From Pedobacter sp. SYP-B3415 (GTDB taxonomy: Bacteria; Bacteroidota; Bacteroidia; Sphingobacteriales; Sphingobacteriaceae), in the NCBI RefSeq assembly GCF_004138205.1, contig NZ_RXNQ01000009.1, positions 1 to 64,000 of the forward strand: a stretch of 64,000 nucleotides of DNA, in the 5' to 3' direction. A program made the position numbers and the translations under genes. Position 1 is the stretch's first letter. The number at the start of each line of letters is the position of its first letter. Shown here one piece after another: positions 1 through 64,000 of this stretch. A model generated the notes under the pieces. That model was not told the DNA's origin, ran no database searches, and saw only the letters and a list, made by a program, of their open reading frames with translations.

Positions 1-70
1 TAAGTTCAAATTGATCCACTAAGTCTGGTGGGAGTAATAGCTTTAAAAGTTCAGTTTCCAAGTCATTCAT
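1..70 (-). CDS. Start of an ISAon1-type transposase N-terminal ORF (partial)
   Basis: Read on the minus strand, an ATG at 68-70 opens a frame that runs off the window edge after 23 codons (begins MNDLETELLKLLLPPDL). The Leu-rich LLKLLLPxxLVDxFEL pattern is how the first ORF of ISAon1-type Bacteroidota insertion sequences usually begins. Only the first few percent of the element is present and no terminal inverted repeat was identified. It lies outside the prophage, on the chromosomal side of attL. The family call is from memory of the N-terminal pattern and could be wrong. Confidence 0.5.
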   Translation of the reverse strand, partial: MNDLETELLKLLLPPDLVDQFEL

Positions 71-185
71 TTAAACCACAAAACTAAAACTTATTAATCC
101 ATCCCCCCAGATTATTTGCTTGATCCCATTTTTTGTTTTCCGGCCCTTCCGCTTCAAGCCGTGCCGGCTTGGCGAAATCGCCGTA

Positions 186-211
186 AAACAAAAAACCCGA
201 CTCTCGTCGGG
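186..211 (-). terminator. Original terminator of the tRNA-Ser gene, displaced by the prophage
   Basis: On the minus strand a CCCGAC/GTCGGG hairpin with a 4-nt loop is followed by a T-rich tract. It stands just beyond attL, where the sequence downstream of the tRNA 3' end would have been before integration. I infer that it ended the tRNA-Ser transcript and is now separated from that gene by the 40-kb prophage. Confidence 0.7.
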
Positions 212-226
212 CTTCGTTTTTTGATG

Positions 227-244
227 GCGGAGAGTGAGGGATTC
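227..244. repeat. attL core (18-bp direct repeat with the tRNA-Ser 3' end)
   Basis: The 18 bases are identical to 40384-40401, which are the last bases of the tRNA-Ser gene. The match stops at once on both sides. Exact direct repeats at a tRNA 3' end and at the far end of an integrase-bearing element are the expected product of site-specific integration. Confidence 0.9.
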
Positions 245-293
245 CCTTTATTCTCCGCCAAATGCCGTTTCTGAGCTCTATTCGATGATTCTT

Positions 294-539
294 TCATAGC
301 TTACGCTTAGTTTTTGTCCCCGGGACGTCCCCGCGACTCTGGTTCGCACTATCAAAAAAAAGGTTGATATCAACCTGGTATTTCTGCCTGAGCGCGGCCA
401 GTACTTTCCAGTTCAAGTTCTGTGTACCCTTGACCATACGATGGATCGTAGGCTGGGAGACACCCGCTTCAGCGGCAAGATCTTCCTGCGGAATGTGGTT
501 GGCCTTCATGACACTGGCCAGGCGCTCATTCGGTGTCAT
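294..539 (-). CDS. Small XRE-type helix-turn-helix protein
   Basis: An 81-residue protein with a Cro/C1-type HTH over about residues 14-50 (IPQEDLAAEAGVSQPTIHRM) and a basic tail ending in KTKRKL. It is the last gene of the minus-strand lysogeny operon, its start overlapping the stop of the preceding gene (ATGA), and it lies only 50 bp from attL. It is too short to carry a peptidase or dimerisation domain like the main repressor. Possible roles are an accessory repressor or an antitoxin-like regulator; the sequence does not decide. The HTH is clear, the target is unknown. Confidence 0.75.
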   Translation of the reverse strand: MTPNERLASVMKANHIPQEDLAAEAGVSQPTIHRMVKGTQNLNWKVLAALRQKYQVDINLFFDSANQSRGDVPGTKTKRKL

Positions 540-928
540 AGCTGGTCAAGTAAATCATTAAGGCGGCGGTCGTATTCAATCTCCGAGATCTTGCCGGCTT
601 CGAAATCGGCTTTTAAGTCTTCGATTTGTTTGGGGATTGGTCGCGGATCGGGCTTGCTGAAGATGCTCCGACGGTTTTCAGAATAAGCCCTTTCCATACT
701 TTCTTTATGTTTTTGAGAGAGTGCGGCAAGCCGCCTGATCTCTGCTTTGGCGGCATCAACCTCGGACTGCGGTGCATAGCCATTGCTCCTTGCTATCTTT
801 TCGAAAGCCTTGTTTCCCGACTTTTTAGAGGAGCGAACTCCAATCATATAAATAATTATGAAAACGACAGCCGCGCCGGAAACTAATTCAGGCAGGCCAG
901 GTAAAATCAATAAAGTGTTTTCTATCAT
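536..928 (-). CDS. Membrane protein with a C-terminal SHOCT-like motif
   Basis: A 130-residue protein. It has one hydrophobic segment near residues 9-29 (SGAAVVFIIIYMIG), a charged middle likely to be helical, and a C-terminal stretch IEDLKADFEAGKISEIEYD that fits the short SHOCT motif (L..L...G.I...E). SHOCT motifs are common at the end of small membrane or phage proteins, with no established activity. Its start and stop overlap the neighbouring genes by 4 bp each, so it is translated as part of the lysogeny operon. A role in the lysogen's envelope, such as exclusion of other phages, is possible but only inferred from position. Confidence 0.65.
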   Translation of the reverse strand: MIENTLLILPGLPELVSGAAVVFIIIYMIGVRSSKKSGNKAFEKIARSNGYAPQSEVDAAKAEIRRLAALSQKHKESMERAYSENRRSIFSKPDPRPIPKQIEDLKADFEAGKISEIEYDRRLNDLLDQL

Positions 929-1446
929 AGATCTGCTAAACAGTAAAATGCTTTCTGAAAAGCGTTTCTGTTTTTTTCGTTCAGGAAGTCGCCGCCTTCA
1001 CTATCCTTCTCACCAATAATCTTGAAAGCGGTTAACTTTTTGTTTCTAAAGGTTTCGGCTGCATCCTTATTTAAAACGACCGACATAACAACATAGTTAT
1101 ATTGTGGTTTCAGCTGAACCAAATTCGGAGCAGTGCCGAATCCTACGGCCTTTCTTCCGATAAGAGATTGATCATCAAAAATAAATATAACGCTATCAAG
1201 CTTCAATTGGACGTCGGACCTTGTCGATAGAAATGCTGCTTGTAAGGGCTTAGTCATGTAAGTGACAATGACGCTGTCAGATTGCTTGGCTATCATGAAC
1301 TTTCCAATTGACGTCTTAGTGGACACGTACTTCAAAGATGAGCCCGGTATGGATTCTGTTTTACAGTCTTCTTTAGACCTTCCTTGTGAAAACGATACAA
1401 TAGGGATCAGTGACAATATCACAAATATTAGCGATTTAGTTCTCAT
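925..1446 (-). CDS. Secreted protein of the lysogeny operon, function unknown
   Basis: A 173-residue protein with a clean N-terminal signal peptide (positive MRTK, hydrophobic core to about residue 18, then SFSQG), so it should reach the periplasm. I recognise no family. Two cysteines remain in the mature part, near residues 28 and 168, and could form a disulfide. It starts 6 bp after the lipoprotein gene stops and overlaps the next gene by 4 bp. As it is transcribed with the repressor it is probably made in the lysogen, which makes it a candidate lysogenic-conversion or superinfection-exclusion factor. Confidence 0.65.
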   Translation of the reverse strand: MRTKSLIFVILSLIPIVSFSQGRSKEDCKTESIPGSSLKYVSTKTSIGKFMIAKQSDSVIVTYMTKPLQAAFLSTRSDVQLKLDSVIFIFDDQSLIGRKAVGFGTAPNLVQLKPQYNYVVMSVVLNKDAAETFRNKKLTAFKIIGEKDSEGGDFLNEKNRNAFQKAFYCLADL

Positions 1447-1451
1447 AGTCG

Positions 1452-1916
1452 TTATTTGTTAGTGTACTTGTCTTTTGGAACTGCATCAGTGACTTTAAAA
1501 TCCTTATTAAAGGAAAATATCCATCTGTTCAGAATGAGCGCTCCCATTCCATTTTTAGCTCTAAAGGAGTGCTCAACAGTGTATCCCGAGACTGGAGCAT
1601 CGTGAATTGTTGCCCGAAGGCTATCTAATTTCTGGCCGATAACAAACATACTGTCTAAATCCGCTTGCGCTTCTGAGCCGATAGCCGTGTCAGGCTTTAA
1701 ATATAATCGGTCGCTCTTCGCTTTAAGGGCTTTGTACTCCGGGTTGCTTGTGAAGTCTCTCAGTGTATCGATCTTTCCGAAACTGACTGATTCATAGCTT
1801 GCAGGATCATTTGAATTTTCTTTAATAAATTGGTCTATTCCAGATTGAAACTTGGATTCGCTTGAGCAAGACGTCGCAATACTTAAAGCTATAAGGCCGG
1901 TTAAGAGCTTTCTCAT
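1452..1916 (-). CDS. Lipoprotein of the lysogeny operon, function unknown
   Basis: A 154-residue protein whose first 17 residues form a lipoprotein signal (MRKLL, hydrophobic core, then ATSC with Cys17 followed by SSESK). The mature part contains NDPASYESVSFGKIDT, a pattern found in many small Bacteroidota lipoproteins without assigned function. It is encoded directly downstream of the phage repressor and upstream of the secreted 173-residue protein, so the two exported proteins may act together. Expression in the lysogen is inferred from the operon layout, not shown. Confidence 0.65.
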   Translation of the reverse strand: MRKLLTGLIALSIATSCSSESKFQSGIDQFIKENSNDPASYESVSFGKIDTLRDFTSNPEYKALKAKSDRLYLKPDTAIGSEAQADLDSMFVIGQKLDSLRATIHDAPVSGYTVEHSFRAKNGMGALILNRWIFSFNKDFKVTDAVPKDKYTNK

Positions 1917-1932
1917 ATAGATTGGTTTTGGT

Positions 1933-2697
1933 TTACATGTCAGTTATAGCCTTGACGACATTGAAGATAGCAGTTATATCATCAAGATGCCAGGTGAAAT
2001 CAGGATGCCGCACTTTGTCGGGGTTATGAGCTGAAAGCGTGATGGTTCCTTCTCGAAGATCCTGGGCAATGATTTTCTTGCAGGTAAGGCCCTCATCCCG
2101 ATGAGCCACAATAAACGCGTTCCACCGGTGACTATGTAACCTGCTCTGCCAATGTTGGCGCTGAACTTCCCTTCCAACTGCTATTGATCCTTCGAATATG
2201 CTTGTCACTATATTATCTCTTGAGGTAAGGTTTTCCATGCTATCGCCTATTACCTCAAATCCTACATAGTTACCTGAATGTTTCTTTTCAACTGAGATCG
2301 CTTGTCGTACCAATGTGTCCATGTATTCCGGATCCCGGTATCCTCCAGGAAAGCCGCCGTATGCATATTCATAAACTATTGGGATGATAAGATTGATCTG
2401 TCCGTCTGAGGTCTCAGCGAACTTGCCATCATGGTCTTCCAGTGGATAAACAATCTCTGAGACGCGACGTGCATTATTTATATTGGTAAGGGCTGTACGG
2501 CTACCTTGACCTGATATTAACCAGGACAGGTCAAGTTCTGGAAAGGCATTAGAAATTTTTTCTAAGGAAGACCGTCTGATTGAGTCGCCGATATTATTCA
2601 CGAACCCATTTGATAACCCTGCCTGCCGTTCGAAGGATCGGTTATCAAGCTTTATCTCTTTTATGAAGGCAACCAGCCTCTCCTTAATTGGAGTCAT
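1933..2697 (-). CDS. S24/LexA-like phage repressor (CI type)
   Basis: A 254-residue repressor. Residues 1-65 form an HTH of the phage type (RSFERQAGLSNGFVNN, then DLSWLISGQG). The second half is an S24 peptidase-like domain with the catalytic serine in GDSMEN and the likely lysine in KKIIAQDL. The segment YAYGGFPGG is the probable self-cleavage linker region. Such repressors hold the lytic genes off until RecA-stimulated cleavage. It faces the LuxR-like early gene across a 178-bp AT-rich control region that contains a palindrome, as expected for a genetic switch. It heads the operon that includes the two exported proteins. Confidence 0.88.
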   Translation of the reverse strand: MTPIKERLVAFIKEIKLDNRSFERQAGLSNGFVNNIGDSIRRSSLEKISNAFPELDLSWLISGQGSRTALTNINNARRVSEIVYPLEDHDGKFAETSDGQINLIIPIVYEYAYGGFPGGYRDPEYMDTLVRQAISVEKKHSGNYVGFEVIGDSMENLTSRDNIVTSIFEGSIAVGREVQRQHWQSRLHSHRWNAFIVAHRDEGLTCKKIIAQDLREGTITLSAHNPDKVRHPDFTWHLDDITAIFNVVKAITDM

Positions 2698-2875
2698 TAG
2701 AAAATTATTCTATTTAATAATCAAATAGTTACAATATTTTTTCTATCAAATTCTATTTATCTATTGCGATAGATTTTAATTCTATTGATATTTGTATTGT
2801 CAACACAACAAAGATAGAATAAAACAGGTGCTGAACGCAATACCTAACAAGTAGTACCACTAAAAACGCTGAACA
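2698..2875. promoter_or_regulatory. Divergent switch region between repressor and early genes
   Basis: A 178-bp AT-rich stretch between divergent start codons. It repeats the hexamer TCTATT several times and contains ATCTAT-TGCG-ATAGAT at 2759-2774, an inverted repeat with 6-bp arms. This is the natural place for repressor operators and the early and lysogeny promoters. Individual -33/-7 boxes are not clear enough to place. Confidence 0.6.
2759..2774. promoter_or_regulatory. Putative repressor operator palindrome
   Basis: The arms ATCTAT and ATAGAT flank a 4-base spacer near the middle of the repressor/early gene spacer. Related half-sites (ATAGAA or TTCTAT) lie at about 2709, 2751, 2780 and 2813. 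Binding by the S24 repressor is inferred from position and symmetry. Confidence 0.5.
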
Positions 2876-3430
2876 ATGACCATCAACCGCATCCCCGGAG
2901 GCCTCGTAAAAGGAGGGGAGTTTTTATCACTCGACGACAGGCCGAAGTTTATAACCGACGGCATCATGAGAGACCTTGCAGATTCCCCTGCATACGCTCT
3001 CGATCTGCTGCGTAAAAGCATGAACAGTCAGCCCAAGGTCGAAGCCGCTATAGAAAAGATGGTAGGTACCGATGACCAGGCAAAGCTTGAGCGATTTACT
3101 ATGTGCCAATTTGGGGCGCTCAATACAGATCCCGATATCTGCGAGAACGGTACCCTGTCAGCACCTGAGTACGTACCCTGCCGGCACCGTGGATCCTGCG
3201 AGTTTGAAGGCATTGCCTGCAGCGCCATCATGGTCCGCTCTGGAATCTTCCTCACCAAAACAGAAATGGATGTGGCCAAGCTTGCCATACTTCCGGACCG
3301 CATCATCTCCATTGAGCTCGGCATGGCTGAGATGACAGTAAAGACCCATTGGAAAAACATTCGCCTGAAGATGGGACTGCAGAGCAAAGGCGAAATCATT
3401 CACTGGCTAACACAAAGAGGCATCATATAA
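2876..3430 (+). CDS. LuxR/GerE-type HTH early regulator
   Basis: A 184-residue protein. The last 60 residues carry a LuxR-type HTH (LTKTEMDVAKLA, ISIELGMAEMTVKTHWKNI, then KMGLQSKGEIIHW). The middle holds cysteines (C101, C107, C113 region: YVPCRHRGSCEFEGIAC) that could bind a metal or a cluster. It is the first gene transcribed away from the repressor, in the cro/cII position, so it probably controls the early or late lytic programme. Its stop overlaps the next start (taATG). The HTH is clear; the regulon, perhaps including the three late palindromes, is not known. Confidence 0.75.
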   Translation: MTINRIPGGLVKGGEFLSLDDRPKFITDGIMRDLADSPAYALDLLRKSMNSQPKVEAAIEKMVGTDDQAKLERFTMCQFGALNTDPDICENGTLSAPEYVPCRHRGSCEFEGIACSAIMVRSGIFLTKTEMDVAKLAILPDRIISIELGMAEMTVKTHWKNIRLKMGLQSKGEIIHWLTQRGII

Positions 3431-3684
3431 TGACAACATTGAAAGTAAAGGAAGTTACACCACCTGCCGTAAGATTCTCCTGGATGAACGAACTGGGCGG
3501 CATAGTCACCGAAGAGGAGCAAAGATCTGCTGAGCAGTACACCGCTATCGAGACCGATATCAAAAATGGCAAAGCCATTTATCCACTGATCAGCCGTGAC
3601 TTGAAACTGAAATACCCTAATCGGGTGTACGCGACAGACTCTGTCAGCAAACCCGGCAAACTAATTATCTGGAGGCAGTCATGA
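3430..3684 (+). CDS. Small early phage protein, unknown
   Basis: An 84-residue protein starting at the ATG that overlaps the upstream TAA. The same frame is open further upstream to 3349, but that would overlap the HTH gene and is not needed. The sequence is soluble, acidic in the middle (TEEEQRSAEQYTAIE), and ends in PGKLIIWRQS. No family is recognised. The stop overlaps the next start in ATGA, consistent with coupled translation in the early operon. Confidence 0.6.
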   Translation: MTTLKVKEVTPPAVRFSWMNELGGIVTEEEQRSAEQYTAIETDIKNGKAIYPLISRDLKLKYPNRVYATDSVSKPGKLIIWRQS

Positions 3685-3857
3685 AGGTAGCGTATCTGAA
3701 ACCCGAAAAAGCCAAGCCTGAGGAACCCAAAGTAGATGTGGTGGCCATGTATCAGGCTGATATCCGGAAGGCCTGGAAAAAATACAAGGATCAGCTGATC
3801 GCACTGGGCTATACAGAAGAGAAGTATATCGAGAGAATCACAAAGGAACTTCAATAA
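3681..3857 (+). CDS. Very small early phage protein, unknown
   Basis: A 58-residue frame that begins within the stop of the previous gene (ATGA overlap). It is rich in lysine and glutamate (EKAKPEEPKVD, then IRKAWKKYKDQLIALGYTEEKY). The second half looks like a helical hairpin. No family is recognised. Coding is supported by the exact 4-bp coupling and the lack of any alternative gene; a hairpin-like GC-rich stretch follows before the next gene. Confidence 0.5.
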   Translation: MKVAYLKPEKAKPEEPKVDVVAMYQADIRKAWKKYKDQLIALGYTEEKYIERITKELQ

Positions 3858-3916
3858 AAAAGCCGGTAGGTACCAGCCACCGACTTTCCGCCCCGAAGGA
3901 CTTTACATAACGTACT

Positions 3917-4174
3917 ATGACAAAAGTAATCAATCTGAGCCTGATCGCCAAAGCAAATCGCGTGAAGCCGCTAATCAATTTCGAGACAATAATGCGCAAG
4001 TTTTTCCCCGCTATCCAGTTCTGCAGCTTCTGCCGGCAGCCGGTGAAGAGAAAGCAGAAGAGCGCTTACGGGACCTTCTGCAGCAGCACCTGCAAGCATG
4101 AGTATTTCGACCACTATGTCCGGCCGGAGATCGAAGCCAGGCGCGAAGATGAAAGGAGCAGCCATGTCGATTAA
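3917..4174 (+). CDS. Small putative zinc-binding phage protein
   Basis: An 85-residue protein with CSFCRQPV and CSSTCKHEYF about 20 residues apart, a four-cysteine pattern that suggests a small treble-clef or FCS-like zinc finger. The N-terminus is basic. It is preceded by the motif TAACGTAC just before the ATG, a motif also seen before the genes at 4789 and 7634. The end overlaps the next gene by 11 bp. The zinc site is inferred from cysteine spacing; function is unknown. Confidence 0.55.
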   Translation: MTKVINLSLIAKANRVKPLINFETIMRKFFPAIQFCSFCRQPVKRKQKSAYGTFCSSTCKHEYFDHYVRPEIEARREDERSSHVD

Positions 4175-4427
4175 CGTAGACAACCTTCAGATCAAGATCG
4201 ACCGCGCAGTCGAAGAGATGATCCACTACGAGAAGTGCCTGAAGAACCTGCAGTCAGCAGTGAACCGGTACAAATCACTGGAGAACTCTGACTACTACAC
4301 AATCTTCGCCAGGCACGGCGAAAAGGAAACAGATCTGGCCGTGGCCATGAGGGACATTCAAAACTGCCTGGACACGGCAAATGGATCGATCAGACTTTTT
4401 CAGCACAGGGAGGAGCTTAGCTCATGA
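4164..4427 (+). CDS. Small helical early phage protein, unknown
   Basis: An 87-residue protein taken from the ATG at 4164 (MSINVDNLQIKIDRAVEEM) rather than the in-frame ATG at 4098, because the earlier start would lie deep in the previous gene. It looks almost wholly alpha-helical with heptad-like spacing, so a small coiled coil is possible. It overlaps the following gene by 4 bp (ATGA). No family is recognised. Confidence 0.55.
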   Translation: MSINVDNLQIKIDRAVEEMIHYEKCLKNLQSAVNRYKSLENSDYYTIFARHGEKETDLAVAMRDIQNCLDTANGSIRLFQHREELSS

Positions 4428-4642
4428 GAAAGCATCGATCAATTCAGCGGACGGTGTATCCGGTCGACTATGACAAGAACAATCCGATGCCCGGCTTCAA
4501 CGCCTGGACTGAATACATTTTTAGAGAGGTAAACAAGGACCTAGGACCAGGGCAGCAGCTCATTCTTGTAGCAAACAGAATAATCAACCAACCAACCAAA
4601 GTAAAATCAAATGGACCACAAAGACCTACCGGAACTACATGA
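4424..4642 (+). CDS. Small early phage protein, unknown
   Basis: A 72-residue protein with an N-terminal basic stretch (MRKHRSIQRTVYP) and an aromatic segment (NAWTEYIFREVNKDLGPG). It shares a 4-bp overlap with the gene before and overlaps the next small gene by 32 bp. No family is recognised. Its last residues, encoded inside the overlap, look low-complexity and may not be conserved. Confidence 0.5.
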   Translation: MRKHRSIQRTVYPVDYDKNNPMPGFNAWTEYIFREVNKDLGPGQQLILVANRIINQPTKVKSNGPQRPTGTT

Positions 4643-4781
4643 TCACAGTGATCTTGATCCGAAACCTTACCAACGCCCGATCACCGAAGAAGAGATGATC
4701 AAAGGCGACAGAGTTGTAATCGGCATGCTGATCATCGCAGCCGTCTGTCTCGCAGTTCTTTTAAGCACCCTTAATTCATAA
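4611..4781 (+). CDS. Small single-span membrane protein of the early operon
   Basis: A 56-residue frame beginning MDHKDLPELHDHSD, with a hydrophilic N-terminal half. A strong C-terminal hydrophobic helix follows (VVIGMLIIAAVCLAVLLS), giving a tail-anchored topology. It overlaps the previous gene by 32 bp in another frame and ends 7 bp before the Sak4-like gene. Its small size and tail anchor are usual for accessory early proteins. No function can be assigned. Confidence 0.5.
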   Translation: MDHKDLPELHDHSDLDPKPYQRPITEEEMIKGDRVVIGMLIIAAVCLAVLLSTLNS

Positions 4782-4788
4782 CGTACCC

Positions 4789-5946
4789 ATGTCACTCATT
4801 AAAAAACCCGCCGAACTAAACGTTCAGGCATTCATTAAGGCCCTAATTTATGGACAACCGGGCCTTGGCAAAACAACCCTTGGCTTGTCAGCCCCTCGAC
4901 CCCTTTTATTAGATTTTGACGGAGGCGTACATCGCGTTCGGACAGAACACCAAACAGACACTGTTCAAATCTCCAGTTGGCAAGACGTGATAGATCTGTT
5001 GGAAAACGAAGATCTCAGCGCTTACCAATCATTAGTTATCGATACAGCTGGAAAGGCATTGGACTTCATGTCTGAATATCTGATCAAGAATGATCCAAAG
5101 CTCGGCCGCGCTGATGGTGCACTGACCTTACAGGGATATGGGTCACGCAAGGTACTATTCAAAAATTTCCTCAAGAAGGTTGCAATCATGAAAAAGCACC
5201 TGGTGTTCGTTGCTCACGACACTGAAGAAAAAAACGGAGACCAAAAAATTGTTCGTCCTGAAATCGGTGGATCGTCATCGGGAGATCTTATCAAAGAACT
5301 TGACCTGGTTGGATACATGCAGGCTATCGGAAAGCAGCGTACGATATCATTCGATCCGGAAGAGCGCTACTATGGCAAAAATACCTGCCAGCTTGATCCC
5401 GTTATCGGAGTGTCTGAACTGGAAGAAACAACTCCCAACATCCTGCTTTCGACCATCTTCGATTCATATGCTAAGAACTTAGCTAAGCGCCAGGAAAAGG
5501 CGAAAGAATACAATGACCTGATTGATCTTATCGCTAAGGCAGTTGATGGTTTGCAAAACGCAGAAGATGCAAATCTTTTCGTCATCTGGATCGACAACAT
5601 CGAACACATATGGGACTCCAAATACCAAGCGCGCAGGCTTTTCGGGAAGAAAGTGAAAGAGCTCGGACTTTCCTTCGATAAAGAAAGCGGTGAGTTTAGC
5701 GATCCTGTAGTAGAGGAAGCTCCCGAACAGGACATCGTGGAAACGGAGACACCTGAGACCGATGTCGAAGCACCGGAATCTGATGGTGCTGATACGCAGG
5801 TAAGCGAAGAAGATGTTCAACCCGAACAGGTGATCGAGGTTGTGGAGGCTGAGTCAAAAAAGGCAACTCCTAAATCTGTGCAAACACCATCTATTCCAAA
5901 AGCAACACAGAAAAATCTTTTCGTAGAAGAACTTAACGCAGACTAA
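4789..5946 (+). CDS. Sak4-like AAA/RecA-fold ATPase (phage recombinase)
   Basis: A 385-residue protein. Residues about 17-30 are a Walker A loop (IYGQPGLGKTTLGLS), and SLVIDTAGKALDFM at about residues 82-95 is the Walker B region. FVAHDTEEK near residue 142 is the sensor-like strand. This matches the compact RecA-core ATPases (Sak4, 'phage nucleotide-binding protein') used with single-strand annealing or exonucleases in phage recombination. The C-terminal third is an acidic low-complexity tail (many E, D and V), ending TQKNLFVEELNAD, a likely partner-binding peptide. It is followed 2 bp later by the PD-(D/E)XK exonuclease, its natural partner. Confidence 0.8.
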   Translation: MSLIKKPAELNVQAFIKALIYGQPGLGKTTLGLSAPRPLLLDFDGGVHRVRTEHQTDTVQISSWQDVIDLLENEDLSAYQSLVIDTAGKALDFMSEYLIKNDPKLGRADGALTLQGYGSRKVLFKNFLKKVAIMKKHLVFVAHDTEEKNGDQKIVRPEIGGSSSGDLIKELDLVGYMQAIGKQRTISFDPEERYYGKNTCQLDPVIGVSELEETTPNILLSTIFDSYAKNLAKRQEKAKEYNDLIDLIAKAVDGLQNAEDANLFVIWIDNIEHIWDSKYQARRLFGKKVKELGLSFDKESGEFSDPVVEEAPEQDIVETETPETDVEAPESDGADTQVSEEDVQPEQVIEVVEAESKKATPKSVQTPSIPKATQKNLFVEELNAD

Positions 5947-5948
5947 CC

Positions 5949-6683
5949 ATGACGACACCCAGGTATAAATTTTACGCTACCCTCCTTGATGCCTATAGCT
6001 GGTATCTACAGAGTGAACAAGACAACGCGTTCCAGGAGTTCATAGATAAATTGAACCGGGTGCCGTTTGTCTCCGAAGCTGCTGATCGGGGGACTGCTTT
6101 TAATGAGTTGGTAGATTATTTAATTGAGCGGTTCGGGATTGAAGATCAACTGCCGTCAGATCCTAATATCTATAAGCAGACTATTCGGAAAAAAGAGGTG
6201 TATACCTATCACTATACAAGCCGCGAGGGAGTTCAGTATATATTCGATTTCCCGGTAGACATAGTAGACAAGTTCGTAGTGACCTATGCAGCAGCGGTGC
6301 CTCAGCTGAGAGTCTCTGCCATACTTCCGACAATCTTCGGACCGGTAGAGATCTATGGAAATCTTGACGAGCTGATCGAAGACACAATTGCTGATATCAA
6401 GACGACTAAAAGCTATACGTTTCCGAAATACCTGAACAATGCGCAGCATTTGGTTTACCCTTACTGCTTTCATTCTGAAGGATTAGACATCAAAACGTTT
6501 CGCTACCACGCGACTGACTTCTCGAATATCTACGTGGAGGAATACATATTTAATCCAGACCGCGATATACCCAGGCTGCAGCGTTGGGTAGAGGATCTCA
6601 TAAGGTTCGTTAACCAACATCGCGCCTTAATTACAGACACGAAAATCTTTGCCTTAGATGAACCGGATAGCGTACCTGTCTGA
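5949..6683 (+). CDS. PD-(D/E)XK exonuclease (RecB/Cas4-like)
   Basis: A 244-residue nuclease of the PD-(D/E)XK superfamily. The motifs are in order: RGTAFNELVDYLIE (motif with H/E replaced), YGNLDELIEDTIADIKTTKSY with the catalytic D and the DIKTTK core, and NAQHLVYPYCF as the QxxxY motif. Phages use such enzymes to resect dsDNA ends for recombination and replication. It lies directly after the Sak4-like ATPase and overlaps the following small gene by 26 bp. The residues are as expected for an active enzyme. Confidence 0.8.
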   Translation: MTTPRYKFYATLLDAYSWYLQSEQDNAFQEFIDKLNRVPFVSEAADRGTAFNELVDYLIERFGIEDQLPSDPNIYKQTIRKKEVYTYHYTSREGVQYIFDFPVDIVDKFVVTYAAAVPQLRVSAILPTIFGPVEIYGNLDELIEDTIADIKTTKSYTFPKYLNNAQHLVYPYCFHSEGLDIKTFRYHATDFSNIYVEEYIFNPDRDIPRLQRWVEDLIRFVNQHRALITDTKIFALDEPDSVPV

Positions 6684-6834
6684 GGATATCTACAGCAGCT
6701 TCAAAAAAGGCAAACGCTACGGCAAAAAGGGGGACCGCGTGACGGTGATATCGGAAAGCGGGCATGTGGTGATCGTGGAGCCCGAGCAGGGAGTGCGGTT
6801 CCCCCTTCTTAAAACACAATTAATTACAACATGA
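6658..6834 (+). CDS. Small conserved-looking phage protein, unknown
   Basis: A 58-residue frame whose ATG lies inside the end of the exonuclease gene and whose stop overlaps the next start (ATGA). It begins MNRIAYLSEDIYSSF and continues with KKGKRYGKKGDRVTVISESG. The basic GKRYGKKGD turn followed by short beta strands (VTVIS, VVIVEP) suggests a small SH3-like barrel; this is a guess from the pattern. The fully coupled placement supports coding. Confidence 0.55.
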   Translation: MNRIAYLSEDIYSSFKKGKRYGKKGDRVTVISESGHVVIVEPEQGVRFPLLKTQLITT

Positions 6835-7400
6835 ATAGAATTGTCAAAGCATCAATCACTGCCGATATGGTAGTGGAAAACATCGGCCTGATGGAAACCA
6901 TGGAAGGCCGTGCGCACCGTGAGCATAAGGGTATCAAATGCGACTGGATCGCGCACGAAGATCTTGTAAACGCCTTCAAAGCATTGACACCTCACGTTGC
7001 TCTGATCTGCGAGCTTCCGGAAGCGGAAGGTGCCGGGCTGGAAGATGAATTCGAAAGTCTTACCGTAAAAGGCTTCAGCATCGGCGGAGAAGAAGATCAT
7101 GAAGGTATCACTATCACAGCCACCAGAATCTTAGTAAGTGGCCTGACCATGAATATCAACACGCCTTTTGTCAAATGGACAGATGGATCATACCTGCATA
7201 TCACTGATCTGGCCTCAGCGGCCTATCAGCTCCAGGAAGAGGTAAACCTTTATTACCAGGGCAAGCAAGCACCGAAGCGCCAGCTGGAGATGTTCGCAGA
7301 CGAGATGGAGGCAGAACTCAGCCTAAGCGATGACGGCGTCGAAGAGCTTGCTGCAGAACCAAAGAAACGTGGCCGTAAGAAGGTCACAAAAATCGAATAA
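6831..7400 (+). CDS. Early phage protein with a basic tail, unknown
   Basis: A 189-residue soluble protein. The first two thirds look like a mixed alpha/beta domain (MVVENIGLMETMEGRAH, GIKCDWIAHEDLVNAF, then GITITATRILVSGL). The last 35 residues are acidic (EMEAELSLSDDG) followed by a basic PKKRGRKKVTK tail that could contact nucleic acid. It lies in the recombination/replication block. No family is recognised. A 233-bp non-coding stretch with a tRNA-like segment and a terminator follows. Confidence 0.6.
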   Translation: MNRIVKASITADMVVENIGLMETMEGRAHREHKGIKCDWIAHEDLVNAFKALTPHVALICELPEAEGAGLEDEFESLTVKGFSIGGEEDHEGITITATRILVSGLTMNINTPFVKWTDGSYLHITDLASAAYQLQEEVNLYYQGKQAPKRQLEMFADEMEAELSLSDDGVEELAAEPKKRGRKKVTKIE

Positions 7401-7484
7401 GATATTTCAGTGGGTAAGGCCTTGCCCCGGATCAGATGCTGGTCCGGAGCCGGGCACCACTTGACGGGGTGGCTATGGTTAGCA

Positions 7485-7514
7485 GTCCGGGGGTTCGAAT
7501 CCCCCACACTCCGC
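7485..7514 (+). other. tRNA-Ser-3'-end-like sequence inside the prophage
   Basis: These 30 bases match the 3' end of the host tRNA-Ser (40384-40413, minus strand) at 28 of 30 positions. They include a perfect T-arm (GGGGG-TTCGAAT-CCCCC) and an acceptor-like ACACTCCGC. No matching 5' acceptor strand (GGAGTGT) lies in the 100 bases upstream, and the hairpins there (for example CCGGATC-AGATGCT-GGTCCGG at about 7427-7447) do not give a normal cloverleaf. It is therefore not a complete tRNA. It could be an attachment-site-like remnant or the 3' domain of a small RNA that ends at the terminator at 7577-7610. Confidence 0.6.
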
Positions 7515-7576
7515 GACGGCTCACAACCGCAATCGTTCTTTCTCCTTCAGCCTCGTGAACTGAGCTTTTTTATGCG

Positions 7577-7610
7577 GGCCGCGGTTATGGCCTATTTCCG
7601 CGGTCTTTTT
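7577..7610 (+). terminator. Rho-independent terminator in the early region
   Basis: GGCCGCGG and CCGCGGTC form an 8-bp stem (one G-T pair) around a 13-base loop, followed by five T. It ends the transcript from the early operon or a small RNA in 7401-7576. It stands 24 bp before the next gene. Confidence 0.7.
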
Positions 7611-7633
7611 AACGTAACGTACCACCACATTAT

Positions 7634-7876
7634 ATGAACAACTATTATTTCACCTTCGGGCAATCCCATTACAACAATGAGGGCCAGTGCATGAAAGACC
7701 ACTGGGTCCGTGTCCAGGCATCAAGCTATGATCGCGCGCGCGGCGTGTTCATCGAAAAGTTTACCATCCCCTTCATGGACCGGGCAGACCGGTTCTCATT
7801 TCAGTATGACGAACGGGATTTCTCGAAACTTCGGGTATTCTACCCAAAGGGAGAGTTCATGACCATAAGTGAATAA
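7634..7876 (+). CDS. Small phage protein, unknown
   Basis: An 80-residue soluble protein (begins MNNYYFTFGQSHYNNEGQ) with a strongly aromatic composition and an alpha/beta pattern. It resembles small conserved proteins often found next to phage replication genes, but I cannot name a family. It is preceded by TAACGTAACGTAC about 12-24 bp before the ATG and is followed 3 bp later by the helicase gene, so the two are likely cotranscribed. Confidence 0.6.
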   Translation: MNNYYFTFGQSHYNNEGQCMKDHWVRVQASSYDRARGVFIEKFTIPFMDRADRFSFQYDERDFSKLRVFYPKGEFMTISE

Positions 7877-7879
7877 ATC

Positions 7880-9529
7880 ATGAGCGGATACATCCTTCAA
7901 AGTAATTCAGCTTTCCAGATCAAGTTTGACTATTCCCCCAAGCTTATTGAGAAGGTAAAAGCATTGCCCGGGCGCCGGTGGAATGCTGGCGAAAAATGCT
8001 GGGAAGTTCCGGCTATCAATCGGATCGATGTTGAACGTTTTGCCTATGCCAACAACTTTACATTTGGTTTGCCGGTTGAGCAGCAGTTCGATATCCCGGC
8101 AATGCCTGAGCTGCAGGTGGACATCCCGCTAAAGATGGAGATGTTCCCGTATCAAAAGCAAGGCGTTGCTTACGCCATCCAAAAGAAGCGTACCATCATC
8201 GGCGATAAGCCAGGCTTGGGAAAGACTGTGCAAGCGATCGCAACGGTCCTGCACTACAATGCCTTTCCCTGTATCGTGGTGTGCCCGTCAGCATTAAAGG
8301 AGAACTGGCGCCGGGAGTGGGCTGAGAAGTGGACCAGCAAAAAGGCGATGGTGTTAACCGACAACATCCGGACGACCTTTCCCCGCTACTGGGAGGCAGG
8401 GCTCGCGGATGTTTTCATCGTTAACTACGAAAGCCTGAAAAAGTTCTTTGTAAAGAGCATGCCGGCCAAGGGTGAAAAGAAGCGGCTGACCATAAAGGAT
8501 ATCGTTTTCAAGCAGCAGATGGTTGAGATGTTCAAGTCGGTGATCGTAGATGAAAGCCACCGCTGCAAATCCTTCGGTACACAGCAGACCAAATTTGTAA
8601 AAGGCCTGGCCAACGGCAAGGATATTATCCTGCTATGTACCGGTACGCCGGTGATGAACAAGCCTGTCGAACTGGTACCACAGCTGGGCATCCTTGATCA
8701 GTTGGATCCATTTGGCGGATACAAAGGTTTTATAAACCGCTACTGTGCAGGTCCCAATAACGCAAGCAACTTGAAGGAGCTCAACTATAAGCTGCGAACC
8801 AACTGCTTCTACCAGCGGGACAAGTCTGAGGTACTGAAAGATCTTCCTGCAAAGATGCGCCAGATCGTGTACTGCGAGATTGATAACCGAAAGGAATATG
8901 TAGCTGCGGAAGCTGATCTAATGAACTACCTGATCCAGTATCAGAACGCCGATGACGAGCGGGTTGAGCGGGCTATGCGCGGGGAGATCATGGTCAAGAT
9001 GGGGATCCTTAAAAACATCAGCGCCCGCGGCAAGCTGCAGGATGTATTTGATTTTGTTGAGGACATAATCGCATCAGGCGAAAAGCTTGTACTCTTCGCT
9101 TACTTGAAGGATATCGTCGGAGAGATCAAGCAACGTTTTCCCGGCTGCGTAACTGTAACCGGTGATGACAACGAAAAGCAAAAGCAAGCAGCTGTCGATA
9201 CGTTCCAGAATGATCCGTCATGCAAGCTATTCGTCGGCAACATCATCGCTGCCGGTGTAGGCCTTACCCTTACTTCAGCTTCGCGTGTGGCTTTTATCGA
9301 ACAATGGTGGAACCCTGCGATCATGGATCAGTGTGAAGACCGGTGTCACCGGATCGGCCAGCAAGATTCTGTGAATTGCTTTTACTTCCTGGGAAGAGAA
9401 ACGATTGACGAAAAAATCTATGAGATCATTGACCGCAAACGTGTCATGGTGGCCAACGTCACCGGATCAGAAGAGCAGGTCCAGGAGAGCGTGATCGATG
9501 ATCTGATCAACCTATTCAATCAAAAGTAA
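7880..9529 (+). CDS. SNF2-family DNA helicase/translocase
   Basis: A 549-residue SF2 ATPase. Motif I is GDKPGLGKTVQAIA at about residue 111, motif II is DESH near residue 222, and motif III is the TGTPVMN segment. Motifs V and VI are GVGLTLTSASRV and QCEDRCHRIGQQ, the latter a signature of SNF2 proteins. The first 70 residues (FDYSPKLIEKVKALPG, RRWNAGEKCWEVP) resemble the HARP module that sits in front of the SNF2 core in annealing helicases such as SMARCAL1. In this phage it probably remodels DNA during replication or recombination. Four bases separate it from the ParB-like gene. Confidence 0.88.
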   Translation: MSGYILQSNSAFQIKFDYSPKLIEKVKALPGRRWNAGEKCWEVPAINRIDVERFAYANNFTFGLPVEQQFDIPAMPELQVDIPLKMEMFPYQKQGVAYAIQKKRTIIGDKPGLGKTVQAIATVLHYNAFPCIVVCPSALKENWRREWAEKWTSKKAMVLTDNIRTTFPRYWEAGLADVFIVNYESLKKFFVKSMPAKGEKKRLTIKDIVFKQQMVEMFKSVIVDESHRCKSFGTQQTKFVKGLANGKDIILLCTGTPVMNKPVELVPQLGILDQLDPFGGYKGFINRYCAGPNNASNLKELNYKLRTNCFYQRDKSEVLKDLPAKMRQIVYCEIDNRKEYVAAEADLMNYLIQYQNADDERVERAMRGEIMVKMGILKNISARGKLQDVFDFVEDIIASGEKLVLFAYLKDIVGEIKQRFPGCVTVTGDDNEKQKQAAVDTFQNDPSCKLFVGNIIAAGVGLTLTSASRVAFIEQWWNPAIMDQCEDRCHRIGQQDSVNCFYFLGRETIDEKIYEIIDRKRVMVANVTGSEEQVQESVIDDLINLFNQK

Positions 9530-9532
9530 GGT

Positions 9533-11776
9533 ATGAGCAGGTTTTCAGATTTCGGTCTACAGGAGAAAAAGACTGCAGAAGATGTCGGTACCGAAGGTGG
9601 CGATCGCCTGTGCCTTTGGTGTGATTCGAAAGTTCGAACCGGCTTCAGTATGTGCTTTGCAAACTTCGTGATCTGCGGACCGTGCGCAGCTTCAAGGTCT
9701 CACACAATCGAGTGCGATGTTACCTGCGAGAAGTGTTTCAAAAAGAATGTAGAGGCCTACCGGTGTCATGCAACTTACAGTGTATCGTGGCATCTGTGCT
9801 ATGAGTGTATAGAGTGGGCTGACACATACCTCAACAGCGACCGCATGCAGCGCTTCAATGATCAGATCGTTGCCTTCCGCAAGATCGCCGGCGGTCATGC
9901 GAACCTGATGCAGATCTGCACGCTGGTGCGTGACCGCGCAATAGACCTGTCTGCCGAAGATGTTGACAGGATCTTCACCGGTGAAAAGAATGCCGCTCGC
10001 CTTATCAAACGAACAAACAGCCTAATCGATCAGGGCTTTACTACAGCCCTGGCCACTGATATAATCAATTACCAGAACATGGGAAAAAAACAAGACGTAC
10101 AAACCATCAGCGCCCCGGCGCTGCAGTTCGTTCCGCTGGATCAGATCCGCGTGAATAAACTAAACCCCCGCAAGACCTTCGACCAGGATGCGCTTGCGGA
10201 ACTGACGGAATCCGTCAGGAAGCTTGGAGTGATCCAGGCATTAACACTCCGGCCATATGTATTGGGTTCCGGTTATGAATTGATCTGCGGCGAACGCCGG
10301 TATCATGCAGCCATTGCTGCAGGGCTTACCGAAGTGCCAGCCAGTATCCGTGACCTGAGCGATCAGGAAGCCATGGAGATGATGGTGACAGAGAACCTGC
10401 AGCGCAAAGATGTGCATCCCTTGGAAGAGGCTGAAGCTTTTAAGTTCATGATCAAAAGCATGAACTACAGCCTAACGGATATCGCTGCAAAGATCGGCAA
10501 GGGCAATCAGTTCGTGGCCAGACGCCTGCTGCTGAATGACCTGACGGATGACTTGAAAGCAAAGTCTAAATCAGAGGAGCTGCCGATCGGCCACGCCGAA
10601 GTATTGGCTCGCCTGCAGCCAGACTTTCAGTCTGTGTGGTATGAGCAGAAGTTCGGTAAAGAGCCCGGTTACTGGGAGCGAGGTGCCGGCACTTTAAGTT
10701 CGCTAAAGCAATGGGTAGGAACTCATGCGACAAATGATCTGTCAAAGGCAACATTCGACATTACTGAGCCAGGCTTTGCCGGTGTGGCAACTCCCTGCAC
10801 GACATGCCCTAAAAATTCGGCCTGCATGATCGTGATGTTCGAAGACGATAAGCCCGCCACCTGTACCGATCCAAAGTGCTTTTCCATTAAGCGCGACGCT
10901 CAGGCAAAGATCGACCTCGACAGGGCACTGGCCGACCCTGATGTTCAACTGATCAATTACGCGTACAATGAGTCGTCCCTTTGCAAGCAACTCAAACAGG
11001 ACGGCCACATGTTCCTAAATTATCAAGGATGCACATGGGTTGATAAGCCTGAGCGAGACAATGTTGACCGTGAAGATTTTGAGACAGATGAAGAGTTCAA
11101 CCAGGCGCAAAAGGATGCTGAAGCGGAATACCACGAGGAAGTTGCCGACTTTAAAAAGAAGATCTCTGACGGAGTGGTTACCAGGGTGTATGATGTATAC
11201 AGCATGCGGTTCGGTTATGTGAGGATATATTCCAATAGGGCCTTAGGTACTCAAAGTGGCCCGCCCTCGATCGATATGCAGGTGGCTGATCAGGAGCAAA
11301 AGAAAAAGCGTGGCCGCGAGCTCGACAACGAGAAGGTTATGAAGAAGCTGGTTGACCATCTAAAAGATCATAGCATCATGACTGATCAGACCAAGCCGCT
11401 GGATCCGCGCGAGATGAATGCCCTGATCGTACTTGCATATGAGAATCTCGGATACGGCAATTTTAAAAATAAGATACACGAATTGCTTGGGTTGCCGTCA
11501 ACATTCTATGCATACAATACCGGTGGACAGCAGCTGTTCGAAGCCATCAGTAAGGCATCGGACGAGGTCAAAGCTTTGATCGTTCGCCGGGCCCTTTACA
11601 ACAAGTTCTCCGGTATCTCTTCCGGAGGTATCAATCTTGGCGTAACGTTCAACATGGCGCAGGTCTGGTGCAATCCGGAGTACTGGCGGATGCAGCTTGA
11701 TCAGCAAGGAATCCGCGAGCGCCGGGAAGCCAAAATCGATGCGCGTATCAAAGAACTGAAGGGAGGTGCTGCATAA
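9533..11776 (+). CDS. Large ParB-like protein with an N-terminal cysteine-rich domain
   Basis: A 747-residue protein. Residues 25-105 hold four CxxC-type pairs (LCLWC, CGPC, CEKC, CYEC), suggesting zinc ribbons. From about residue 195 comes a ParB/Srx N-terminal domain (LNPRKTF, ICGERRYHAA, MMVTENLQRKDVHPLEEA) and its HTH region. A further cysteine cluster (CTTCPKNSAC, CTDPKCF) near residue 425 is usual in plasmid and phage ParB homologues. An in-frame ATG at 10079 (residue 183) could start a shorter ParB-only form. The gene is followed without gap by a second ParB-superfamily gene. A role in partition or in chromatin-like DNA binding is known for the family; here it is unproven. Confidence 0.8.
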   Translation: MSRFSDFGLQEKKTAEDVGTEGGDRLCLWCDSKVRTGFSMCFANFVICGPCAASRSHTIECDVTCEKCFKKNVEAYRCHATYSVSWHLCYECIEWADTYLNSDRMQRFNDQIVAFRKIAGGHANLMQICTLVRDRAIDLSAEDVDRIFTGEKNAARLIKRTNSLIDQGFTTALATDIINYQNMGKKQDVQTISAPALQFVPLDQIRVNKLNPRKTFDQDALAELTESVRKLGVIQALTLRPYVLGSGYELICGERRYHAAIAAGLTEVPASIRDLSDQEAMEMMVTENLQRKDVHPLEEAEAFKFMIKSMNYSLTDIAAKIGKGNQFVARRLLLNDLTDDLKAKSKSEELPIGHAEVLARLQPDFQSVWYEQKFGKEPGYWERGAGTLSSLKQWVGTHATNDLSKATFDITEPGFAGVATPCTTCPKNSACMIVMFEDDKPATCTDPKCFSIKRDAQAKIDLDRALADPDVQLINYAYNESSLCKQLKQDGHMFLNYQGCTWVDKPERDNVDREDFETDEEFNQAQKDAEAEYHEEVADFKKKISDGVVTRVYDVYSMRFGYVRIYSNRALGTQSGPPSIDMQVADQEQKKKRGRELDNEKVMKKLVDHLKDHSIMTDQTKPLDPREMNALIVLAYENLGYGNFKNKIHELLGLPSTFYAYNTGGQQLFEAISKASDEVKALIVRRALYNKFSGISSGGINLGVTFNMAQVWCNPEYWRMQLDQQGIRERREAKIDARIKELKGGAA

Positions 11777-12471
11777 TGGAATCAACAATAAATTATGATC
11801 AGTTCAAGTCCATCATCAGCAATCGTGAGGTAGATACCAGACATGTGCGCAAACTGATCAAAGCGATCGCTGAAAAGAATCTCCTGCACTTAAACCCGAT
11901 CATCTGCAATGAGCAGCTGGAGGTGATTGACGGGCAGCACCGACTTTGTGCTGCTGAGGCATTAGGGGTACCGATCTACTTCGTTATCGACAACCAGGTA
12001 GGCAAACAGGATATAGCAGCTATCAACAGCAATGCGAAGAACTGGAACACCATGGATTACATCAACTACTGGACGATCGAGAAGAGAAACGGCTTTGACC
12101 GCCTCAGTGCCTTCCTTAGTGAGAATCCTCTTATCCAGCCCAGCACGGCCTTGATGCTCCTGTCTTCAGACGGGCGCCGGAATATCCCTGCATTACGTGA
12201 AGGTGTGGTAGACGTAAGCAATTACGCCTTTGCCAAAGACGTGGCTGGTATCCTGAAGGAGTACCGCAACTACATCGACTTTGCTTACGACAGGAACTTT
12301 GTCCTGGCCGTGATCACCATGCTAAATACACATGGCTACGATCATGAGATCATGAAGGGTAAGATCGAACTGCAGCCCCGCAGCCTGGTCAAATGCATCA
12401 ACCACAAGCAGTATGTGGAGATGCTGAAAGAGATCTACAATTACAAAGCACAAAAGAGCCGACTGGCATAA
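11776..12471 (+). CDS. DGQHR/ParB-superfamily protein
   Basis: A 231-residue protein. LEVIDGQHRLCAAEALG at about residues 49-65 is the DGQHR signature of the ParB/sulfiredoxin fold found in DndB and many phage proteins. IAAINSNAKNWN follows, another conserved element of this group. The start shares one base with the previous stop, and a GGGAGG sequence 10 bp upstream is a rare Shine-Dalgarno-like site. Pairing with the large ParB-like protein suggests joint action in DNA binding or control of copy number; the sequence does not settle it. Confidence 0.75.
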   Translation: MESTINYDQFKSIISNREVDTRHVRKLIKAIAEKNLLHLNPIICNEQLEVIDGQHRLCAAEALGVPIYFVIDNQVGKQDIAAINSNAKNWNTMDYINYWTIEKRNGFDRLSAFLSENPLIQPSTALMLLSSDGRRNIPALREGVVDVSNYAFAKDVAGILKEYRNYIDFAYDRNFVLAVITMLNTHGYDHEIMKGKIELQPRSLVKCINHKQYVEMLKEIYNYKAQKSRLA

Positions 12472-12480
12472 TCATACCGA

Positions 12481-13308
12481 ATGAGCAACAATAAATCAGA
12501 ATCCTCTTCATACCAGTTCACCCGGGCCTGGTTCGACTTTGCATTTGAAAATCAAGGCAAGGTTTCGGGTAACCATACAGCTATGTATCTGTGGTTGGTT
12601 GAGCTGAATAACAGGATGGGATGGGCTGCTCAATTCGGTGCACCGCGCGATCAGACTATGGCGGCAGCCGGCATATCATCGCCGAACACTTATAAGAAAG
12701 TATTCAATGATCTGGTTGAATGGGGCTTTGTGTATGTAGTGAAAGAAAGCAAAAATCAATGGACTGCTAACGTAGTTGCTTTATCAAAAATTGATGGGGC
12801 ACTGTATACGGCACTTGATAAAGCACGATACCGGCACGTGACGGAGCACGATACTGGCACTATGCACGGCACTGTAAACATAAATAAACCCTTAAACCCT
12901 AAAACAAAGAAACAAGTAAACATTGAAACAATACCTGATGAGGCTGAAGCCATCATCGAGGTAGATGCCGATGACTATGCCTTTGAAGATTTTTGGAACG
13001 ACTTCGACAAGAAGGTTGGTGATAAAAGCAAAATCAAAAAAAAATGGGAGAAGCTCCGCAAGTCGGAGCGGCTCCTGATCAAGCAGCACCTGCCGCAGTA
13101 CATAGCCGCACAACCAAACAAGCAGTACCGGAAGAATCCGGAAACCTACATCAACAACAAATCCTGGAACGACGAAATTATTTTGAGACATGAACCTGCA
13201 GCACAACAAAAACCAACAGCAAGCTTTGAGCAAAAGCAATCCGGTGTACGAGATCTTGCTGCAAAATCCGCAGAGTTTCTACGCCAGTTTGGCACCTCGA
13301 ACGATTGA
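12481..13308 (+). CDS. Replication initiator-like protein (winged helix)
   Basis: A 275-residue protein. Residues 10-105 look like a winged-helix initiator domain (SGNHTAMYLWLVELNNRMGW, GISSPNTYKKVFNDLVEWGF). A linker follows, then a C-terminal segment EDFWNDFDKKVGDKSKIKKK and KNPETYINNKSWNDE, which is typical at the end of phage DnaD-like/O-type replication proteins. It is followed by an overlapping 197-residue protein in the position of a helicase loader. An origin may lie inside this gene, as in lambda O, but no iterons were seen. Confidence 0.65.
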   Translation: MSNNKSESSSYQFTRAWFDFAFENQGKVSGNHTAMYLWLVELNNRMGWAAQFGAPRDQTMAAAGISSPNTYKKVFNDLVEWGFVYVVKESKNQWTANVVALSKIDGALYTALDKARYRHVTEHDTGTMHGTVNINKPLNPKTKKQVNIETIPDEAEAIIEVDADDYAFEDFWNDFDKKVGDKSKIKKKWEKLRKSERLLIKQHLPQYIAAQPNKQYRKNPETYINNKSWNDEIILRHEPAAQQKPTASFEQKQSGVRDLAAKSAEFLRQFGTSND

Positions 13309-13783
13309 TGATTGCCTGAAAGCACAAACGCCATCCCTTGCCAAGATCCGCAGTGACTTTGGTGACAAGGGAAACCTGATCCTGATGGCCGTACTCAACG
13401 TAATGGTCAGTGACCTGGTCACCTTCTTCAACCTGGGCAAAAACATGAACGATGAGCAGGTTAAGATAACCGTCCAGTTGATCATCGAAGATTACTGGTA
13501 CCTGAAGCCTGAAGACTTCAAGTATTGCTTTTCACAGGCAAAGCGCGGGGTCTACGGGAAACAGTATGACCGGCTTGATGGCCAGGTTATATTGAGCTGG
13601 CTCGAGCAGTATTCGAATGCCCGGGCCGATCAGGCCGACGCCATCAGCTACCGGCAGCATGATCAGATCAAGTACGGGCAGGAGCTCCAGAACCGCGGCC
13701 GGGCGGACCAGTACCGGCAAGACAATGAACAATACACTGAGCAGCTGCGGCAGCACATGGTGAACAACTTAAACAAACAGTAA
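13190..13783 (+). CDS. Replication accessory protein, unknown (possible helicase loader)
   Basis: A 197-residue protein in a different frame from the initiator-like gene, overlapping its last 119 bp. The conserved-looking core is NPQSFYASLAPRTIDDCLKA to GQVILSWLEQYSNARADQA, alpha-helical with no Walker motif. The C-terminus is rich in Q, R and Y. If the long overlap is wrong, translation could begin later, but no better ATG lies before the core. In gene order it occupies the place of a loader or primosome partner; this is inference only. Confidence 0.6.
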   Translation: MNLQHNKNQQQALSKSNPVYEILLQNPQSFYASLAPRTIDDCLKAQTPSLAKIRSDFGDKGNLILMAVLNVMVSDLVTFFNLGKNMNDEQVKITVQLIIEDYWYLKPEDFKYCFSQAKRGVYGKQYDRLDGQVILSWLEQYSNARADQADAISYRQHDQIKYGQELQNRGRADQYRQDNEQYTEQLRQHMVNNLNKQ

Positions 13784-13986
13784 TGACAGACGAGGATTTT
13801 AACAAGGCGATCGCAGAGGTCGACAAATTATACGAGCAAACAATGGTTCAGTTCATAGCTGCCTTAAATGGCGATGCTGAAAGTAGAAGCCAAGTTTTAG
13901 ACAACTTATCCGCCTTAGCAGAGGTTGCCCGTACCGGCATCGAGAGCATGCGCGATATCAGTCAAATTCACAAACAAGATGTGTAA
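13783..13986 (+). CDS. Small acidic phage protein, unknown
   Basis: A 67-residue, probably all-helical protein (MTDEDFNKAIAEVDKLYEQT and onwards). Its start shares one base with the preceding stop (taATG) and its end overlaps the RuvC-like gene by 8 bp. Composition is acidic with no cysteines. It is placed among replication genes; no family is recognised. Confidence 0.55.
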   Translation: MTDEDFNKAIAEVDKLYEQTMVQFIAALNGDAESRSQVLDNLSALAEVARTGIESMRDISQIHKQDV

Positions 13987-14386
13987 GATCATCATCGGCA
14001 TTGACCCTGGTGTAAACACCGGCGTTGCCATCTACAACAAATCAACCAAGCAGCTGGAAGAGGTCCGTACCTGCCTGCTGCATGAAGCTTTTGAGCTCGT
14101 CATCAGCTATCGGTCCCTGATCACCATGGTCAGGGTAGAAGATGCCCGGCAGCGCAAATGGTTCGGTGCTCGTGCCGAAGCCAAGCAGCAAGGTGCAGGC
14201 TCCGTAAAACGGGACTGCGGTGCCTGGGAGGACTTCCTTGTAGCAAAGGAGATCCCGCACGAATTCATCGCCCCCGTAAAGGGCACCACGAAGGTCACAG
14301 CAGCATACTTTGCTAAGCTGACCGGATGGATCAAGAAAACAAGTAATCACGCCAGAGACGCTGCAATGCTCGTCTGGGGCTTTTAA
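13979..14386 (+). CDS. RuvC-like Holliday junction resolvase
   Basis: A 135-residue protein starting at the ATG at 13979; the open frame reaches 13925 but that would overlap the previous gene more. The first strand, KIIIGIDPGVNTGVAIY, has the catalytic aspartate of the RNase H fold. VRVEDAR supplies the second acidic site near residue 61, and NHARDAAML near the end supplies the final D pair. Phage RuvC-type enzymes cut junctions before packaging. The size fits compact phage resolvases. Confidence 0.75.
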   Translation: MCKIIIGIDPGVNTGVAIYNKSTKQLEEVRTCLLHEAFELVISYRSLITMVRVEDARQRKWFGARAEAKQQGAGSVKRDCGAWEDFLVAKEIPHEFIAPVKGTTKVTAAYFAKLTGWIKKTSNHARDAAMLVWGF

Positions 14387-14397
14387 CAATTCACATC

Positions 14398-14676
14398 ATG
14401 AAACAATTTGATTTCAATACTCTGATGACCGAAGCGCTGATCGACTCCGGTATCAAGATCGCCGTTAAAAAGACACGTGTTCACAAAGGCAAGCATGCGC
14501 CAGAAGGGAAAGTATATTTCGTGGCCACAGCCTCCAGAGGCAAGAAGAAGTTCCAGGCCTGGATACTTAAGGATCTGGCCGATCTGACACCCGATATAGA
14601 ACATGCCATCAAAACTGAGCTTGAGGTTAAGATGAAGGATATACTCAAAGGCGGCATCGCGGCTACAAAAAGATGA
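14398..14676 (+). CDS. Small basic phage protein, unknown
   Basis: A 92-residue lysine-rich protein (KIAVKKTRVHKGKHAPEGKVYF, RGKKKFQAWILKDL). It probably binds nucleic acid, but no family is recognised. It is the last clear plus-strand gene before the minus-strand cargo block. A further ATG overlaps its stop (ATGA at 14673), and that frame soon runs antisense into the cargo gene, as if a following phage gene had been cut by the insertion. Confidence 0.55.
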   Translation: MKQFDFNTLMTEALIDSGIKIAVKKTRVHKGKHAPEGKVYFVATASRGKKKFQAWILKDLADLTPDIEHAIKTELEVKMKDILKGGIAATKR

Positions 14677-14700
14677 GTGCACAGAATAACGGTCGACTGG

Positions 14701-15279
14701 CTAAGGCATCCAGTCATTTAAATTTGGCAGCCCTGTCCTTTTGGATGTGCTTTCCTGTTTTATATCAAATGTCCCTTGAGCGAAGTGAACCTTTAGTGAT
14801 GATTCATACGTTGTGCCATATTGATCCTTATAACTGATTGTAGTAGTGAACCAAGGCCTATCGAAATTTGAAGCCACTTCAGGGTATCTTAGCCAGAAGT
14901 CATAGGTCTTGTCAGGATTCAACTCAGAGTGTGAATAAATTGTTGATGTTTCATCAATACCTATTTCCGATCCGCGTAATAGTGAAGCCGTTATTTTAAT
15001 TTCTTTAGCAGTATTATTTTGAACATTCACTACTATCCGTACCGAACTATGCCCAAAGTTTGCGTATGCCAGGGATAGCTTAGGACGAATAGATTCAAGA
15101 AATTTCTCACTTTCAATCCTTGCGATCATTTGCTGCATTTTTTGAACCTCTAATTGCGAGTTGAGTGTCTTTCTTAAATATAACAGGGTAACAATAGCGG
15201 CAGTGACCGTAGCGACTTCCGAAACGTTCCCCCAGACACCAGAGTCAAAGGGCTCAAACCAGGATTTATCTATGAACAT
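14701..15279 (-). CDS. Cargo gene: N-terminally anchored membrane protein, unknown
   Basis: A 192-residue protein with one transmembrane helix near residues 18-38 (NVSEVATVTAAIVTLLYL), a short helical linker (LEVQKMQQMIARIESEKF), and a predicted beta-rich domain of about 130 residues. It is encoded opposite to the phage late genes, in a region visibly richer in A and T than its flanks, so it was probably acquired as a cargo ('moron') gene. It might be a sensor or an exclusion factor; no family is recognised. Confidence 0.6.
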   Translation of the reverse strand: MFIDKSWFEPFDSGVWGNVSEVATVTAAIVTLLYLRKTLNSQLEVQKMQQMIARIESEKFLESIRPKLSLAYANFGHSSVRIVVNVQNNTAKEIKITASLLRGSEIGIDETSTIYSHSELNPDKTYDFWLRYPEVASNFDRPWFTTTISYKDQYGTTYESSLKVHFAQGTFDIKQESTSKRTGLPNLNDWMP

Positions 15280-15407
15280 ATCATTTTGATTTTTTCATGC
15301 TTAGTATTATGACTGCTAAAAAAACGTCAGCGGATGGCACAAATTAAAAGCTCTAATTGTTATATTTGAGACAGGGATGAATATGACCCCGTAAGGGTCT
15401 TAATCAG

Positions 15408-15435
15408 GCCGCTACCTTCGAGTAGCGGCTTTTTC
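15408..15435 (+). terminator. Terminator reading rightward in the cargo block
   Basis: GCCGCTAC and GTAGCGGC form a perfect 8-bp stem with a 6-base loop, followed by five T on the plus strand. It would stop plus-strand transcripts from the replication genes before they cross the minus-strand cargo operon. The hairpin overlaps the last codons of the small minus-strand gene ending at 15412. Confidence 0.75.
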
Positions 15436-15699
15436 ATTTTCCTCTACCCGGTCAATTAAAGCTTGAAAGTCATCCATGCCAAACCCGTCCGTTTTGAACT
15501 TGCTCTTCGGTGTGTCTTTGGTAAAGAACACCCTCCATCCAGCAGCGCCTTCCTGGGTCCTAAAGACAATTGTGCCCAGGTAATAATCGTTCGCCATGAT
15601 CTGATAAGATTGGCCGCCGCGTTCTCTATTGAGACTCATGATAGCACGGTAGTCGCCGAAGTCTGCCGGGAATTTGACTATGTTTGTCACCCCACCCAA
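15412..15699 (-). CDS. Small cargo-operon protein, unknown
   Basis: A 95-residue protein (GVTNIVKFPADFGDYRAIM near the start, DDFQALIDRVEENEK at the end). A GTG at codon 4 is an alternative start. Its beginning overlaps the end of the 355-residue gene by 13 bp, so it is the third gene of that minus-strand operon. The sequence has a plausible alpha/beta pattern and no membrane segment. No family is recognised. Its end lies inside a terminator hairpin, which slightly weakens the call. Confidence 0.5.
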   Translation of the reverse strand: MGGVTNIVKFPADFGDYRAIMSLNRERGGQSYQIMANDYYLGTIVFRTQEGAAGWRVFFTKDTPKSKFKTDGFGMDDFQALIDRVEENEKAATRR

Positions 15700-16754
15700 G
15701 TTGCTAGGTTTGATATTACTCCAGTACGCCTTTGCCAGTTAGCAAGCGCTATCGAAATCCCAACTGGCGACAAATTGAAATTTTTATACTCTGTGTTATT
15801 GAATATCTCACGAAGCTTCACATATCCAGGAAAACGATCGCTTAATAATCTAACAACTTCATCTTCGGTCAGAAGGTTGCCTCCGTGTAATGCCAAAATA
15901 TCGGGCCATTCATGTTCAGGGTAACCATATTGACTCAGAAAAGGAGTGATCTGATCTTTAGATTCGAATCCAAGAATCATATTTTCAGGAACATGAAAAC
16001 TTGGTATCAGATGTGCATTCAATCCAGCTGATGAGAATCTTTCTAATTCATTGCTCTGAAATCCTTTGTCAAAGTAGATTTGGTAATTTGACAGTACCAA
16101 CTTCTCGTAAGGGTTAAAAGAACCGACTATTTTCGTGACAAGCCCGAGGTACTCAAGAAATTCTATGTCTGCATTGACTTCAGCAATATTGACGTGATTA
16201 ACTAATTGAAATAGCGGTTCCAATCGTTCCATTAACCCGTCGAAATTTTTACAAAGAAGCTGTTTCGTCAAAAAGAAATGCTGCGTGATAGTTAATAAAT
16301 CCATTTGGTGGATTGACAATTTAGGGGCTAGCCTCAAACCTTCATCTAAAACAGCTTGTCTTCGATTCCTAATTGGAGATTTTGCCCGGTCGATTAACAT
16401 TTGAACAAGCATGTCGGCAAGTTCTGGATCCCCGGCCTTGGCATATTCTTTCTGAGCATTGAATAATGAATCTTGCATGCCCGGTTGCTTAAACTCGTCA
16501 AGCGCCCCCTGATTCTCTTGTTGAAGTCTTTCAACTAGTTTGGTGGTAATTTCTTCAGCGCGTTCAGATGCTATCTTGGCTGCTTCGTTTTTAAGATCTA
16601 TAAAGTTTGATCTAAATAGATCCAAAAACAGCTCTTTCACATCCGAATACGATAGACCATAATTGTTATTGTTAATTGTTTGCGCCTGATTGAACTGCGA
16701 TTGATCGCCCCCGCTTGCCGAATTGCTGCTATCGGTTCCTAACATCTTTGCCAT
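15687..16754 (-). CDS. LPO_1073/Vpar_1526-like protein (cargo, possible defence)
   Basis: A 355-residue protein. Residues 10-35 are an Asn/Gln/Ser-rich stretch (GGDQSQFNQAQTINNNNYGL). A helical segment follows (LSYSDVKELFLDLFRSNF, then ASERAEEITTKLVERLQQEN) and a block with DSLFNAQKEYAKAGDPELAD and LDEGLRLAPKL. I recall this pattern from the LPO_1073/Vpar_1526 protein family, which is scattered among bacteria and has no established role. Its start overlaps a two-helix membrane protein by 26 bp, and the partner ends in a similar Asn-rich motif. The pair looks like a membrane-linked cargo module, perhaps excluding other phages; that is inference. Confidence 0.65.
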   Translation of the reverse strand: MAKMLGTDSSNSASGGDQSQFNQAQTINNNNYGLSYSDVKELFLDLFRSNFIDLKNEAAKIASERAEEITTKLVERLQQENQGALDEFKQPGMQDSLFNAQKEYAKAGDPELADMLVQMLIDRAKSPIRNRRQAVLDEGLRLAPKLSIHQMDLLTITQHFFLTKQLLCKNFDGLMERLEPLFQLVNHVNIAEVNADIEFLEYLGLVTKIVGSFNPYEKLVLSNYQIYFDKGFQSNELERFSSAGLNAHLIPSFHVPENMILGFESKDQITPFLSQYGYPEHEWPDILALHGGNLLTEDEVVRLLSDRFPGYVKLREIFNNTEYKNFNLSPVGISIALANWQRRTGVISNLATWVG

Positions 16755-16989
16755 GGTTAATCGTTATATCGCCGGCACTCTGATTGACATTGGAATCTTT
16801 TCCGGTATTAACATTGAATTTATTTATGGTCTTTTGTTGTTCTGCCTTCGAATCGCCAGGCTTGAACATAGCATAGCAAAGAGCTAGGGAGGAGATACAT
16901 ACGGCGACAACTGGTTGAACCGATCGGTCCAGATATAGCCAGGCGAGACAACAAGCCAAGGCTATGGATGTAGCAATTTTGAGAAACAT
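16729..16989 (-). CDS. Small two-helix membrane partner with Asn-rich tail
   Basis: An 86-residue protein with two hydrophobic helices (about residues 3-20 and 25-43), then a polar tail containing NKFNVNTGKDSNVNQSAGD and ITINHGKD. Such short G-D-x-x-x-N-Q repeats occur in several small bacterial membrane proteins encoded beside larger effector-like proteins. It is the first gene of the minus-strand cargo operon, overlapping the LPO_1073/Vpar_1526-like gene by 26 bp. It may anchor the larger protein at the inner membrane. No function is established. Confidence 0.6.
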   Translation of the reverse strand: MFLKIATSIALACCLAWLYLDRSVQPVVAVCISSLALCYAMFKPGDSKAEQQKTINKFNVNTGKDSNVNQSAGDITINHGKDVRNR

Positions 16990-17084
16990 GTAATTCAGAT
17001 TTACTCAAATATAACGATGGTAACCCCATTTACCAATACCCCGTCATAATCTGTCGGTGCGTGAAAAAAAAATCTTTCGATTAT

Positions 17085-17100
17085 TATACATATATGTATA
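17085..17100. promoter_or_regulatory. Late palindrome, copy 1 (before terminase)
   Basis: A perfect 16-bp palindrome, TATACATATATGTATA. Its last two bases form the start of a TATTTTTG -7 element (17099-17106), 28 bp before the small terminase ATG. Identical copies lie at 19936 and 29013. The position fits an operator or activator site over the promoter of the packaging genes. Confidence 0.7.
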
Positions 17101-17106
17101 TTTTTG
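17099..17106 (+). promoter_or_regulatory. Bacteroidota -7 promoter element before terminase
   Basis: TATTTTTG matches the TAnnTTTG consensus for the Bacteroidota housekeeping sigma factor. Transcription would begin about 20 bp before the small terminase ATG. The upstream side of the element is inside the 16-bp palindrome, so a bound regulator could block or recruit polymerase. Confidence 0.55.
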
Positions 17107-17134
17107 CGTATGTACCAGCCTGCACTCACCGACA

Positions 17135-17620
17135 ATGTCCGATAGCCTATCAAACAAACCTGTAAAAGTCTCCCAGCTAGAGAAGTTGAAGCGCCTGCGC
17201 AAAATTCAGGAGTGGATCCTTGATGACTTCAGTCACCGGGATATCGTGGCTAAAGGTGTTGCCGAATGGGACGTATCTGAACGCACTGTCGAGCGGTACT
17301 ATTCCGATGCCTTCAAAGAGTTTCGCGAGCGTACCAGGTTCGATACTGAGCACCTCAAAGCTTACTACAAAAGCCGCAAGCGTAAGCTCATTCAGGACAT
17401 GGATCCGGTGCTGAAGAAAACACCTGCAGGTGTACGCGCCATCAATAAGGTCCTTGATTCCATGGCAAAGATTGATGGCATCGTAATCGATAAGGTCGAG
17501 CTATCAGGGCCTGATGGTGCGCCTATCGCTACCCAGACATCCATCGACATGAGCAACCTTACCGATGATCAGCTCAAAGCATTAGCAGCTCTCAAAAGAT
17601 CTTTGCGTAACCCTTCATAA
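17135..17620 (+). CDS. terS: Terminase small subunit
   Basis: A 161-residue protein from the ATG at 17135; the open frame reaches 17057, but those residues would be encoded by the promoter and palindrome. Residues 20-60 form an HTH (WILDDFSHRDIVAKGVAEWD, VSERTVERYYSDAF), followed by helices (KAYYKSRKRKLIQDMDPVLK) and a C-terminal tail. The layout and the position 2 bp before the large subunit identify the DNA-recognition subunit of the packaging motor. The first gene of the late block. Confidence 0.78.
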   Translation: MSDSLSNKPVKVSQLEKLKRLRKIQEWILDDFSHRDIVAKGVAEWDVSERTVERYYSDAFKEFRERTRFDTEHLKAYYKSRKRKLIQDMDPVLKKTPAGVRAINKVLDSMAKIDGIVIDKVELSGPDGAPIATQTSIDMSNLTDDQLKALAALKRSLRNPS

Positions 17621-17622
17621 AG

Positions 17623-19071
17623 ATGACACTTGACGCGCTCCTTGATATCGATGAAAAGGACGTCAATGCCGAAATGTTCCGGCGTGGCGACTTCGATTTC
17701 ATTACCGTGCGCGATGGGGGCGATGCATACGTAAATGAGAAGGGTGAGCTGCGTTACAAGCACCTAAAACAGGAGGCTGCACTTCGTTCCCTTACCGATC
17801 AGAGCAGCAACGAGATTGTATACGGTGGTGCTGCAGGTGGCGCCAAGACATGGACCGGCTGTGCCTGGGTGCTCTTCAGTGCTTACCTGTATCCCGAAAC
17901 CAAATGGTTCATCGGCAGGGACGAGCTGAACAAGATTGAAAGCACGACCCTGCTTACCTTTCACCGGGTGGCCAAGACATACGGATTCATTCGGGGTGTA
18001 GATTATCAGTACCTGCAGAAAGGTCACTGCATCAAGTTTGCCAACGGATCGCAGATCGACCTGCTGCAGCTCAAGTACATGCCGAAGAAGGATCCACTAT
18101 TCGAACGGTTTGGCTCCCTTGAGTACACCGGTGGCTGGATGGAAGAGGGTGGTGAATGTCATTTCGGTGCCTTCGATACGCTCAAGTCTCGTGTAGGTCG
18201 TATGAACAACGACCGGCACCGTCTGGCCCGGAAGCTGTTCGTTACCTGCAATCCTAAAAAGAACTGGTTATACAGGGAATTCTTCAAGCCTGCCGAGAAG
18301 GGCATGCTGCTCGACTACCAGGTGTTCATCCAGTCATTGGTATCCGACAACCCATTTATCGAATCTGGATACGTTGAGGGCCTGCTATCCATCAAGGACG
18401 TAGCCAGGAAGGAAAGGCTGCTGAAAGGAAACTGGGATTACGATGATGATCCCGCGGCTATCATGCCGTACATCAATATCAACGACCTGTTCACCAACCA
18501 GCATGTGCTGCGGACCGGTATCAGGTACATTACTGTCGACGTGGCCAGACAAGGAAAGGATGCAACCAAGATCTATGTATGGGATGGCTTTGTCTGCTTT
18601 GAACGGCATACCCTCACTAAAGCCGGTACCGATGTCGTGGAACAGAAGATCAAGGACCTGGCCAATAAGTACAACGTCCCTATGTCCCGGGTTGTGGTTG
18701 ATGCTGATGGCATTGGTGGCGGCGTTGTGGATCATCTCAAATGCCAGGAGTTCCTTAACCAGTCAACACCGTTCGAAAAGGAGAACTATGCCAACAAACG
18801 GGCGCAGATGTACTTTGCATTGGCGCTCCTGGTCAATGCCGGTGGAATGTACCTGGAAGGTTGCGAGCCAGAACTTAAGGAGCAGATATCCCTGGAGCTA
18901 TCCGTCATCAAAAAGAAGAACCTGGACGGTGATGGTAAGGACGATATCATCGACCGTAAGTCGATCATTGAGCTGATAGGGAGCTCACCAGATAACGCCA
19001 CATGCCTGATGCTACGGATGTTCTTCACTTACTTCAAGCCGATTAAAAAACCAAAATACTCACTCGTATGA
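17623..19071 (+). CDS. terL: Terminase large subunit
   Basis: A 482-residue packaging ATPase/nuclease. The Walker A-like loop is VYGGAAGGAKTWTGCA near residue 70 and the Walker B-like strand is GGWMEEGGE near residue 175. The nuclease half has RYITVDVARQGKDATKIYVW with the first catalytic aspartate, VVVDADGIGGGVVDHL, and DNATCLML near the C-terminus. Length is normal. It overlaps the tail-chaperone gene by 4 bp. Unusually, the portal gene lies 13.5 kb further on, after the tail genes. Confidence 0.92.
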   Translation: MTLDALLDIDEKDVNAEMFRRGDFDFITVRDGGDAYVNEKGELRYKHLKQEAALRSLTDQSSNEIVYGGAAGGAKTWTGCAWVLFSAYLYPETKWFIGRDELNKIESTTLLTFHRVAKTYGFIRGVDYQYLQKGHCIKFANGSQIDLLQLKYMPKKDPLFERFGSLEYTGGWMEEGGECHFGAFDTLKSRVGRMNNDRHRLARKLFVTCNPKKNWLYREFFKPAEKGMLLDYQVFIQSLVSDNPFIESGYVEGLLSIKDVARKERLLKGNWDYDDDPAAIMPYININDLFTNQHVLRTGIRYITVDVARQGKDATKIYVWDGFVCFERHTLTKAGTDVVEQKIKDLANKYNVPMSRVVVDADGIGGGVVDHLKCQEFLNQSTPFEKENYANKRAQMYFALALLVNAGGMYLEGCEPELKEQISLELSVIKKKNLDGDGKDDIIDRKSIIELIGSSPDNATCLMLRMFFTYFKPIKKPKYSLV

Positions 19072-19703
19072 AGATACCTATTACAATAGCCTTCGCAGAC
19101 AAGAAGGACAAAGTCTATTACAAAGACCTCAAGGTGCCAACCGCCTGGGGAGATCTTACCCTCGGCCAGCTCATTGATATCAGCAAGCTGGATCCGAATG
19201 CCAAGAATCGGAAAGCTGAGGTGTATAGCATCATTACCGGTTTAACCCAGAAGGAGATTTTATCGGCGACTGATCTTGACTACTGGCAGCAAGTCGAATC
19301 AATGCTGAGCTTCCTGCAGGTAGAAGCCGACTTCAAAGTTTATCCGGTACCGACATCAGTTGAATTCCGGCTACCAGGTGATGACACCGGAACATTCGAT
19401 CGTTTCGCTGCCAGGGTACCTGCAGATCTAAGACTGGAAACGTTCGGTCAAAAGGTTGCCCTGGAAGAGTTGGTCCGTCATGTAGATCCATCCGATGCCG
19501 GTGATATCAACCTGCTGCCGATCATGCCGGAGGCGTTGGCCATTTACTTCTATCCAATCATCACAGGTGAGCCGTTCGACGATGAAAAGGTGGAGACGGT
19601 CATCGACTTGATGAAAACCTTACCTGCCAAGCATGCGATGCCGATCGCAGGTTTTTTTTTAAGCAATTATACGCTATCATCGACCACGAGCGACGAGAGC
19701 TAA
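19068..19703 (+). CDS. Tail assembly chaperone, short form (gpG-like)
   Basis: A 211-residue protein with AWGDLTLGQLIDISKL near residue 30, a pattern typical of tail assembly chaperones. Close to the end, codons TTT TTA at 19656-19661 are preceded by T, giving a TTTTTTA slippery heptamer in a run of nine T. The -1 frame is open across this point and continues for 85 codons to 19918. Thus a gpG/gpGT-type pair is likely: the short form ends at 19703 and a longer fusion is made by frameshifting. It is separated from the tape measure by 5 kb, unlike in lambda. Confidence 0.7.
   Translation: MKIPITIAFADKKDKVYYKDLKVPTAWGDLTLGQLIDISKLDPNAKNRKAEVYSIITGLTQKEILSATDLDYWQQVESMLSFLQVEADFKVYPVPTSVEFRLPGDDTGTFDRFAARVPADLRLETFGQKVALEELVRHVDPSDAGDINLLPIMPEALAIYFYPIITGEPFDDEKVETVIDLMKTLPAKHAMPIAGFFLSNYTLSSTTSDES
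19655..19661 (+). promoter_or_regulatory. Programmed -1 frameshift site (slippery heptamer)
   Basis: T_TTT_TTA is read in the zero frame as TTT TTA; both tRNAs can re-pair one base back on TTT TTT. The downstream -1 frame begins AAG CAA TTA and runs to a stop at 19916-19918. No strong downstream pseudoknot was worked out. Confidence 0.65.
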
Positions 19704-19918
19704 CCGGCAAGCTTAAGCCGGAGCAGCTGCAGGCAGGCATCCGAAACATGGATAAATACGGGCTGCTCAATTCCGTTGATGTACTGGCGGGTGGCGATAT
19801 CGCAAGATGGAACGATATCATGCGCATGCGATATGAGAAGGTGTTTGTAAAGCTGATGATGAATAAGGACCTGGTTAATTATCAGGAGCGATATGCAGAA
19901 ATCATGCGCAAGAAATAA
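19661..19918 (+). CDS. C-terminal extension of the tail chaperone (gpT-like), reached by frameshift
   Basis: Eighty-five codons in the -1 frame relative to the chaperone gene (starts KQLYAIIDHERRELTGKLK, ends RYAEIMRKK). No stop lies between the slippery site and 19916. The peptide is helical and basic at its end, as expected for the T part that contacts the tape measure. There is no good independent start before an ATG near 19748. The fusion would be about 283 residues. Translation by frameshift is inferred from the heptamer and the open frame. Confidence 0.65.
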   Translation, partial: KQLYAIIDHERRELTGKLKPEQLQAGIRNMDKYGLLNSVDVLAGGDIARWNDIMRMRYEKVFVKLMMNKDLVNYQERYAEIMRKK

Positions 19919-19935
19919 TTATTTTTAACTTAAAT

Positions 19936-19951
19936 TATACATATATGTATA
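19936..19951. promoter_or_regulatory. Late palindrome, copy 2 (across the next tail gene start)
   Basis: The same 16-bp palindrome as at 17085 and 29013. Here it spans the ATG of the following gene (19945-19947), so a protein bound to it, or an RNA hairpin formed by it, would act directly at the start of translation. With copy 1 it shares a 21-base stretch. Confidence 0.65.
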
Positions 19952-20376
19952 TTTCAGACATTGTAAAGGAACTTTCTGCTGCGGCAGGTCTCACTTTTTA
20001 CCATGGTCCCAAGGACTACCAGAACATTCAGGACCAGTCATCGGCCACCATCTTACCGGTATGCTACCTGTCAATGCCGATCAGATCCAGACGCACCAGA
20101 ACCCGGGCCGGCTTCGGTACTCCCAGCTACTACATCGAGGTTCTGTTTGCTGATGCTTCGCAGCTGCAATGGGAGACTGATGAACACCTGCAGGTGATCA
20201 AGAACATGGAGACAGTTGCCGATAGGTTCCTTAACAGCTTATTGAATCATCCTGCAGTAAAGGACGTTTCGGAACATGAATTCATTGAGGTGATCAATCT
20301 GTTCGACATGAACCTTTCCGGGATCATTGCCAACATAACTGTCCAGATAAATGATATCAGACCGAACTGTCCATGA
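19945..20376 (+). CDS. Putative tail terminator/completion protein
   Basis: A 143-residue protein with a beta-strand-rich middle (SATILPVCYLSMPIRS, PSYYIEVLFADASQLQW) and a final EVINLFDMNLSGIIANITVQ. Its size and place before an HK97-gp10-like gene fit a tail-terminator or head-tail joining protein. The identity rests on context. The start codon is embedded in the palindrome. Its end overlaps the next gene by 4 bp. Confidence 0.5.
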   Translation: MYISDIVKELSAAAGLTFYHGPKDYQNIQDQSSATILPVCYLSMPIRSRRTRTRAGFGTPSYYIEVLFADASQLQWETDEHLQVIKNMETVADRFLNSLLNHPAVKDVSEHEFIEVINLFDMNLSGIIANITVQINDIRPNCP

Positions 20377-20825
20377 GCAATTTCAATCCAGACAGCGAGC
20401 TGATCAGGGAATTCTTTGAAAGGCTTGCAGACAACATCCGGAACGAAAGTATCGCCCAGGGAAGAGTCGCCACCGGGCGCACGATCGACAGCATCCAGAC
20501 GCTGATCACGACATCAATCGGTGCGCAGCTAAGGGCAGATGCCAATATTATCCGGACGGAGTACGGTACCAGCCCAAAGGAAGCGCAGGAGCAATCATAC
20601 AGCAGCCTGGTTGATGCCCTGATTGAATGGATGGCAGCAAAGGGGTTGAGGCTAAACCCGTATGCTTTGGCTCACTCCCTTCGCAAGCGTGGATCCAGGC
20701 TTTACCAGCAGGGCGGGCAGTCGGGCGTGCTGAGCAACTTCATCCGGGAGGATAACATAAATGACTTCAGCGAGAAGCTGGCAACAAAATATTTGCGGGA
20801 GACCGCTTCACTCTTATTTCCATAA
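20373..20825 (+). CDS. HK97 gp10-like tail completion protein
   Basis: A 150-residue protein with VATGRTIDSIQT, ADANIIRTEYGTSP and a basic segment RKRGSRLYQQGGQ. The TGRTIxS...EYGT pattern is characteristic of gp10-like neck/tail completion proteins, although usually with a larger C-terminal domain. It starts within the previous stop and ends 2 bp before the large tail gene. Confidence is moderate because the motif is short. Confidence 0.55.
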   Translation: MSNFNPDSELIREFFERLADNIRNESIAQGRVATGRTIDSIQTLITTSIGAQLRADANIIRTEYGTSPKEAQEQSYSSLVDALIEWMAAKGLRLNPYALAHSLRKRGSRLYQQGGQSGVLSNFIREDNINDFSEKLATKYLRETASLLFP

Positions 20826-20827
20826 CC

Positions 20828-23074
20828 ATGGCAGACTATCAATTCATCGACACCTTCTCAATCTTTACCGGTGGCAATGGCACTCAGGTCATTGTTTTCG
20901 TTAACCGGGTGGCCCCTTACGATATTCAGATCGAATCAACTGGCGGCATCATAACTGATCTGGAGCCAGGTAATAATAACCGCGGTTATATTTCAGGATC
21001 TGCTATCTATGACTTCTGTGACGGAACTACCAAGGTTTCCACCGTTGCATCTAACGAATATCCGTACGCCTCAAGCAGCTTTGATCTAAATTCAGAGTCG
21101 TGCGGATACAATGGCGGCGGGGGCTGTACGCTCTATGTGCAGTCTATTGAGGTCAATGGCATGACCGCGCAGATCATTCCTGCCGGCTTCACCGATATCA
21201 ACAATCTGGAGTATTCGTTTGACGGAGTAAACTACTCAGCATCTAATGCGAAGGTGTTTGATGTTCCTGGAACTTATGACGGTTACGTTCAGGAGATATC
21301 AGGAGGTTGTTGGGCAGCTAAAAGCTTCCAGATTGTTGCACCTGGTCAGGAAAAGATCAGGGTTGTATCGGTAACAGCGACTGATCAGACGCAGGAGTTT
21401 GTAAACGATGGATCTGCAACGATCGAGGCGGTATCTTCTTTCGGACCTATACAGTATTCGATCGACGGCCAGACCTGGCAGAACTCAAATGTGTTCGAGA
21501 ATCTTGCTCCAGGTGATTACATGGCCTATGCGAAGGACACAACCAGCTTCCAGGATGGAAAGGCTTTTACTATCCGGGCAAAGTTTCAGATGTTGTTCGA
21601 AACGCCGGCATTTGAGGTGTCAGCTGGCAACGTTTCTAAGTGGATAGCAGCGCACAATCCAATCATCTTCAAGTTTATGCGCCGCGATTACGAGATTGAG
21701 GGCATCCTTCCTTTTCCGAATGCCAATGCTCCGGATAAGAAGCCGCTCCTGGTACTGAAATCAAACCCTGCAGGTGTGGAGAATGGCGGTACGATCATCG
21801 TTCAGAGCGAAAAGTATAAGGGAACGTTTCGTGTTGTTGAGGTGGTAGGCAAGAATGTGGTGCTCGATACGCCATGGCTGGAGCAATCTGCATCAAATGG
21901 CTTCGTGATCACCAAGGCAAAAGTGAACTATCGCATTGAACTTAAGATCCAGACCGGCATCGGTCCGATCAAGGATGTGGTACTGGGTTCATTCTCTCCG
22001 GATCCTGCCGGCATTGTTACCTGCAACATCCAAAGCAAGCTCAAGAACCTGGTAAGCAGCCGCAACGACTTCAATTATGATGCTGTCAACTGGAGAGACC
22101 TTAATGCTGCAGGATCTTTCGAGCTTTTCTACCGGCAGCTGTGGGATGGCGTTGATACAGCGCCATGGACACAGGTACCTGAGGCCTACTATTTCACCAA
22201 CTCAGCAAAGCAGCTGGGTGATCAGCTGGGTAGTAACATGGGTCAATACGTACTGTTTCCCTCATATCCAGCTGGCGCTGCGAAAGCAAGATTTCTGACA
22301 ACCTTTAAGACCGCGCGCTGGTTTGTTGGGTATCCCTTTGACCTTTCTTTCATTTACTCGGACGCTGTCTTAGGTCATGATCTATACCTGTCAGAGACAT
22401 TGCTTGATGTAAACGGCCAGGTGATCCAGTTGCCTGAGTTCACGATCATGATGAACCAGGATGATACGGCATTGATGAACGAAGATAATTCGCTAGTTCT
22501 GATCGAGCAGCAGTATGAAGGCTTTGAACCGATAAGCAAGGCGCTTGGCATTCATCGCCTGATGGTGTCTGACCTGATCTTCAGCGGAATCTTTAAGAGG
22601 GTAAGTATCGGCCGGATGGATAACGGGGTTTACACGGCATTGACCGAGGAAAAGAAGGTGATCATTGACAATGCTTGCAGAGACAAACCGGTGTACCTGG
22701 CTTGGATCAACACACTTGGCGGCTGGGATTACTGGCTGTTTGAAAGAACGCAAAAGGTTACGCTTGCATCAGGCAACATCAAGACGTATGATGTGTATGC
22801 TGAGAACCTGAGCACAACCTTTTCCAGTACTGAGACGATCAGCAAAGAAGCATCTGACAAGGTTACTGTTGGTGCAACGGTCGATCTGGAGACTTTCCTG
22901 AGCTTACGCGCGGTGATCTATTCCCCAAAGGTTTTGATGCTAATCGGGCAGCAGCCGGTTAGGTGGCTGACGGTGCAGGTTGAGCAGACCTCAGCTGCTT
23001 ATGAGACCAAAGACGGTGTAGCAGATCTGGAGTTCTCATTTATCCTTCCATCTATCAATATCCAAAGTAACTGA
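20828..23074 (+). CDS. Large tail protein with SprB-like repeats
   Basis: A 748-residue protein. Residues about 98-180 and 180-255 contain two modules of the form YSFDGVNYSASNAKVFDVPG and YSIDGQTWQNSNVFENLAPG, which resemble the SprB repeats of Bacteroidota gliding adhesins. The rest is beta-rich, with methionine-rich EFTIMMNQDDTALMNEDN near residue 540. It lies two genes after the chaperone and before another large tail gene and the tape measure. A role at the tail tip or as a tail decoration that touches the cell surface is inferred; no enzyme motif was seen. Confidence 0.6.
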   Translation: MADYQFIDTFSIFTGGNGTQVIVFVNRVAPYDIQIESTGGIITDLEPGNNNRGYISGSAIYDFCDGTTKVSTVASNEYPYASSSFDLNSESCGYNGGGGCTLYVQSIEVNGMTAQIIPAGFTDINNLEYSFDGVNYSASNAKVFDVPGTYDGYVQEISGGCWAAKSFQIVAPGQEKIRVVSVTATDQTQEFVNDGSATIEAVSSFGPIQYSIDGQTWQNSNVFENLAPGDYMAYAKDTTSFQDGKAFTIRAKFQMLFETPAFEVSAGNVSKWIAAHNPIIFKFMRRDYEIEGILPFPNANAPDKKPLLVLKSNPAGVENGGTIIVQSEKYKGTFRVVEVVGKNVVLDTPWLEQSASNGFVITKAKVNYRIELKIQTGIGPIKDVVLGSFSPDPAGIVTCNIQSKLKNLVSSRNDFNYDAVNWRDLNAAGSFELFYRQLWDGVDTAPWTQVPEAYYFTNSAKQLGDQLGSNMGQYVLFPSYPAGAAKARFLTTFKTARWFVGYPFDLSFIYSDAVLGHDLYLSETLLDVNGQVIQLPEFTIMMNQDDTALMNEDNSLVLIEQQYEGFEPISKALGIHRLMVSDLIFSGIFKRVSIGRMDNGVYTALTEEKKVIIDNACRDKPVYLAWINTLGGWDYWLFERTQKVTLASGNIKTYDVYAENLSTTFSSTETISKEASDKVTVGATVDLETFLSLRAVIYSPKVLMLIGQQPVRWLTVQVEQTSAAYETKDGVADLEFSFILPSINIQSN

Positions 23075-23075
23075 T

Positions 23076-25034
23076 ATGGGGCAGCTATACATAAACGGGC
23101 GCCTGATGGACTTCAGCGATAAGACCACGGTGGCCATGACCAAGCAGATTAACGATATCGGCAGCATCGATAAGGTGAAGGGAGATACAACCAACCAGTT
23201 CAAGCTGCCGGCAACGCAGAATAATATGGAGGCACTTGGTTTACCTGGTGACGTTTCCCTGAGTGCGGGTCAAGAATATCGCCTGCTGCCAGCGAAGTAC
23301 ATTGAAAACGGTGTGGAAGTGATACCGGTAGGTCAGGCAAGCATTGAGGCAGTGAACGAATTTATTGAGGTGAAGATCTTGTCAGGGAATGTTGAGTTCT
23401 TTGACCTGCTCGACGGAAGTATAAAGGATCTGTTCACCCCCGAGTTTGAAGCAAAGTTCGGTCTGCCATCACTTGATCACGCTTGGAACAGGGCAACGAT
23501 TCTGGCATCTCTAAGCAATACGAGCGGCTACATCTATCCGATCGTAGATTACGGTAACCTGGTTAACAATAACCGGTTGGTTGACTGCAGAGCGCAGCGC
23601 CCGGCCGTGTTCGTTCATACCATCGTTGACAGGATCATCAAGCGCACCGGCTTCAAACCGGTTGGGGATGTCTTTAGCGATCCGGACTTTCTAAATGAGA
23701 TACTGCCGTTTTCCGGTGAGAAGCTGGAGCAACCTGATAAGGCTGGTGGATCCTTCGTATTGAAGACAGTAAAGACTGATAGCCAGTTTAACCTTTCAAA
23801 CCAGTTCTTTCAAATCACGATGCCGAATGCTGGTGTCGACAATAATGGCGGCAGCTGGGAAAACAACCGGTATACGTTCAAAAAGTCCGGGACCGTCAAG
23901 CTTTCAGTCAAGATCCTGGCTGAAGCAAATACCGGTAAGCCGACACCCTTTACCATTGGCATCCAAAAGAACGGTCAGGTAACCCAAATGCCTGGCATTG
24001 GCAGTGTGCCAGTGTGGATATCGCACGGTACTGGTAGTGTAGTAGATGACGAGATAGCGACCTTAGAGTTTCAGACCGATGATATTCCCTTTGATGCCGG
24101 CGATTACCTGCAGCTGTGGGGGTTTAGAAACAACCAGGGCTTTCACCGGAGTTTCTACATTCAACCAGGATCATTCTTTCAGGTATTGCCAGGGATTGCG
24201 TATTACAATTCCCAGGTATCGATCAAGTCCGTGCTTCCTGATCACAGCATCAAAGATTTTCTGAAGAACTGGATGTACCGGTTCTGCGTGATCGTGCAAA
24301 CCGACAATTTGAAAAAGACAGTTTCCTTCAGGTCGTTTGCGGACCTGGTTGGCAACATACAGCTGGCCAAAGACTGGAGCGACAAGCTCGATGCCGGTTC
24401 GGTGGCTCAGCGTGAATTTAGCATAGGCAGCTATGCCCAGGTGAATACGTTCGCCATGAAGGAAGATGAAACGGTACCGGAAGGCTTAGGTACTGGGAGC
24501 CTGGCGATCGATGATCAGACGTTAGCTGCAAGTAAAACGGTCGTGACTTCAATCTATGCAGCATCGGAAACGGTTTACCGCCTGCAGGGATATCCTGTAG
24601 CAAAGATTGCAAAGATCAGTGCTGCAGATCTGGAGGCAAACAAAGTAGACTTTACGGTCAAGACGGAACAGCGGATCCTGCGAATCATCCGGATGGACAA
24701 TGATGCTGCAAACCCGGTGGTCTACCATCAGGGAGATACTGCAGATAAGCAGTTCAGATATGTGGCGCTTCCCTTCACTTACTTTAACAACCAGGGGCTT
24801 GCCAATGGTTTAGGCTTCGATCAGATCCTGGCCACCAGGTACGTGGAGTTGGCGCATACGCTGCGGCAGTCAAAGCGCATTACTGAAAGCATTCGGCTGA
24901 ATGAAACCGATATCGCTGAGTTCGATTTTTTCGTTCCGGTTTTCCTGCGGAAGCATGCGGCCTATTTCTATGTGAACAAAATAAACAACTACCAGGACGG
25001 GATCCCGACCAAGGTGGAACTAATAAGACTTTAA
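23076..25034 (+). CDS. Large tail-tip/baseplate-like protein
   Basis: A 652-residue protein starting MGQLYINGRLMDFSD, followed by KTTVAMTKQINDIGSIDKVK and SQFNLSNQFFQITMP in the middle. It looks beta-rich with no membrane segment or enzyme motif. It is followed 3 bp later by the tape measure gene, so it probably belongs to the tail tip or is a distal tail or hub protein. I cannot match it to a named family. Confidence 0.55.
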   Translation: MGQLYINGRLMDFSDKTTVAMTKQINDIGSIDKVKGDTTNQFKLPATQNNMEALGLPGDVSLSAGQEYRLLPAKYIENGVEVIPVGQASIEAVNEFIEVKILSGNVEFFDLLDGSIKDLFTPEFEAKFGLPSLDHAWNRATILASLSNTSGYIYPIVDYGNLVNNNRLVDCRAQRPAVFVHTIVDRIIKRTGFKPVGDVFSDPDFLNEILPFSGEKLEQPDKAGGSFVLKTVKTDSQFNLSNQFFQITMPNAGVDNNGGSWENNRYTFKKSGTVKLSVKILAEANTGKPTPFTIGIQKNGQVTQMPGIGSVPVWISHGTGSVVDDEIATLEFQTDDIPFDAGDYLQLWGFRNNQGFHRSFYIQPGSFFQVLPGIAYYNSQVSIKSVLPDHSIKDFLKNWMYRFCVIVQTDNLKKTVSFRSFADLVGNIQLAKDWSDKLDAGSVAQREFSIGSYAQVNTFAMKEDETVPEGLGTGSLAIDDQTLAASKTVVTSIYAASETVYRLQGYPVAKIAKISAADLEANKVDFTVKTEQRILRIIRMDNDAANPVVYHQGDTADKQFRYVALPFTYFNNQGLANGLGFDQILATRYVELAHTLRQSKRITESIRLNETDIAEFDFFVPVFLRKHAAYFYVNKINNYQDGIPTKVELIRL

Positions 25035-25037
25035 GCT

Positions 25038-27836
25038 ATGGCAGATTTTAGAAAGACGATCCTTTTGGAATTAGGATTAAGAAAAGAAGATTTTGTAAAG
25101 GAAGCGGCGGAAACGCAGAAGCAAGTGAGTGAGCTTATAGCCAGGCAGAAGGAGCTTAAAGCTGCAGGTCAGGAGGCGACGATCGAATATCAGAACAATG
25201 CGGCCAATCTGAAGCTGCTGAAGTCTGAGTATGCGGAGGCGCAGCGCAATGCTGCGAATTTTGAAAAGGCCGTTCAGGCTGGTGGTGCCGGTGAGTTTGG
25301 ATCGCTTGCCCAGCTGAAGGCTGAACTGTCGGTATTGACGTCTAAGTATGGAGAATTGGCGGATGCAGGTCGGGAGTACTCCGAGGAGGGGCAGGACATT
25401 GCCCGGGAGACAGCCCGGGTTACAGCTGAGCTGAAGAAAGCGGAAGAGAAAGTGTTGAATTTTCGAAGGAACGTTGGGAACTATCCGGAACCTATCAAGC
25501 CTATTCCGAAGGATACCGTGTTCTCTGTCGAAAAATTCAACGAAATTCTTGCGCAGGTTCCCCATACAGTCGTTGACATAACGACAAAAATTAAAAACTT
25601 GGAACAGCTTCGACTGAGTACCCCTATTAATCAGGTCGGGGAATTAAACGATGCAGTCTTGCAACTTAATACGGACATGCAGAAAGCGTTAGGTAAGATT
25701 GATGAGTTTGGAGACAAAGAACCAAAGAACAACATTAAAAAATCATACGACGATCTGAATGATGCAATCCAAGGGACGATCGCTGCGGTATCTGTAGCCA
25801 ATTTTCTTGGAGCCGATGAGGCTGAGATGGAAAAAGCGATAGCAGCTGCGGTAACTTTAAATACCGTGGCCACGAACGCAAAGTCAATCGCAAAGGGAGC
25901 AGTGGTAGCGTGGGAAAAAGCGGAGATGATTGCAACCCAAGCAAATATTGGCGTTCAATTGGCATACGGCCTTGCCGTAGGCAAATCTACAGGGTCTTTG
26001 AAGTTGTTCCGTCTTGCACTTGCAGGTACTGGAATTGGCGCTATTGTAATATTGATAGGGATGCTTATAGCAAATTTTGATTCAGTAAAGAATGCAGTTA
26101 CTGGATTCATAGATCGGAGTACTGTGTTGAAAACTGTGATCAATTATTTGCTTTTACCCATGCGGTTACTATGGCAAGGCCTTAAAATGGTCGGGGAATA
26201 CTTCGGTTTCGTGGATAGCCAGGCCCGAAAGGCAGCAGATGCTATGTATGATGCTGTCGCAAGAACGAATGAAGGCCTCCAGTACAGAATAGATCTGCTA
26301 AACGCGCAAGGTAATAAGGAGAAAGAGGTGCATGAGTTGGTTCTAAAACAGATAGATAATGAGTTGAACGCACGCCGCAAGCAAATCGATGCGGGGAAGG
26401 TCTTGAATGAGGAAGAGCAAAAAAGTTTTAGGGAGCTGAAGGCAAAGCGGATGGTCGAAGAGGCAAAGTTTAATAAATGGTCAAACGAAGAAGCAGCAAA
26501 GGCTAGAGACAAAGCTGATAGCGAAGCCGAAAAGGCGAAGCAAAAAAGGGAAGCCGATGGCAAGAAAGCTTCTGATGCCGCTAAGAAAGTCGCAGAAGAG
26601 CGTAAGCGGCAACTGGAGGAAGAACTTGCATATACGAAAGAGCTTACCGGTCAGCTTGCTGAGTTGGACAAGAAGCGGATGTCGTCTTTCGACAGTGAGA
26701 TTGCTGAGGCTGACCGCAAATACAAAGAGCAAGTCGCCAAGGCCAAAGGCAACAAAGCGCAGCTGAAGTTAATTGACGAAATTTTTGTCCAGGAGATTGC
26801 GGGAATAAATCGCAGGGCCGCTGCGGATGCAAAAGCACAGCAGGATGAACTGGATAAACAGCGTCTTGAGCAGGCACTTGAGACAGTTGCTGATAACGCG
26901 CAGCGCCATTATGAGCTTAAAATGGCGCTAATCGAAAAAGAGCGGGAGATGGAACTGGCTCAGCTTGATCTTACCGAGACGCAACGGCAAGCCCTTCAGG
27001 AAAAATACCGTTTCCAACAACAGCAAGCGGAATCAACGTTTGCCCAAACTATAAGAAGTGAAAGGGAAGCGCATGCCCAGGCATATGTCGATCGTGAAAA
27101 ACAGATGGCCGAAGCTAAGGAGCAGTTTGAACAGCGTAAAATAGATTCAATTTCTAGGGGGCTTAGCATCGTTCAAGGCACCTTTAATCAACAAACTGTT
27201 TTGTATAAGTTGGCATTCGCACTTGAGAAGGGACTGGCTGTTGCATCGATAGCCCTTCAAACTCAGAAGGCTCTTTCGGCCAATCGTGTAGCCGAACAGC
27301 TTCAAAATGCTACGCTTTCAGCAGTGCCTTTTGTTGGCCCCGCGCTTGCCTTAGCCAATTCGATGAAGGCTCGTGGTGAGCGATTCGGGATCATCCTTGA
27401 AGGAGCCTTGGGCGTTGCAAGTATCGCCGCTACTGTTCTCAAAGGCTTCAATCGCGGCGGTATCCATACTGGTGATGGTATGGTCTATGGGCCCGGTACC
27501 GGAACAAGCGATTCCATCAATGCCAGGCTGAGCAATGGTGAGTCAGTGATCAATGCGCGTAGTACGCGAATGTTCGGTCCGATCTTGTCTGCTATGAACG
27601 TTGCCGGTGGTGGCCGTGCATTCAGCGCACCGGTTTCATACTACATGCCGGCCATGGCTGAAGGCGGGGTATATAGCAGTCTGGTCTCGCCGGTGCCGCA
27701 GTATGATCCAAAGGAAATGGGTGAGGCCGTTGCCCAGGCTCTGGTCCAAAACTTCCCGCAGATCTGGGTGAACGTGGCTGACGTCACGGATGCCCAGGCA
27801 AAGCAGGTTAATGTTGATGAAAGGGTAAGCTACTAA
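25038..27836 (+). CDS. Tail tape measure protein
   Basis: A 932-residue protein with the classic layout: coiled-coil N-terminus (EAAETQKQVSELIARQKELK), a hydrophobic segment near residues 320-345 (LALAGTGIGAIVILIGMLIA), a long charged coiled coil at about 440-760, and a C-terminal part with GGIHTGDGMVYGPGTGTSDS and RLSNGESVINARSTRMFG. That end is typical of tape measures. Its length would set a tail of ordinary siphovirus size. Codons 165-750 look richer in A and T than the ends, a hint of mosaic exchange. It overlaps the next small gene by one base. Confidence 0.88.
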   Translation: MADFRKTILLELGLRKEDFVKEAAETQKQVSELIARQKELKAAGQEATIEYQNNAANLKLLKSEYAEAQRNAANFEKAVQAGGAGEFGSLAQLKAELSVLTSKYGELADAGREYSEEGQDIARETARVTAELKKAEEKVLNFRRNVGNYPEPIKPIPKDTVFSVEKFNEILAQVPHTVVDITTKIKNLEQLRLSTPINQVGELNDAVLQLNTDMQKALGKIDEFGDKEPKNNIKKSYDDLNDAIQGTIAAVSVANFLGADEAEMEKAIAAAVTLNTVATNAKSIAKGAVVAWEKAEMIATQANIGVQLAYGLAVGKSTGSLKLFRLALAGTGIGAIVILIGMLIANFDSVKNAVTGFIDRSTVLKTVINYLLLPMRLLWQGLKMVGEYFGFVDSQARKAADAMYDAVARTNEGLQYRIDLLNAQGNKEKEVHELVLKQIDNELNARRKQIDAGKVLNEEEQKSFRELKAKRMVEEAKFNKWSNEEAAKARDKADSEAEKAKQKREADGKKASDAAKKVAEERKRQLEEELAYTKELTGQLAELDKKRMSSFDSEIAEADRKYKEQVAKAKGNKAQLKLIDEIFVQEIAGINRRAAADAKAQQDELDKQRLEQALETVADNAQRHYELKMALIEKEREMELAQLDLTETQRQALQEKYRFQQQQAESTFAQTIRSEREAHAQAYVDREKQMAEAKEQFEQRKIDSISRGLSIVQGTFNQQTVLYKLAFALEKGLAVASIALQTQKALSANRVAEQLQNATLSAVPFVGPALALANSMKARGERFGIILEGALGVASIAATVLKGFNRGGIHTGDGMVYGPGTGTSDSINARLSNGESVINARSTRMFGPILSAMNVAGGGRAFSAPVSYYMPAMAEGGVYSSLVSPVPQYDPKEMGEAVAQALVQNFPQIWVNVADVTDAQAKQVNVDERVSY

Positions 27837-28066
27837 TGAAATTGATTGATACTATTTTAAAGCTGGAGCGTGACGGATACACGCTTCAGCATCTTTGCAG
27901 GGTCGGCATGATCTCGCCGACTATAGCGCTTTACCGGGATATCTATTTGTTTATGGATGCCAGGCGGAAGTGTGGCGTCAAAAGTATGCAGGCTATTACC
28001 GACGCCGAAGAACAGTTCGGGGTAAAGAAAACAACTATCTATAAAGCGATCAGAGCGATGGATTGA
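27836..28066 (+). CDS. Small helical protein with an HTH-like end
   Basis: A 76-residue protein coupled to the tape measure gene (stop/start share one base). The C-terminal part AEEQFGVKKTTIYKAIRAMD looks like an HTH recognition helix pair. It is the last plus-strand gene before the minus-strand Abi-like cargo gene, whose stop is 4 bp away. A role in late gene control or as a tail-block accessory is possible; nothing settles it. Confidence 0.5.
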   Translation: MKLIDTILKLERDGYTLQHLCRVGMISPTIALYRDIYLFMDARRKCGVKSMQAITDAEEQFGVKKTTIYKAIRAMD

Positions 28067-28069
28067 CAG

Positions 28070-28933
28070 TTACTGTGATGAATTCGAATTGAACATTCCC
28101 GCTTTCTGGGAAATGCCATACAGGTAGTTTATGAATGCACTGCATGTTACCAACAGGTATTTCGCAGTTTCGAAATCCGCCGGTTGATGCCCGCTCATTA
28201 CAGCATGGCGAATCCCTGCCTCTGGATCATTAGAGTACGCATACACCTTATTGAAACTTTCCTTGAGCTGCGAGTTAATTGTGATGCCCCGATGCTCTAT
28301 TTTTCTCAAGCCGGCACCTAAAGTGTTTTCGCTCGTGATTGCTTTCACTATGGTTTCTACCGCACTAATGGATTCTCTTATAACCAACGCATAGTCAACA
28401 GCGGTTTTATTAGATAGTTCAGAGAGTGCTTTTCGAAGATGGACGCTGACACCGGCTATATCTTGGTTTAAGTCTCCGATAGTCGATGCTGTTTCAATCG
28501 TACCTATTTCCGTTTCATTTGTTATTGGTACGATCAGGTTATCAATTATCCGATATGCACTCGATTCGCGCTCCAAAATGGTATTGTAATAATGAATCTC
28601 ATCTGACGAGATCGAGCCAATATCGATCATAAATTGGATTGCATCGTACACTTTCCACCACTCTCCCTTGATGAACACATTTTTCATTTCCCATTCAAAT
28701 GAACTTGGCTCTGTGCTTTGAGAGCTTAAAATTTTCTTCTCGAAATGCATTATCCAATTTACCCGAAGCTTGGTCCACTTTGCAGACTCTGAATAGCCTG
28801 AGGGCTTTATCTTCCTTACAACTAGGACGTCAAAAATATTCCATAAAGAGTTCCGAAGATCATTATCCATGGAATCGACCTGAAGTACCTTAGACATTGG
28901 TACTATTCCCATCCGTTGCGAAAATCTCGTCAT
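28070..28933 (-). CDS. AbiJ-NTD4/HEPN-like abortive infection protein (cargo)
   Basis: A 287-residue protein from the ATG at 28933 (MTRFSQRMGIVPMSKVLQVD); the open frame reaches 28987, but the later start matches AbiJ-type N-termini. The first third (SMDNDLRNSLWNIFDVL) fits the AbiJ-NTD4 domain. The C-terminal third (DYALVIRESISAVETIVKAI, then GIRHAVMSGHQPADF) carries an Rx6H motif (R242, H249) typical of HEPN ribonucleases. Such proteins stop growth on infection by another phage. It is encoded on the minus strand between the tail and head modules, the usual place for a cargo gene. Confidence 0.75.
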   Translation of the reverse strand: MTRFSQRMGIVPMSKVLQVDSMDNDLRNSLWNIFDVLVVRKIKPSGYSESAKWTKLRVNWIMHFEKKILSSQSTEPSSFEWEMKNVFIKGEWWKVYDAIQFMIDIGSISSDEIHYYNTILERESSAYRIIDNLIVPITNETEIGTIETASTIGDLNQDIAGVSVHLRKALSELSNKTAVDYALVIRESISAVETIVKAITSENTLGAGLRKIEHRGITINSQLKESFNKVYAYSNDPEAGIRHAVMSGHQPADFETAKYLLVTCSAFINYLYGISQKAGMFNSNSSQ

Positions 28934-29012
28934 AGCGTTAAAATTTTTGGAATATAATACTTTCCACCTTTTCGCGGAAACACACAAACGCTTTTTGTAC
29001 TCATCTTTGAAT

Positions 29013-29028
29013 TATACATATATGTATA
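29013..29028. promoter_or_regulatory. Late palindrome, copy 3 (before the head genes)
   Basis: The same 16-bp palindrome as at 17085 and 19936. It ends 7 bp before the ATG of the head protease gene and lies just after the end of the Abi-like cargo gene's upstream region, where rightward transcription must restart. Confidence 0.7.
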
Positions 29029-29035
29029 ATATCTG

Positions 29036-30145
29036 ATGGCCAAACAAGCACACATTTACGTTTACGGTGACATCTTCGATTATCAGGGCAAGGATGCGCC
29101 TGACTGGGGCTGTGTAAACCTGCGCAGCGTTGTCGACATCATCAATGCCAATCCGGATGCCGACGAATTCATCGTGCATATCAACTCCCGCGGCGGCGAT
29201 GTAACAGAAGGTTTTGCAATCTATGATGCCCTGATCAACTCCGGTAAAACCATTATCACCATTGTGGAAGGGAAGTGCGCATCTATTGCAACCGTGGTCT
29301 GTCTGGCTGGCTCTGTTCGCAAGATGAACGAAAACTCTGAGTTCATGATTCACAACGCCTGGGCGGATCCCTTCACAATGCCAGGTTATAACGCCGACGA
29401 CTATCAGGAGATGGCTGACTTTATCCGAGAAGCTGATCAGAAGATCCTCGACTTGTACGTCAAGGTAACCGGTGCAGATGCTGACGAGATAAAAGCATTT
29501 ATGGATGTGGAAACCTTCATGAATGCTGAAGAGGCTATGGCGCTTGGGTTTATCACCGAAGTCAATGAGCCACTTAAGGCTGTCGCGTATTTCAACAGAG
29601 CTGCTTCTCCTGCGGCCCAATCCAAAGCAAATAAAAAATCAATTCATATGAGCAAGAAAACGCTTGCCGGAAAAGCTATTGCAGCACTCATGGCCCTGGT
29701 CGGAGGTGTGCAGGCTGCCGAAAGTACGCTTTCGGACGGCACCAAAATTTACTATGACGGAGACCTGGCCGAAGGCACAGCCGTCTTTACCGACGAGGAG
29801 CTGAGTATCGCTGCAGCTGATGGTGATTACACACTGGAAGATGGTCGCGTGGTTACCGTAGCCGATGGCGCTGTTACCGCCATCGTTGATGCGGACGATG
29901 ATGAAGAGCCAACAGTCGATGCGATGCAGGCCAGGATCACGGCCCTTGAAGAAGAGAATGCTTCTCTGAGAGCAGAGAATGAGCAATCGATCGTTGCAAT
30001 CAATGCGGCCACCAAACGCCTACAAGCTTTGAAAGGCAGCCACACGCCACCAGCAGGCGATGGCAAAACAACCAAATTCCGTTCACCACAGTCTGGCCAA
30101 GTTCGTTTCGTGAAGCCTGACAAAAATAAAGGAGGATCCAAGTAA
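29036..30145 (+). CDS. ClpP-like head maturation protease fused to scaffold
   Basis: A 369-residue protein. Residues 1-185 form a ClpP/S49-type protease (INSRGGDVTEGFAIYDAL, VEGKCASIATVVCLAG with the likely catalytic serine near residue 84, FMIHNAWADPF with the histidine). From residue 205 a second part starts (MSKKTLAGK), with a small beta-rich segment and a C-terminal coiled coil (RITALEEENASLRAENEQS), typical of a capsid scaffold. An internal ATG at 29648 in an AT-rich setting probably makes scaffold alone, as with lambda C/Nu3. It overlaps the capsid gene start by one base. Confidence 0.82.
   Translation: MAKQAHIYVYGDIFDYQGKDAPDWGCVNLRSVVDIINANPDADEFIVHINSRGGDVTEGFAIYDALINSGKTIITIVEGKCASIATVVCLAGSVRKMNENSEFMIHNAWADPFTMPGYNADDYQEMADFIREADQKILDLYVKVTGADADEIKAFMDVETFMNAEEAMALGFITEVNEPLKAVAYFNRAASPAAQSKANKKSIHMSKKTLAGKAIAALMALVGGVQAAESTLSDGTKIYYDGDLAEGTAVFTDEELSIAAADGDYTLEDGRVVTVADGAVTAIVDADDDEEPTVDAMQARITALEEENASLRAENEQSIVAINAATKRLQALKGSHTPPAGDGKTTKFRSPQSGQVRFVKPDKNKGGSK
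29648..30145 (+). CDS. Nested scaffold protein from an internal start
   Basis: An in-frame ATG at codon 205 of the protease gene opens a 165-residue product (MSKKTLAGKAIAALMALVGG, acidic middle, coiled coil, basic end). The 20 bases before it are strongly A/T (aaataaaaaatcaattcat), the kind of unstructured leader that Bacteroidota use instead of a Shine-Dalgarno. Nested scaffolds within protease genes are well known in tailed phages. That it is used here is inference. Confidence 0.5.
   Translation: MSKKTLAGKAIAALMALVGGVQAAESTLSDGTKIYYDGDLAEGTAVFTDEELSIAAADGDYTLEDGRVVTVADGAVTAIVDADDDEEPTVDAMQARITALEEENASLRAENEQSIVAINAATKRLQALKGSHTPPAGDGKTTKFRSPQSGQVRFVKPDKNKGGSK
30128..30144 (+). promoter_or_regulatory. 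Shine-Dalgarno site of the capsid gene
   Basis: AAAGGAGG at 30128-30135 stands 9 bases before the capsid ATG. Strong Shine-Dalgarno sites are rare in Bacteroidota, so this one supports the start and suggests high expression. Confidence 0.6.
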
Positions 30146-31218
30146 TGGCAATTATCAATCCTGAAGATTTAACGTTCAATGGCGAAGAAGTAAGAGCGTT
30201 CGCCGAGGCGATCTTTGAAGAGCTCTACGCTAACCCGACACTTGATCAGAATCACCTGGTCATCGAAGATATCGTTGCTAAACAGCAGATAGCTATTTTC
30301 GGTCACCTGAGTAAAATTACCAAGAAGGATCCCGGCTGCGGTCAAGGAAAGACTTCGAAAAACATTCCTTTGTCGGAAAAATTCTGGGATCCTGTTCAGA
30401 TGAAGATCTGGCTATCAGAATGCCACAGCCAATTCGATAAGACCTTCATGGTCTATTATAAGAAGAAAGCCAAAGAGTATCCCGATCTTACCGTTACTGA
30501 AATATTCAGCGAGTGGTTGGTTAATGAAGTGGCTCATGCTGCTGGTGAAGATATCTTGCGTATAGGCTATTTTGCTGACACTACAGCAAAGCTGATTGCT
30601 AACGGTGGAGTATTTACAGCTGGTACAGATCTTACTGACTACAACCATCTGGACGGCTTTTTCAAACAGGCTTTCGCTATCACTGCAGCACGGCCACAGC
30701 AAAGGATTACAATTGCTAAGAATGCTGGAGCAACTTACGCAGATCAGATGTTCGACGAGGAAGATACAGCGAATCGCGTTGCCACAAAAATCTTCCAGCA
30801 ACTTCTTGTAAAAGCTGATACGAGGTTCAGGGCTGATCCGAACTATGAGATCCTTTCAACTCGTTCCCTTGCTGATCAGTACATGATGGAACGTCTTAAC
30901 AACGATAAAATCGAGCTCGCTTATACCCGCGAAGAATCGGGAATAGAAAGCTTGATAGTATTAGGTAAAAAGGTTTTCATCTATGACATCTGGGATCGCA
31001 CCATCCAGGCTGATCAGAACAATGGCACGAAATGGAATCTTCCTCACCGTGCTCTGGCCATCAACAAGAATAACATGCAGATCGGCTTCGATGCAGACAA
31101 AGGCTACGCTGACTTCCGCGTGTTCTACGATGAAATGTCAGAGACTTCAAACATCAAAGGTGGTTACAAGATGGACGTGAAGATCGTTGAGGACTTCCGT
31201 TTGATGTTCGCATACTAA
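30145..31218 (+). CDS. Major capsid protein
   Basis: A 357-residue protein directly after the protease-scaffold gene. It has no signal or membrane segment and a mixed alpha/beta pattern (HLVIEDIVAKQQIAIFGHLS, LADQYMMERLNNDKIELAY, then IWDRTIQADQNNGTKWNLPH). It is the right length for an HK97-fold capsid subunit and lies where such a gene is expected. No clear N-terminal delta domain is seen; the separate scaffold would replace it. The start has a strong Shine-Dalgarno. The call rests on context and size more than on motif. Confidence 0.72.
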   Translation: MAIINPEDLTFNGEEVRAFAEAIFEELYANPTLDQNHLVIEDIVAKQQIAIFGHLSKITKKDPGCGQGKTSKNIPLSEKFWDPVQMKIWLSECHSQFDKTFMVYYKKKAKEYPDLTVTEIFSEWLVNEVAHAAGEDILRIGYFADTTAKLIANGGVFTAGTDLTDYNHLDGFFKQAFAITAARPQQRITIAKNAGATYADQMFDEEDTANRVATKIFQQLLVKADTRFRADPNYEILSTRSLADQYMMERLNNDKIELAYTREESGIESLIVLGKKVFIYDIWDRTIQADQNNGTKWNLPHRALAINKNNMQIGFDADKGYADFRVFYDEMSETSNIKGGYKMDVKIVEDFRLMFAY

Positions 31219-31235
31219 GAGAGGAGGACAGAGAT
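31219..31235 (+). promoter_or_regulatory. Shine-Dalgarno site of the tube-like gene
   Basis: GAGGAGG at 31221-31227 precedes the ATG at 31236 by 8 bases. It is one of three strong sites in the head block (see 30128 and 32553). Confidence 0.55.
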
Positions 31236-31832
31236 ATGAGTACATGCGGAAAAATTTTGGCGAACCAGGCATTCAATTGCATGACGCCTATGACCGGCGG
31301 CGCGAAAGACCGTCTGGTGATCATCAACTTTGATGACATCGATACTCTGACCAGGGATGTTACCAATCCCCAGATCATCCGGTCGATCACCTTGAAGGCT
31401 GGCGCTAAAGCCATCTATTGGGAAGGCCCGCCGAACAGTGTGATTGCTTCGGCAAAGCTGGTCCGGAAGAAGTACAAGAACAGCTATGAGCAGATTGTCG
31501 GTGTACCATTGATGGCCAACACTGCAGCGCTTAAGGCTGAGCTTGAGAAAGCCGGTTACAGCAAGGCCGTGGTGATCGTGGAGAACAATCATCAGTTTGG
31601 TGATTCAATCTTCGAAGTCTACTTCCTGGAGCGTGGTGGTATCCTGATCAAGAATGAGCGAGACATCAACAACGCGGACCTTGATGGTGGTTACGATATC
31701 AACTTCGGTCAGGAAGATACGGCACGCGAATCGCATTTGCCGGCAACCTTTGCCGTCACTGCAGGTGAGCCTGCAACTTACAGCTACACGGCAACGCGCA
31801 CAGCCCTGAATGCGCTGGTCCTGGCTGATTAA
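31236..31832 (+). CDS. Putative tail tube or capsid-decoration protein
   Basis: A 198-residue protein with regular beta strands (DRLVIINFDDIDTLTRDVT, AVVIVENNHQFGDSIFEVYF) ending in an alanine/threonine-rich tail (TAGEPATYSYTATRTALNAL). Size, beta content and strong Shine-Dalgarno fit an abundant structural protein such as the tail tube, which is otherwise not placed in this phage. A decoration protein is the alternative, as it follows the capsid gene. An intrinsic terminator follows. Confidence 0.5.
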   Translation: MSTCGKILANQAFNCMTPMTGGAKDRLVIINFDDIDTLTRDVTNPQIIRSITLKAGAKAIYWEGPPNSVIASAKLVRKKYKNSYEQIVGVPLMANTAALKAELEKAGYSKAVVIVENNHQFGDSIFEVYFLERGGILIKNERDINNADLDGGYDINFGQEDTARESHLPATFAVTAGEPATYSYTATRTALNALVLAD

Positions 31833-31867
31833 GATTTAAGTTTTTGTTCAGGGTGTACATGTTAAGG

Positions 31868-31900
31868 CGGGGCGGTTGCAGAAGCGATGCCCCGTTTTTT
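31868..31900 (+). terminator. Terminator after the capsid and tube-like genes
   Basis: CGGGGC and GCCCCG form a 6-bp GC stem around a 15-base loop, followed by six T. It would lower expression of portal and later genes relative to capsid, an expected stoichiometry. Confidence 0.75.
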
Positions 31901-31907
31901 AATCCTT

Positions 31908-32564
31908 ATGATCTCACAAGAATTATTATCCCAGATCCAGCAAGTCGATGATCGCCGCATCGAGGTGGCAGCCAAAACCCCTGAAGGCATAGCGCTGCTG
32001 CAGGAAACTTATTACCAGGTATTCGGCGAACATTACACCCAAGGCTGCGGGCCATGCCATGAACAGGCATTCCTGAAGCTGATGAAAGTTTTACATAACC
32101 CTTTAAAATTTATACCAATGAGCGAAAAAAAGTATTTGCTTAAAGAAGGACACCAGGTGTCTGTCTTCGGCAGCCCGGACATTTACACAAACGACAACCT
32201 GACCGATGCGATCGCGAAGGATCTGCTGAAGGAACGGCCGGCATTGAAAGGAAGCTTTCAGATCATCGCCGGCAAACAAGTCGAAGATGAAGTGGAAGAA
32301 GCTGCTGATGAAGCTCCGGCAAAACCTGCTGCAGCTGTTGATCTGATTGCCAAAATCGAAGCGGCTACGACCCGCGCGGAAGTACAGGATTTCCTGGGTA
32401 AAGACACCCGCAAGACGGTTGTAGAGGCTGCAAAGAAAAGGACGGAATCACTTCCGGAAGAGCCGGCTACAAAAGTCCTGACTCAGGCAGATCTGGACGA
32501 AGATCCTGAGCTGGCAGCACAGGGATTCAAGGTAGGCGACACTGTAAAGATTGAGGAGGAATAG
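31908..32564 (+). CDS. Head-region protein with a CxxC, unknown
   Basis: A 218-residue protein from the ATG at 31908; a small in-frame extension to 31887 would lie in the terminator. It has CGPCHEQAFLKLMKVL near residue 46, then an acidic/alanine-rich linker (DEVEEAADEAPAKPAAA), and ends in AAQGFKVGDTVKIEEE. The domain order suggests a small helical head followed by an SH3-like end. It lies between terminator and portal. No family is recognised. Confidence 0.55.
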   Translation: MISQELLSQIQQVDDRRIEVAAKTPEGIALLQETYYQVFGEHYTQGCGPCHEQAFLKLMKVLHNPLKFIPMSEKKYLLKEGHQVSVFGSPDIYTNDNLTDAIAKDLLKERPALKGSFQIIAGKQVEDEVEEAADEAPAKPAAAVDLIAKIEAATTRAEVQDFLGKDTRKTVVEAAKKRTESLPEEPATKVLTQADLDEDPELAAQGFKVGDTVKIEEE

Positions 32565-32567
32565 TAG
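32553..32567 (+). promoter_or_regulatory. Shine-Dalgarno site that fixes a GTG start
   Basis: GAGGAGG at 32553-32559 lies 8 bases before GTG at 32568 and supports that codon as the start of the portal gene; no ATG is close. Confidence 0.55.
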
Positions 32568-33953
32568 GTGAAAGTCGTCCTTGCACAGATCGAGCAGCGC
32601 CTTGTTCAAAAGGAGAACAACAACTTCGGCATTATCAATTATGACATTGATAATGCCTACCCTACACGCATCCGGGAAATGGTCAGTGCTTCCGGCACGG
32701 CCACCCGCTGCGTGGAGCGGTATGCCCGTTTCATTGAGGGGCAAGGATTCATCAATACCACCTTTTTCAAAGCCAGGATCAACAGCGGTCGTAAACTTAC
32801 TACGGATAAGCTGCTGCGCAAATGGGCCAATGATCTGGGCATGTTGCGAGGCTTTGCAGCTCATGTAAATTACAATGGGTTGTACCAGGTAACTGAGGTA
32901 AACATCATTTCATTTGAGGACTGCCGGCTTGCATCTGCAGAGAACAAGGAGCACAAGAACCAGATCGCGGTTTATGATGACTGGGGTAAGCGCAAACGCA
33001 AGCAGATCAAAAAGGAAGATATCCTTTGGTATGACCGGTTTACTTCAGATCCTGCAGAGATTGAAGCGCAGATCCTTGCTGCCGGTGGAATTGAAAACTG
33101 GAAGGGACAGATCTTTTGGTATAGTGCTGATGGCGATGAATACCCATTAGCGTCGTGTGATCCGGTACTGGAAGATGTTGATACAGACGCGCAGATCAAA
33201 GTGTTCCGGAACAACAGTGTTCGATCGGGTTTTCTCGATCATGTGCTCTTTATTGGAAAAGGCAAATCCGAATCGGAGGCCGAGCTGCAGGCTACAAAAG
33301 ATGACTTGAAAAAGTTCCAGGGCGCCAACAACTCGACGCAGATCATGTACGTTGAGGTCGAAGACGACAAAGAGATTCCGGAGCTCAAAGCGTTTCCCAG
33401 TACTGATGCTGACAAGAAGTTTGAAGTCACGGTCCGGACCGCGAAGGATTCGATCATTGAATGCTTCGGTATTCCGCCGGTCCTGCTGAATGGTTTGATA
33501 CCTGGTAAGCTTGGTACGGCAACGGAGATCGCTGACGCGGTGAACTTCTACAATCAGCAGACCAGCCGGGAGCGGATCGTATTTGAAGAGACTGCCACCT
33601 TGCTGTTTGGAAACTTTGCGGCCGACATCAACGTTGCTAAAGACTTCTCGATCCGCGCGATCGACTTCACATCTGCAGATACCATACCGGTTGAGTTTCT
33701 TCCGGACCTTACGAAAAACGAACGCCGTGCCCTGGTAGGTCAGCCGGAGCAGGAAGATACCACATCCAACGAGCAGCTGCTTTCTGAGCGCCTGGGTGTC
33801 GGTGGTACAACTGCACTGGTGCAGATACTGGAGGGAGCGCTGCAGCCTTCGCAGAAGATCAACACCCTTAAATTATTATTTGGTCTGACTGAGGAACAGG
33901 CCGCTTCACTTGTAAACACCCAGACAAATGAACCTGCTAATAACAACAGCTGA
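32568..33953 (+). CDS. Portal protein
   Basis: A 461-residue protein starting at GTG behind a strong Shine-Dalgarno. It has NNFGIINYDIDNAYPTRIRE near residue 16, TRCVERYARFIEGQGF near 45, and an IPPVLLNGLIPGKLGTATEI segment near 310 that matches the clip/crown part of phage portals ('FGIPPxLL'). The C-terminal 70 residues are polar and flexible. The size fits a siphovirus portal. It is followed by the connector gene with a 26-bp overlap. Its separation from terL by the whole tail module is unusual. Confidence 0.8.
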   Translation: MKVVLAQIEQRLVQKENNNFGIINYDIDNAYPTRIREMVSASGTATRCVERYARFIEGQGFINTTFFKARINSGRKLTTDKLLRKWANDLGMLRGFAAHVNYNGLYQVTEVNIISFEDCRLASAENKEHKNQIAVYDDWGKRKRKQIKKEDILWYDRFTSDPAEIEAQILAAGGIENWKGQIFWYSADGDEYPLASCDPVLEDVDTDAQIKVFRNNSVRSGFLDHVLFIGKGKSESEAELQATKDDLKKFQGANNSTQIMYVEVEDDKEIPELKAFPSTDADKKFEVTVRTAKDSIIECFGIPPVLLNGLIPGKLGTATEIADAVNFYNQQTSRERIVFEETATLLFGNFAADINVAKDFSIRAIDFTSADTIPVEFLPDLTKNERRALVGQPEQEDTTSNEQLLSERLGVGGTTALVQILEGALQPSQKINTLKLLFGLTEEQAASLVNTQTNEPANNNS

Positions 33954-34473
33954 TATCCGGGAGATCCGTCCGATCGCTCAGGCAATAGATGACATCAACA
34001 AGGTTGAGCCGTTCATCGCCGAAGCTCAACAGGTCGAACTGAAGGACTTGCTTGGTGTCGAATTCTTTTATGCTGTTTTGGCTTCGCCTGATTCGTACCA
34101 GACACTTTTAAGTGGCGGGACTTATAACACCTCACAAGGGCATGCAATTGCTTTCAACGGCCTTAAAACAGTTCTTGCATATTTCAGTTATGCCCGGTTC
34201 CTGATGAACGACAACATGAAGCATACCAACGCAGGCTTTGTGAACAAGGTAAATCAATTCTCGCAACCGGCCAGCCAGTCGCAGATCACGGCTAAATATC
34301 AGGATGCGCGCAGCATGGCGTTCAGTCACTGGTCTGACGTAATCCTTTACCTGGATACCAATCGACAGCAATACCCGCTATGGCGTAGCGGCTGCACAAC
34401 AAAGACAAATAACATTCGCTCAACGGCTCGCATCTCTGCGGTCAATAATCGTGATCATTCATGCAGGAAATAA
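33928..34473 (+). CDS. Head-tail connector-like protein
   Basis: A 181-residue protein, mostly helical (ADIREIRPIAQAIDDINKVE, FIAEAQQVELKDLLGVEFFY, then LKTVLAYFSYARFLMNDNMK). This resembles the alpha-helical DUF6712-type connectors encoded next to portals in Bacteroidota phages; the exact family is from memory. It overlaps the portal by 26 bp and the fibre gene by 13 bp. The last 25 residues look low-complexity. Confidence 0.6.
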   Translation: MNLLITTADIREIRPIAQAIDDINKVEPFIAEAQQVELKDLLGVEFFYAVLASPDSYQTLLSGGTYNTSQGHAIAFNGLKTVLAYFSYARFLMNDNMKHTNAGFVNKVNQFSQPASQSQITAKYQDARSMAFSHWSDVILYLDTNRQQYPLWRSGCTTKTNNIRSTARISAVNNRDHSCRK

Positions 34474-37379
34474 ACCAGCTGCCAATTATTGGCAAAAAAA
34501 TATCTGAGAATCCGGTCGCTGGTCCCTTGACCGGCGAAGAACTCTTTTCGCTTGTTCAACAAGATCAGAACCGAGTGATAACATTCCAGGAGCTTCGCAA
34601 CACATTAGGAGGGATCATTGCCGGCATGCCGCTAAGAGGTTTCTTTACGGATGGTGATGACCTCGGCACGCCTGCGGAAAAAGGCAGCTACCTGGTAAGT
34701 AACGGAACCTATCATATTAACAACGAAAATCTCATTGTCATCGAAAGCAACCTTGGTGTCTTGTTCTGGGATGGACAGATCTGGGATTCTCTCGAAGTAC
34801 CGGTCGAGGTTGATTTGTCATCGCTTGCAACCAAGACCAGCCTACAGGAAACGTTTGATCAGACAGCTCATTATGGCAAGCTGTATAATGAGGTAGCGAT
34901 CGGAAACGATGATCTGTCCTTCTGGACCAATAACCCAGGCGTTACCACTACCTTTGAAAACCCGCCGGGCATTCTGCCGTTCCCATTTATAAAAAAGGCC
35001 ATCAAGATGACCGCGCCGGCTAATACACCGGCGTTCATTACTTATCGTATCCCGGCTGTTGCAGCTGATCGCTTAGTAATGGGAGCATGGTTTCATATCC
35101 CGGATCTTGACGTTCCAAATAATGAAGGCTTTGGGTTTTATGGCCAAGTGATCGGTAACACCACTGAAGCGCGGCAAGTACAGTTCCTTCGCCTGGAGCT
35201 GACTCCCGCGAATATTGGGCTTACCAAAACGTCGTTCGAATTCTCTTCCAGGATTGAGCAGGTTGCCGGTGACTGGGTGTTCATCTCAATGTGGAATACC
35301 GGGCACATGGCTGCAGGTACAACTGCCTTTGCTATTAATCCTTACATGAAGGGTAACGGGATTGCCAATCCCTATAATTTCTATGTTGAGAACATATCGT
35401 TGCTGAAAGGTGTCTCCGTGATCAATCCATCTCTTGTCTACGATAATGCCTCATTCGGAGCGCAGATAGATCGGTGGCTGGAATCCAACGAATCAAGCAA
35501 GTTCAATCCGATAGAGGCAAAAGTCTTTAACGAGTTGAAGGCCGGCGATAATAATGAAGCGTTTTGGACAAAAGGGGCAGGCGTCACGATGTCGTACGAG
35601 TGGTTAGCCAGGCGCCGGTTTCTTTACAAAAAGCAGATCAAGCTTACTGTCAACGCCGGGGTAAATGGTTATATCGGTAGAAAGATTTCCGCTGTCAGCA
35701 CGGACCGCATTGCTTGTGGCGGGTGGTTCTATATCCCGACGCTTGATCAACCGAACGTTAGCCAGTTTGCTGTATTTGGGCAGATGGAAGTTGCAGGAGG
35801 AGCCACTACCAACAGGCCGGTCTATTTCACCAAAGCCGACCTGGTGCGAGGTACTACCAAATCCAACGGTGAATTTACATCACGCATCGAAGCTGTAAAT
35901 GGCAACTGGGCATATCTCCTTTATTGGAATCATCAGGATTTTCTGGCGAACCTGGCTTTCTTCGTTTTCAACGCATACGTTGTCGGATCAACAACTGCAG
36001 CGCCATATACCGCAACATGGGCAAACCTTACTCTGGTTAAGGGAGTATCCAGCTTAAAGCCGTACGGAACCTATGATAACAGTGCGTTTGTCACTGAACA
36101 GGTGATGGAGATTGCAGCTACTAAGGATGACCTGAAGCCCTTTCTAACAGTTGATACCAAGTGGTTCAACGAACTGTTTGAAGGAAGTGCCAATATAGAT
36201 TTTTGGTCATTGCCATCCGCAAACCATACCAAAGCATTTGCTCCCTCTCCAGGATCCTTACCGTTCGAGTTTCCAAAGCAGGCTTTAAAAGTTACGGCGC
36301 CAACAGGTCAGAACGCATATGCAATCAGGGCAATCCCTGTGAGTATCGCAGAACGAGTTGTTGTCAGTGCATGGTTCAATAAGAAAATCCTTGACACCGC
36401 CAATGTCGCCAACATAGGGTTTTACATGCAGATCAACAGGTCTGACAATTCGGTACTGCAGAGGCAGGTTCAGTTCACGCAGGTTCAACTCATTGTTGGG
36501 GCAACTAAAACCAACTCAGAAACCTTGAGTACGGTGGAAGCTATAGCAGGCGACTGGGTATGTATCTCAGTTAAGAACACAGCTGATTTCCCAGCCAACT
36601 CCGTTGCGTACGTTGTGAACTGCTGGGTAGGATCTGCAGGGGCGGGCAAGCCGATCGATCTGCATGTAAACAACTTTACGTTTCTGCGGAACCGAAGCGC
36701 GATAAACCCTTTTGTCGTTTATGATAATAGTGCCTTCGGTTATGAAATTGCCAAGGCCTTAATTAATACTTTCGTCCCAGCCGGTCCGCTAAAGAACAAA
36801 CGTGTGGTTGTAGATGGTGACAGCATCATGAAGCAGCTGAGGGTTACCAATAACATAGCAGCCAGGACAGGCTGCACGATTGTTATGCGTGCCGAATCCG
36901 GTAGCGGCTACGTAAATAATGTCAATGGAACCATACGGAGCCGGGTTACCGGGATTGTTGGTCAGAATCCTGACTGCATCCTTATCGCTGGAGGTACAAA
37001 CGATTATGGGACAAATAAGCCTTTGGGCTCCGCTGCGGTTCTAAATGATGACATGCAGTTTTATTCTGCTGTTTACAATACATTCAGGGTGCTTAGGGAG
37101 CAGAATCCCGCGGTACCGGTATTGATCTGTACGCCGATCCAGCGCGGTGAACCACGCGGCACAGTTAACACTCTTGGCTTTTCTCTCAAGCAGTATTCCG
37201 AAGTAATCAAGGAATGCGCGGCCATTTTCGGAATTCCGTGCCTGGACATGTACTCATTGTCTGGTATCACTTACGAGAACCGCGCAACTTATCTACCAGA
37301 TGATCTTCACCCGAATGATGCCGGTGGCATCAAGATGGGCGGGACTATAACTACAATTTTAAATTCAATATTGGCATAA
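34461..37379 (+). CDS. Tail fibre with three repeated modules and an SGNH esterase
   Basis: A 972-residue protein. Three related modules start at about residues 140, 353 and 566. Each opens with a variant of LYNEVAIGNDDLSFW (VFNELKAGDNNEAFW, WFNELFEGSANIDFW) and closes with SVINPSLVYDNASFG or its like. They look like jelly-roll carbohydrate-binding domains. The last 190 residues are an SGNH hydrolase: VVVDGDSIM (block I serine), LIAGGTNDYG (block III), and DDLHPNDAGG (block V with D and H). This is a receptor-binding protein that probably deacetylates or trims surface glycan on the host. The start overlaps the connector gene. Confidence 0.82.
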   Translation: MQEINQLPIIGKKISENPVAGPLTGEELFSLVQQDQNRVITFQELRNTLGGIIAGMPLRGFFTDGDDLGTPAEKGSYLVSNGTYHINNENLIVIESNLGVLFWDGQIWDSLEVPVEVDLSSLATKTSLQETFDQTAHYGKLYNEVAIGNDDLSFWTNNPGVTTTFENPPGILPFPFIKKAIKMTAPANTPAFITYRIPAVAADRLVMGAWFHIPDLDVPNNEGFGFYGQVIGNTTEARQVQFLRLELTPANIGLTKTSFEFSSRIEQVAGDWVFISMWNTGHMAAGTTAFAINPYMKGNGIANPYNFYVENISLLKGVSVINPSLVYDNASFGAQIDRWLESNESSKFNPIEAKVFNELKAGDNNEAFWTKGAGVTMSYEWLARRRFLYKKQIKLTVNAGVNGYIGRKISAVSTDRIACGGWFYIPTLDQPNVSQFAVFGQMEVAGGATTNRPVYFTKADLVRGTTKSNGEFTSRIEAVNGNWAYLLYWNHQDFLANLAFFVFNAYVVGSTTAAPYTATWANLTLVKGVSSLKPYGTYDNSAFVTEQVMEIAATKDDLKPFLTVDTKWFNELFEGSANIDFWSLPSANHTKAFAPSPGSLPFEFPKQALKVTAPTGQNAYAIRAIPVSIAERVVVSAWFNKKILDTANVANIGFYMQINRSDNSVLQRQVQFTQVQLIVGATKTNSETLSTVEAIAGDWVCISVKNTADFPANSVAYVVNCWVGSAGAGKPIDLHVNNFTFLRNRSAINPFVVYDNSAFGYEIAKALINTFVPAGPLKNKRVVVDGDSIMKQLRVTNNIAARTGCTIVMRAESGSGYVNNVNGTIRSRVTGIVGQNPDCILIAGGTNDYGTNKPLGSAAVLNDDMQFYSAVYNTFRVLREQNPAVPVLICTPIQRGEPRGTVNTLGFSLKQYSEVIKECAAIFGIPCLDMYSLSGITYENRATYLPDDLHPNDAGGIKMGGTITTILNSILA

Positions 37380-37945
37380 TGGCAAACTTTCAAACAGCAT
37401 TCGCGAAGACCATGGTGGTCGAAGGAGGATACGCAAATGATCCAGATGATACCGGCGGCGAAACATATATGGGGATTGCCCGTAAGCATAACCCGGCATG
37501 GGCAGGCTGGCGCCTGGTTGATCAGCACAAGAGTAAGCCAGGGCGCGACGCAGTCATGAAGAATGACCGATCCCTGCAGGAGCTGGTTCGCTCATTTTAC
37601 AAGGTCGCTTATTGGGATGTGAATAAGCTGGATCAGATCGTTGATCAGAGCATCGCGGAAGAGATGTTTGATACAGGGGTAAATATGGGTGTTGAGATTG
37701 CAGCCAGGTTCCTGCAGACTGCTCTAAATGTTCTCAACCGGAACCAGGTCGACTATCCAAATATCTCTGTGGATGGCGCAATCGGACCTGCAACGCTTAA
37801 GACCATCAATACCCACAAGTCTGCAAAGCTCGTGTTCAAGGTGCTCAACATACTGCAGGGCGCCAGGTACCTAACTATCGCCGACAAAAACGAGAAGCAA
37901 GAAAAGTTTATGCGCTCCTGGCTTAGCCGGGTAGAATTCCTTTAA
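37379..37945 (+). CDS. Endolysin, GH108 muramidase with peptidoglycan-binding end
   Basis: A 188-residue protein. AKTMVVEGGYANDPDDTGGE with the catalytic glutamate, then TYMGIARKHNPAWAGW, mark the GH108 lysozyme family. VDGAIGPATLKTINTH belongs to the C-terminal peptidoglycan-binding segment. No signal peptide, so it needs a holin or the spanin-like membrane partners that follow. It shares a base with the fibre stop and lies 3 bp before the next gene. Confidence 0.87.
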   Translation: MANFQTAFAKTMVVEGGYANDPDDTGGETYMGIARKHNPAWAGWRLVDQHKSKPGRDAVMKNDRSLQELVRSFYKVAYWDVNKLDQIVDQSIAEEMFDTGVNMGVEIAARFLQTALNVLNRNQVDYPNISVDGAIGPATLKTINTHKSAKLVFKVLNILQGARYLTIADKNEKQEKFMRSWLSRVEFL

Positions 37946-37948
37946 TCA

Positions 37949-38266
37949 ATGAGCCAGATCAAGATCCCAACACCCGAAAAAATGCAGAAGTATCCATGGG
38001 CCACAACGGCCGTGGTACTTTTCTCTGTATGTGTATTCCTCACCTTCAAGCTGCTTCAGAAACCAGTCGGTTGTGAAACAGAAGTAAAGGTATGGCGGGA
38101 TCTTTACCTGCAGGAGAAAGGCAACTCCGACAAACTGCGCGATGCTATATACGTCAAGAACGGCGTAATCTACCAGCAAGAGGTAGAAAAGAAAAAACTC
38201 GACTCCACGATACGGCAAAAGCTGGGTGAAAAAGCAAAGCGCATCGTCGAGGGCAAAGAAAACTAA
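37949..38266 (+). CDS. Small membrane protein of the lysis block (holin or i-spanin-like)
   Basis: A 105-residue protein. One transmembrane helix (about residues 18-36, ATTAVVLFSVCVFLTFKLL) is followed by a long charged helix with coiled-coil heptads (EVEKKKLDSTIRQKLGEKAK). The topology, N-in with a periplasmic coiled coil, is like an inner-membrane spanin. A holin is the other possibility. It lies between the endolysin and the larger membrane protein. Confidence 0.55.
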   Translation: MSQIKIPTPEKMQKYPWATTAVVLFSVCVFLTFKLLQKPVGCETEVKVWRDLYLQEKGNSDKLRDAIYVKNGVIYQQEVEKKKLDSTIRQKLGEKAKRIVEGKEN

Positions 38267-38268
38267 CT

Positions 38269-39084
38269 ATGAAAAAAGCATTAACATATCTGGGCTGGAT
38301 AGTCCTTGCAGTAGCCATCGGCTATAACATTTATCAGTGGTTTGCTATTCAAGCAAACGAGCGGGAGATTGCTGCTTTCAAAGCAAAAGAAAATAAGATC
38401 CATAAGCAGATCGATACTGAGGCAACCCTAATCAAAAAACAGGTCTCCGCCTCAGGACAGATATCAGAATACGATATTGACGGTAAGACCGTGCCTCCAG
38501 GTAAGCCAGTTTTCAAAGGCAAAAAGAACATTATAGATACGTCTGCTATGGCTTTGGAGATTAAGGAGAACCAGGTGAAATCCCTAACTCAATTGAATGC
38601 ACAGCTGACGGCCGATAATTTAAAGCTGAGCGCTACGGTTGATGAAAAGAACCGGCAGATCAAATATTACAAGGATCCTCACCTGGCATTTACAATTTAT
38701 CCGCCGGTAAATCCCGCAGACACCAGTGATCACGGATTAGCTGATGTATCTGGCAAGTTCGGTCTTACCGCTACGCAGTTCTGGCGCAGGTCCGGACTCT
38801 TTGGCTTAGGGAAGAAGCGCGACCGGTTAGGCTTTATTACAGATGACCCCAGGTTCACCATTAGCGATGTTCATTATATTGGCTTTGATCAGCCGGAAAA
38901 CGCGATCAGCCTGAGCGTTCATGCAGGGGCCGGGTATGATATCGATCAGCGCACTTTCAATGCATTTCCAGGGCTGAGGTTAAAAGTTGGCCGCATGACC
39001 TTCGATGCGAACTACAAGTACCATTTTGAAACGAAGCGGTTTACAAAGCAGGTTAGCGGCCAATATAATTTCAAGCTGTTTTAA
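38269..39084 (+). CDS. Membrane-anchored coiled-coil protein with a beta-rich end (spanin-like)
   Basis: A 271-residue protein. A transmembrane helix at residues 5-23 (LTYLGWIVLAVAIGYNIYQW) leads to a coiled coil (ALEIKENQVKSLTQLNAQLT, ADNLKLSATVDEKNRQIKYY). The last 70 residues (AISLSVHAGAGYDIDQRTFN, FPGLRLKVGRMTFDANYKYH) alternate like outer-membrane beta strands. One chain could thus reach from inner to outer membrane. It ends convergently with the integrase, their stops overlapping. Confidence 0.55.
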   Translation: MKKALTYLGWIVLAVAIGYNIYQWFAIQANEREIAAFKAKENKIHKQIDTEATLIKKQVSASGQISEYDIDGKTVPPGKPVFKGKKNIIDTSAMALEIKENQVKSLTQLNAQLTADNLKLSATVDEKNRQIKYYKDPHLAFTIYPPVNPADTSDHGLADVSGKFGLTATQFWRRSGLFGLGKKRDRLGFITDDPRFTISDVHYIGFDQPENAISLSVHAGAGYDIDQRTFNAFPGLRLKVGRMTFDANYKYHFETKRFTKQVSGQYNFKLF

Positions 39085-40295
39085 AATCCGAGCGTCTGCC
39101 CTCTTAGCCTTGTATGCATATAGTTTACAAGGTCACGCTTATATTTATCATAACTTTCTGTATCGGTGTGACCGGTTAGATTTTTGACTTCGGCATCTGA
39201 ATAACCTGCGTTTAGCAGATCCACTACGCGGGTATGCTTCCAGCCATAGGGGGTGAAGTTTTCGCTCAGTTCAAGTGGCTTTCGAATATACTCCCTGAAG
39301 AGCCTGGCAAAATATCCCTCGCTATGCCTTATGCGCGCCGTCTGGCCATCCTTTCCAATTACAAAAGAGGACAATGGATGCTGATCCAAGTTAAGAGTTT
39401 CGAGCAAAGCGGCAAGTTCATCGCAGATGGGAATCGTTCTACTTTTCGTTTTTCCAACAATTTTGATGTACCTGCCCTTGATATCCACGTTTTCAATAAC
39501 AAGCTCGCGGATCTCGTCAGGACGCATGCACGAATAGTAAATGAATTTGCAATAGAACTCCAGCTGCGGGATCTTGATCATCTCCTTCTTTACCCGGTCG
39601 GCGACTGTTGCTCCGAAGTACTGATGCTTCATTGGCTTGGCGGTTTTGAATTCAAGCTCTTCGTCCTTGCTGATCACAAAATCATCTTTCTTCACCCATT
39701 GACGGGGCTTCCTGGAGAACCAGTTGGCAAGGGTTCCACAAAACCGTAAATGGTTGTTGTAGGTTGTCGGGTTCCACTTGTGATGGTCACTTAACCAGGT
39801 TAGCATATCTTTCAGGAAGCCGGCGGTCAAATCTCTCACATGGATGTCTGCACGCCTGGTTGTAAAGAGATAGTTCTCAAATTTTGAAATGTAGCTACAA
39901 TACGTCGTGATGGTATCACTATCCAGATTGAGCAGGCGCTTAGCTTTTAAAAAGATTTCGAATGCTTCTATAAGCTGCGGATCGTCGGCTTTGTTTTTCT
40001 CAGCCTCGACGATGGCTATCTTCTCATCGTCAATTAGCGTCTCTGTCCTCTTATCTACTGCGAACGGGGTATAACCCATCCGGAGCATGACGTTCGTATC
40101 TGTTACGAGATCTTTGGCGTACTCTTCCTTCTCTTTATGATCTTTGATGTAGTTCAGCTCTTCGTAGACCTTGAACCGTTCGAATTTTAGTGTGATTGGA
40201 TTTCGATAACTGTACCACACGTGCCATTTTTCAGTCGGGGAACCGGTACGGCCACGATAGATTTTAGCTCTTCTATAAGACTTTCTTAGAGACAT
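39081..40295 (-). CDS. int: Tyrosine-recombinase integrase
   Basis: A 404-residue integrase from the ATG at 40295; the open frame reaches 40484 but that would cross the tRNA gene. The core has CMRPDEIREL (Arg I), GKTKSRTIPI (Lys), TPYGWKHTRVV in place of HxLRHT (box II; Lys instead of Arg, as in many Bacteroidota integrases), LTGHTDTESYDKYKRD with the second His and the Tyr nucleophile. It lies 89 bp from the att core and is oriented away from it. The enzyme would join attP to the tRNA-Ser 3' end. Confidence 0.92.
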   Translation of the reverse strand: MSLRKSYRRAKIYRGRTGSPTEKWHVWYSYRNPITLKFERFKVYEELNYIKDHKEKEEYAKDLVTDTNVMLRMGYTPFAVDKRTETLIDDEKIAIVEAEKNKADDPQLIEAFEIFLKAKRLLNLDSDTITTYCSYISKFENYLFTTRRADIHVRDLTAGFLKDMLTWLSDHHKWNPTTYNNHLRFCGTLANWFSRKPRQWVKKDDFVISKDEELEFKTAKPMKHQYFGATVADRVKKEMIKIPQLEFYCKFIYYSCMRPDEIRELVIENVDIKGRYIKIVGKTKSRTIPICDELAALLETLNLDQHPLSSFVIGKDGQTARIRHSEGYFARLFREYIRKPLELSENFTPYGWKHTRVVDLLNAGYSDAEVKNLTGHTDTESYDKYKRDLVNYMHTRLRGQTLGF

Positions 40296-40383
40296 TTTTT
40301 TTGACAGGTTTTTTGTCCCTTCTGTGTCCCCGCTAGTGGCTAAAGACGCAAAAAGGCCGTTGTGACGGCCTATTTTACGTTCT

Positions 40384-40401
40384 GCGGAGAGTGAGGGATT
40401 C
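40384..40401. repeat. attR core inside the tRNA-Ser 3' end
   Basis: Identical over 18 bp to 227-244. It forms the 3' part of the tRNA gene (T-arm and acceptor), so integration kept the tRNA intact. Confidence 0.9.
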
Positions 40402-40469
40402 GAACCCCCGGACCTGTAACAGTCAACAGTTTTCAAGACTGCCGCAATCGACCACTCTGCCAACTCTCC
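40385..40469 (-). tRNA. tRNA-Ser(UGA)
   Basis: An 85-nt cloverleaf on the minus strand. The acceptor GGAGAGT pairs with ACTCTCC, the anticodon loop reads CTTGAAA (anticodon TGA), a long class II variable arm follows, and the T-arm is GGGGG-TTCGAAT-CCCTC. No CCA is encoded. The 3' end is the prophage integration site; its old terminator is now at 186-211. Confidence 0.95.
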
Positions 40470-40650
40470 GCCGCAAAAGTACAAATAAGAGGTAAATCTG
40501 CAAACCGAGTCCCTTATTTTTTAGCGCTTTTTAGGTAATTGCTTCAAACAGAGGGTGAAAAAATGCATTTCATGCTTATAATTTACTAGGATGAAGCCTT
40601 GGTGTCCGGTAGGCATCTGCTTCGCACGGAGATAATTTTCTGGCAAGCGA

Positions 40651-40874
40651 TTGAATCGTGAACGAAGAATCATAAGCAATGGCTTATTCCAACAGCTCCA
40701 AGCTATCAGATTCCGCACGGATCAGATGAATTTATCAGAAAATAAACTTAGTGCTGTTCTCGGTAATCGCTCAAGAAAATCGGAGATTTTCTCAGGAAAA
40801 AGAAAACCAATTTTATGTATGATTCGTAAGCTGTATTAAATATACCGGCAGATGCGCTGATCCAGGCCTGCTGA
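40651..40874 (+). pseudogene. Decayed HigA-type antitoxin
   Basis: In one plus-strand frame, QAIRFRTDQMNLSENKLSAV and NRSRKSEIFSGKRKPILCMI match the HTH part of HigA-family antitoxins (xAIRFRMEQxGLxxxDL, SRVSExLxxKRxLxxxMIRKL). After IRKLY the frame stops at 40839, but the -1 frame continues with LNIPADALIQAC and a stop at 40872-40874, the usual HigA ending. A second shift seems to lie before AIRFR (an alternative frame reads WLIPTAPS). No toxin gene is left. Around it, 40470-40650 and 40875-40983 contain nothing else I recognise. Confidence 0.65.
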
Positions 40875-40983
40875 TTTAGCGATCTCTTGATTACCACTTT
40901 TCTTGCTACCCGGATTGTATCGAACATTATAAGAGGAAAAAGTAAATGGACGTTTGAAGAAAGAAAACCCCACATTCCTTAAC

Positions 40984-41022
40984 AAAAAACCCCGCAGGCT
41001 TGCCAGGCAAGACGCTGCGGGG
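40984..41022 (-). terminator. Terminator of yiaA
   Basis: On the minus strand CCCCGCAG and CTGCGGGG form an 8-bp stem followed by six T, 15 bp after the yiaA stop. Confidence 0.8.
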
Positions 41023-41036
41023 CGGCAACCGCTACG

Positions 41037-41504
41037 TTACAAATCTTTGTCGGCAAACATCTTTGCGTCGCGGGTATTTTTTTGTACGGCAATGGCCGAG
41101 AACATGCTGAGACAGAACGCCATAGCATAAAAGCCTTTTTCACTCAGCGTAATATCCGCATTCCAAAGTCCTATGGTTAACAGGATCATAGCAGATATTG
41201 TGGCAAACCAGCTCAGGCCATAATACAGGTCGGTAACAGCAAGTCCTTCAGATCTGTCGCGGACACTTTTCTGGACGGAGATAACGGCAAACAAGCCAAA
41301 TAATAAAATGGTGAAATAGTAACCTTTCTCATTCAACTGCATAGCGGCATTCCATAAACCAATGCAATAACCTGTTGTACCGGTCAGCAGTGCGAACCAG
41401 GATGCGCCAACAAAGGCAGCTGTTGGCTTGAATGGATTTTTAACGGTTGCGCCCTGTTTAAGTGCGCCTGGATGTTCTTCAGTTCTGTTGTGTAGCGGTT
41501 CCAT
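41037..41504 (-). CDS. yiaA: YiaA/YiaB-family inner membrane protein
   Basis: A 155-residue protein with four hydrophobic helices in two similar halves. ASWFALLTGTTGYCIGLWNA and LSWFATISAMILLTIGLWNA are the duplicated YiaA/YiaB signature, each followed by a KG(Y/F)YxxxxxxxxxSxxxVQKxxRD block. The role of the family is unknown. The hydrophilic first 25 residues are cytoplasmic. It stands alone, with its own terminator. Confidence 0.85.
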   Translation of the reverse strand: MEPLHNRTEEHPGALKQGATVKNPFKPTAAFVGASWFALLTGTTGYCIGLWNAAMQLNEKGYYFTILLFGLFAVISVQKSVRDRSEGLAVTDLYYGLSWFATISAMILLTIGLWNADITLSEKGFYAMAFCLSMFSAIAVQKNTRDAKMFADKDL

Positions 41505-41626
41505 AATGATTTGATTTTGGTGATTAATATGAAAGCGAATTTCGGGTGTGCACGGGTCGGGAAAAACACAACCTTTCTTAATTACTGACGATATATCAGG
41601 AATTGTATATCTTCAACGAATCCTAT

Positions 41627-43138
41627 ATGCCGTCAATGGAACCACTTTCAGAACTACTTAACCTGCTAACAGAGACCGATAAAAAGCGCTTCATACAGTT
41701 TTTGCAGCGCAGGAACAAACGGGAGGATGTGAAAAACCTGGCTTTGCTGAATCTGATAGAAACTGACGATATACCAGGTCTGAAAGGCCTTTACGATCCC
41801 GATAAAAATCTAGATGCGTACCATGCCTTGCGCAAAAGATTTCAGGACAACCTGCTGTTATTCTTATCACAAAGAATCTTTGAAAGCAATCATTCAGATG
41901 CACACCAGGCACTGCGTTTACTTGTAGTAGGGCGTTTTTTACTAGAAAACCATATAGTCAAAATCGCTTTCAAGTGCCTGGGTAGAGCTGAACGATTAGC
42001 GGAGGAACTGGAGCAGTTTAACCTGCTGAATGAAATTCTTTTGCTGAAACTGCAATATGCCCATCTGCCTGAAGGGGAAAACTTTGAGACACTCTCTGAA
42101 CGTTTCACTTCGAATCAGGCTGATATGCTGCGCGAAGCCAGGCTTAATGTCGCTTATGCATTTTTACGGCAAGAGCTGCAGCATATTCAGCTGAAAGGAA
42201 AAATTGTCAACCTGACGGCCCTGATCATTACAACGATCCGTAAATACCGCATTGCCCTGCGGGAGCTACTGACCTATAAATCTATCTACCAGATTCTTTT
42301 CATTGCGAATGAATATGCGGCTATTCAGCAAAATTATACGCTGATAGAGCGTTTAATAAACCGTACGAACAAATTCCTGGAAGACAGGCCAGACAGGAAG
42401 CCTTACTCGCTGTTCCATCATATATCAATCCTGTATTTTCTCGCAAATTTCCATCTTCGACAAAAGAATTTCGCCACCTGCGACGCTTACCTGGACAGGA
42501 TGCTGGCATTGATGAGAAGCGATAGCCGTTACGACACGCTCTTTCAGCTTCGCTACAAGCTGCTTGCAGCCCTTAGTCTGTTCTACACGGGTGCTGCAGC
42601 GCGGGCGGTTTCTCTTCTCCAGGATGCACTTGCAACTAGAAAAATCAAGTCCAGGCCGGAAGACGTTGAAGACCTGCGTGTCTGTTTGACCATGTTTTTG
42701 GCATTGCGTAATGACCGGGCCAGCCTCAAACAGTTGTCTTTACTGACCCGGACCGATGCCTGGTATGAGAAAGAAATGGGTATGCTGTGGACGATCAGGA
42801 AAAACCTGATGGAGATTCTGGTTCACGCGCAATTTTCGAATATCGATCTCACCATGTCGCGACTACACAGCTTTCGCCGGCGCTACAAGAAATATTTACT
42901 AAAAACTTCAGAAGAACGCGTTCTGATCTTCGTTTCACTTGTAGAGAAGTATTTGAAAAGGCCAGACGTAGTATTCGATAACACGTACAAAGAAGCGGTT
43001 TTACGTCAGCTCGACAGTCCTGATAATCGTGATATATTTACACTCAGCTTTATAGCCTGGACAATTGCTAAATGGCAGAAAAAAACGGCTTATGAGGTGG
43101 TGCTGTCGCTGCTCAGTGATGCTGACAAACATGATTGA
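41627..43138 (+). CDS. Large all-helical protein, unknown
   Basis: A 503-residue protein from ATG 41627 (MPSMEPLSELLNLLTETDKK); an earlier in-frame ATG at 41603 lies in what looks like promoter sequence. It begins with a segment that resembles a small DNA- or protein-binding helical domain (DKKRFIQFLQRRNKREDVKN). Long TPR-like helical repeats follow (YSLFHHISILYFLANFHLRQ, KNFATCDAYLDRMLALMR). No membrane segment. I recall similar proteins in Sphingobacteriaceae but no function. Confidence 0.65.
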   Translation: MPSMEPLSELLNLLTETDKKRFIQFLQRRNKREDVKNLALLNLIETDDIPGLKGLYDPDKNLDAYHALRKRFQDNLLLFLSQRIFESNHSDAHQALRLLVVGRFLLENHIVKIAFKCLGRAERLAEELEQFNLLNEILLLKLQYAHLPEGENFETLSERFTSNQADMLREARLNVAYAFLRQELQHIQLKGKIVNLTALIITTIRKYRIALRELLTYKSIYQILFIANEYAAIQQNYTLIERLINRTNKFLEDRPDRKPYSLFHHISILYFLANFHLRQKNFATCDAYLDRMLALMRSDSRYDTLFQLRYKLLAALSLFYTGAAARAVSLLQDALATRKIKSRPEDVEDLRVCLTMFLALRNDRASLKQLSLLTRTDAWYEKEMGMLWTIRKNLMEILVHAQFSNIDLTMSRLHSFRRRYKKYLLKTSEERVLIFVSLVEKYLKRPDVVFDNTYKEAVLRQLDSPDNRDIFTLSFIAWTIAKWQKKTAYEVVLSLLSDADKHD

Positions 43139-43187
43139 CATAACCAACTTTCAGGTTTGAGCTTACAACTTTAAACTTTTCTCTGCT

Positions 43188-44171
43188 TCAGCGCTTATCA
43201 CCCGCAGGGGAAGCTTTTTTGAATACATTGAAATTTGGTTTGATGATTTTTACGCTTCGTTTGGAAAGGTCGACACTGGCATTAAGCTCAAACCCTACCA
43301 GGAGGATCAGGGAATTCAGGTAAAGCCAGATCATGATGACGATCAGCGTTCCGATCGAGCCGTAAAGTTTGTTGTAGGACCCAAAGTTGTTGATGTAAAA
43401 CGAAAACCCCCACATTGTCAGAAAGGCAAGAATGGTTGCCAGCCAGGATCCGGCACTAAAAAAACGCCATTTTTTTGCATGGGCCGGTCCGTAGCGGTAT
43501 AAGATTGAGATCGTTGTGAAATACAATACCCCGAGAATGGCCCATCGCGTAAAGTCAATGGCATAAGTAATCAGACTTTCTGTGATTTCCAGCTCGTTTT
43601 TTAAGAACGTAAGAAGAAACTCTCCAAAGGCCATGGCTGCAATACAGACAATCAGTGAAAAGGCAATCACCAGCGTTAAAATCAGTGCAATCATGCGCTG
43701 CCGCAGCCAGCTGCGCGTTTCGATGATCAAAGACGATTTATTAAATGCTGTCATCAGATTCTGCACGCCGTTGGTGGCGAAAAACAGCGAAAGCAAAAAA
43801 CCAGCAGAGAGCAGTCGGCCGTTCTGTTTATTGATGATCTCATCCAGTGTCTCACTAAAGGCCTCGAACGCGTTGTTAGGAAGAATGAGCACGATCAGTG
43901 ACATCAGCTGTTTTTGAAACCCCACTTGCTTTGGGATAAAAGGAATCAGTGTAAACAAAAAGATAATGCCCGGGAAAATGGCCAGCATAAAATTATACGC
44001 CAGAGATGAAGCCTTGTTGACCAGAGAGTCTTTGCCTATCTCTTTAAAAAAGAAGGTGGCAACGGTGTACAGCGGCAGCGGACTAAAACCCGGCAATATA
44101 CAATGCTTGGTCCACTCAATGAACACAGTGTATAGCCTGATTTTAAGCAATTGCCGGTGTACCCATTCCAT
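43188..44171 (-). CDS. YihY/BrkB-family membrane protein
   Basis: A 327-residue protein with six transmembrane helices. The family marks are DSLVNKASSLAYNFMLAIFP in the first helix region and GSYNKLYGSIGTLIVIMIWL near the end. The family was once called RNase BN; it is now seen as a membrane protein of unknown transport function. It is the last gene of the minus-strand operon that begins with the PASTA protein; 9 bp separate it from the thioesterase gene. Confidence 0.88.
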   Translation of the reverse strand: MEWVHRQLLKIRLYTVFIEWTKHCILPGFSPLPLYTVATFFFKEIGKDSLVNKASSLAYNFMLAIFPGIIFLFTLIPFIPKQVGFQKQLMSLIVLILPNNAFEAFSETLDEIINKQNGRLLSAGFLLSLFFATNGVQNLMTAFNKSSLIIETRSWLRQRMIALILTLVIAFSLIVCIAAMAFGEFLLTFLKNELEITESLITYAIDFTRWAILGVLYFTTISILYRYGPAHAKKWRFFSAGSWLATILAFLTMWGFSFYINNFGSYNKLYGSIGTLIVIMIWLYLNSLILLVGFELNASVDLSKRSVKIIKPNFNVFKKASPAGDKR

Positions 44172-44180
44172 TTGCAGCTG

Positions 44181-44588
44181 TTATTCGAAATATTTTTTTA
44201 ACCTTTCAATAAAATCAGCCGGAGGCTGAGTCGGTTTATTTTTTTCCATATCAACAAACACGAGTGTCGTTGAACCCATGTTGATCAGCTCCAGCTGCTC
44301 GTTAAACAATTCGTATTCGAAAAAAATCCGTACGCCTGGAATCTTCTTTAGTGTCGTGGTAACGGTGAGTTCCTCATCATATCGCGCCGGCCGGATAAAT
44401 TTGCAGTGCAGTTCAAGTACCGGGAGCATAATACCGCTTTCTTCCATCGATTTATAAGTCATGCCAAGGCTTCGCAGCATTTCTACACGCCCCACTTCAT
44501 AATATTGTGCGTAATTGCCGTAGTACATATAACCCATCTGGTCTGTTTCGGCGTAGCGCACCCGGATTTTTGTAGAATGGCTATACAT
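44181..44588 (-). CDS. Acyl-CoA thioesterase, YbgC/FadM-type hotdog
   Basis: A 135-residue hotdog-fold protein. RVRYAETDQMGYMYYGNYAQ contains the catalytic aspartate of the 4-hydroxybenzoyl-CoA thioesterase group, and YYEVGRVEMLRSLG follows as usual. It hydrolyses acyl-CoA; the substrate cannot be told. Its start shares a base with the mltG stop, so the genes are translated together. Confidence 0.88.
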   Translation of the reverse strand: MYSHSTKIRVRYAETDQMGYMYYGNYAQYYEVGRVEMLRSLGMTYKSMEESGIMLPVLELHCKFIRPARYDEELTVTTTLKKIPGVRIFFEYELFNEQLELINMGSTTLVFVDMEKNKPTQPPADFIERLKKYFE

Positions 44589-45646
44589 TACCTGAAAATA
44601 TTACGTTTGTTCAATGCCTCGCGGTATTTTTTTGCGTTTTTCTCGTGTTCCTCGCGGGTAGTAGCAAAAGCATGATAACCTGAAAAGTCCTCTTTCGCGC
44701 ACATGTAGATATAATCATTCTCGTCGCGGTTCAATACAGCGTCTATAGCACGTATGCTTGGCATCATAATCGGGCCGGGCGGCAGTCCGGCGTAACGATA
44801 GGTGTTGTATGGTGAAGATACCTTCAGCAAAGCATTGGTAACCCGTTTTACCGTAAAGTCGTCGTTTGCAAAGATTACGGTCGGGTCAGCCTGGAGGAGG
44901 ATTCCCCGGTTCAGGCGGTTCAGGTAAAGCCCGGCAATAATGGGCATTTCTTTATCAAAAAGCGCTTCTGCATCGACGATAGATGCAAGAATGCTCACCT
45001 GCACAGGTGTAAGATTAAGCGCTTTGGCTTTTTGTTTACGTTCTGTAGTCCAGAATTTATCGTATTCCTTTTGCATCCGGTCAAAAAACTCGGGCGCAGA
45101 AATGTTCCAGTACATTTCATATGTATTGGGAACAAACATGGTGTAAATATTCTCGGTATTGAAGCCGTGTTTGCTGATCAGATCTGTAGAATCAAGCAAT
45201 CTGATGAACGTAGCCGAATCAGGTTCCAGGTTCCTTGACAGATAGGCGGCAAAGTTTTCTTTTTTGCGGATATTCTGAAATTTGAGTTTTACCGGGTCCT
45301 GATTCCCAGCCTTAAGCATATTGATCAGGGCGCGGTTCGTCATCCCTTTTTTTAAACGATAGCGCCCGGGTTTGATAGCCGTTCTCAGGCTCATTTTTTC
45401 GGCGGCAGCCGCAAAGCTGTCCTCGTCCTTAAGAATTTGCTGCATGGTGATGTCTCTGAGCACATCATCAAAAGAATAACCGGTGCGCACGTACAGGTAT
45501 TGCTGCTTATCGGTTACGTTACCGGCAAAATATGTTTTATATAGTTTCAGACCGAAATAGCCGCCGATAATCAATACGATCACTGCAGCAGCAAAAAGAA
45601 TCTTTACTCCGGTTTTTGGTTTTTTCGGTTGTTCCGTTTGGGTCAT
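44588..45646 (-). CDS. mltG: Endolytic murein transglycosylase MltG
   Basis: A 352-residue protein with an N-terminal transmembrane anchor (residues 16-34), a LysM-like segment (LYVRTGYSFDDVLRDITMQQ), and the YceG/MltG catalytic domain. ILASIVDAEALFDKEMPIIA carries the catalytic glutamate (within DAEA), and YRYAGLPPGPIMMPSIRAID is the conserved block. It cuts nascent peptidoglycan strands and sets their length. It is encoded with a PASTA protein, another cell-wall factor. Confidence 0.92.
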   Translation of the reverse strand: MTQTEQPKKPKTGVKILFAAAVIVLIIGGYFGLKLYKTYFAGNVTDKQQYLYVRTGYSFDDVLRDITMQQILKDEDSFAAAAEKMSLRTAIKPGRYRLKKGMTNRALINMLKAGNQDPVKLKFQNIRKKENFAAYLSRNLEPDSATFIRLLDSTDLISKHGFNTENIYTMFVPNTYEMYWNISAPEFFDRMQKEYDKFWTTERKQKAKALNLTPVQVSILASIVDAEALFDKEMPIIAGLYLNRLNRGILLQADPTVIFANDDFTVKRVTNALLKVSSPYNTYRYAGLPPGPIMMPSIRAIDAVLNRDENDYIYMCAKEDFSGYHAFATTREEHEKNAKKYREALNKRNIFR

Positions 45647-45661
45647 AAAAGTGTTTCTGGT

Positions 45662-46426
45662 TTATTGTTGTTTCAGCGTGATATTTATTCTTGTGCCGAT
45701 AGGAACTTTGAAGACTGAATCTGTAAGTGTGGGTTCCTGCTTTACGATGACGGCAGCGGCGCTGTCAGTGACTTCGCCTTCATAGGTGATGGCGCCAAGT
45801 GTCAGCATGGAACCTTTCAGTGAAAACAAGGCTTCATCTTTAGTTAACCCCATCAGGTTGGGTATGTCAACTTCTTCATTTCCGCGGCCATCGCCCAGCA
45901 CAAAGTCTATTCGTGATCCTTTAGGCAAGACCTCGCCGGCACGAATGGGTTGTCCGCCAAAACGCGCCTCAAGTACAACATCCCTGCTTACATCGGCGCG
46001 GTAAGTTGTATCGCCCATTTTAAGACCGAAACCAGCAATAATGGCCTGGACTTCCCGAAGTGATTTAAATTCGACTTCAGGGAATTTGACATTCGGGGCC
46101 TGCCCGGTATTAATTGTCAGGTAGATGGTACGGTTGTCTTTTACAAAGGTGCTGGCATCGGGATCCTGATCAATCACAATTCCCGGCGGTTTATCCATAA
46201 TATAAACCGAATCCACCTCGTAGCGTAAACCAAGTTCCTCCAGCTTGGCAACGGCTTGCGAAAAATTCAGTCCCTTTAAGGCCGGGACATTTAGTCCCTG
46301 CCCATGCTTGGTGTAAAATCGCAGGCTGTAAAAGGCAATAAACAGCAGAACCAGCACGGTCGCAATGGCTGCCAGGATGTTATTTCTAAAAGACTTTGTT
46401 TTAAGATATTCGACGAATTTTGACAT
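45662..46426 (-). CDS. PASTA-domain membrane protein
   Basis: A 254-residue protein: cytoplasmic N-terminus (VEYLKTKSFRNN), one transmembrane helix (residues 16-33), then three PASTA repeats (NVPALKGLNFSQAVAKLEEL, PGIVIDQDPDASTFV; VKFPEVEFKSLREVQAIIAG; DIPNLMGLTKDEALFSLKGS). PASTA domains bind muropeptides or beta-lactams. There is no kinase domain, as usual for Bacteroidota. It heads the operon with mltG, divergent from ddl, so the locus is linked to cell-wall synthesis. Confidence 0.9.
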   Translation of the reverse strand: MSKFVEYLKTKSFRNNILAAIATVLVLLFIAFYSLRFYTKHGQGLNVPALKGLNFSQAVAKLEELGLRYEVDSVYIMDKPPGIVIDQDPDASTFVKDNRTIYLTINTGQAPNVKFPEVEFKSLREVQAIIAGFGLKMGDTTYRADVSRDVVLEARFGGQPIRAGEVLPKGSRIDFVLGDGRGNEEVDIPNLMGLTKDEALFSLKGSMLTLGAITYEGEVTDSAAAVIVKQEPTLTDSVFKVPIGTRINITLKQQ

Positions 46427-46454
46427 TAAACTGCTGTTTTTTCCTTTCTGAGCC

Positions 46455-46462
46455 CAAATTTA
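46455..46462 (-). promoter_or_regulatory. -7 element of the PASTA-mltG operon
   Basis: On the minus strand TAAATTTG matches TAnnTTTG, 29 bp before the PASTA gene start. The -33 partner is unclear. Confidence 0.4.
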
Positions 46463-46511
46463 GGCTAAAATATTTTATCGCACCTACAAACCATTCTGAT
46501 GCGTTAATTTA

Positions 46512-46519
46512 TATTTTTG
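46512..46519 (+). promoter_or_regulatory. Possible -7 element of ddl
   Basis: TATTTTTG matches TAnnTTTG on the plus strand, 110 bp before the ddl ATG, which would give a leader of about 100 bases. No convincing -33 box. Confidence 0.35.
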
Positions 46520-46629
46520 AAACGACATCTGTTCACAGCAATTTTTAGCCCAAATTATTAACAGGCCATTCTGTATTAAGCGGCCCGGTATCCAGGCTGT
46601 AACACTTGTCGAGACAACGTATCAAACAA

Positions 46630-47616
46630 ATGAAAAAAACTATAGCCCTGTTAACAGGAGGTACAACCGGCGAATGGGTTGTATCTGTAAAAAGTGCCGC
46701 TACCATTGCACAAAATCTTGATCCGGCACGATTCGAGGTGTATAAAATTATGTTAAGCCAGCAGGGCTGGTTTTATGAACCGGCAGATTCGCTTAAAATC
46801 GAGGTAGACCGAAATGATTTCTCGCTGACCATCGATGGCCGCAAAATCCGTTTCGATGGTGTCTTTATTGCCATTCACGGGTCGCCGGGCGAGGACGGAA
46901 AGTTGCAGGGTTATTTTGATATGATCGGAATACCGTATACCACCTGCGATGCGCTGACCTCTGCCATTACGATGAATAAGGGGTACACAAAGGCAATTGT
47001 TCATGATATTGAAGAGCTCAGCGTAGCTGAATCTGTACAGTTGATGCATGCAGAAGACGCTGCCGGGAAGGTTAAGGAAAAACTCAAATTGCCTTACTTC
47101 GTGAAGCCGAACAATGGCGGAAGCAGCATCGGGATGAGTAAGGTGAAGAGTGGTGACGAGTTACAAGCCGCACTTGACAAAGCATTTAAGGAAGACAGCC
47201 AGGTGCTCGTCGAAGAGTTTGTTTCTGGCCGGGAGTTCTCTGTCGGTGTGTTCAGGAGCGGTGGCGTTATTCGCGTGCTTCCGGCGACTGAGGTTATTCC
47301 GGCGAATGAATTTTTTGATTTTGAGGCAAAGTACACGCCGGGGGCAACGGAAGAAATTACCCCGGGAAGAATGACGGATGAAGAGCGCGCGCGGGTGGAA
47401 CGGATCGTAACAAAGATATACGACCGGTTAAATTGCCGCGGTATTGTACGAGTCGACTATTTTCTTGAAGAAGGTACGGGCAAGTTTTATTTCATAGAGA
47501 TCAATACCATTCCGGGGCAAACTATAACCAGTTTTATTCCACAGCAGGTGGCAGCTATGGGGGTGGAACTTAAAACTTTTTATACCGAGCTGCTCGACGA
47601 AACGATCGGCAGGTAG
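46630..47616 (+). CDS. ddl: D-alanine--D-alanine ligase
   Basis: A 328-residue ATP-grasp ligase from the ATG at 46630 (an upstream in-frame TTG at 46606 is unlikely). IHGSPGEDGKLQGYFDMIGI near residue 86 is the D-Ala-binding Ddl signature. VKPNNGGSSIGMSKV is the phosphate-binding loop, and FIEINTIPGQTITSFIPQQ carries the metal-binding end. It makes D-Ala-D-Ala for peptidoglycan. Divergent from the PASTA-mltG operon. Confidence 0.93.
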   Translation: MKKTIALLTGGTTGEWVVSVKSAATIAQNLDPARFEVYKIMLSQQGWFYEPADSLKIEVDRNDFSLTIDGRKIRFDGVFIAIHGSPGEDGKLQGYFDMIGIPYTTCDALTSAITMNKGYTKAIVHDIEELSVAESVQLMHAEDAAGKVKEKLKLPYFVKPNNGGSSIGMSKVKSGDELQAALDKAFKEDSQVLVEEFVSGREFSVGVFRSGGVIRVLPATEVIPANEFFDFEAKYTPGATEEITPGRMTDEERARVERIVTKIYDRLNCRGIVRVDYFLEEGTGKFYFIEINTIPGQTITSFIPQQVAAMGVELKTFYTELLDETIGR

Positions 47617-47748
47617 CGCCAGTTCTTACATATATCGCTGCAGCTGCGGCCGTAATACCGACAGTCAAGGCTGGCGCCAACAGATATACTGCCCGGTGCC
47701 TGACATGTCCACAGTTTGTATTCAGTTATGGCCGGCTGTCTATAAACG

Positions 47749-47783
47749 AAAAAGACGAGCCAGGTCAGGCTCGTCTTTTTTTA
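47749..47783. terminator. Bidirectional terminator between ddl and the MATE gene
   Basis: AAGACGAGCC and GGCTCGTCTT form a 10-bp stem with a 6-base loop, A-rich on the left and T-rich on the right, so it can stop transcripts from both convergent genes. The 130 bp before it hold no gene. Confidence 0.85.
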
Positions 47784-47785
47784 CT

Positions 47786-49210
47786 TTAAACCTGCACAGT
47801 CTTCCACCTGCCACGCTTAAATAAGATGTAGGCGGCAACGCAGATGCCTGCTTCGGCCACAGGAATGGCAATGAATACACCTGTAGGGCCCATATCAAAA
47901 TATTTGGCCAGCAGGTACGCAAAGGGAATCTGAAATGCCCAGAAGGCAAACACATTTACCCAGGTTGGTGTCCAGGTATCGCCTGCTCCATTGAAGGTGC
48001 TGATGAGTACCATACCGATACCATAAATGATAAAACCCAGACTCATAATCTTCAGCGCGCGCACAGCCACTGTTCTTACCTGGATATCTTCTGTAAAGAT
48101 GCGCACGAACAGGTGGCCAAATGCAAGAAAAAGCACCATTACTACAGCCATAAAGGCGATGTTGTAGCCCATGGTTTTCATGACTGCTTCTTCAGCGCGG
48201 TCTATGCGTCGGGCTCCGAGGTTCTGTCCGACGAGCGTAGCTGCAGCATTACTTAAACCCCATGCAGGCAACATGAAAAACATCATGAGCCGCAGGGCAG
48301 TCTGGTAGCCAGCCGAACCATGGTCGCCCCCGGTGGTCGCCACCAGTTGTGCAAGGAAAATCCAGCTGCAGGAAGCGATTACGAACTGAAATACACCGGG
48401 CGCGGCAATTTTTACGATCTGTCTGATCAGAACGAAATCAGGCAGGATCTGATTAAGTTTAACCTTCAGTTTATTGCCAGAACCAAAGAGGTGAAACAAT
48501 TGGTAAACCACACCAAGGGCGCGTCCGATCGTGGTAGCTATGGCGGCGCCTTCAAGTCCCATTGCGGGAACCGGACCAAGTCCGTTTATGAGCAGCGGAC
48601 ATAACACAATGTTTGCGATATTGGCAATCCAAAGGCTTTTCATAGCGATGGCTGCATTGCCGGCGCCGCGAAAAATACCATTGATCAGAAACAGCAGCAC
48701 AATAAAGATGGTGCTGCCCATCATGATGCGCGTAAAGGTTTGGCCATGTTCGGCGGCATCCTGGCTGGCGCCCATCAGGCGCAGAATGTCCCGTGCGAAG
48801 ATCATTCCCAGCACACTGATCACCAGGTTAATACAGACGGCGATCAGAATTGCCTGCATGCCGGATTTACCCGCCTGTTCGGGTTTTTTTTCGCCAACCC
48901 GGCGGGCTACAACAGCCGTGGCAGCCATACTGATGCCCATGGCAATTGAATAGACAACAGTAAGTACCGACTCGGTGAGGCCAACGGTCTGAATGGCCAG
49001 GCTGCTGTGTTCCAGGTGACCGACGAAATAAAGGTCTACAAGTGCAAAAACCGATTCCATGATCATTTCAAGCATCATAGGAATGGCAAGAAGTACGATG
49101 GCGCGGCGGATACCAATTTCTGTAAGATCGGTTTCTTCACCTTTTAACGATTGCCTGAGCACCTCGAAAAAAGAAGACACTTTGCCTTTCGACTTTAAAG
49201 AATTTGTCAT
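47786..49210 (-). CDS. MATE-family efflux transporter
   Basis: A 474-residue inner-membrane protein with twelve hydrophobic helices. AIVLLAIPMMLEMIMESVFA and LVDLYFVGHL near the start and the parallel MFFMLPAWGLSNAAATLVGQ in the second half are MATE signatures. It exports organic cations or drugs using Na+ or H+. It ends next to a shared terminator. The 240 bp upstream (49211-49450) hold only AT-rich and GAGGAGTCCTC-type short repeats and no gene. Confidence 0.92.
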   Translation of the reverse strand: MTNSLKSKGKVSSFFEVLRQSLKGEETDLTEIGIRRAIVLLAIPMMLEMIMESVFALVDLYFVGHLEHSSLAIQTVGLTESVLTVVYSIAMGISMAATAVVARRVGEKKPEQAGKSGMQAILIAVCINLVISVLGMIFARDILRLMGASQDAAEHGQTFTRIMMGSTIFIVLLFLINGIFRGAGNAAIAMKSLWIANIANIVLCPLLINGLGPVPAMGLEGAAIATTIGRALGVVYQLFHLFGSGNKLKVKLNQILPDFVLIRQIVKIAAPGVFQFVIASCSWIFLAQLVATTGGDHGSAGYQTALRLMMFFMLPAWGLSNAAATLVGQNLGARRIDRAEEAVMKTMGYNIAFMAVVMVLFLAFGHLFVRIFTEDIQVRTVAVRALKIMSLGFIIYGIGMVLISTFNGAGDTWTPTWVNVFAFWAFQIPFAYLLAKYFDMGPTGVFIAIPVAEAGICVAAYILFKRGRWKTVQV

Positions 49211-49450
49211 AACGGGGGGATGTTAAATAAATAAAAAAATAGATAAAAATGATGGGATACGTCAGTACCCGGGCATTGGTGGTGGTAAGAGGGGAGGAGT
49301 CCTCGGTTGGTTAGAACCTCAAACGGACTGCAAATACGGTCATCGGTATTGCGGTTTTAGCGCAGCGAACTTAGACAAAATAATTAAAAACAGGAAAAAA
49401 TGTTGTAGATTAATCTGCGGAAGGCTGCCGGAACAAGCAGGAATAGCCGA

Positions 49451-49870
49451 TTAAATGGCGTATGCCGCGATCATGTCGCTGCTGACTGCGCATGCCCTGC
49501 CTGTATTGATATCGATCATCACATAATCGAACCAGCCGTCTGAAGCAACTTTGCCGGTTTTTTTGTTTACGATTTCGAACTGAACGCGGCAGCCTTTCTC
49601 ATTCATGGTAATGATCCCGGTGCGCACGGTAATCACATCGCCCAGGATCAGCGGGCGTTTGAAATTAACCATAGCTGTTTTTACAACCCAGCCAAATCCG
49701 CTTTCAAGGAAATGTTCCATTGGCATTTTGTAGTCCTTTTCCATCTGCTCATACCGCGCGGCCAGGACATAGTCAAAGTACTTGCTGTTGTGCACATGAT
49801 TGAACATATCAATATCGTCCGGGCGCACCCGCAGTTCACTTTCGAAGATGCTGTACTGGTTATTTTCCAT
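49451..49870 (-). CDS. Acyl-CoA thioesterase (hotdog)
   Basis: A 139-residue protein from the ATG at 49870; a longer open frame to 50077 has arginine- and cysteine-rich residues that look non-coding. It has LRVRPDDIDMFNHVHNSKYF with the catalytic Asp/His region and DYVLAARYEQMEKDY, followed by a hotdog core (GDVITVRTGIITMNEKGCRV). It is a second 4HBT-type thioesterase in the window. Monocistronic, divergent from rpsO. Confidence 0.85.
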   Translation of the reverse strand: MENNQYSIFESELRVRPDDIDMFNHVHNSKYFDYVLAARYEQMEKDYKMPMEHFLESGFGWVVKTAMVNFKRPLILGDVITVRTGIITMNEKGCRVQFEIVNKKTGKVASDGWFDYVMIDINTGRACAVSSDMIAAYAI

Positions 49871-50078
49871 GGTGCAACAAAGATAGGCTGATTTTTTGGC
49901 TTTTTGAGAAGTATGCGGGGTAGATACGTTGTGGGCTAAACCCGGGCGGCGCGGGCACGCAGCGCAGCGGAGTAAAGCAGAGCACGGGGCTGCAGGCTGC
50001 CATATTGAAGCGGCGAAGGTTTTCTGAACATACCGGCATTGCAGCGCATTCAGGCTGCCGATTAATTCGCTGAACAAG

Positions 50079-50109
50079 TTGCAAGTAATGAGGTAAAGCT
50101 TTATCTTTG
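50079..50109 (+). promoter_or_regulatory. Promoter of rpsO
   Basis: TTG at 50079-50081 and TATCTTTG at 50102-50109 are 20 bases apart, close to the Bacteroidota TTTG/TAnnTTTG consensus. The -7 box is 46 bp before the rpsO ATG. Confidence 0.7.
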
Positions 50110-50155
50110 CACCCTATAATTAATTAATTTTTAATCGCTTTTATATTATTCAAGA

Positions 50156-50434
50156 ATGTATTTAAGTTCAGAAAAGAAAGCCGAGATTTTTAAAACTCAC
50201 GGCGGCGTAGAGACCAACACCGGTTCAGCTGAAGGTCAGGTTGCATTGTTTACCTACCGTATTGCTCACTTAACAGAGCACTTAAAGAAAAACCGTAAGG
50301 ACTTCTCTACACAGTTATCGCTACAGAAACTCGTTGGTAAACGCCGCGCGATTCTTGCATACCTGTTCAAAAAAGATATTGAGCGCTACCGTGCTATCAT
50401 CAAAGCTTTATCGCTTAGGGATATCATTAAGTAA
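50156..50434 (+). CDS. rpsO: 30S ribosomal protein S15
   Basis: A 92-residue S15: KKAEIFKTHGGVETNTGSAE, then QVALFTYRIAHLTEHLKKNR and RRAILAYLFKKDIERYRAII. These are the four helices that bind 16S rRNA at the central domain junction. Length is normal. It is followed by its own terminator and by pnp, the gene order conserved in most bacteria. Confidence 0.97.
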   Translation: MYLSSEKKAEIFKTHGGVETNTGSAEGQVALFTYRIAHLTEHLKKNRKDFSTQLSLQKLVGKRRAILAYLFKKDIERYRAIIKALSLRDIIK

Positions 50435-50452
50435 TCGCAATATTATCAAACA

Positions 50453-50484
50453 AAAGCCATTCTTTTCGGAATGGCTTTTTATTT
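50453..50484 (+). terminator. Terminator of rpsO
   Basis: AAAGCCATTC and GAATGGCTTT form a 10-bp stem followed by T5ATT. Its T-tract overlaps a -7 element (TATTTTTG, 50480-50487). Confidence 0.85.
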
Positions 50485-50487
50485 TTG
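50480..50487 (+). promoter_or_regulatory. -7 element for pnp, inside the rpsO terminator tail
   Basis: TATTTTTG matches TAnnTTTG and lies 64 bp before the pnp ATG. The upstream part of this promoter would fall on the terminator hairpin. Confidence 0.45.
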
Positions 50488-50550
50488 CAAACAAAAATTA
50501 CCACATAACCGGTGTGTAGAAAGAGGAAAACACGCCACAATTAATTTTAA

Positions 50551-52689
50551 ATGAATGTAATAACAAAATCGCTCGACCTGGGCGATGGAAGAACGATCGA
50601 AATTGAAACCGGTAAGCTGGCTAAACAGGCCGACGGATCGGTTGTTGTAAAAATGGGCGACACGATGTTGCTCGCTACCGTGGTCTCTGCGAAAGATGCA
50701 AAGCCAGGTGTTGATTTTCTGCCGCTTTCGGTAGACTATCAGGAAAAATATGCTGCTACCGGACGTATTCCGGGTGGTTTCCTGCGCCGGGAAGCCCGTT
50801 TATCTGACTACGAGGTTCTGATCTCACGTCTGGTAGACCGCGCATTGCGCCCTATGTTCCCTGATGATTATCATGCAGATACACAGGTCATGATCTCTTT
50901 AATTTCTGCAGACAAAAACATCATGCCTGACTGCCTTGCAGGTCTGGCGGCTTCTGCAGCGCTTGCTGTTTCAGATATCCCTTTTAACGGGCCTATCTCT
51001 GAAGTTCGTGTGGCTAAAATTGACGGGCAACTTGTTATCAATCCATTCCTGAAAGACCTGGAGCGCGCAAGCCTCGAATTTATGGTAGCTGGTTCTGCCA
51101 ATGATATTGTGATGGTAGAGGGAGAAGCTGACGAAATTTCTGAAGAAGAAATGGTAGAAGCTTTGAAATTTGCCCATGAGGCCATCCGCCAGCAGTGTAA
51201 AGTTCAGCTTGAACTTCAGGAGGAGGCAGGGAAGACGTTGAAACGCCTTTACAGCCATGAAGATCATGATGAAGACCTGAAGAAAGAAGTTTACGAAAAA
51301 ACCTACAATCAGGTTTATGAGGTTGCTAAAACCGCATCGAGCAAAGAAGCGCGTTCTGAGGCTTTTACGGCTATCATCAACGATTTCTTTGAAAACATGC
51401 CTGAAGATACCGAAGATCTGAGAAAAGCACTGGCTAAACATTACTATCATGATGTTCAGTATGATGCTGTGCGGAACCTGCTGCTTGATGAAGGCATCCG
51501 TCTTGACGGCCGTACCACCACGCAGATCCGCCCGATCTGGAGCGAGGTAGGTTACCTGCCTGCTGCACACGGTTCTGCGGTATTTACCCGTGGAGAAACA
51601 CAATCACTTACATCTGTAACACTCGGTTCTAAAGACGATGAGCAGATGATCGATGGTGCATTCATTAACGGCTATAACAAATTTTTACTGCACTATAACT
51701 TCCCTGGTTTTTCTACCGGTGAGGTTAGGCCAAACAGGGGTGCCGGCCGCCGCGAAATCGGTCACGGTAACCTGGCTATGCGCTCGCTTAAAAAGGTGCT
51801 GCCTGATGCATCAGAAAACCCTTACACCATCCGTATCGTTTCAGATATTCTTGAATCAAACGGCTCATCTTCTATGGCTACGGTTTGCGCGGGTACACTT
51901 GCCCTGATGGATGCCGGTATCAAAATCAAAGAGCCGGTATCTGGTATTGCGATGGGATTGATTACCGACGAAAAGACCGGAAAATATGCGATCCTGTCAG
52001 ATATCCTGGGCGACGAAGATCACCTTGGCGACATGGACTTCAAAGTTACCGGTACCAAAAACGGTATTGTAGCCTGCCAGATGGACCTGAAGATAAACGG
52101 ACTTTCTTACGAAGTGCTTACAAAAGCGCTGAACCAGGCCAAAGACGGTCGTCTGCATATTCTCGGTGAGATGGCTAAAACCATTACCGAACCGCGTGAG
52201 GACTTCAAACCGCATGCTCCGCGTATCGTTTCACTTACTATTGATAAGGAGTTTATCGGTGCGGTGATTGGGCCAGGCGGTAAGATCATTCAGGAAATGC
52301 AGCGCGAAACCGGTGCAACCATCTCAATCGAAGAGGTTGACAACAAAGGTATCGTGGAAGTATTTGCAGACAATAAGGCGTCTATCGATGCTGCCGTTGG
52401 ACGCATCCGTGCCATTGCTGCCAAACCGGAAATCGGCGAGGTATATGAAGGCAAAGTAAAATCGATCATGCCTTTCGGTGCGTTTGTTGAGATCATGCCA
52501 GGTAAAGACGGTTTGCTGCACATTTCAGAAATCGACTGGACACGCCTTGAAACTATGGACGGGGTGTTTAAGGAAGGCGAGATTCTGAAGGTAAAACTGC
52601 TTGATATTGACAAACAAGGAAAGATGAAGCTTTCCCGCAAAGTGTTGCTGCCACGGCCGCCAAAGCCAGAAGCAGCTCCTAAAGCTTAA
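50551..52689 (+). CDS. pnp: Polynucleotide phosphorylase
   Basis: A 712-residue exoribonuclease that degrades RNA 3'-5' with phosphate. Two RNase PH domains ([40 protein letters not shown] and [17 protein letters not shown] in the active half) flank an all-helical linker. A KH domain ([20 protein letters not shown]) and an S1 domain ([20 protein letters not shown]) follow. All are at usual positions. It is preceded by rpsO and followed by a strong terminator. Confidence 0.97.
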
Positions 52690-52695
52690 TATTTT

Positions 52696-52723
52696 AAAGC
52701 CGCCCCAATCCGGGCGGCTTTTC
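52696..52723 (+). terminator. Terminator of pnp
   Basis: AAAGCCGCCC and GGGCGGCTTT form a 10-bp stem with a 6-base loop and end in T's, 7 bp after the pnp stop. Confidence 0.85.
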
Positions 52724-52819
52724 TGTTTGCCGGAAGTCCTGTTTAAATGCGATTCACACAGTTTACCGATCATAGCTGAGAAAGTACGCCGGTTGGAGGC
52801 AAATCCATATATTTACGAG

Positions 52820-53497
52820 ATGAAACACCTTATTGCGCCGTCCATATTAGCTGCCGACTTTGGTAATCTGCAGCGTGATATAGAAATGCTGAATCACAGC
52901 GAAGCCGAATGGATACATGTTGATGTCATGGACGGAATGTTTGTTCCGAATATTTCGTTCGGGTTTCCGGTTATTGAGGCCGTAAAAAAACATGCGCGAA
53001 AACCGCTCGACGTGCACTTGATGATCGCCGATCCGGATCGTTATATAGAAAGGTTTGCAGCGGCGGGAGCTGAAGTGATCACCGTTCATTATGAGGCCTG
53101 TACACATTTGCACCGCACAATAGAAGCGATACATGCTGCCGGCTGCAAAGCCGGCGTGGCGCTGAATCCGCATACGCCCGTACAGCTGCTGGAAGACGTA
53201 TTGGAATTTCTGGACCTTGCACTGATCATGTCGGTTAACCCTGGTTTTGGCGGACAGAAGTTCATACCAAACACGTATAAAAAGATCGCTGCCCTGAGGC
53301 AGCTGGCCGGCGGCAGCAGTGCAGCGCTGGTCATTGAGGTAGACGGCGGTGTAGATACTGCCAACATTGCTGCGTTAAAGAAAGCAGGTGCCAATGCCTT
53401 TGTAGCAGGCAGCGCCGTTTTTGCAGCAGAAGATCCGGCAGCAAAAATTGCCGAGCTGAATCGCACAGCAGCTGTTGCGTTTGATCTTCATGCCTGA
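52820..53497 (+). CDS. rpe: Ribulose-phosphate 3-epimerase
   Basis: A 225-residue TIM barrel from the ATG at 52820 (the frame is open to 52727, but those residues overlap the promoter region). APSILAADFGNLQRDIEML, HVDVMDGMFVPNISFGFPVI, LDVHLMIADPDRYIERFAAA, MSVNPGFGGQKFI and VDGGVDTANI are the family blocks, including the two metal-binding histidines and aspartates. It links ribulose-5-P and xylulose-5-P in the pentose phosphate pathway. Confidence 0.95.
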   Translation: MKHLIAPSILAADFGNLQRDIEMLNHSEAEWIHVDVMDGMFVPNISFGFPVIEAVKKHARKPLDVHLMIADPDRYIERFAAAGAEVITVHYEACTHLHRTIEAIHAAGCKAGVALNPHTPVQLLEDVLEFLDLALIMSVNPGFGGQKFIPNTYKKIAALRQLAGGSSAALVIEVDGGVDTANIAALKKAGANAFVAGSAVFAAEDPAAKIAELNRTAAVAFDLHA

Positions 53498-53582
53498 ATT
53501 TAAATCCCGGTCAGATTTCCGGACCAGATAATGGGCAGGTCCGGAGTGCCCTGCTAAACAGTCAACCTAAACCACCAAACCA

Positions 53583-55484
53583 ATGAAAAAGATCAGTTTC
53601 TTCCTTTGTCTCGCTCTGCTGTCGGCTGGAGCATTTGCGCAGTCTGCTGCCACGTCGCGAATTATACCTATGCCGGTTTCGGTAAAACCGGGTAGCGGGC
53701 AGTTCATCCTGGACAATGCGACGGTACTTGCTGCCTCAGATGCAGAAGGCATGCGAATGGCCGATCTGCTGAATGCATACATCGTTAGCCATGCCGGTTT
53801 TGCACTGCGCGAGGTTAAGTCTGCCACTGCGGGGCAGAAGGCGATTGTTTTGACGAAAGAGGGAGCAGAGCAGCTGTCTGCGGAAGGTTACCGGATTAAA
53901 ATCACAGCAAACAGGTTTACGCTGACGGGTAAAGGTGCAGGCCTGTTCTACGCTGTGCAGTCGGCCATGCAGCTTCTGCCGGAAAAGAGCGGCAGCGTGG
54001 TGAGTGTACCTGCCACAGAGATCAGTGACCAGCCACGTTTTTCTTACCGCGGCACCATGCTTGACGTTTCACGGCATTTCCAGCCTGTATCTTTTATCAA
54101 AAAATACATTGATCTCCTTGCCGCCTACAAGATCAACACATTCCACTGGCACCTGACAGATGATCAGGGCTGGCGGCTTGAAATAAAGAAATATCCGAAG
54201 CTGACCAGTGTAGGCAGTACACGTGCGGGTACAATCATTGGGCACTACCCTGGAACGGGCAACGATCTGATGCCTCATAGCGGCTTTTATACCCAGGAGC
54301 AGGCTAAAGAGGTTGTCAGGTATGCTGCAGAACGTTTTATTACGGTTGTTCCGGAAATTGAAATGCCGGGTCATGCTTCGGCTGCCATCGCAGCCTATCC
54401 GGAACTGAGCTGTTTCCCGGAACGCGATACGCCTGTAGGGCCCAAAACCGCGTGGGCGGGCTCAAGGAAAGGAAAACACGTTCAGCAAACGTTCGGGGTT
54501 TTTGATGACGTTTTTGTTCCAAGTGAAAACACCTTCAGTTTTCTGCAGAACGTACTCGATGAAGTGATTGCCATCTTCCCTTCAAAGTACATTCATATCG
54601 GCGGAGATGAGTGTCCGAAAACGTATTGGAAAGAGTCTGCATTTTGTCAGCAGCTGATGAAAGAAAAAGGGCTTAAAGATGAGCACGAGCTACAGAGTTA
54701 TTTTATCCAACGCATAGAAAAATATATCAACGGCAAGGGCAGATCGATCATCGGCTGGGATGAGATACTTGAAGGCGGGCTTGCACCAAACGCTACGGTA
54801 ATGAGCTGGCGTGGCGAGGCTGGCGGTATTGAAGCGGCCAAACAGAACCACGATGTTATCATGACGCCGGGTTCGCAGGGTTTGTACATTGATCATAAAC
54901 AATCCAATTCGCCTGATGAGCCGGTAACCATCGGCGGCTTTGCCCCCTACACCAAAGCCTATAGTTATGATCCGGTACCAAAGGAATTGAATGATGACCA
55001 GAAAAAATACATTAAGGGGGTGCAGGCTAACCTGTGGACGGAATACATCGAACCCGGGTCAAAAATAGAATATCAGGCCCTGCCCCGGTTGCTTGCCTTA
55101 TCTGAAATTGCCTGGAGCCCGGTTGCACGCAAAGACCTGAAAAACTTCTCTGAAGACCGTTTACCGCTTCACCTGGCACGGTTCGATAAAAGCGGTATTT
55201 CGTACTGGGTGCCTACGCCGGTAGGCCTGCCTGAAGGAACTATTCACGGCGATGCATTCAACATCGAGTTGAAGCAACCGGTTAAAGGTTCCAAGATCTA
55301 TTATACGATCGATGGCTTCCGTCCGTCTGAAACTTCCACACCTTACGATTCAGCGATTAAAGTTGTTGTGCCCAAAGGTGAGAAGCGGATTCTCAAGACA
55401 ATTGTGATTACACCGAACGGCCGCAGAAGTGTTGTAACAGAGACCATCCTGAGCAATGGGGCAACAGACGTAAAGGCTAAATAA
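53583..55484 (+). CDS. Secreted beta-N-acetylhexosaminidase (GH20)
   Basis: A 633-residue protein with a signal peptide (MKKISFFLCLALLSAGAFAQ). A GH20b N-terminal domain (residues 25-150) is followed by the GH20 barrel: FSYRGTMLDVSRHFQPVSFI, INTFHWHLTDDQGWRLEIKK, and HIGGDECPK near residue 342 with the catalytic Asp-Glu pair. The last 75 residues (GSKIYYTIDGFRPSETSTPY) are the chitobiase/hexosaminidase C-terminal module. It removes GlcNAc or GalNAc from glycans in the periplasm or outside. It is not part of a SusCD locus here. Confidence 0.93.
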   Translation: MKKISFFLCLALLSAGAFAQSAATSRIIPMPVSVKPGSGQFILDNATVLAASDAEGMRMADLLNAYIVSHAGFALREVKSATAGQKAIVLTKEGAEQLSAEGYRIKITANRFTLTGKGAGLFYAVQSAMQLLPEKSGSVVSVPATEISDQPRFSYRGTMLDVSRHFQPVSFIKKYIDLLAAYKINTFHWHLTDDQGWRLEIKKYPKLTSVGSTRAGTIIGHYPGTGNDLMPHSGFYTQEQAKEVVRYAAERFITVVPEIEMPGHASAAIAAYPELSCFPERDTPVGPKTAWAGSRKGKHVQQTFGVFDDVFVPSENTFSFLQNVLDEVIAIFPSKYIHIGGDECPKTYWKESAFCQQLMKEKGLKDEHELQSYFIQRIEKYINGKGRSIIGWDEILEGGLAPNATVMSWRGEAGGIEAAKQNHDVIMTPGSQGLYIDHKQSNSPDEPVTIGGFAPYTKAYSYDPVPKELNDDQKKYIKGVQANLWTEYIEPGSKIEYQALPRLLALSEIAWSPVARKDLKNFSEDRLPLHLARFDKSGISYWVPTPVGLPEGTIHGDAFNIELKQPVKGSKIYYTIDGFRPSETSTPYDSAIKVVVPKGEKRILKTIVITPNGRRSVVTETILSNGATDVKAK

Positions 55485-55548
55485 TCAGGCCGGGCGGTTT
55501 GCCGCCGCAACCAATTTTTTTTAATTTGGCAGCCGAAAGAACAGACAT

Positions 55549-56178
55549 ATGAAAGTGTTTAAATCGATTTACAGTTATCAGCATACCCTGCTTTTCGCAG
55601 CGCTGCTTTTATGTTTTGGATGTACCGAACCCAAGCCTCAGGTTCCGCGCGAAGAAAAGCCGGGGGCAGATAAAAGGGCTGCAAACAATCCGTTTAAATT
55701 CTATAAAAGCATAGAAGTGAAGCCGGGCCTTACGATTGAGGTGCTGCAGTGGGGGAAGGGTGTCGACAGTATCGGCGGTTACCTTATTTTGATGTCTGAT
55801 TCGGCCAGGAATAATTTTCGTTCGCTTGCCGCAGAACGCGAAGGCATCATAACTGATGCATGGAATATGGACCTTGATACCGATGGCAATCCGGAAATTT
55901 ATATCCAGCTGCTCAGTAAAAAGAATGTATCTGATCTTACGGTCTACGAATTTTCAGGCAACAACTTTAATAAGATTACGTTTCCCGGCTTGCCCAGTAA
56001 GAAGGGCTATGCCGGCGATGACAGGTTTACAATAAAAAACGGCGATCTGTATCGTTCTTATCCTGTACAGGCCGACCCGGCCGATACCACATTGAAGACC
56101 GGGACTACCCGGGAGTTCCTGTATGTGCTTCGCGGCAACCGGTTTTCGGTAGGCGAGGTTGACGAAAAGAAACCCTGA
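55549..56178 (+). CDS. Lipoprotein, unknown
   Basis: A 209-residue protein with a lipoprotein signal (hydrophobic core LLFAALLLCFGC, Cys25 then TEPKPQV). The mature part has MDLDTDGNPEIYIQLLS, a D-x-D-x-N-x-E calcium-loop-like motif of the VCBS/EF type, in a beta-rich domain. The stop overlaps the dgkA start, so the two genes are translated together. No function is known. Confidence 0.7.
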   Translation: MKVFKSIYSYQHTLLFAALLLCFGCTEPKPQVPREEKPGADKRAANNPFKFYKSIEVKPGLTIEVLQWGKGVDSIGGYLILMSDSARNNFRSLAAEREGIITDAWNMDLDTDGNPEIYIQLLSKKNVSDLTVYEFSGNNFNKITFPGLPSKKGYAGDDRFTIKNGDLYRSYPVQADPADTTLKTGTTREFLYVLRGNRFSVGEVDEKKP

Positions 56179-56561
56179 TGAAGACGCCGGAGCGGTTTAC
56201 GTTTACGGCCAGGCTACGTAGTTTTTATTATGCGTGGTCTGGAATACGTAAACTGTTCTGGGCTGAACATAACATGCGTATCCATCTGGCCTGCGCTGTA
56301 GTGGCGATAATCGTGGGTGCTGCGCTCAAGATTTCAATACATGACTGGATCATCATTACCGGTTGCATTGCCGGCGTATTTATTGCCGAAGCATTTAATA
56401 CAGCGATTGAGAAATTATGCAATGTGGTACACCCTGAAAGGCATCCCGGAATAGGAAGCGTGAAAGATATCAGCGCAGCTGCTGTTCTTATCGCCGCAGT
56501 GGCGGCATTCATTACGGGCATGCTTGTGTTTCTGCCTTATCTGGCTGCTATTTTTCGGTAA
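56178..56561 (+). CDS. dgkA: Diacylglycerol/undecaprenol kinase (DgkA family)
   Basis: A 127-residue membrane protein with three transmembrane helices. AEHNMRIHLACAVVAIIVGA and GVFIAEAFNTAIEKLCNVVH with the ExxxxxE catalytic site and VKDISAAAVLIAAVAAF match the DagK family. Enzymes of the Gram-positive/Bacteroidota branch often phosphorylate undecaprenol, which would support cell-wall lipid recycling. Its end overlaps the minus-strand DUF922 gene by 14 bp. Confidence 0.92.
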   Translation: MKTPERFTFTARLRSFYYAWSGIRKLFWAEHNMRIHLACAVVAIIVGAALKISIHDWIIITGCIAGVFIAEAFNTAIEKLCNVVHPERHPGIGSVKDISAAAVLIAAVAAFITGMLVFLPYLAAIFR

Positions 56562-57111
56562 TATAATTTTCGTACCGCCAGTTAGCGATGATCTCGTCCC
56601 ATTGCGCCTGTTTTTTGAAATTGTTTCCGTGGCCGGTTTCTTCATCATACCGCTTTTGCATTTCATCGAAGTATTTCCCGACCTCATCAGCAAGCGTTGC
56701 AATTTCCTTTTTATAGGTTTCCACGCGGTACGTGCGGTTTTCCATAACACGTTTGGCCTCACGGTACATGAGATAATGAATGTCGGCATGTCCCTGTTCA
56801 TGATGAAGCAGCTGATCGCTTACTGCCTGGTTACGAATCCGCTCGGGTTTAACCCATGACTTGTTCTTATCCATGCCAAAAAGCTGGCTGAAACGAACTT
56901 CAAGGCGGCCGTTCACGATTCTGGCTTTGTATTCATAGTGCCAGCGCAATACAGTCAGGGCTGCAAAGGGAGAATTGTAGTCCGGTTTTCCGCGAAAATG
57001 GGTTTTCCAGGAAAGCTTTTCGGGATAAACTTCCTGAGCCGGCCGGAAAGAAACAAAAAGGAGTGCCAGCACTGAAAAAGCGAACAAATGGCTGATTAAC
57101 CGGTGATACAT
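56548..57111 (-). CDS. DUF922-like secreted zinc-protease-type protein
   Basis: A 187-residue protein with an N-terminal signal (SHLFAFSVLALLFVSF). LLHHEQGHADIHYLMYREAK carries HExxH, a zinc-binding motif, in a pattern typical of DUF922. LTVLRWHYEYKARIVNGRLE is the family's earlier strand region. A helical C-terminus follows. Peptidase activity is assumed from the motif, not shown. Tail-to-tail with dgkA. Confidence 0.8.
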   Translation of the reverse strand: MYHRLISHLFAFSVLALLFVSFRPAQEVYPEKLSWKTHFRGKPDYNSPFAALTVLRWHYEYKARIVNGRLEVRFSQLFGMDKNKSWVKPERIRNQAVSDQLLHHEQGHADIHYLMYREAKRVMENRTYRVETYKKEIATLADEVGKYFDEMQKRYDEETGHGNNFKKQAQWDEIIANWRYENYITEK

Positions 57112-57153
57112 GTTCTGAAAACGGAGATATGGCGCCGTTCACTACAGCTAACG

Positions 57154-57750
57154 TTATTTTTCGTGAAATTGTTCGCTGATCCGTTCGAACTTACCAATGA
57201 GCAGGCCGATCCTTTCCTTCTCGCGTTTGATTACGGCTTTGCGGAGAATGGTCGAGCAAAAGACCATCCAGCCGAGCGTAATCCCGATCAATGCAACCTG
57301 CATCCAAATCGGGAAGTATTCCAGTATCTCATAGAGGTAAAAAAGAATACCGACAGAAAGCGCAAACGTATAAAACCAGTAGAGTGAATTATAAAGCCTT
57401 AACCTGTTTAACTGGTAAATCTTCAGCGTTCCCAGAAATGCATGCGGATGCTGGGTGTAGTTGCTTTTGGCTATCAGCCGGTAGTCTGCGATCAGGATGC
57501 CTGTAAATACAAGAATAGTAAAGATGGTGATCGCAAGACCTGCATAACTGGTCCAGGACTGAAAGTCGTAAAAAGCGGGAATAAATCCGATGATGACAGC
57601 AGAAATCAGCATACCGGCAATATTTGCTATTGATCGGGTTTTTAGCGAATTCACTTCCCTCTTGGCTTGCCTGAGCATCTCATCGGCAGTGAGCTTCACC
57701 TCTACTTCATGTCCCTGCCACAGTGCCTGTAATTGATCAAACTCTTGCAT
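57154..57750 (-). CDS. Four-helix membrane protein beside an ECF sigma factor
   Basis: A 198-residue protein. The first 40 residues are cytoplasmic (MQEFDQLQALWQGHEVEVKL), then four hydrophobic helices in two pairs, and a basic end (KREKERIGLLIGKFERISEQ). Its start overlaps the sigma factor gene by 14 bp. In this place an anti-sigma factor is expected, but no ZAS zinc motif is seen. It could be a non-canonical anti-sigma factor; the family is not known to me. Confidence 0.65.
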   Translation of the reverse strand: MQEFDQLQALWQGHEVEVKLTADEMLRQAKREVNSLKTRSIANIAGMLISAVIIGFIPAFYDFQSWTSYAGLAITIFTILVFTGILIADYRLIAKSNYTQHPHAFLGTLKIYQLNRLRLYNSLYWFYTFALSVGILFYLYEILEYFPIWMQVALIGITLGWMVFCSTILRKAVIKREKERIGLLIGKFERISEQFHEK

Positions 57751-58234
57751 ATCTATTGTATAATTCTGTCAATTTCTGTTTAATGCGGTGAATTTTGACC
57801 CGCAGGTTGCCTTCGCTGATGCCGGAGATTTCGGCAATCTCATTGTAGGGCAATTCATCAAGTACCATGGTAATGATCAGACGATCATTTTCTTCCAATT
57901 GGGAAATACATTTGTACAACAAGGCGACCTGTTCGTTTTTTTCAGAGAACTCTTCAGCTTTCTCTTCTATGATGTTTGGCGTTAATTCATCTTTTGCCTG
58001 TCGTTTCTCAGATCGCAGATAAGTGAGACAGGTGTTTACGGCAATCCGGTAGATCCAGGTAGAAATAAGCGACTTGTTTCTGAACTTATCAAGATTTTGC
58101 CAGACTTTCAGAAATGTTTCCTGCAGAAGGTCGTTCGCAGCGTCCTGATCGCCGGTATAACCGTAGCACAAATGGAAGATCTTTTTCGAGTTCGAATCAA
58201 ATATTTGTTTAAATAATTTGTCTTTTTGCTCCAT
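57737..58234 (-). CDS. ECF-type RNA polymerase sigma factor
   Basis: A 165-residue sigma-70 family protein. Region 2 is FHLCYGYTGDQDAANDLLQE to LISTWIYRIAVNTCLTYLRS, region 4 is LEENDRLIITMVLDELPYNE and IAEISGISEGNLRVKIHRIK. Length fits ECF factors. The membrane protein encoded just downstream may control it. A -7 element lies 26 bp before the start. The regulon is unknown. Confidence 0.92.
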   Translation of the reverse strand: MEQKDKLFKQIFDSNSKKIFHLCYGYTGDQDAANDLLQETFLKVWQNLDKFRNKSLISTWIYRIAVNTCLTYLRSEKRQAKDELTPNIIEEKAEEFSEKNEQVALLYKCISQLEENDRLIITMVLDELPYNEIAEISGISEGNLRVKIHRIKQKLTELYNRYARV

Positions 58235-58259
58235 TCAGGGTTGCGGTATGCAGTTTCGA

Positions 58260-58267
58260 CAAATATA
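58260..58267 (-). promoter_or_regulatory. -7 element of the ECF sigma operon
   Basis: On the minus strand TATATTTG matches TAnnTTTG, 26 bp before the ATG. The -33 box is not clear. Confidence 0.45.
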
Positions 58268-58311
58268 GAAGAGAATTGTTACAATTATCTTCAGGCTGAG
58301 GGTATTTATTG

Positions 58312-58342
58312 TTTGTTGCCATGCAGCAAATAATTACTTTTG
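58312..58342 (+). promoter_or_regulatory. Promoter of the symporter gene
   Basis: TTTG (58312-58315), 19 bases, then TACTTTTG (58335-58342): an exact Bacteroidota housekeeping promoter. It gives a leader of about 160 bases before the ATG at 58512. Confidence 0.75.
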
Positions 58343-58390
58343 CAACCTTACCAAACTTATTGACATAAAAAAAGCTGCAGGGTGCCGCTG

Positions 58391-58407
58391 TGTAAGTGTT
58401 ACTTACA
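58391..58407. promoter_or_regulatory. Inverted repeat in the symporter leader
   Basis: TGTAAGT-GTT-ACTTACA is a perfect 7-bp inverted repeat 50 bp after the -7 box. It could be a repressor operator or a leader hairpin. No known riboswitch pattern was recognised in 58343-58511. Confidence 0.4.
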
Positions 58408-58511
58408 AGCTTCTTTCCCGGATGCTGCCTGATTAAAGAACAGACCTTCGGCGAATCTTCTGCCCGGCCCGGGCGATAAGCATTACCGGTAATGGTCAAA
58501 AAGCATATCAA

Positions 58512-59939
58512 ATGAAAAAAAAGCGCGTCGGTATTTTCACACTTGTTGCCGTTACCCTGGCTATTCTGGTTGCTGTTCTGAAAGACTTTAACCTTGCGGA
58601 AGTTCCCGACCAGGTCATGATGATCGTGCGCTGGAGCCTGGCACTTATTCTGGTCTTTTATGCCTATACGCGAAAAAATCTGACCACCTGGATCCTGGTC
58701 TGCATGGCATTGGGCATCTTTGTCGGGATTGATTATCCGCATGTTGCAATTGCGCTGCAGCCGCTTAGCAAAGGTTTCATCAAGCTTGTCAAAACGATTG
58801 TCGGGCCTATCCTTTTCGCCACGCTGGTCTATGGCATTGCCGGTCATAATGACCTCAAACAGGTTGGCCGCATGGGCTGGAAGTCGCTGGTTTATTTTTA
58901 TTCTGCTACAACCATCGCCCTGTTTATAGGCCTTGCCGCTATTAACATTTCGCAGGCAGGGGTAGGGGTAGACATTTCACACATACCGCAAACGGAGCTG
59001 CCTAAGCCTGCCGTAGACCCGGCAGACGCAAGCATCCTGGCGCAGCTGCCTGAGAATGTGCACTGGCTCTACAAAACCCTGTCATTTTTCAGGAATGTCT
59101 TTCCCGAAAACGTAGCAAAAGCGGTGTATGATGCTCAGGTCTTGCAGATCGTGATCTTTTCGGTGCTGTTCGGTATCGGCCTGGCCATGCTGGATGAAAA
59201 AAAGAAGAAGCCGCTGCTCGACTTCTGCGAAAGTCTTGCTGAAACCATGTTCAAGTTTACAAACCTGATCATGTACTTTGCGCCAATCGGCGTTGGTGCG
59301 GCTATGGCCTATACCGTAGGGCACATGGGGGTAGACATCCTTAAAAATCTTTTTATGCTGGTGGCTACGCTGTACCTGGCGCTTATTGCCTTCCTGCTTA
59401 TCGTTTTGCTGCCCATTGCCCTTTACCTGCGTATCCCGATTCTGAAATTTGTAAATGCGATCAAGGAGCCTGTATCCATTGCCTTTGCAACCACAAGTTC
59501 TGATGCTGCGCTGCCCAAAGCAATGAGTGCCATGGAAAAGTTTGGCGTGCCGCGGAAGATCGTTTCATTTGTTATTCCGACCGGCTATAGTTTTAATCTT
59601 GACGGGACAACCCTATACCTGAGTCTCGCTTCGATCTTTGTTGCCCAGGCTGCGGGTATGCACCTTAGTTTCGGACAGCAGTTACTCATCGTATTCACGC
59701 TCATGATCAGCAGTAAGGGTGTTGCAGCAATTCCCCGCGCGTCACTCATCATCCTGATCGCTACCGCAGACCAATTCGGTCTGCCAACGTTTATCATTGC
59801 TGCCATCCTGGGCGTAGATGAACTGATGGATATGGCCCGCACCTCCGTGAATGTGATCGGCAACTGCCTTGCTACGGTTGTGATAGCCAAATGGGAGGGC
59901 GAATTCAACGAAAATCCTGAAGAAATTCAATCCGTATAA
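58512..59939 (+). CDS. Dicarboxylate/amino acid:cation symporter (GltP/DctA type)
   Basis: A 475-residue inner-membrane protein of the DAACS family. TIVGPILFATLVYGIAGHND is the helix 2 region. The transport core is SIAFATTSSDAALPKAMSAM (HP1 serine-rich loop), VIPTGYSFNLDGTTLYLSLA (TM7 NxDGT), SKGVAAIPRASLIILIAT (HP2), and GVDELMDMARTSVNVIGNCL (TM8 D-xxx-R). Substrate, glutamate or C4-dicarboxylate, cannot be told. It is 2 bp before the next gene and has its own long leader. Confidence 0.93.
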   Translation: MKKKRVGIFTLVAVTLAILVAVLKDFNLAEVPDQVMMIVRWSLALILVFYAYTRKNLTTWILVCMALGIFVGIDYPHVAIALQPLSKGFIKLVKTIVGPILFATLVYGIAGHNDLKQVGRMGWKSLVYFYSATTIALFIGLAAINISQAGVGVDISHIPQTELPKPAVDPADASILAQLPENVHWLYKTLSFFRNVFPENVAKAVYDAQVLQIVIFSVLFGIGLAMLDEKKKKPLLDFCESLAETMFKFTNLIMYFAPIGVGAAMAYTVGHMGVDILKNLFMLVATLYLALIAFLLIVLLPIALYLRIPILKFVNAIKEPVSIAFATTSSDAALPKAMSAMEKFGVPRKIVSFVIPTGYSFNLDGTTLYLSLASIFVAQAAGMHLSFGQQLLIVFTLMISSKGVAAIPRASLIILIATADQFGLPTFIIAAILGVDELMDMARTSVNVIGNCLATVVIAKWEGEFNENPEEIQSV

Positions 59940-59941
59940 TC

Positions 59942-60457
59942 ATGTCTGCAAAAACCAAAAAGATCTTTCTTGCTCTGACTATCATTGTTCCGTTTCTGGC
60001 GTATTGCATCATCTATTACGCACCTATGATCAGGAATGCACCGTTCAGGTCAAAGGATTTTGTGTCATTTCAATACAGCTACGGACTGAACGCGGTGCCC
60101 GAGAACAGATATGATAGCAAGACCGGCGATTATACCTACCTAAACAGCAAGGATTCTGTGATCAGGGCCAATGTAAAACTGCGGAAAAACGACATCATCT
60201 ATATCCATAATAAAGCGAACGAGCTTGGATTGTGGAATTTTCCCGAGCTGATCGCCAATCCGGGGACAGATACAGCGAGTTCAAAGGCGCTGCGGTACCA
60301 CATCGTTTTTAAGTACAGGACCAAGACAAAAAAAGTGACCTATTTCGACGATTACCGTGGCAGTGAGAAACTGCGGGATGCCGCCCGGCAAATGTTCAAG
60401 GTCATTGATCAAAGCCTGAGCGACGCTGAGGAGCGTTACGGGAAGCAGGCCCATTAG
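59942..60457 (+). CDS. N-terminally anchored protein, unknown
   Basis: A 171-residue protein with one hydrophobic helix (residues 9-27, FLALTIIVPFLAYCIIYYAP) and a periplasmic alpha/beta domain (VRANVKLRKNDIIYIHN-like strands, LRYHIVFKYRTKTKKVTYFD). It is probably cotranscribed with the symporter, from which it is 2 bp away. I recognise no family. Confidence 0.6.
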   Translation: MSAKTKKIFLALTIIVPFLAYCIIYYAPMIRNAPFRSKDFVSFQYSYGLNAVPENRYDSKTGDYTYLNSKDSVIRANVKLRKNDIIYIHNKANELGLWNFPELIANPGTDTASSKALRYHIVFKYRTKTKKVTYFDDYRGSEKLRDAARQMFKVIDQSLSDAEERYGKQAH

Positions 60458-60486
60458 CCTGAAGACCAGCAGTCCATTCATAAATT

Positions 60487-60502
60487 TTCGTATATTTACG
60501 AA
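60487..60502. promoter_or_regulatory. BlaI-type operator
   Basis: TTCGTA-TATT-TACGAA, with 6-bp arms, overlaps the likely -7 box (TATATTTA) 13 bp before the BlaI-like gene. A half-site (TCGTAAATAT) follows at once. Autoregulation by the BlaI-like protein is inferred. Confidence 0.65.
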
Positions 60503-60514
60503 GCAATCGTAAAT

Positions 60515-60880
60515 ATGGAAAAGCTCACGATACAGGAGGAAGAGGCCATGCAGGCCGTTTGGCAGCATGGTGCAGGTTTTATAAAGGATTTTATGGCGTT
60601 ACTGCCTGAGCCTAAACCTCCGTATACCACCCTTGCATCTACCATCAAAAACCTGGAAAAAAAAGGTTTTCTGAAAAGTGAACGCTTTGCAAATGCCAAC
60701 CGGTACAGTGCTAAAGTAAAGGAGGCAGATTATAAAAAGCGGTTTATGAACGGTTTTGTGAGCGATTACTTCCAGAATTCGTATAAAGAACTTGTTGCTT
60801 TTTTTGCGCGCGATAAAAAGATCAGTGCGGAAGAGTTGAAAGAAATCATTAATCTGATTGAAAATCCTGAAAAGGAATAG
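60515..60880 (+). CDS. BlaI/MecI/CopY-family repressor
   Basis: A 121-residue winged-helix protein. LTIQEEEAMQAVWQHGAGFI, PPYTTLASTIKNLEKKGFLK and SERFANANRYSAKV are the family's HTH and wing. The C-terminal helices mediate dimerisation and hold the cleavage region. It is followed 20 bp later by an M56 sensor peptidase, its usual partner; the sensor's signal releases the repressor. The operator lies just upstream. Confidence 0.92.
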   Translation: MEKLTIQEEEAMQAVWQHGAGFIKDFMALLPEPKPPYTTLASTIKNLEKKGFLKSERFANANRYSAKVKEADYKKRFMNGFVSDYFQNSYKELVAFFARDKKISAEELKEIINLIENPEKE

Positions 60881-60900
60881 GCTATTTTAAATCTGAACTT

Positions 60901-62367
60901 ATGCCACAACTACTTCTCAGCCTGCTCAAAATTAATCTTGTGCTGCTCTTGTTTGCCGGGGTGTATTATCTCGCGCTTCGGAAATTAACCTTTTATGGTC
61001 TGAACCGGGCATTTCTTCTTTTTGGAATTGCTTTTTCGACAGTTTATCCATTCGTAGACCTGACAGAATTTTTTCAGCGGCGGCAAACCATCCCGCATGG
61101 CGTAGCATCTTACGTTCCGCAGGTGCATCAACTGAGCGCGGCGACCGGCGCGGTTGATATATGGCAGGTCTTGCTTGTCATCTTTTACTTCGGTGCAATT
61201 ATCATGGCATTTCGTCTGTTCATGCAGCTTTTTTCGCTGTATCGCATTCACCGCCGCTCTATGCCCAGCCAAATGAACAGTCAGCCGGTACGTTTGCTGC
61301 GTGATCCGTTGAGTCCGTTTTCTTTCTGGCAGACCATTTACATACACCCCGGACTGCATAAGCGTGAGGAACTGAAAACAATTATTGAGCACGAAAAGGT
61401 GCATGTAAAAGAATGGCATACCGCAGATATTTTGCTGGCCGAGCTTAGCCTGGTTTGTTACTGGTTTAATCCCGGGGTCTGGATGATGAAAAGGGCGGTA
61501 AAGGAAAACATCGAATTCATTACCGATGCCCGGCTTCTGAAAAGTGGCCTGGATCGGAAAACATACCAGTATAGCCTGCTTGATGCGGGAACTCTGCGGC
61601 CGGCTGTATCGCTTGTCAATAATTTTAACCTGTCAGATCTCAGGAAGCGTATCAAAATGATGAATGCAAAAAGGTCCTCGCCTGTAAAACTCTCATTTTA
61701 TATCATCGCTTTGCCGTTACTTCTTTGTATTACCCTGGCCTTCACCATTTCAGCAAAAAAGCAAGCCGTTGCCGAACGGGCTGCCGGATATGTACAGCAG
61801 CAACAGCCTGTACGAGTAAATGAAGGTGCCGGGCGGGTGGCACCAGCTATCGGCAGGGGATCCCGTGCCGACAGGAAAAAGAATGCCGTATCGGCTAACG
61901 GGGCTGCACAGCAACCAGGGGTGTCATTTGTTCATCGTATCAGCTTAACCAGTTCAGATAGCGTGCCGGCAGATCGGAGTCCTGAGAAATTAATCATTAT
62001 GGCGCGTGCCGCGATCGGTAAGAGCGCGTCCGGCAGAAAGCAATTTTTGGTCTTTGCAGATTCGGTGCAGCATCTCAAAACAGGCGTTGGACAGGTCAGG
62101 GTTACTTATTTAAGAAAGGGACATGTTGATGATGCAAACGAAGACGACACGCTGATTGAAAAAAAGATCGCAACACACGTCTATCACAATCAGGATAGCA
62201 CAGCAAACGTTCCGGTAACATATGTTGTCAGCAAAAATTCCACAAAACTTTTGAATCTTTCAGACGAGCTAAAACCTGAGCAGATAAAGTCCATCCGTAT
62301 TGAAACAGCCGATAAGGGTGGCCGGAAAATCAAAATTTATCTCCATCAGAAAGAGGAGCAGCGATAG
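60901..62367 (+). CDS. BlaR1/MecR1-like M56 sensor metallopeptidase
   Basis: A 488-residue membrane protein. Four transmembrane helices frame the M56 domain with IIEHEKVHVKEWHTADILLA (HExxH zinc site, near residue 162) and ENIEFITDARLLKSG (third ligand). A fourth helix lies at about residues 260-280, then a periplasmic part of 200 residues that is not a penicillin-binding domain. So the signal is unlikely to be a beta-lactam bound at a PBP-like site. It works with the BlaI-like repressor upstream; target genes are unknown. Confidence 0.88.
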   Translation: MPQLLLSLLKINLVLLLFAGVYYLALRKLTFYGLNRAFLLFGIAFSTVYPFVDLTEFFQRRQTIPHGVASYVPQVHQLSAATGAVDIWQVLLVIFYFGAIIMAFRLFMQLFSLYRIHRRSMPSQMNSQPVRLLRDPLSPFSFWQTIYIHPGLHKREELKTIIEHEKVHVKEWHTADILLAELSLVCYWFNPGVWMMKRAVKENIEFITDARLLKSGLDRKTYQYSLLDAGTLRPAVSLVNNFNLSDLRKRIKMMNAKRSSPVKLSFYIIALPLLLCITLAFTISAKKQAVAERAAGYVQQQQPVRVNEGAGRVAPAIGRGSRADRKKNAVSANGAAQQPGVSFVHRISLTSSDSVPADRSPEKLIIMARAAIGKSASGRKQFLVFADSVQHLKTGVGQVRVTYLRKGHVDDANEDDTLIEKKIATHVYHNQDSTANVPVTYVVSKNSTKLLNLSDELKPEQIKSIRIETADKGGRKIKIYLHQKEEQR

Positions 62368-62385
62368 TTGTCACTGCTCATCTTT

Positions 62386-64000
62386 TCAGAAATTGAAGGC
62401 TGCCCGCAACATAGCAACGCGGCCGGGGATGTTGTATACGCCGCTGGTATAAGCATTGGCAGAAAGGTAAATGGCTTCGAATGTCCGTACGTTGGCCAGG
62501 TTGGTAACGCCGAACTCCAGGTCGGTTTTTAATTTCGGAATGCGGTATTTAACCGACGCATCTGCGAAAATATAGCGCAGATCGGGTTGCGCTGACTGGC
62601 GCGTCAGGATATGTTCTCCGGAAAGATTAAGGAAAACGTTTCTTCGCAGCGTCAGTGCCAGGGTTGATAACTGCCTGATTTGCTGGACACGCGTATTGAT
62701 TGCGTTTTCTGCCTTTGCCTTATTAAAGCTGGTGGTATAGTTCAGGTCATAAGACCAGGTTATAATGCCACCGATGCGGCTTTCGAAACCGGCTTTTCCG
62801 GTGTACACATTTGCGGTATAGGGCAGCAGCTGGCTGTTTTGTAACTGGTTGTAGTCGCTGCTGCTGAAACTTCCGCCGGCATTAACCGTGCTTTTTAGGG
62901 CGAACAAGTATTTGCTTGCATTTGCACTAAGGTTCGTTGTACGTACATGGTTGGAGAGTGGAAGCACGATACGCTGCTGAATGCTGTTGCTGAGCAAAAA
63001 TGAAGATATTGTATTTAACCTGGTGTCTGAATACCCTGCCTGTACATTCAGAAAAAACATCTGCACGGCCTTGCGAAAACTGAAGGTGGCATTTGCACTG
63101 TGCGTGCTGGCTTCAGGGATGTCTGCATTGTTCGCAAAAAGCGAACGGTAGTTGCGTAAAACTGTACCCCGGTACACATCGTCCAGGTTGCCGAGTGTGT
63201 TTCCGAAACTGTAATTGGCCGTGACGTAGTTCTCTATCCCGGTGTTATACTTCAGGTTGAAAGACGGGTTGATCAAAAATCGTTGATAAGACTTGTCCAG
63301 ATCATGAAGGGCATCATTGTAATCAATCCCGTTATAACTTAAGGGAACTGTTAGACTTGCCTTTAGTTTTTCTCCTGCATATTCATAAATCCCGGAAGCG
63401 TACAATTTGTGCCTGAGCCAGTCGAGATCGTTTTGAGCATTCGCTGCCGCGACTTCCTGCTGGTCATGCTGCAAGAGCTGCAGGTCTGATACGAGTCGCT
63501 GTTTCTGCAATTGAAATCCGGCGCGGTATGTTTGCGTAAAGGCGCCTTTAACGAGTGCAAAAGATGCCGAATTATTTGTGAAAAGTGTAGGTATACGCAG
63601 ACTTTGTTCGATCCCGGCGTAGGGAAGACCGCCATTAAGCACACCGGCATTAAGTCCCGGGCTTACACGCAAAGTTTCCGACTGACCGGACGCGCTTAGG
63701 TACGAATAGAAATTAACCACCCTGCCCGACCTGAATTTCTTGCGAAAGCTGAATTCATTTGAGAATTCATAGGGATGCTGATACAACTGCTGCCCCGCCT
63801 GTTGCTGGTTCATAACCAGCGAAGCGCGGTTCGTGTATGGTGCGTATTCTGCAAGCAGGGTGTTCTCAAGGTAACTGTCTTCTGCATTTTCAAGTACACT
63901 GAACCGGCCGCTTAGCCGCTGCGGATTCATGTTGCTGCCCTGTTGTTCGGTATAAGAGATGGTTTGCCCCGGCAGATAGGTCTCTGAAACCTTGCTGTAA
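62386..64000 (-). CDS. TonB-dependent outer membrane receptor (5' end outside window)
   Basis: The frame is open from its stop at 62386 to the window edge; it continues through the ATG at 63930 into upstream codons (YSKVSETYLPGQTISYTEQQ), so that ATG is internal. At least 538 residues of alternating beta strands are visible, ending LRAAFNF with a C-terminal aromatic, as in outer-membrane barrels. DLEFGVTNLANVRTFEAIYL near the end is a common TonB-receptor strand pair. The plug domain is not in the window. Substrate unknown; no SusD partner is seen downstream. Confidence 0.78.
   Translation of the reverse strand, partial: YSKVSETYLPGQTISYTEQQGSNMNPQRLSGRFSVLENAEDSYLENTLLAEYAPYTNRASLVMNQQQAGQQLYQHPYEFSNEFSFRKKFRSGRVVNFYSYLSASGQSETLRVSPGLNAGVLNGGLPYAGIEQSLRIPTLFTNNSASFALVKGAFTQTYRAGFQLQKQRLVSDLQLLQHDQQEVAAANAQNDLDWLRHKLYASGIYEYAGEKLKASLTVPLSYNGIDYNDALHDLDKSYQRFLINPSFNLKYNTGIENYVTANYSFGNTLGNLDDVYRGTVLRNYRSLFANNADIPEASTHSANATFSFRKAVQMFFLNVQAGYSDTRLNTISSFLLSNSIQQRIVLPLSNHVRTTNLSANASKYLFALKSTVNAGGSFSSSDYNQLQNSQLLPYTANVYTGKAGFESRIGGIITWSYDLNYTTSFNKAKAENAINTRVQQIRQLSTLALTLRRNVFLNLSGEHILTRQSAQPDLRYIFADASVKYRIPKLKTDLEFGVTNLANVRTFEAIYLSANAYTSGVYNIPGRVAMLRAAFNF

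What the first reader, a model, noticed from the sequence alone, without database searches (positions are those of the whole stretch)
19650..19918. Programmed -1 frameshift in the tail chaperone gene
A run of nine T contains T_TTT_TTA in the zero frame. The -1 frame is open through the site and for 85 more codons, while the zero frame ends 14 codons later. This is the G/GT arrangement of siphovirus tails, here placed directly after terL and 5 kb from the tape measure.
Basis: partly seen in the sequence, partly recalled or inferred. Interest (0 to 1): 0.5.

Follow-up and report, generated by a model that had tools for sequence, protein, structure and literature searches.

The report
Programmed frameshift in phage tail chaperone
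A prophage gene uses a run of T's to make two versions of a probable tail-assembly helper protein from one message; relatives in other phages and bacterial genomes keep the same slip site, so it looks like a real, shared device of a kind already known from phage lambda.

Summary
In detail: zero frame GGT TTT TTT TTA (19650-19661), -1 frame open for 85 codons to 19918, gene directly after terL. The T9 run alone is not unusual here; the evidence is comparative. In 83 of 84 distinct loci with both parts (this one included) the downstream part is in the -1 frame and the junction reads NNT TTT TTT in phase. On their tree the first codon changes amino acid at least 10 times, its T never; 269 other columns have a median of 28 third-base changes. 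The extension evolves as protein (dN/dS 0.17). A remote family around Nonlabens phage P12024S has the site in 44 of 44 distinct loci. No conserved stem-loop or Shine-Dalgarno stimulator was found. In many relatives, not here, the zero-frame tail is also constrained. Four distant relatives carry the downstream part inside a single ORF. Most likely: -1 ribosomal frameshifting in a G/GT-type tail chaperone; the chaperone role is inferred, and transcriptional slippage is the main rival.

The parts
19068..19703 (+). zero-frame ORF, short product (211 aa), putative tail assembly chaperone 'G' form
   Evidence: relatives; confident predicted fold
19652..19658 (+). conserved slip heptamer T_TTT_TTT (NNT TTT TTT in the zero frame)
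   Evidence: 83 of 84 distinct near loci with both parts and 44 of 44 remote ones; zero third-base changes on the tree
   Evidence: among the loci seen only here and in L090
19658..19918 (+). -1 frame extension ('T' part): F at 19658-19660, then 85 codons to the stop at 19916-19918; full trans-frame product 283 aa by calculation
   Evidence: dN/dS 0.17 in the family
19662..19703 (+). zero-frame tail after the site: 13 codons and stop
   Evidence: its length is no longer than chance here (14 codons after the slip heptamer against 12.7)
19748..19918 (+). first start codon inside the extension (56 aa); start positions are not conserved in relatives
17623..19071 (+). terminase large subunit
   Evidence: Pfam Terminase_3 9.6e-8, phrog_2 4.8e-22
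25038..27836 (+). tape measure protein
   Evidence: phrog_1538 8.3e-9 and other tape measure families
20828..23074 (+). large virion protein between chaperone and tape measure
   Evidence: phrog_26672 virion structural protein 1.8e-7
32568..33953 (+). portal protein
   Evidence: phrog_11226 1.2e-75
39081..40484 (-). tyrosine integrase ORF, overlapping the tRNA-Ser at 40384-40469 (the ORF start as listed is probably too early)
   Evidence: Pfam Phage_integrase 1.2e-13; tRNA

Best explanation
The gene at 19068-19918 makes two proteins by programmed -1 ribosomal frameshifting. Most ribosomes read the zero frame and make a 211-aa protein. A fraction slip back one base while tRNA-Phe sits on both codons of U_UUU_UUU (19652-19658) and continue in the -1 frame, making a 283-aa fusion. 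By analogy with lambda G/GT, the short form would coat the tape measure protein and the long form would bring in the major tail protein. Shown here: both frames, the conserved site, and protein-level selection on the extension. Inferred: the ribosomal mechanism, the rate, and the chaperone function.
For: Extension in the -1 frame and NNT TTT TTT at the junction in 66 of 71 loci examined (63 after dropping 3 repeats; the other 5 lack one part by profile search) and in 23 of 24 further loci (20 after dropping 3 repeats). Phylogeny-aware control on these 83: 0 third-base changes in the three slip codons, while the first changed amino acid at least 10 times; 269 other columns have a median of 28. 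Median dN/dS 0.19 before and 0.17 after the site. The T run is 7 in 52 of 83, short for polymerase slippage. Remote family: 44 of 44 distinct loci, homologous in both parts by profile comparison (hhalign probability 97.0 and 94.5). Position after terL in a tail module with a tape measure gene. The HK97 tail assembly chaperone is among the weak fold matches (Z 2.5).
Against: No conserved downstream structure (mean z -0.42 at the site, -0.57 to +0.36 at the other offsets) and hardly any Shine-Dalgarno-like stimulator (1 of 63). U_UUU_UUU is less shift-prone than A_AAA_AAG in E. coli (passage in PMC5009743). In this window the run is T9, long enough for transcriptional slippage (same passage). 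No Pfam or PHROG family matches the window's N part, and matches to relatives are weak and scattered. The extension of P12024S alone gave no match to the near family's extension; only a 12-sequence profile did. Four distant relatives carry the downstream part in a single ORF. The gene is not next to the tape measure gene.
Confidence: 0.83

Rival explanations
1. Transcriptional slippage: RNA polymerase adds a U in the T9 run, so that some mRNAs carry the extension in frame.
For: T9 here; a run of 9 As or Ts slips efficiently in vivo (passage in PMC5009743). All 44 distinct loci of the remote family have 9 or 10 T.
Against: 52 of 83 distinct near loci have only 7 T. The common unit is exactly the tandem-slip heptamer in phase, with the T kept at the third base of a codon that changes amino acid.
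Confidence: 0.12
2. The extension is a separate gene with its own start (for example ATG 19748), and the overlap is incidental.
For: An ATG at 19748 gives 56 aa. In Nonlabens phage P12024S the 3' part of the extension is annotated as a separate gene, gp39, with its own ATG.
Against: Conserved residues begin directly after the slip site. Start codons are scattered: in 63 loci the most frequent positions are codon 21 (30 loci) and codon 56 (38 loci, 37 of them ATG), the latter deep inside. It would not explain the fixed T_TTT_TTT.
Confidence: 0.03
3. Sequencing error or frameshift mutation in a homopolymer; the true gene is one ORF.
For: Homopolymers are error-prone; four distant relatives are single ORFs.
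Against: The same -1 relation at 7, 8, 9 and 10 T in 83 distinct loci from many separate genomes and contigs.
Confidence: 0.01

Closest known systems
lambda G/GT tail assembly chaperone frameshift and its counterparts in other long-tailed phages (Levin 1993, Xu 2004 and 2013: seen only as citations; passages of the review PMC5009743 read)
   Same: short product plus -1 fusion; heptamer at the overlap; tail module with a tape measure gene
   Different: no recognisable sequence similarity by Pfam or PHROGs; homopolymeric T_TTT_TTT; placed directly after terL and 5 kb from the tape measure gene; in many relatives the zero-frame tail is long and itself constrained
Nonlabens (Persicivirga) phage P12024S gp38/gp39
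   Same: gene after terL, CTT TTT TTT TAT, -1 extension of 80 codons; homologous N part and extension at family level
   Different: annotated as two hypothetical proteins without a shift; 15% identity in the fold alignment (entry taken to be gp38 from its 175 aa)
single-ORF relatives: Bacteroides phage BS-TP3 gp55, ORFs in G190 and G330 (these three match phrog_28240) and in G515
   Same: at or near terL; C part homologous to the extension (hhalign 87 for BS-TP3 and 97.7 for G330; E 5.8e-19 for G515 and 6.7e-5 for G190)
   Different: one ORF of 171 to 198 aa, no T7 run; N-part kinship weak for BS-TP3, not found for G330, not computed for G515 and G190
HK97 tail assembly chaperone (PDB 2ob9)
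   Same: weak structural match of residues 1-90, Z 2.5, 75 residues aligned
   Different: Z far too low to claim the same fold; not among the sequence matches

Membership tests
G/GT-type tail assembly chaperone expressed by -1 frameshifting | two overlapping frames, the second in -1, both conserved as protein | tested here: met
G/GT-type tail assembly chaperone expressed by -1 frameshifting | conserved in-phase X_XXY_YYZ heptamer at the overlap | tested here: met
   T_TTT_TTT
G/GT-type tail assembly chaperone expressed by -1 frameshifting | lies in the tail module upstream of the tape measure gene | tested here: met
   but not adjacent: four genes, 5.1 kb, lie between, and in G238 (L107) the likely tape measure gene precedes it
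G/GT-type tail assembly chaperone expressed by -1 frameshifting | homology or shared fold with known tail chaperones | tested here: inconclusive
   no family hit for the window's N part; 2ob9 at Z 2.5; entries named as tail chaperone or frameshift protein G in BFVD only at E 0.11 and 0.31
G/GT-type tail assembly chaperone expressed by -1 frameshifting | both products made, the long one at a low ratio, both needed for tails, absent from virions | not testable with these tools
   needs mass spectrometry and mutants
programmed transcriptional slippage gene | homopolymer of about 9 or more conserved in the family | tested here: not met
   7 T in 52 of 83 distinct near loci; 9 or 10 T in all 44 of the remote family

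The most novel reading that the evidence does not exclude
Bacteroidota phages have their own tail-chaperone superfamily that is recoded by a bare U_UUU_UUU heptamer, without a Shine-Dalgarno or structural stimulator, in hosts whose ribosomes ignore Shine-Dalgarno sequences. In most of the members read here the shift does not merely extend the protein: it chooses between two conserved C-termini encoded in the same DNA in two frames, with a zero-frame tail of 35 to 84 codons.
Probability: 0.4. Interest if true: 0.6.

Novelty: new member of a known kind. Interest (0 to 1): 0.45.

Why it matters
It extends the G/GT frameshift to 127 distinct loci of Bacteroidota phages and prophages (83 near, 44 remote); in the one annotated phage among them, P12024S, the two parts are entered as two hypothetical proteins. 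Bacteroidia ribosomes are reported not to recognise Shine-Dalgarno sequences (abstract of PMC9976891), and such pairing is one of the known bacterial frameshift stimulators (passage in PMC4066793), so this is a natural test of what sets frameshift rates without it. The overlapping tails in relatives add a question: what does the zero-frame C-terminus do?

Tried and rejected
RNA structure: no signal at the site. Rfam at gathering thresholds: only the tRNA. PDB folds: nothing at E 0.001. The model of the extension alone was poor (pLDDT 62.9) and was not searched. Flavobacterium phage 6H gp10 (taken from its 191 aa to be a weak fold match, E 0.02) has T_TTT_TTC near its end, but read by eye the -1 frame there meets a stop at once; left out. 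A search of 296 genomes of the phylum with the remote family's N part found nothing, without a positive control. A search of the phages collection with the window's own N part found nothing.

Left out of counts: weak hits in G017, G070, G388 and G280 (E 0.002 to 0.01) were not read; loci that hold a place already read (L002, L016, L017 and the repeats among L049 to L077) were not counted again. Of the genomes with a match, those not already fetched were not read at the junction. In one search, 4 of 64 loci had no zero-frame stop in the DNA held and 16 repeated another locus.

My site finder for the near family asked for TTTTTTT in phase, so the number that matters is how often it failed on loci with both parts: 0 of 66 and 1 of 24 (L204, seven T present but out of phase because its N part is out of frame upstream).

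Correction made on checking: I had meant to write that only Pelobium has a strong fold after the site; one search printed nine loci, and L044 (-27.0 kcal/mol) is stronger than Pelobium (-24.2).

Full report
What is there. The window is part of a 4.47-Mb genome. A prophage-like stretch with terL, tail genes, tape measure, Clp-type protease and portal runs to an integrase ORF that overlaps a tRNA-Ser. The host is Bacteroidota, probably Sphingobacteriaceae: a genome of the same family (G370) gives the same junction as the named record of Pelobium manganitolerans; this placing is inference. Directly after terL lies ORF 19068-19703. At 19652-19660 it has nine T; the -1 frame is open from there to 19918.

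Is it chance? The T run alone says little: 3 runs of nine T on both strands, 2.80 expected. The case rests on relatives.

Near relatives. Searches with the N part and with the extension found Pelobium (48% identity), a divergent copy in the same genus (23%) and many copies in another genus of the family, g69 (62 of 300 genomes of the order matched with either query). I read 71 loci, of which 66 have both parts by profile search; in all 66 the extension is in the -1 frame and the zero frame reads NNT TTT TTT at the junction. Three of the 66 are repeats, leaving 63. The other 5 are one single-ORF relative (L096), three copies cut off before the site (L098 to L100) and a second copy in G405 (L101) without a recognisable extension that reads CAC TTT TTT. 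A further viral-contig search gave 24 loci, 23 with the site (20 after dropping 3 repeats) and one, L204, that has both parts and seven T but an N part out of frame upstream. So 83 of 84 distinct loci with both parts, the window's own included, have the site in phase; the 83 fall into 53 single-linkage clusters at 80% protein identity and 10 at 60%. The codon before the two Phe codons is CAT 61, TAT 12, GGT 3, TTT 3, TGT 2, AGT 1, ACT 1; the T run is 7 in 52, 8 in 6, 9 in 22 and 10 in 3.

Controls. TTT makes up 448 of 615 Phe codons elsewhere in 63 of these genes, so two TTT are not remarkable in one locus. Across the family they are: in a first alignment of 63 loci, of 274 well-filled columns only the three at the slip site have T at the third base in every sequence. 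On a tree of all 83, the three slip codons have 0 third-base changes although the first of them changed amino acid at least 10 times; 269 other columns have a median of 28 and a minimum of 1. Median dN/dS (pairs with dS 0.1 to 1.5) is 0.19 for the N part and 0.17 for the extension. Start codons in the extension are scattered; within its first 53 codons the most frequent position has one in 30 of 63 loci.

Remote relatives. The predicted fold of the N part (pLDDT 85.6) matches a 175-aa protein of Nonlabens phage P12024S (E 5.9e-5), which I take to be gp38 (175 aa; hhalign probability 93.1). gp38 also follows terL and reads CTT TTT TTT TAT, with an 80-codon -1 extension that covers the annotated gp39. 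A search with gp38 gave 63 viral loci; with the phage itself 64 were examined, 4 had no zero-frame stop in the DNA held, 16 were repeats, and all 44 distinct ones carry T_TTT_TTT with an extension of 79 to 91 codons; they form 11 clusters at 80% identity. Profile comparison joins the two families in both parts, although the extension of P12024S alone gave no match. More distant relatives, Bacteroides phage BS-TP3 gp55 and ORFs in G330, G515 and G190, hold the downstream part inside one ORF at or near terL. BS-TP3 also resembles the near family at the start of the N part, weakly (probability 50); the G330 N part gave no match; G190 looks alike by eye only, and G515 was not compared.

How it works. 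The common unit is T_TTT_TTT in phase, so both tRNA-Phe can re-pair fully after slipping one base back. No conserved structure was found downstream; of nine loci folded one by one there, Pelobium has a compact hairpin from 6 nt after the site (-24.2 kcal/mol) and L044 reaches -27.0. Shine-Dalgarno-like 4-mers precede the site in 1 of 63, as expected for hosts reported to ignore them (abstract of PMC9976891; start of the abstract of PMC6847099 in a listing). The review PMC5009743 (passages) gives lambda's product ratio as 30:1, says the G-T shift is widely conserved in long-tailed phages, that a run of 9 A or T makes RNA polymerase slip well, and that U_UUU_UUU is less shift-prone in E. coli than A_AAA_AAG. 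A passage of PMC4066793 notes that UUUUUUU is underrepresented in all three frames of E. coli genes. I favour the ribosome because 52 of 83 near loci have only seven T; the remote family, with 9 or 10 T throughout, does not help to decide.

A twist outside the window. After the site the zero frame stays open for a median of 38 codons in the near family and 79 in the remote one, where 12.6 and 22.7 are expected if only the extension's amino acids are kept. The per-locus test is weak for the near family (p < 0.05 in 16 of 83, median p 0.11) and stronger for the remote one (33 of 44, median p 0.024). In the overlap, third-base changes of the -1 frame, which are second bases of the zero frame, are 14.8 per column against 21.6 after the zero-frame stop in 69 near loci. 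In 39 remote ones they are 2.8 against 6.3 in the N part; only 3 columns lie beyond the overlap there, with 3.7. So in many members both C-termini seem selected. In this window the zero-frame tail is 14 codons against 12.7 expected, so nothing can be claimed here.

What it is called. Architecture, site and module fit the lambda G/GT kind. Homology to known tail chaperones is not shown: no Pfam or PHROG match to the window's N part, weak and scattered matches of its relatives, HK97 chaperone only at Z 2.5. In PHROGs the remote N part is phrog_32199 (12 of 12 members) and its extension phrog_38404 (3 of 12), both of unknown function.

In print. In the full text held, 'programmed frameshift', 'tail assembly chaperone' and 'Bacteroidetes' meet in one paper, PMC3711429; the three passages shown speak of a chaperone cluster similar to HK97 and name Bacteroidetes only in a table of genomes. 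'Ribosomal frameshifting', 'Bacteroidetes', 'Shine-Dalgarno' and 'phage' meet in that paper and in one on IS elements (listing). 'Frameshift', 'tail assembly chaperone' and 'Flavobacterium phage' meet in none. Subscription journals are mostly not held, so this is no proof of absence.

Noticed in passing
genus g69; L205-L224; 89 of 120 genomes of another genus of the family match the N part, 87 of them once. In ten genomes compared, all share an S24-peptidase-like (repressor-type) gene and a second small gene 2 to 13 kb upstream of the chaperone, and four share a longer, probably chromosomal flank; in two (G397, G213) most of the module is missing. A vertically kept prophage, or a gene transfer agent, is possible; whether these copies have an integrase was not tested.
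   Followed up: partly
L098, L099, L100 (G267, G275, G284): In three diverged g69 genomes the chaperone N part ends at the same point, about 6 nt before the T run would start, and runs into a gene that in G307 lies about 19 kb downstream (BLAST E 4e-10 for L100, 0.21 for L098, by eye for L099); slip site and extension are gone. One old deletion or a repeated event at one site.
   Followed up: partly
L101 (second copy in G405): A second chaperone-like copy without a recognisable extension reads CAC TTT TTT: where the extension is missing, the slip T is missing too.
   Followed up: partly
L116:23663-23830 (Nonlabens phage P12024S gp39): Annotated as a separate hypothetical protein; it is the 3' part of the -1 extension of gp38.
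   Followed up: yes
L011:13299-13835 (Bacteroides phage BS-TP3 gp55): Annotated as a TrkA-N domain protein; by position and profile match it is a single-ORF relative of this chaperone.
   Followed up: partly
L107 (G238), L103 (G264), L104 (G408): The place of the likely tape measure gene relative to the chaperone differs between these g69 copies, so the module has been rearranged.
   Followed up: no
L004:3550-3597 (Pelobium): A compact hairpin begins 6 nt after the slip site (75-nt fold -24.2 kcal/mol); it could be a local stimulator. L044 has an even lower energy; no family-wide signal.
   Followed up: no
L114:1474-2067 (G515): The single-ORF relative has an in-phase T_TTT_TTA at about codon 88 of 198; what a shift there would give was not worked out.
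   Followed up: no
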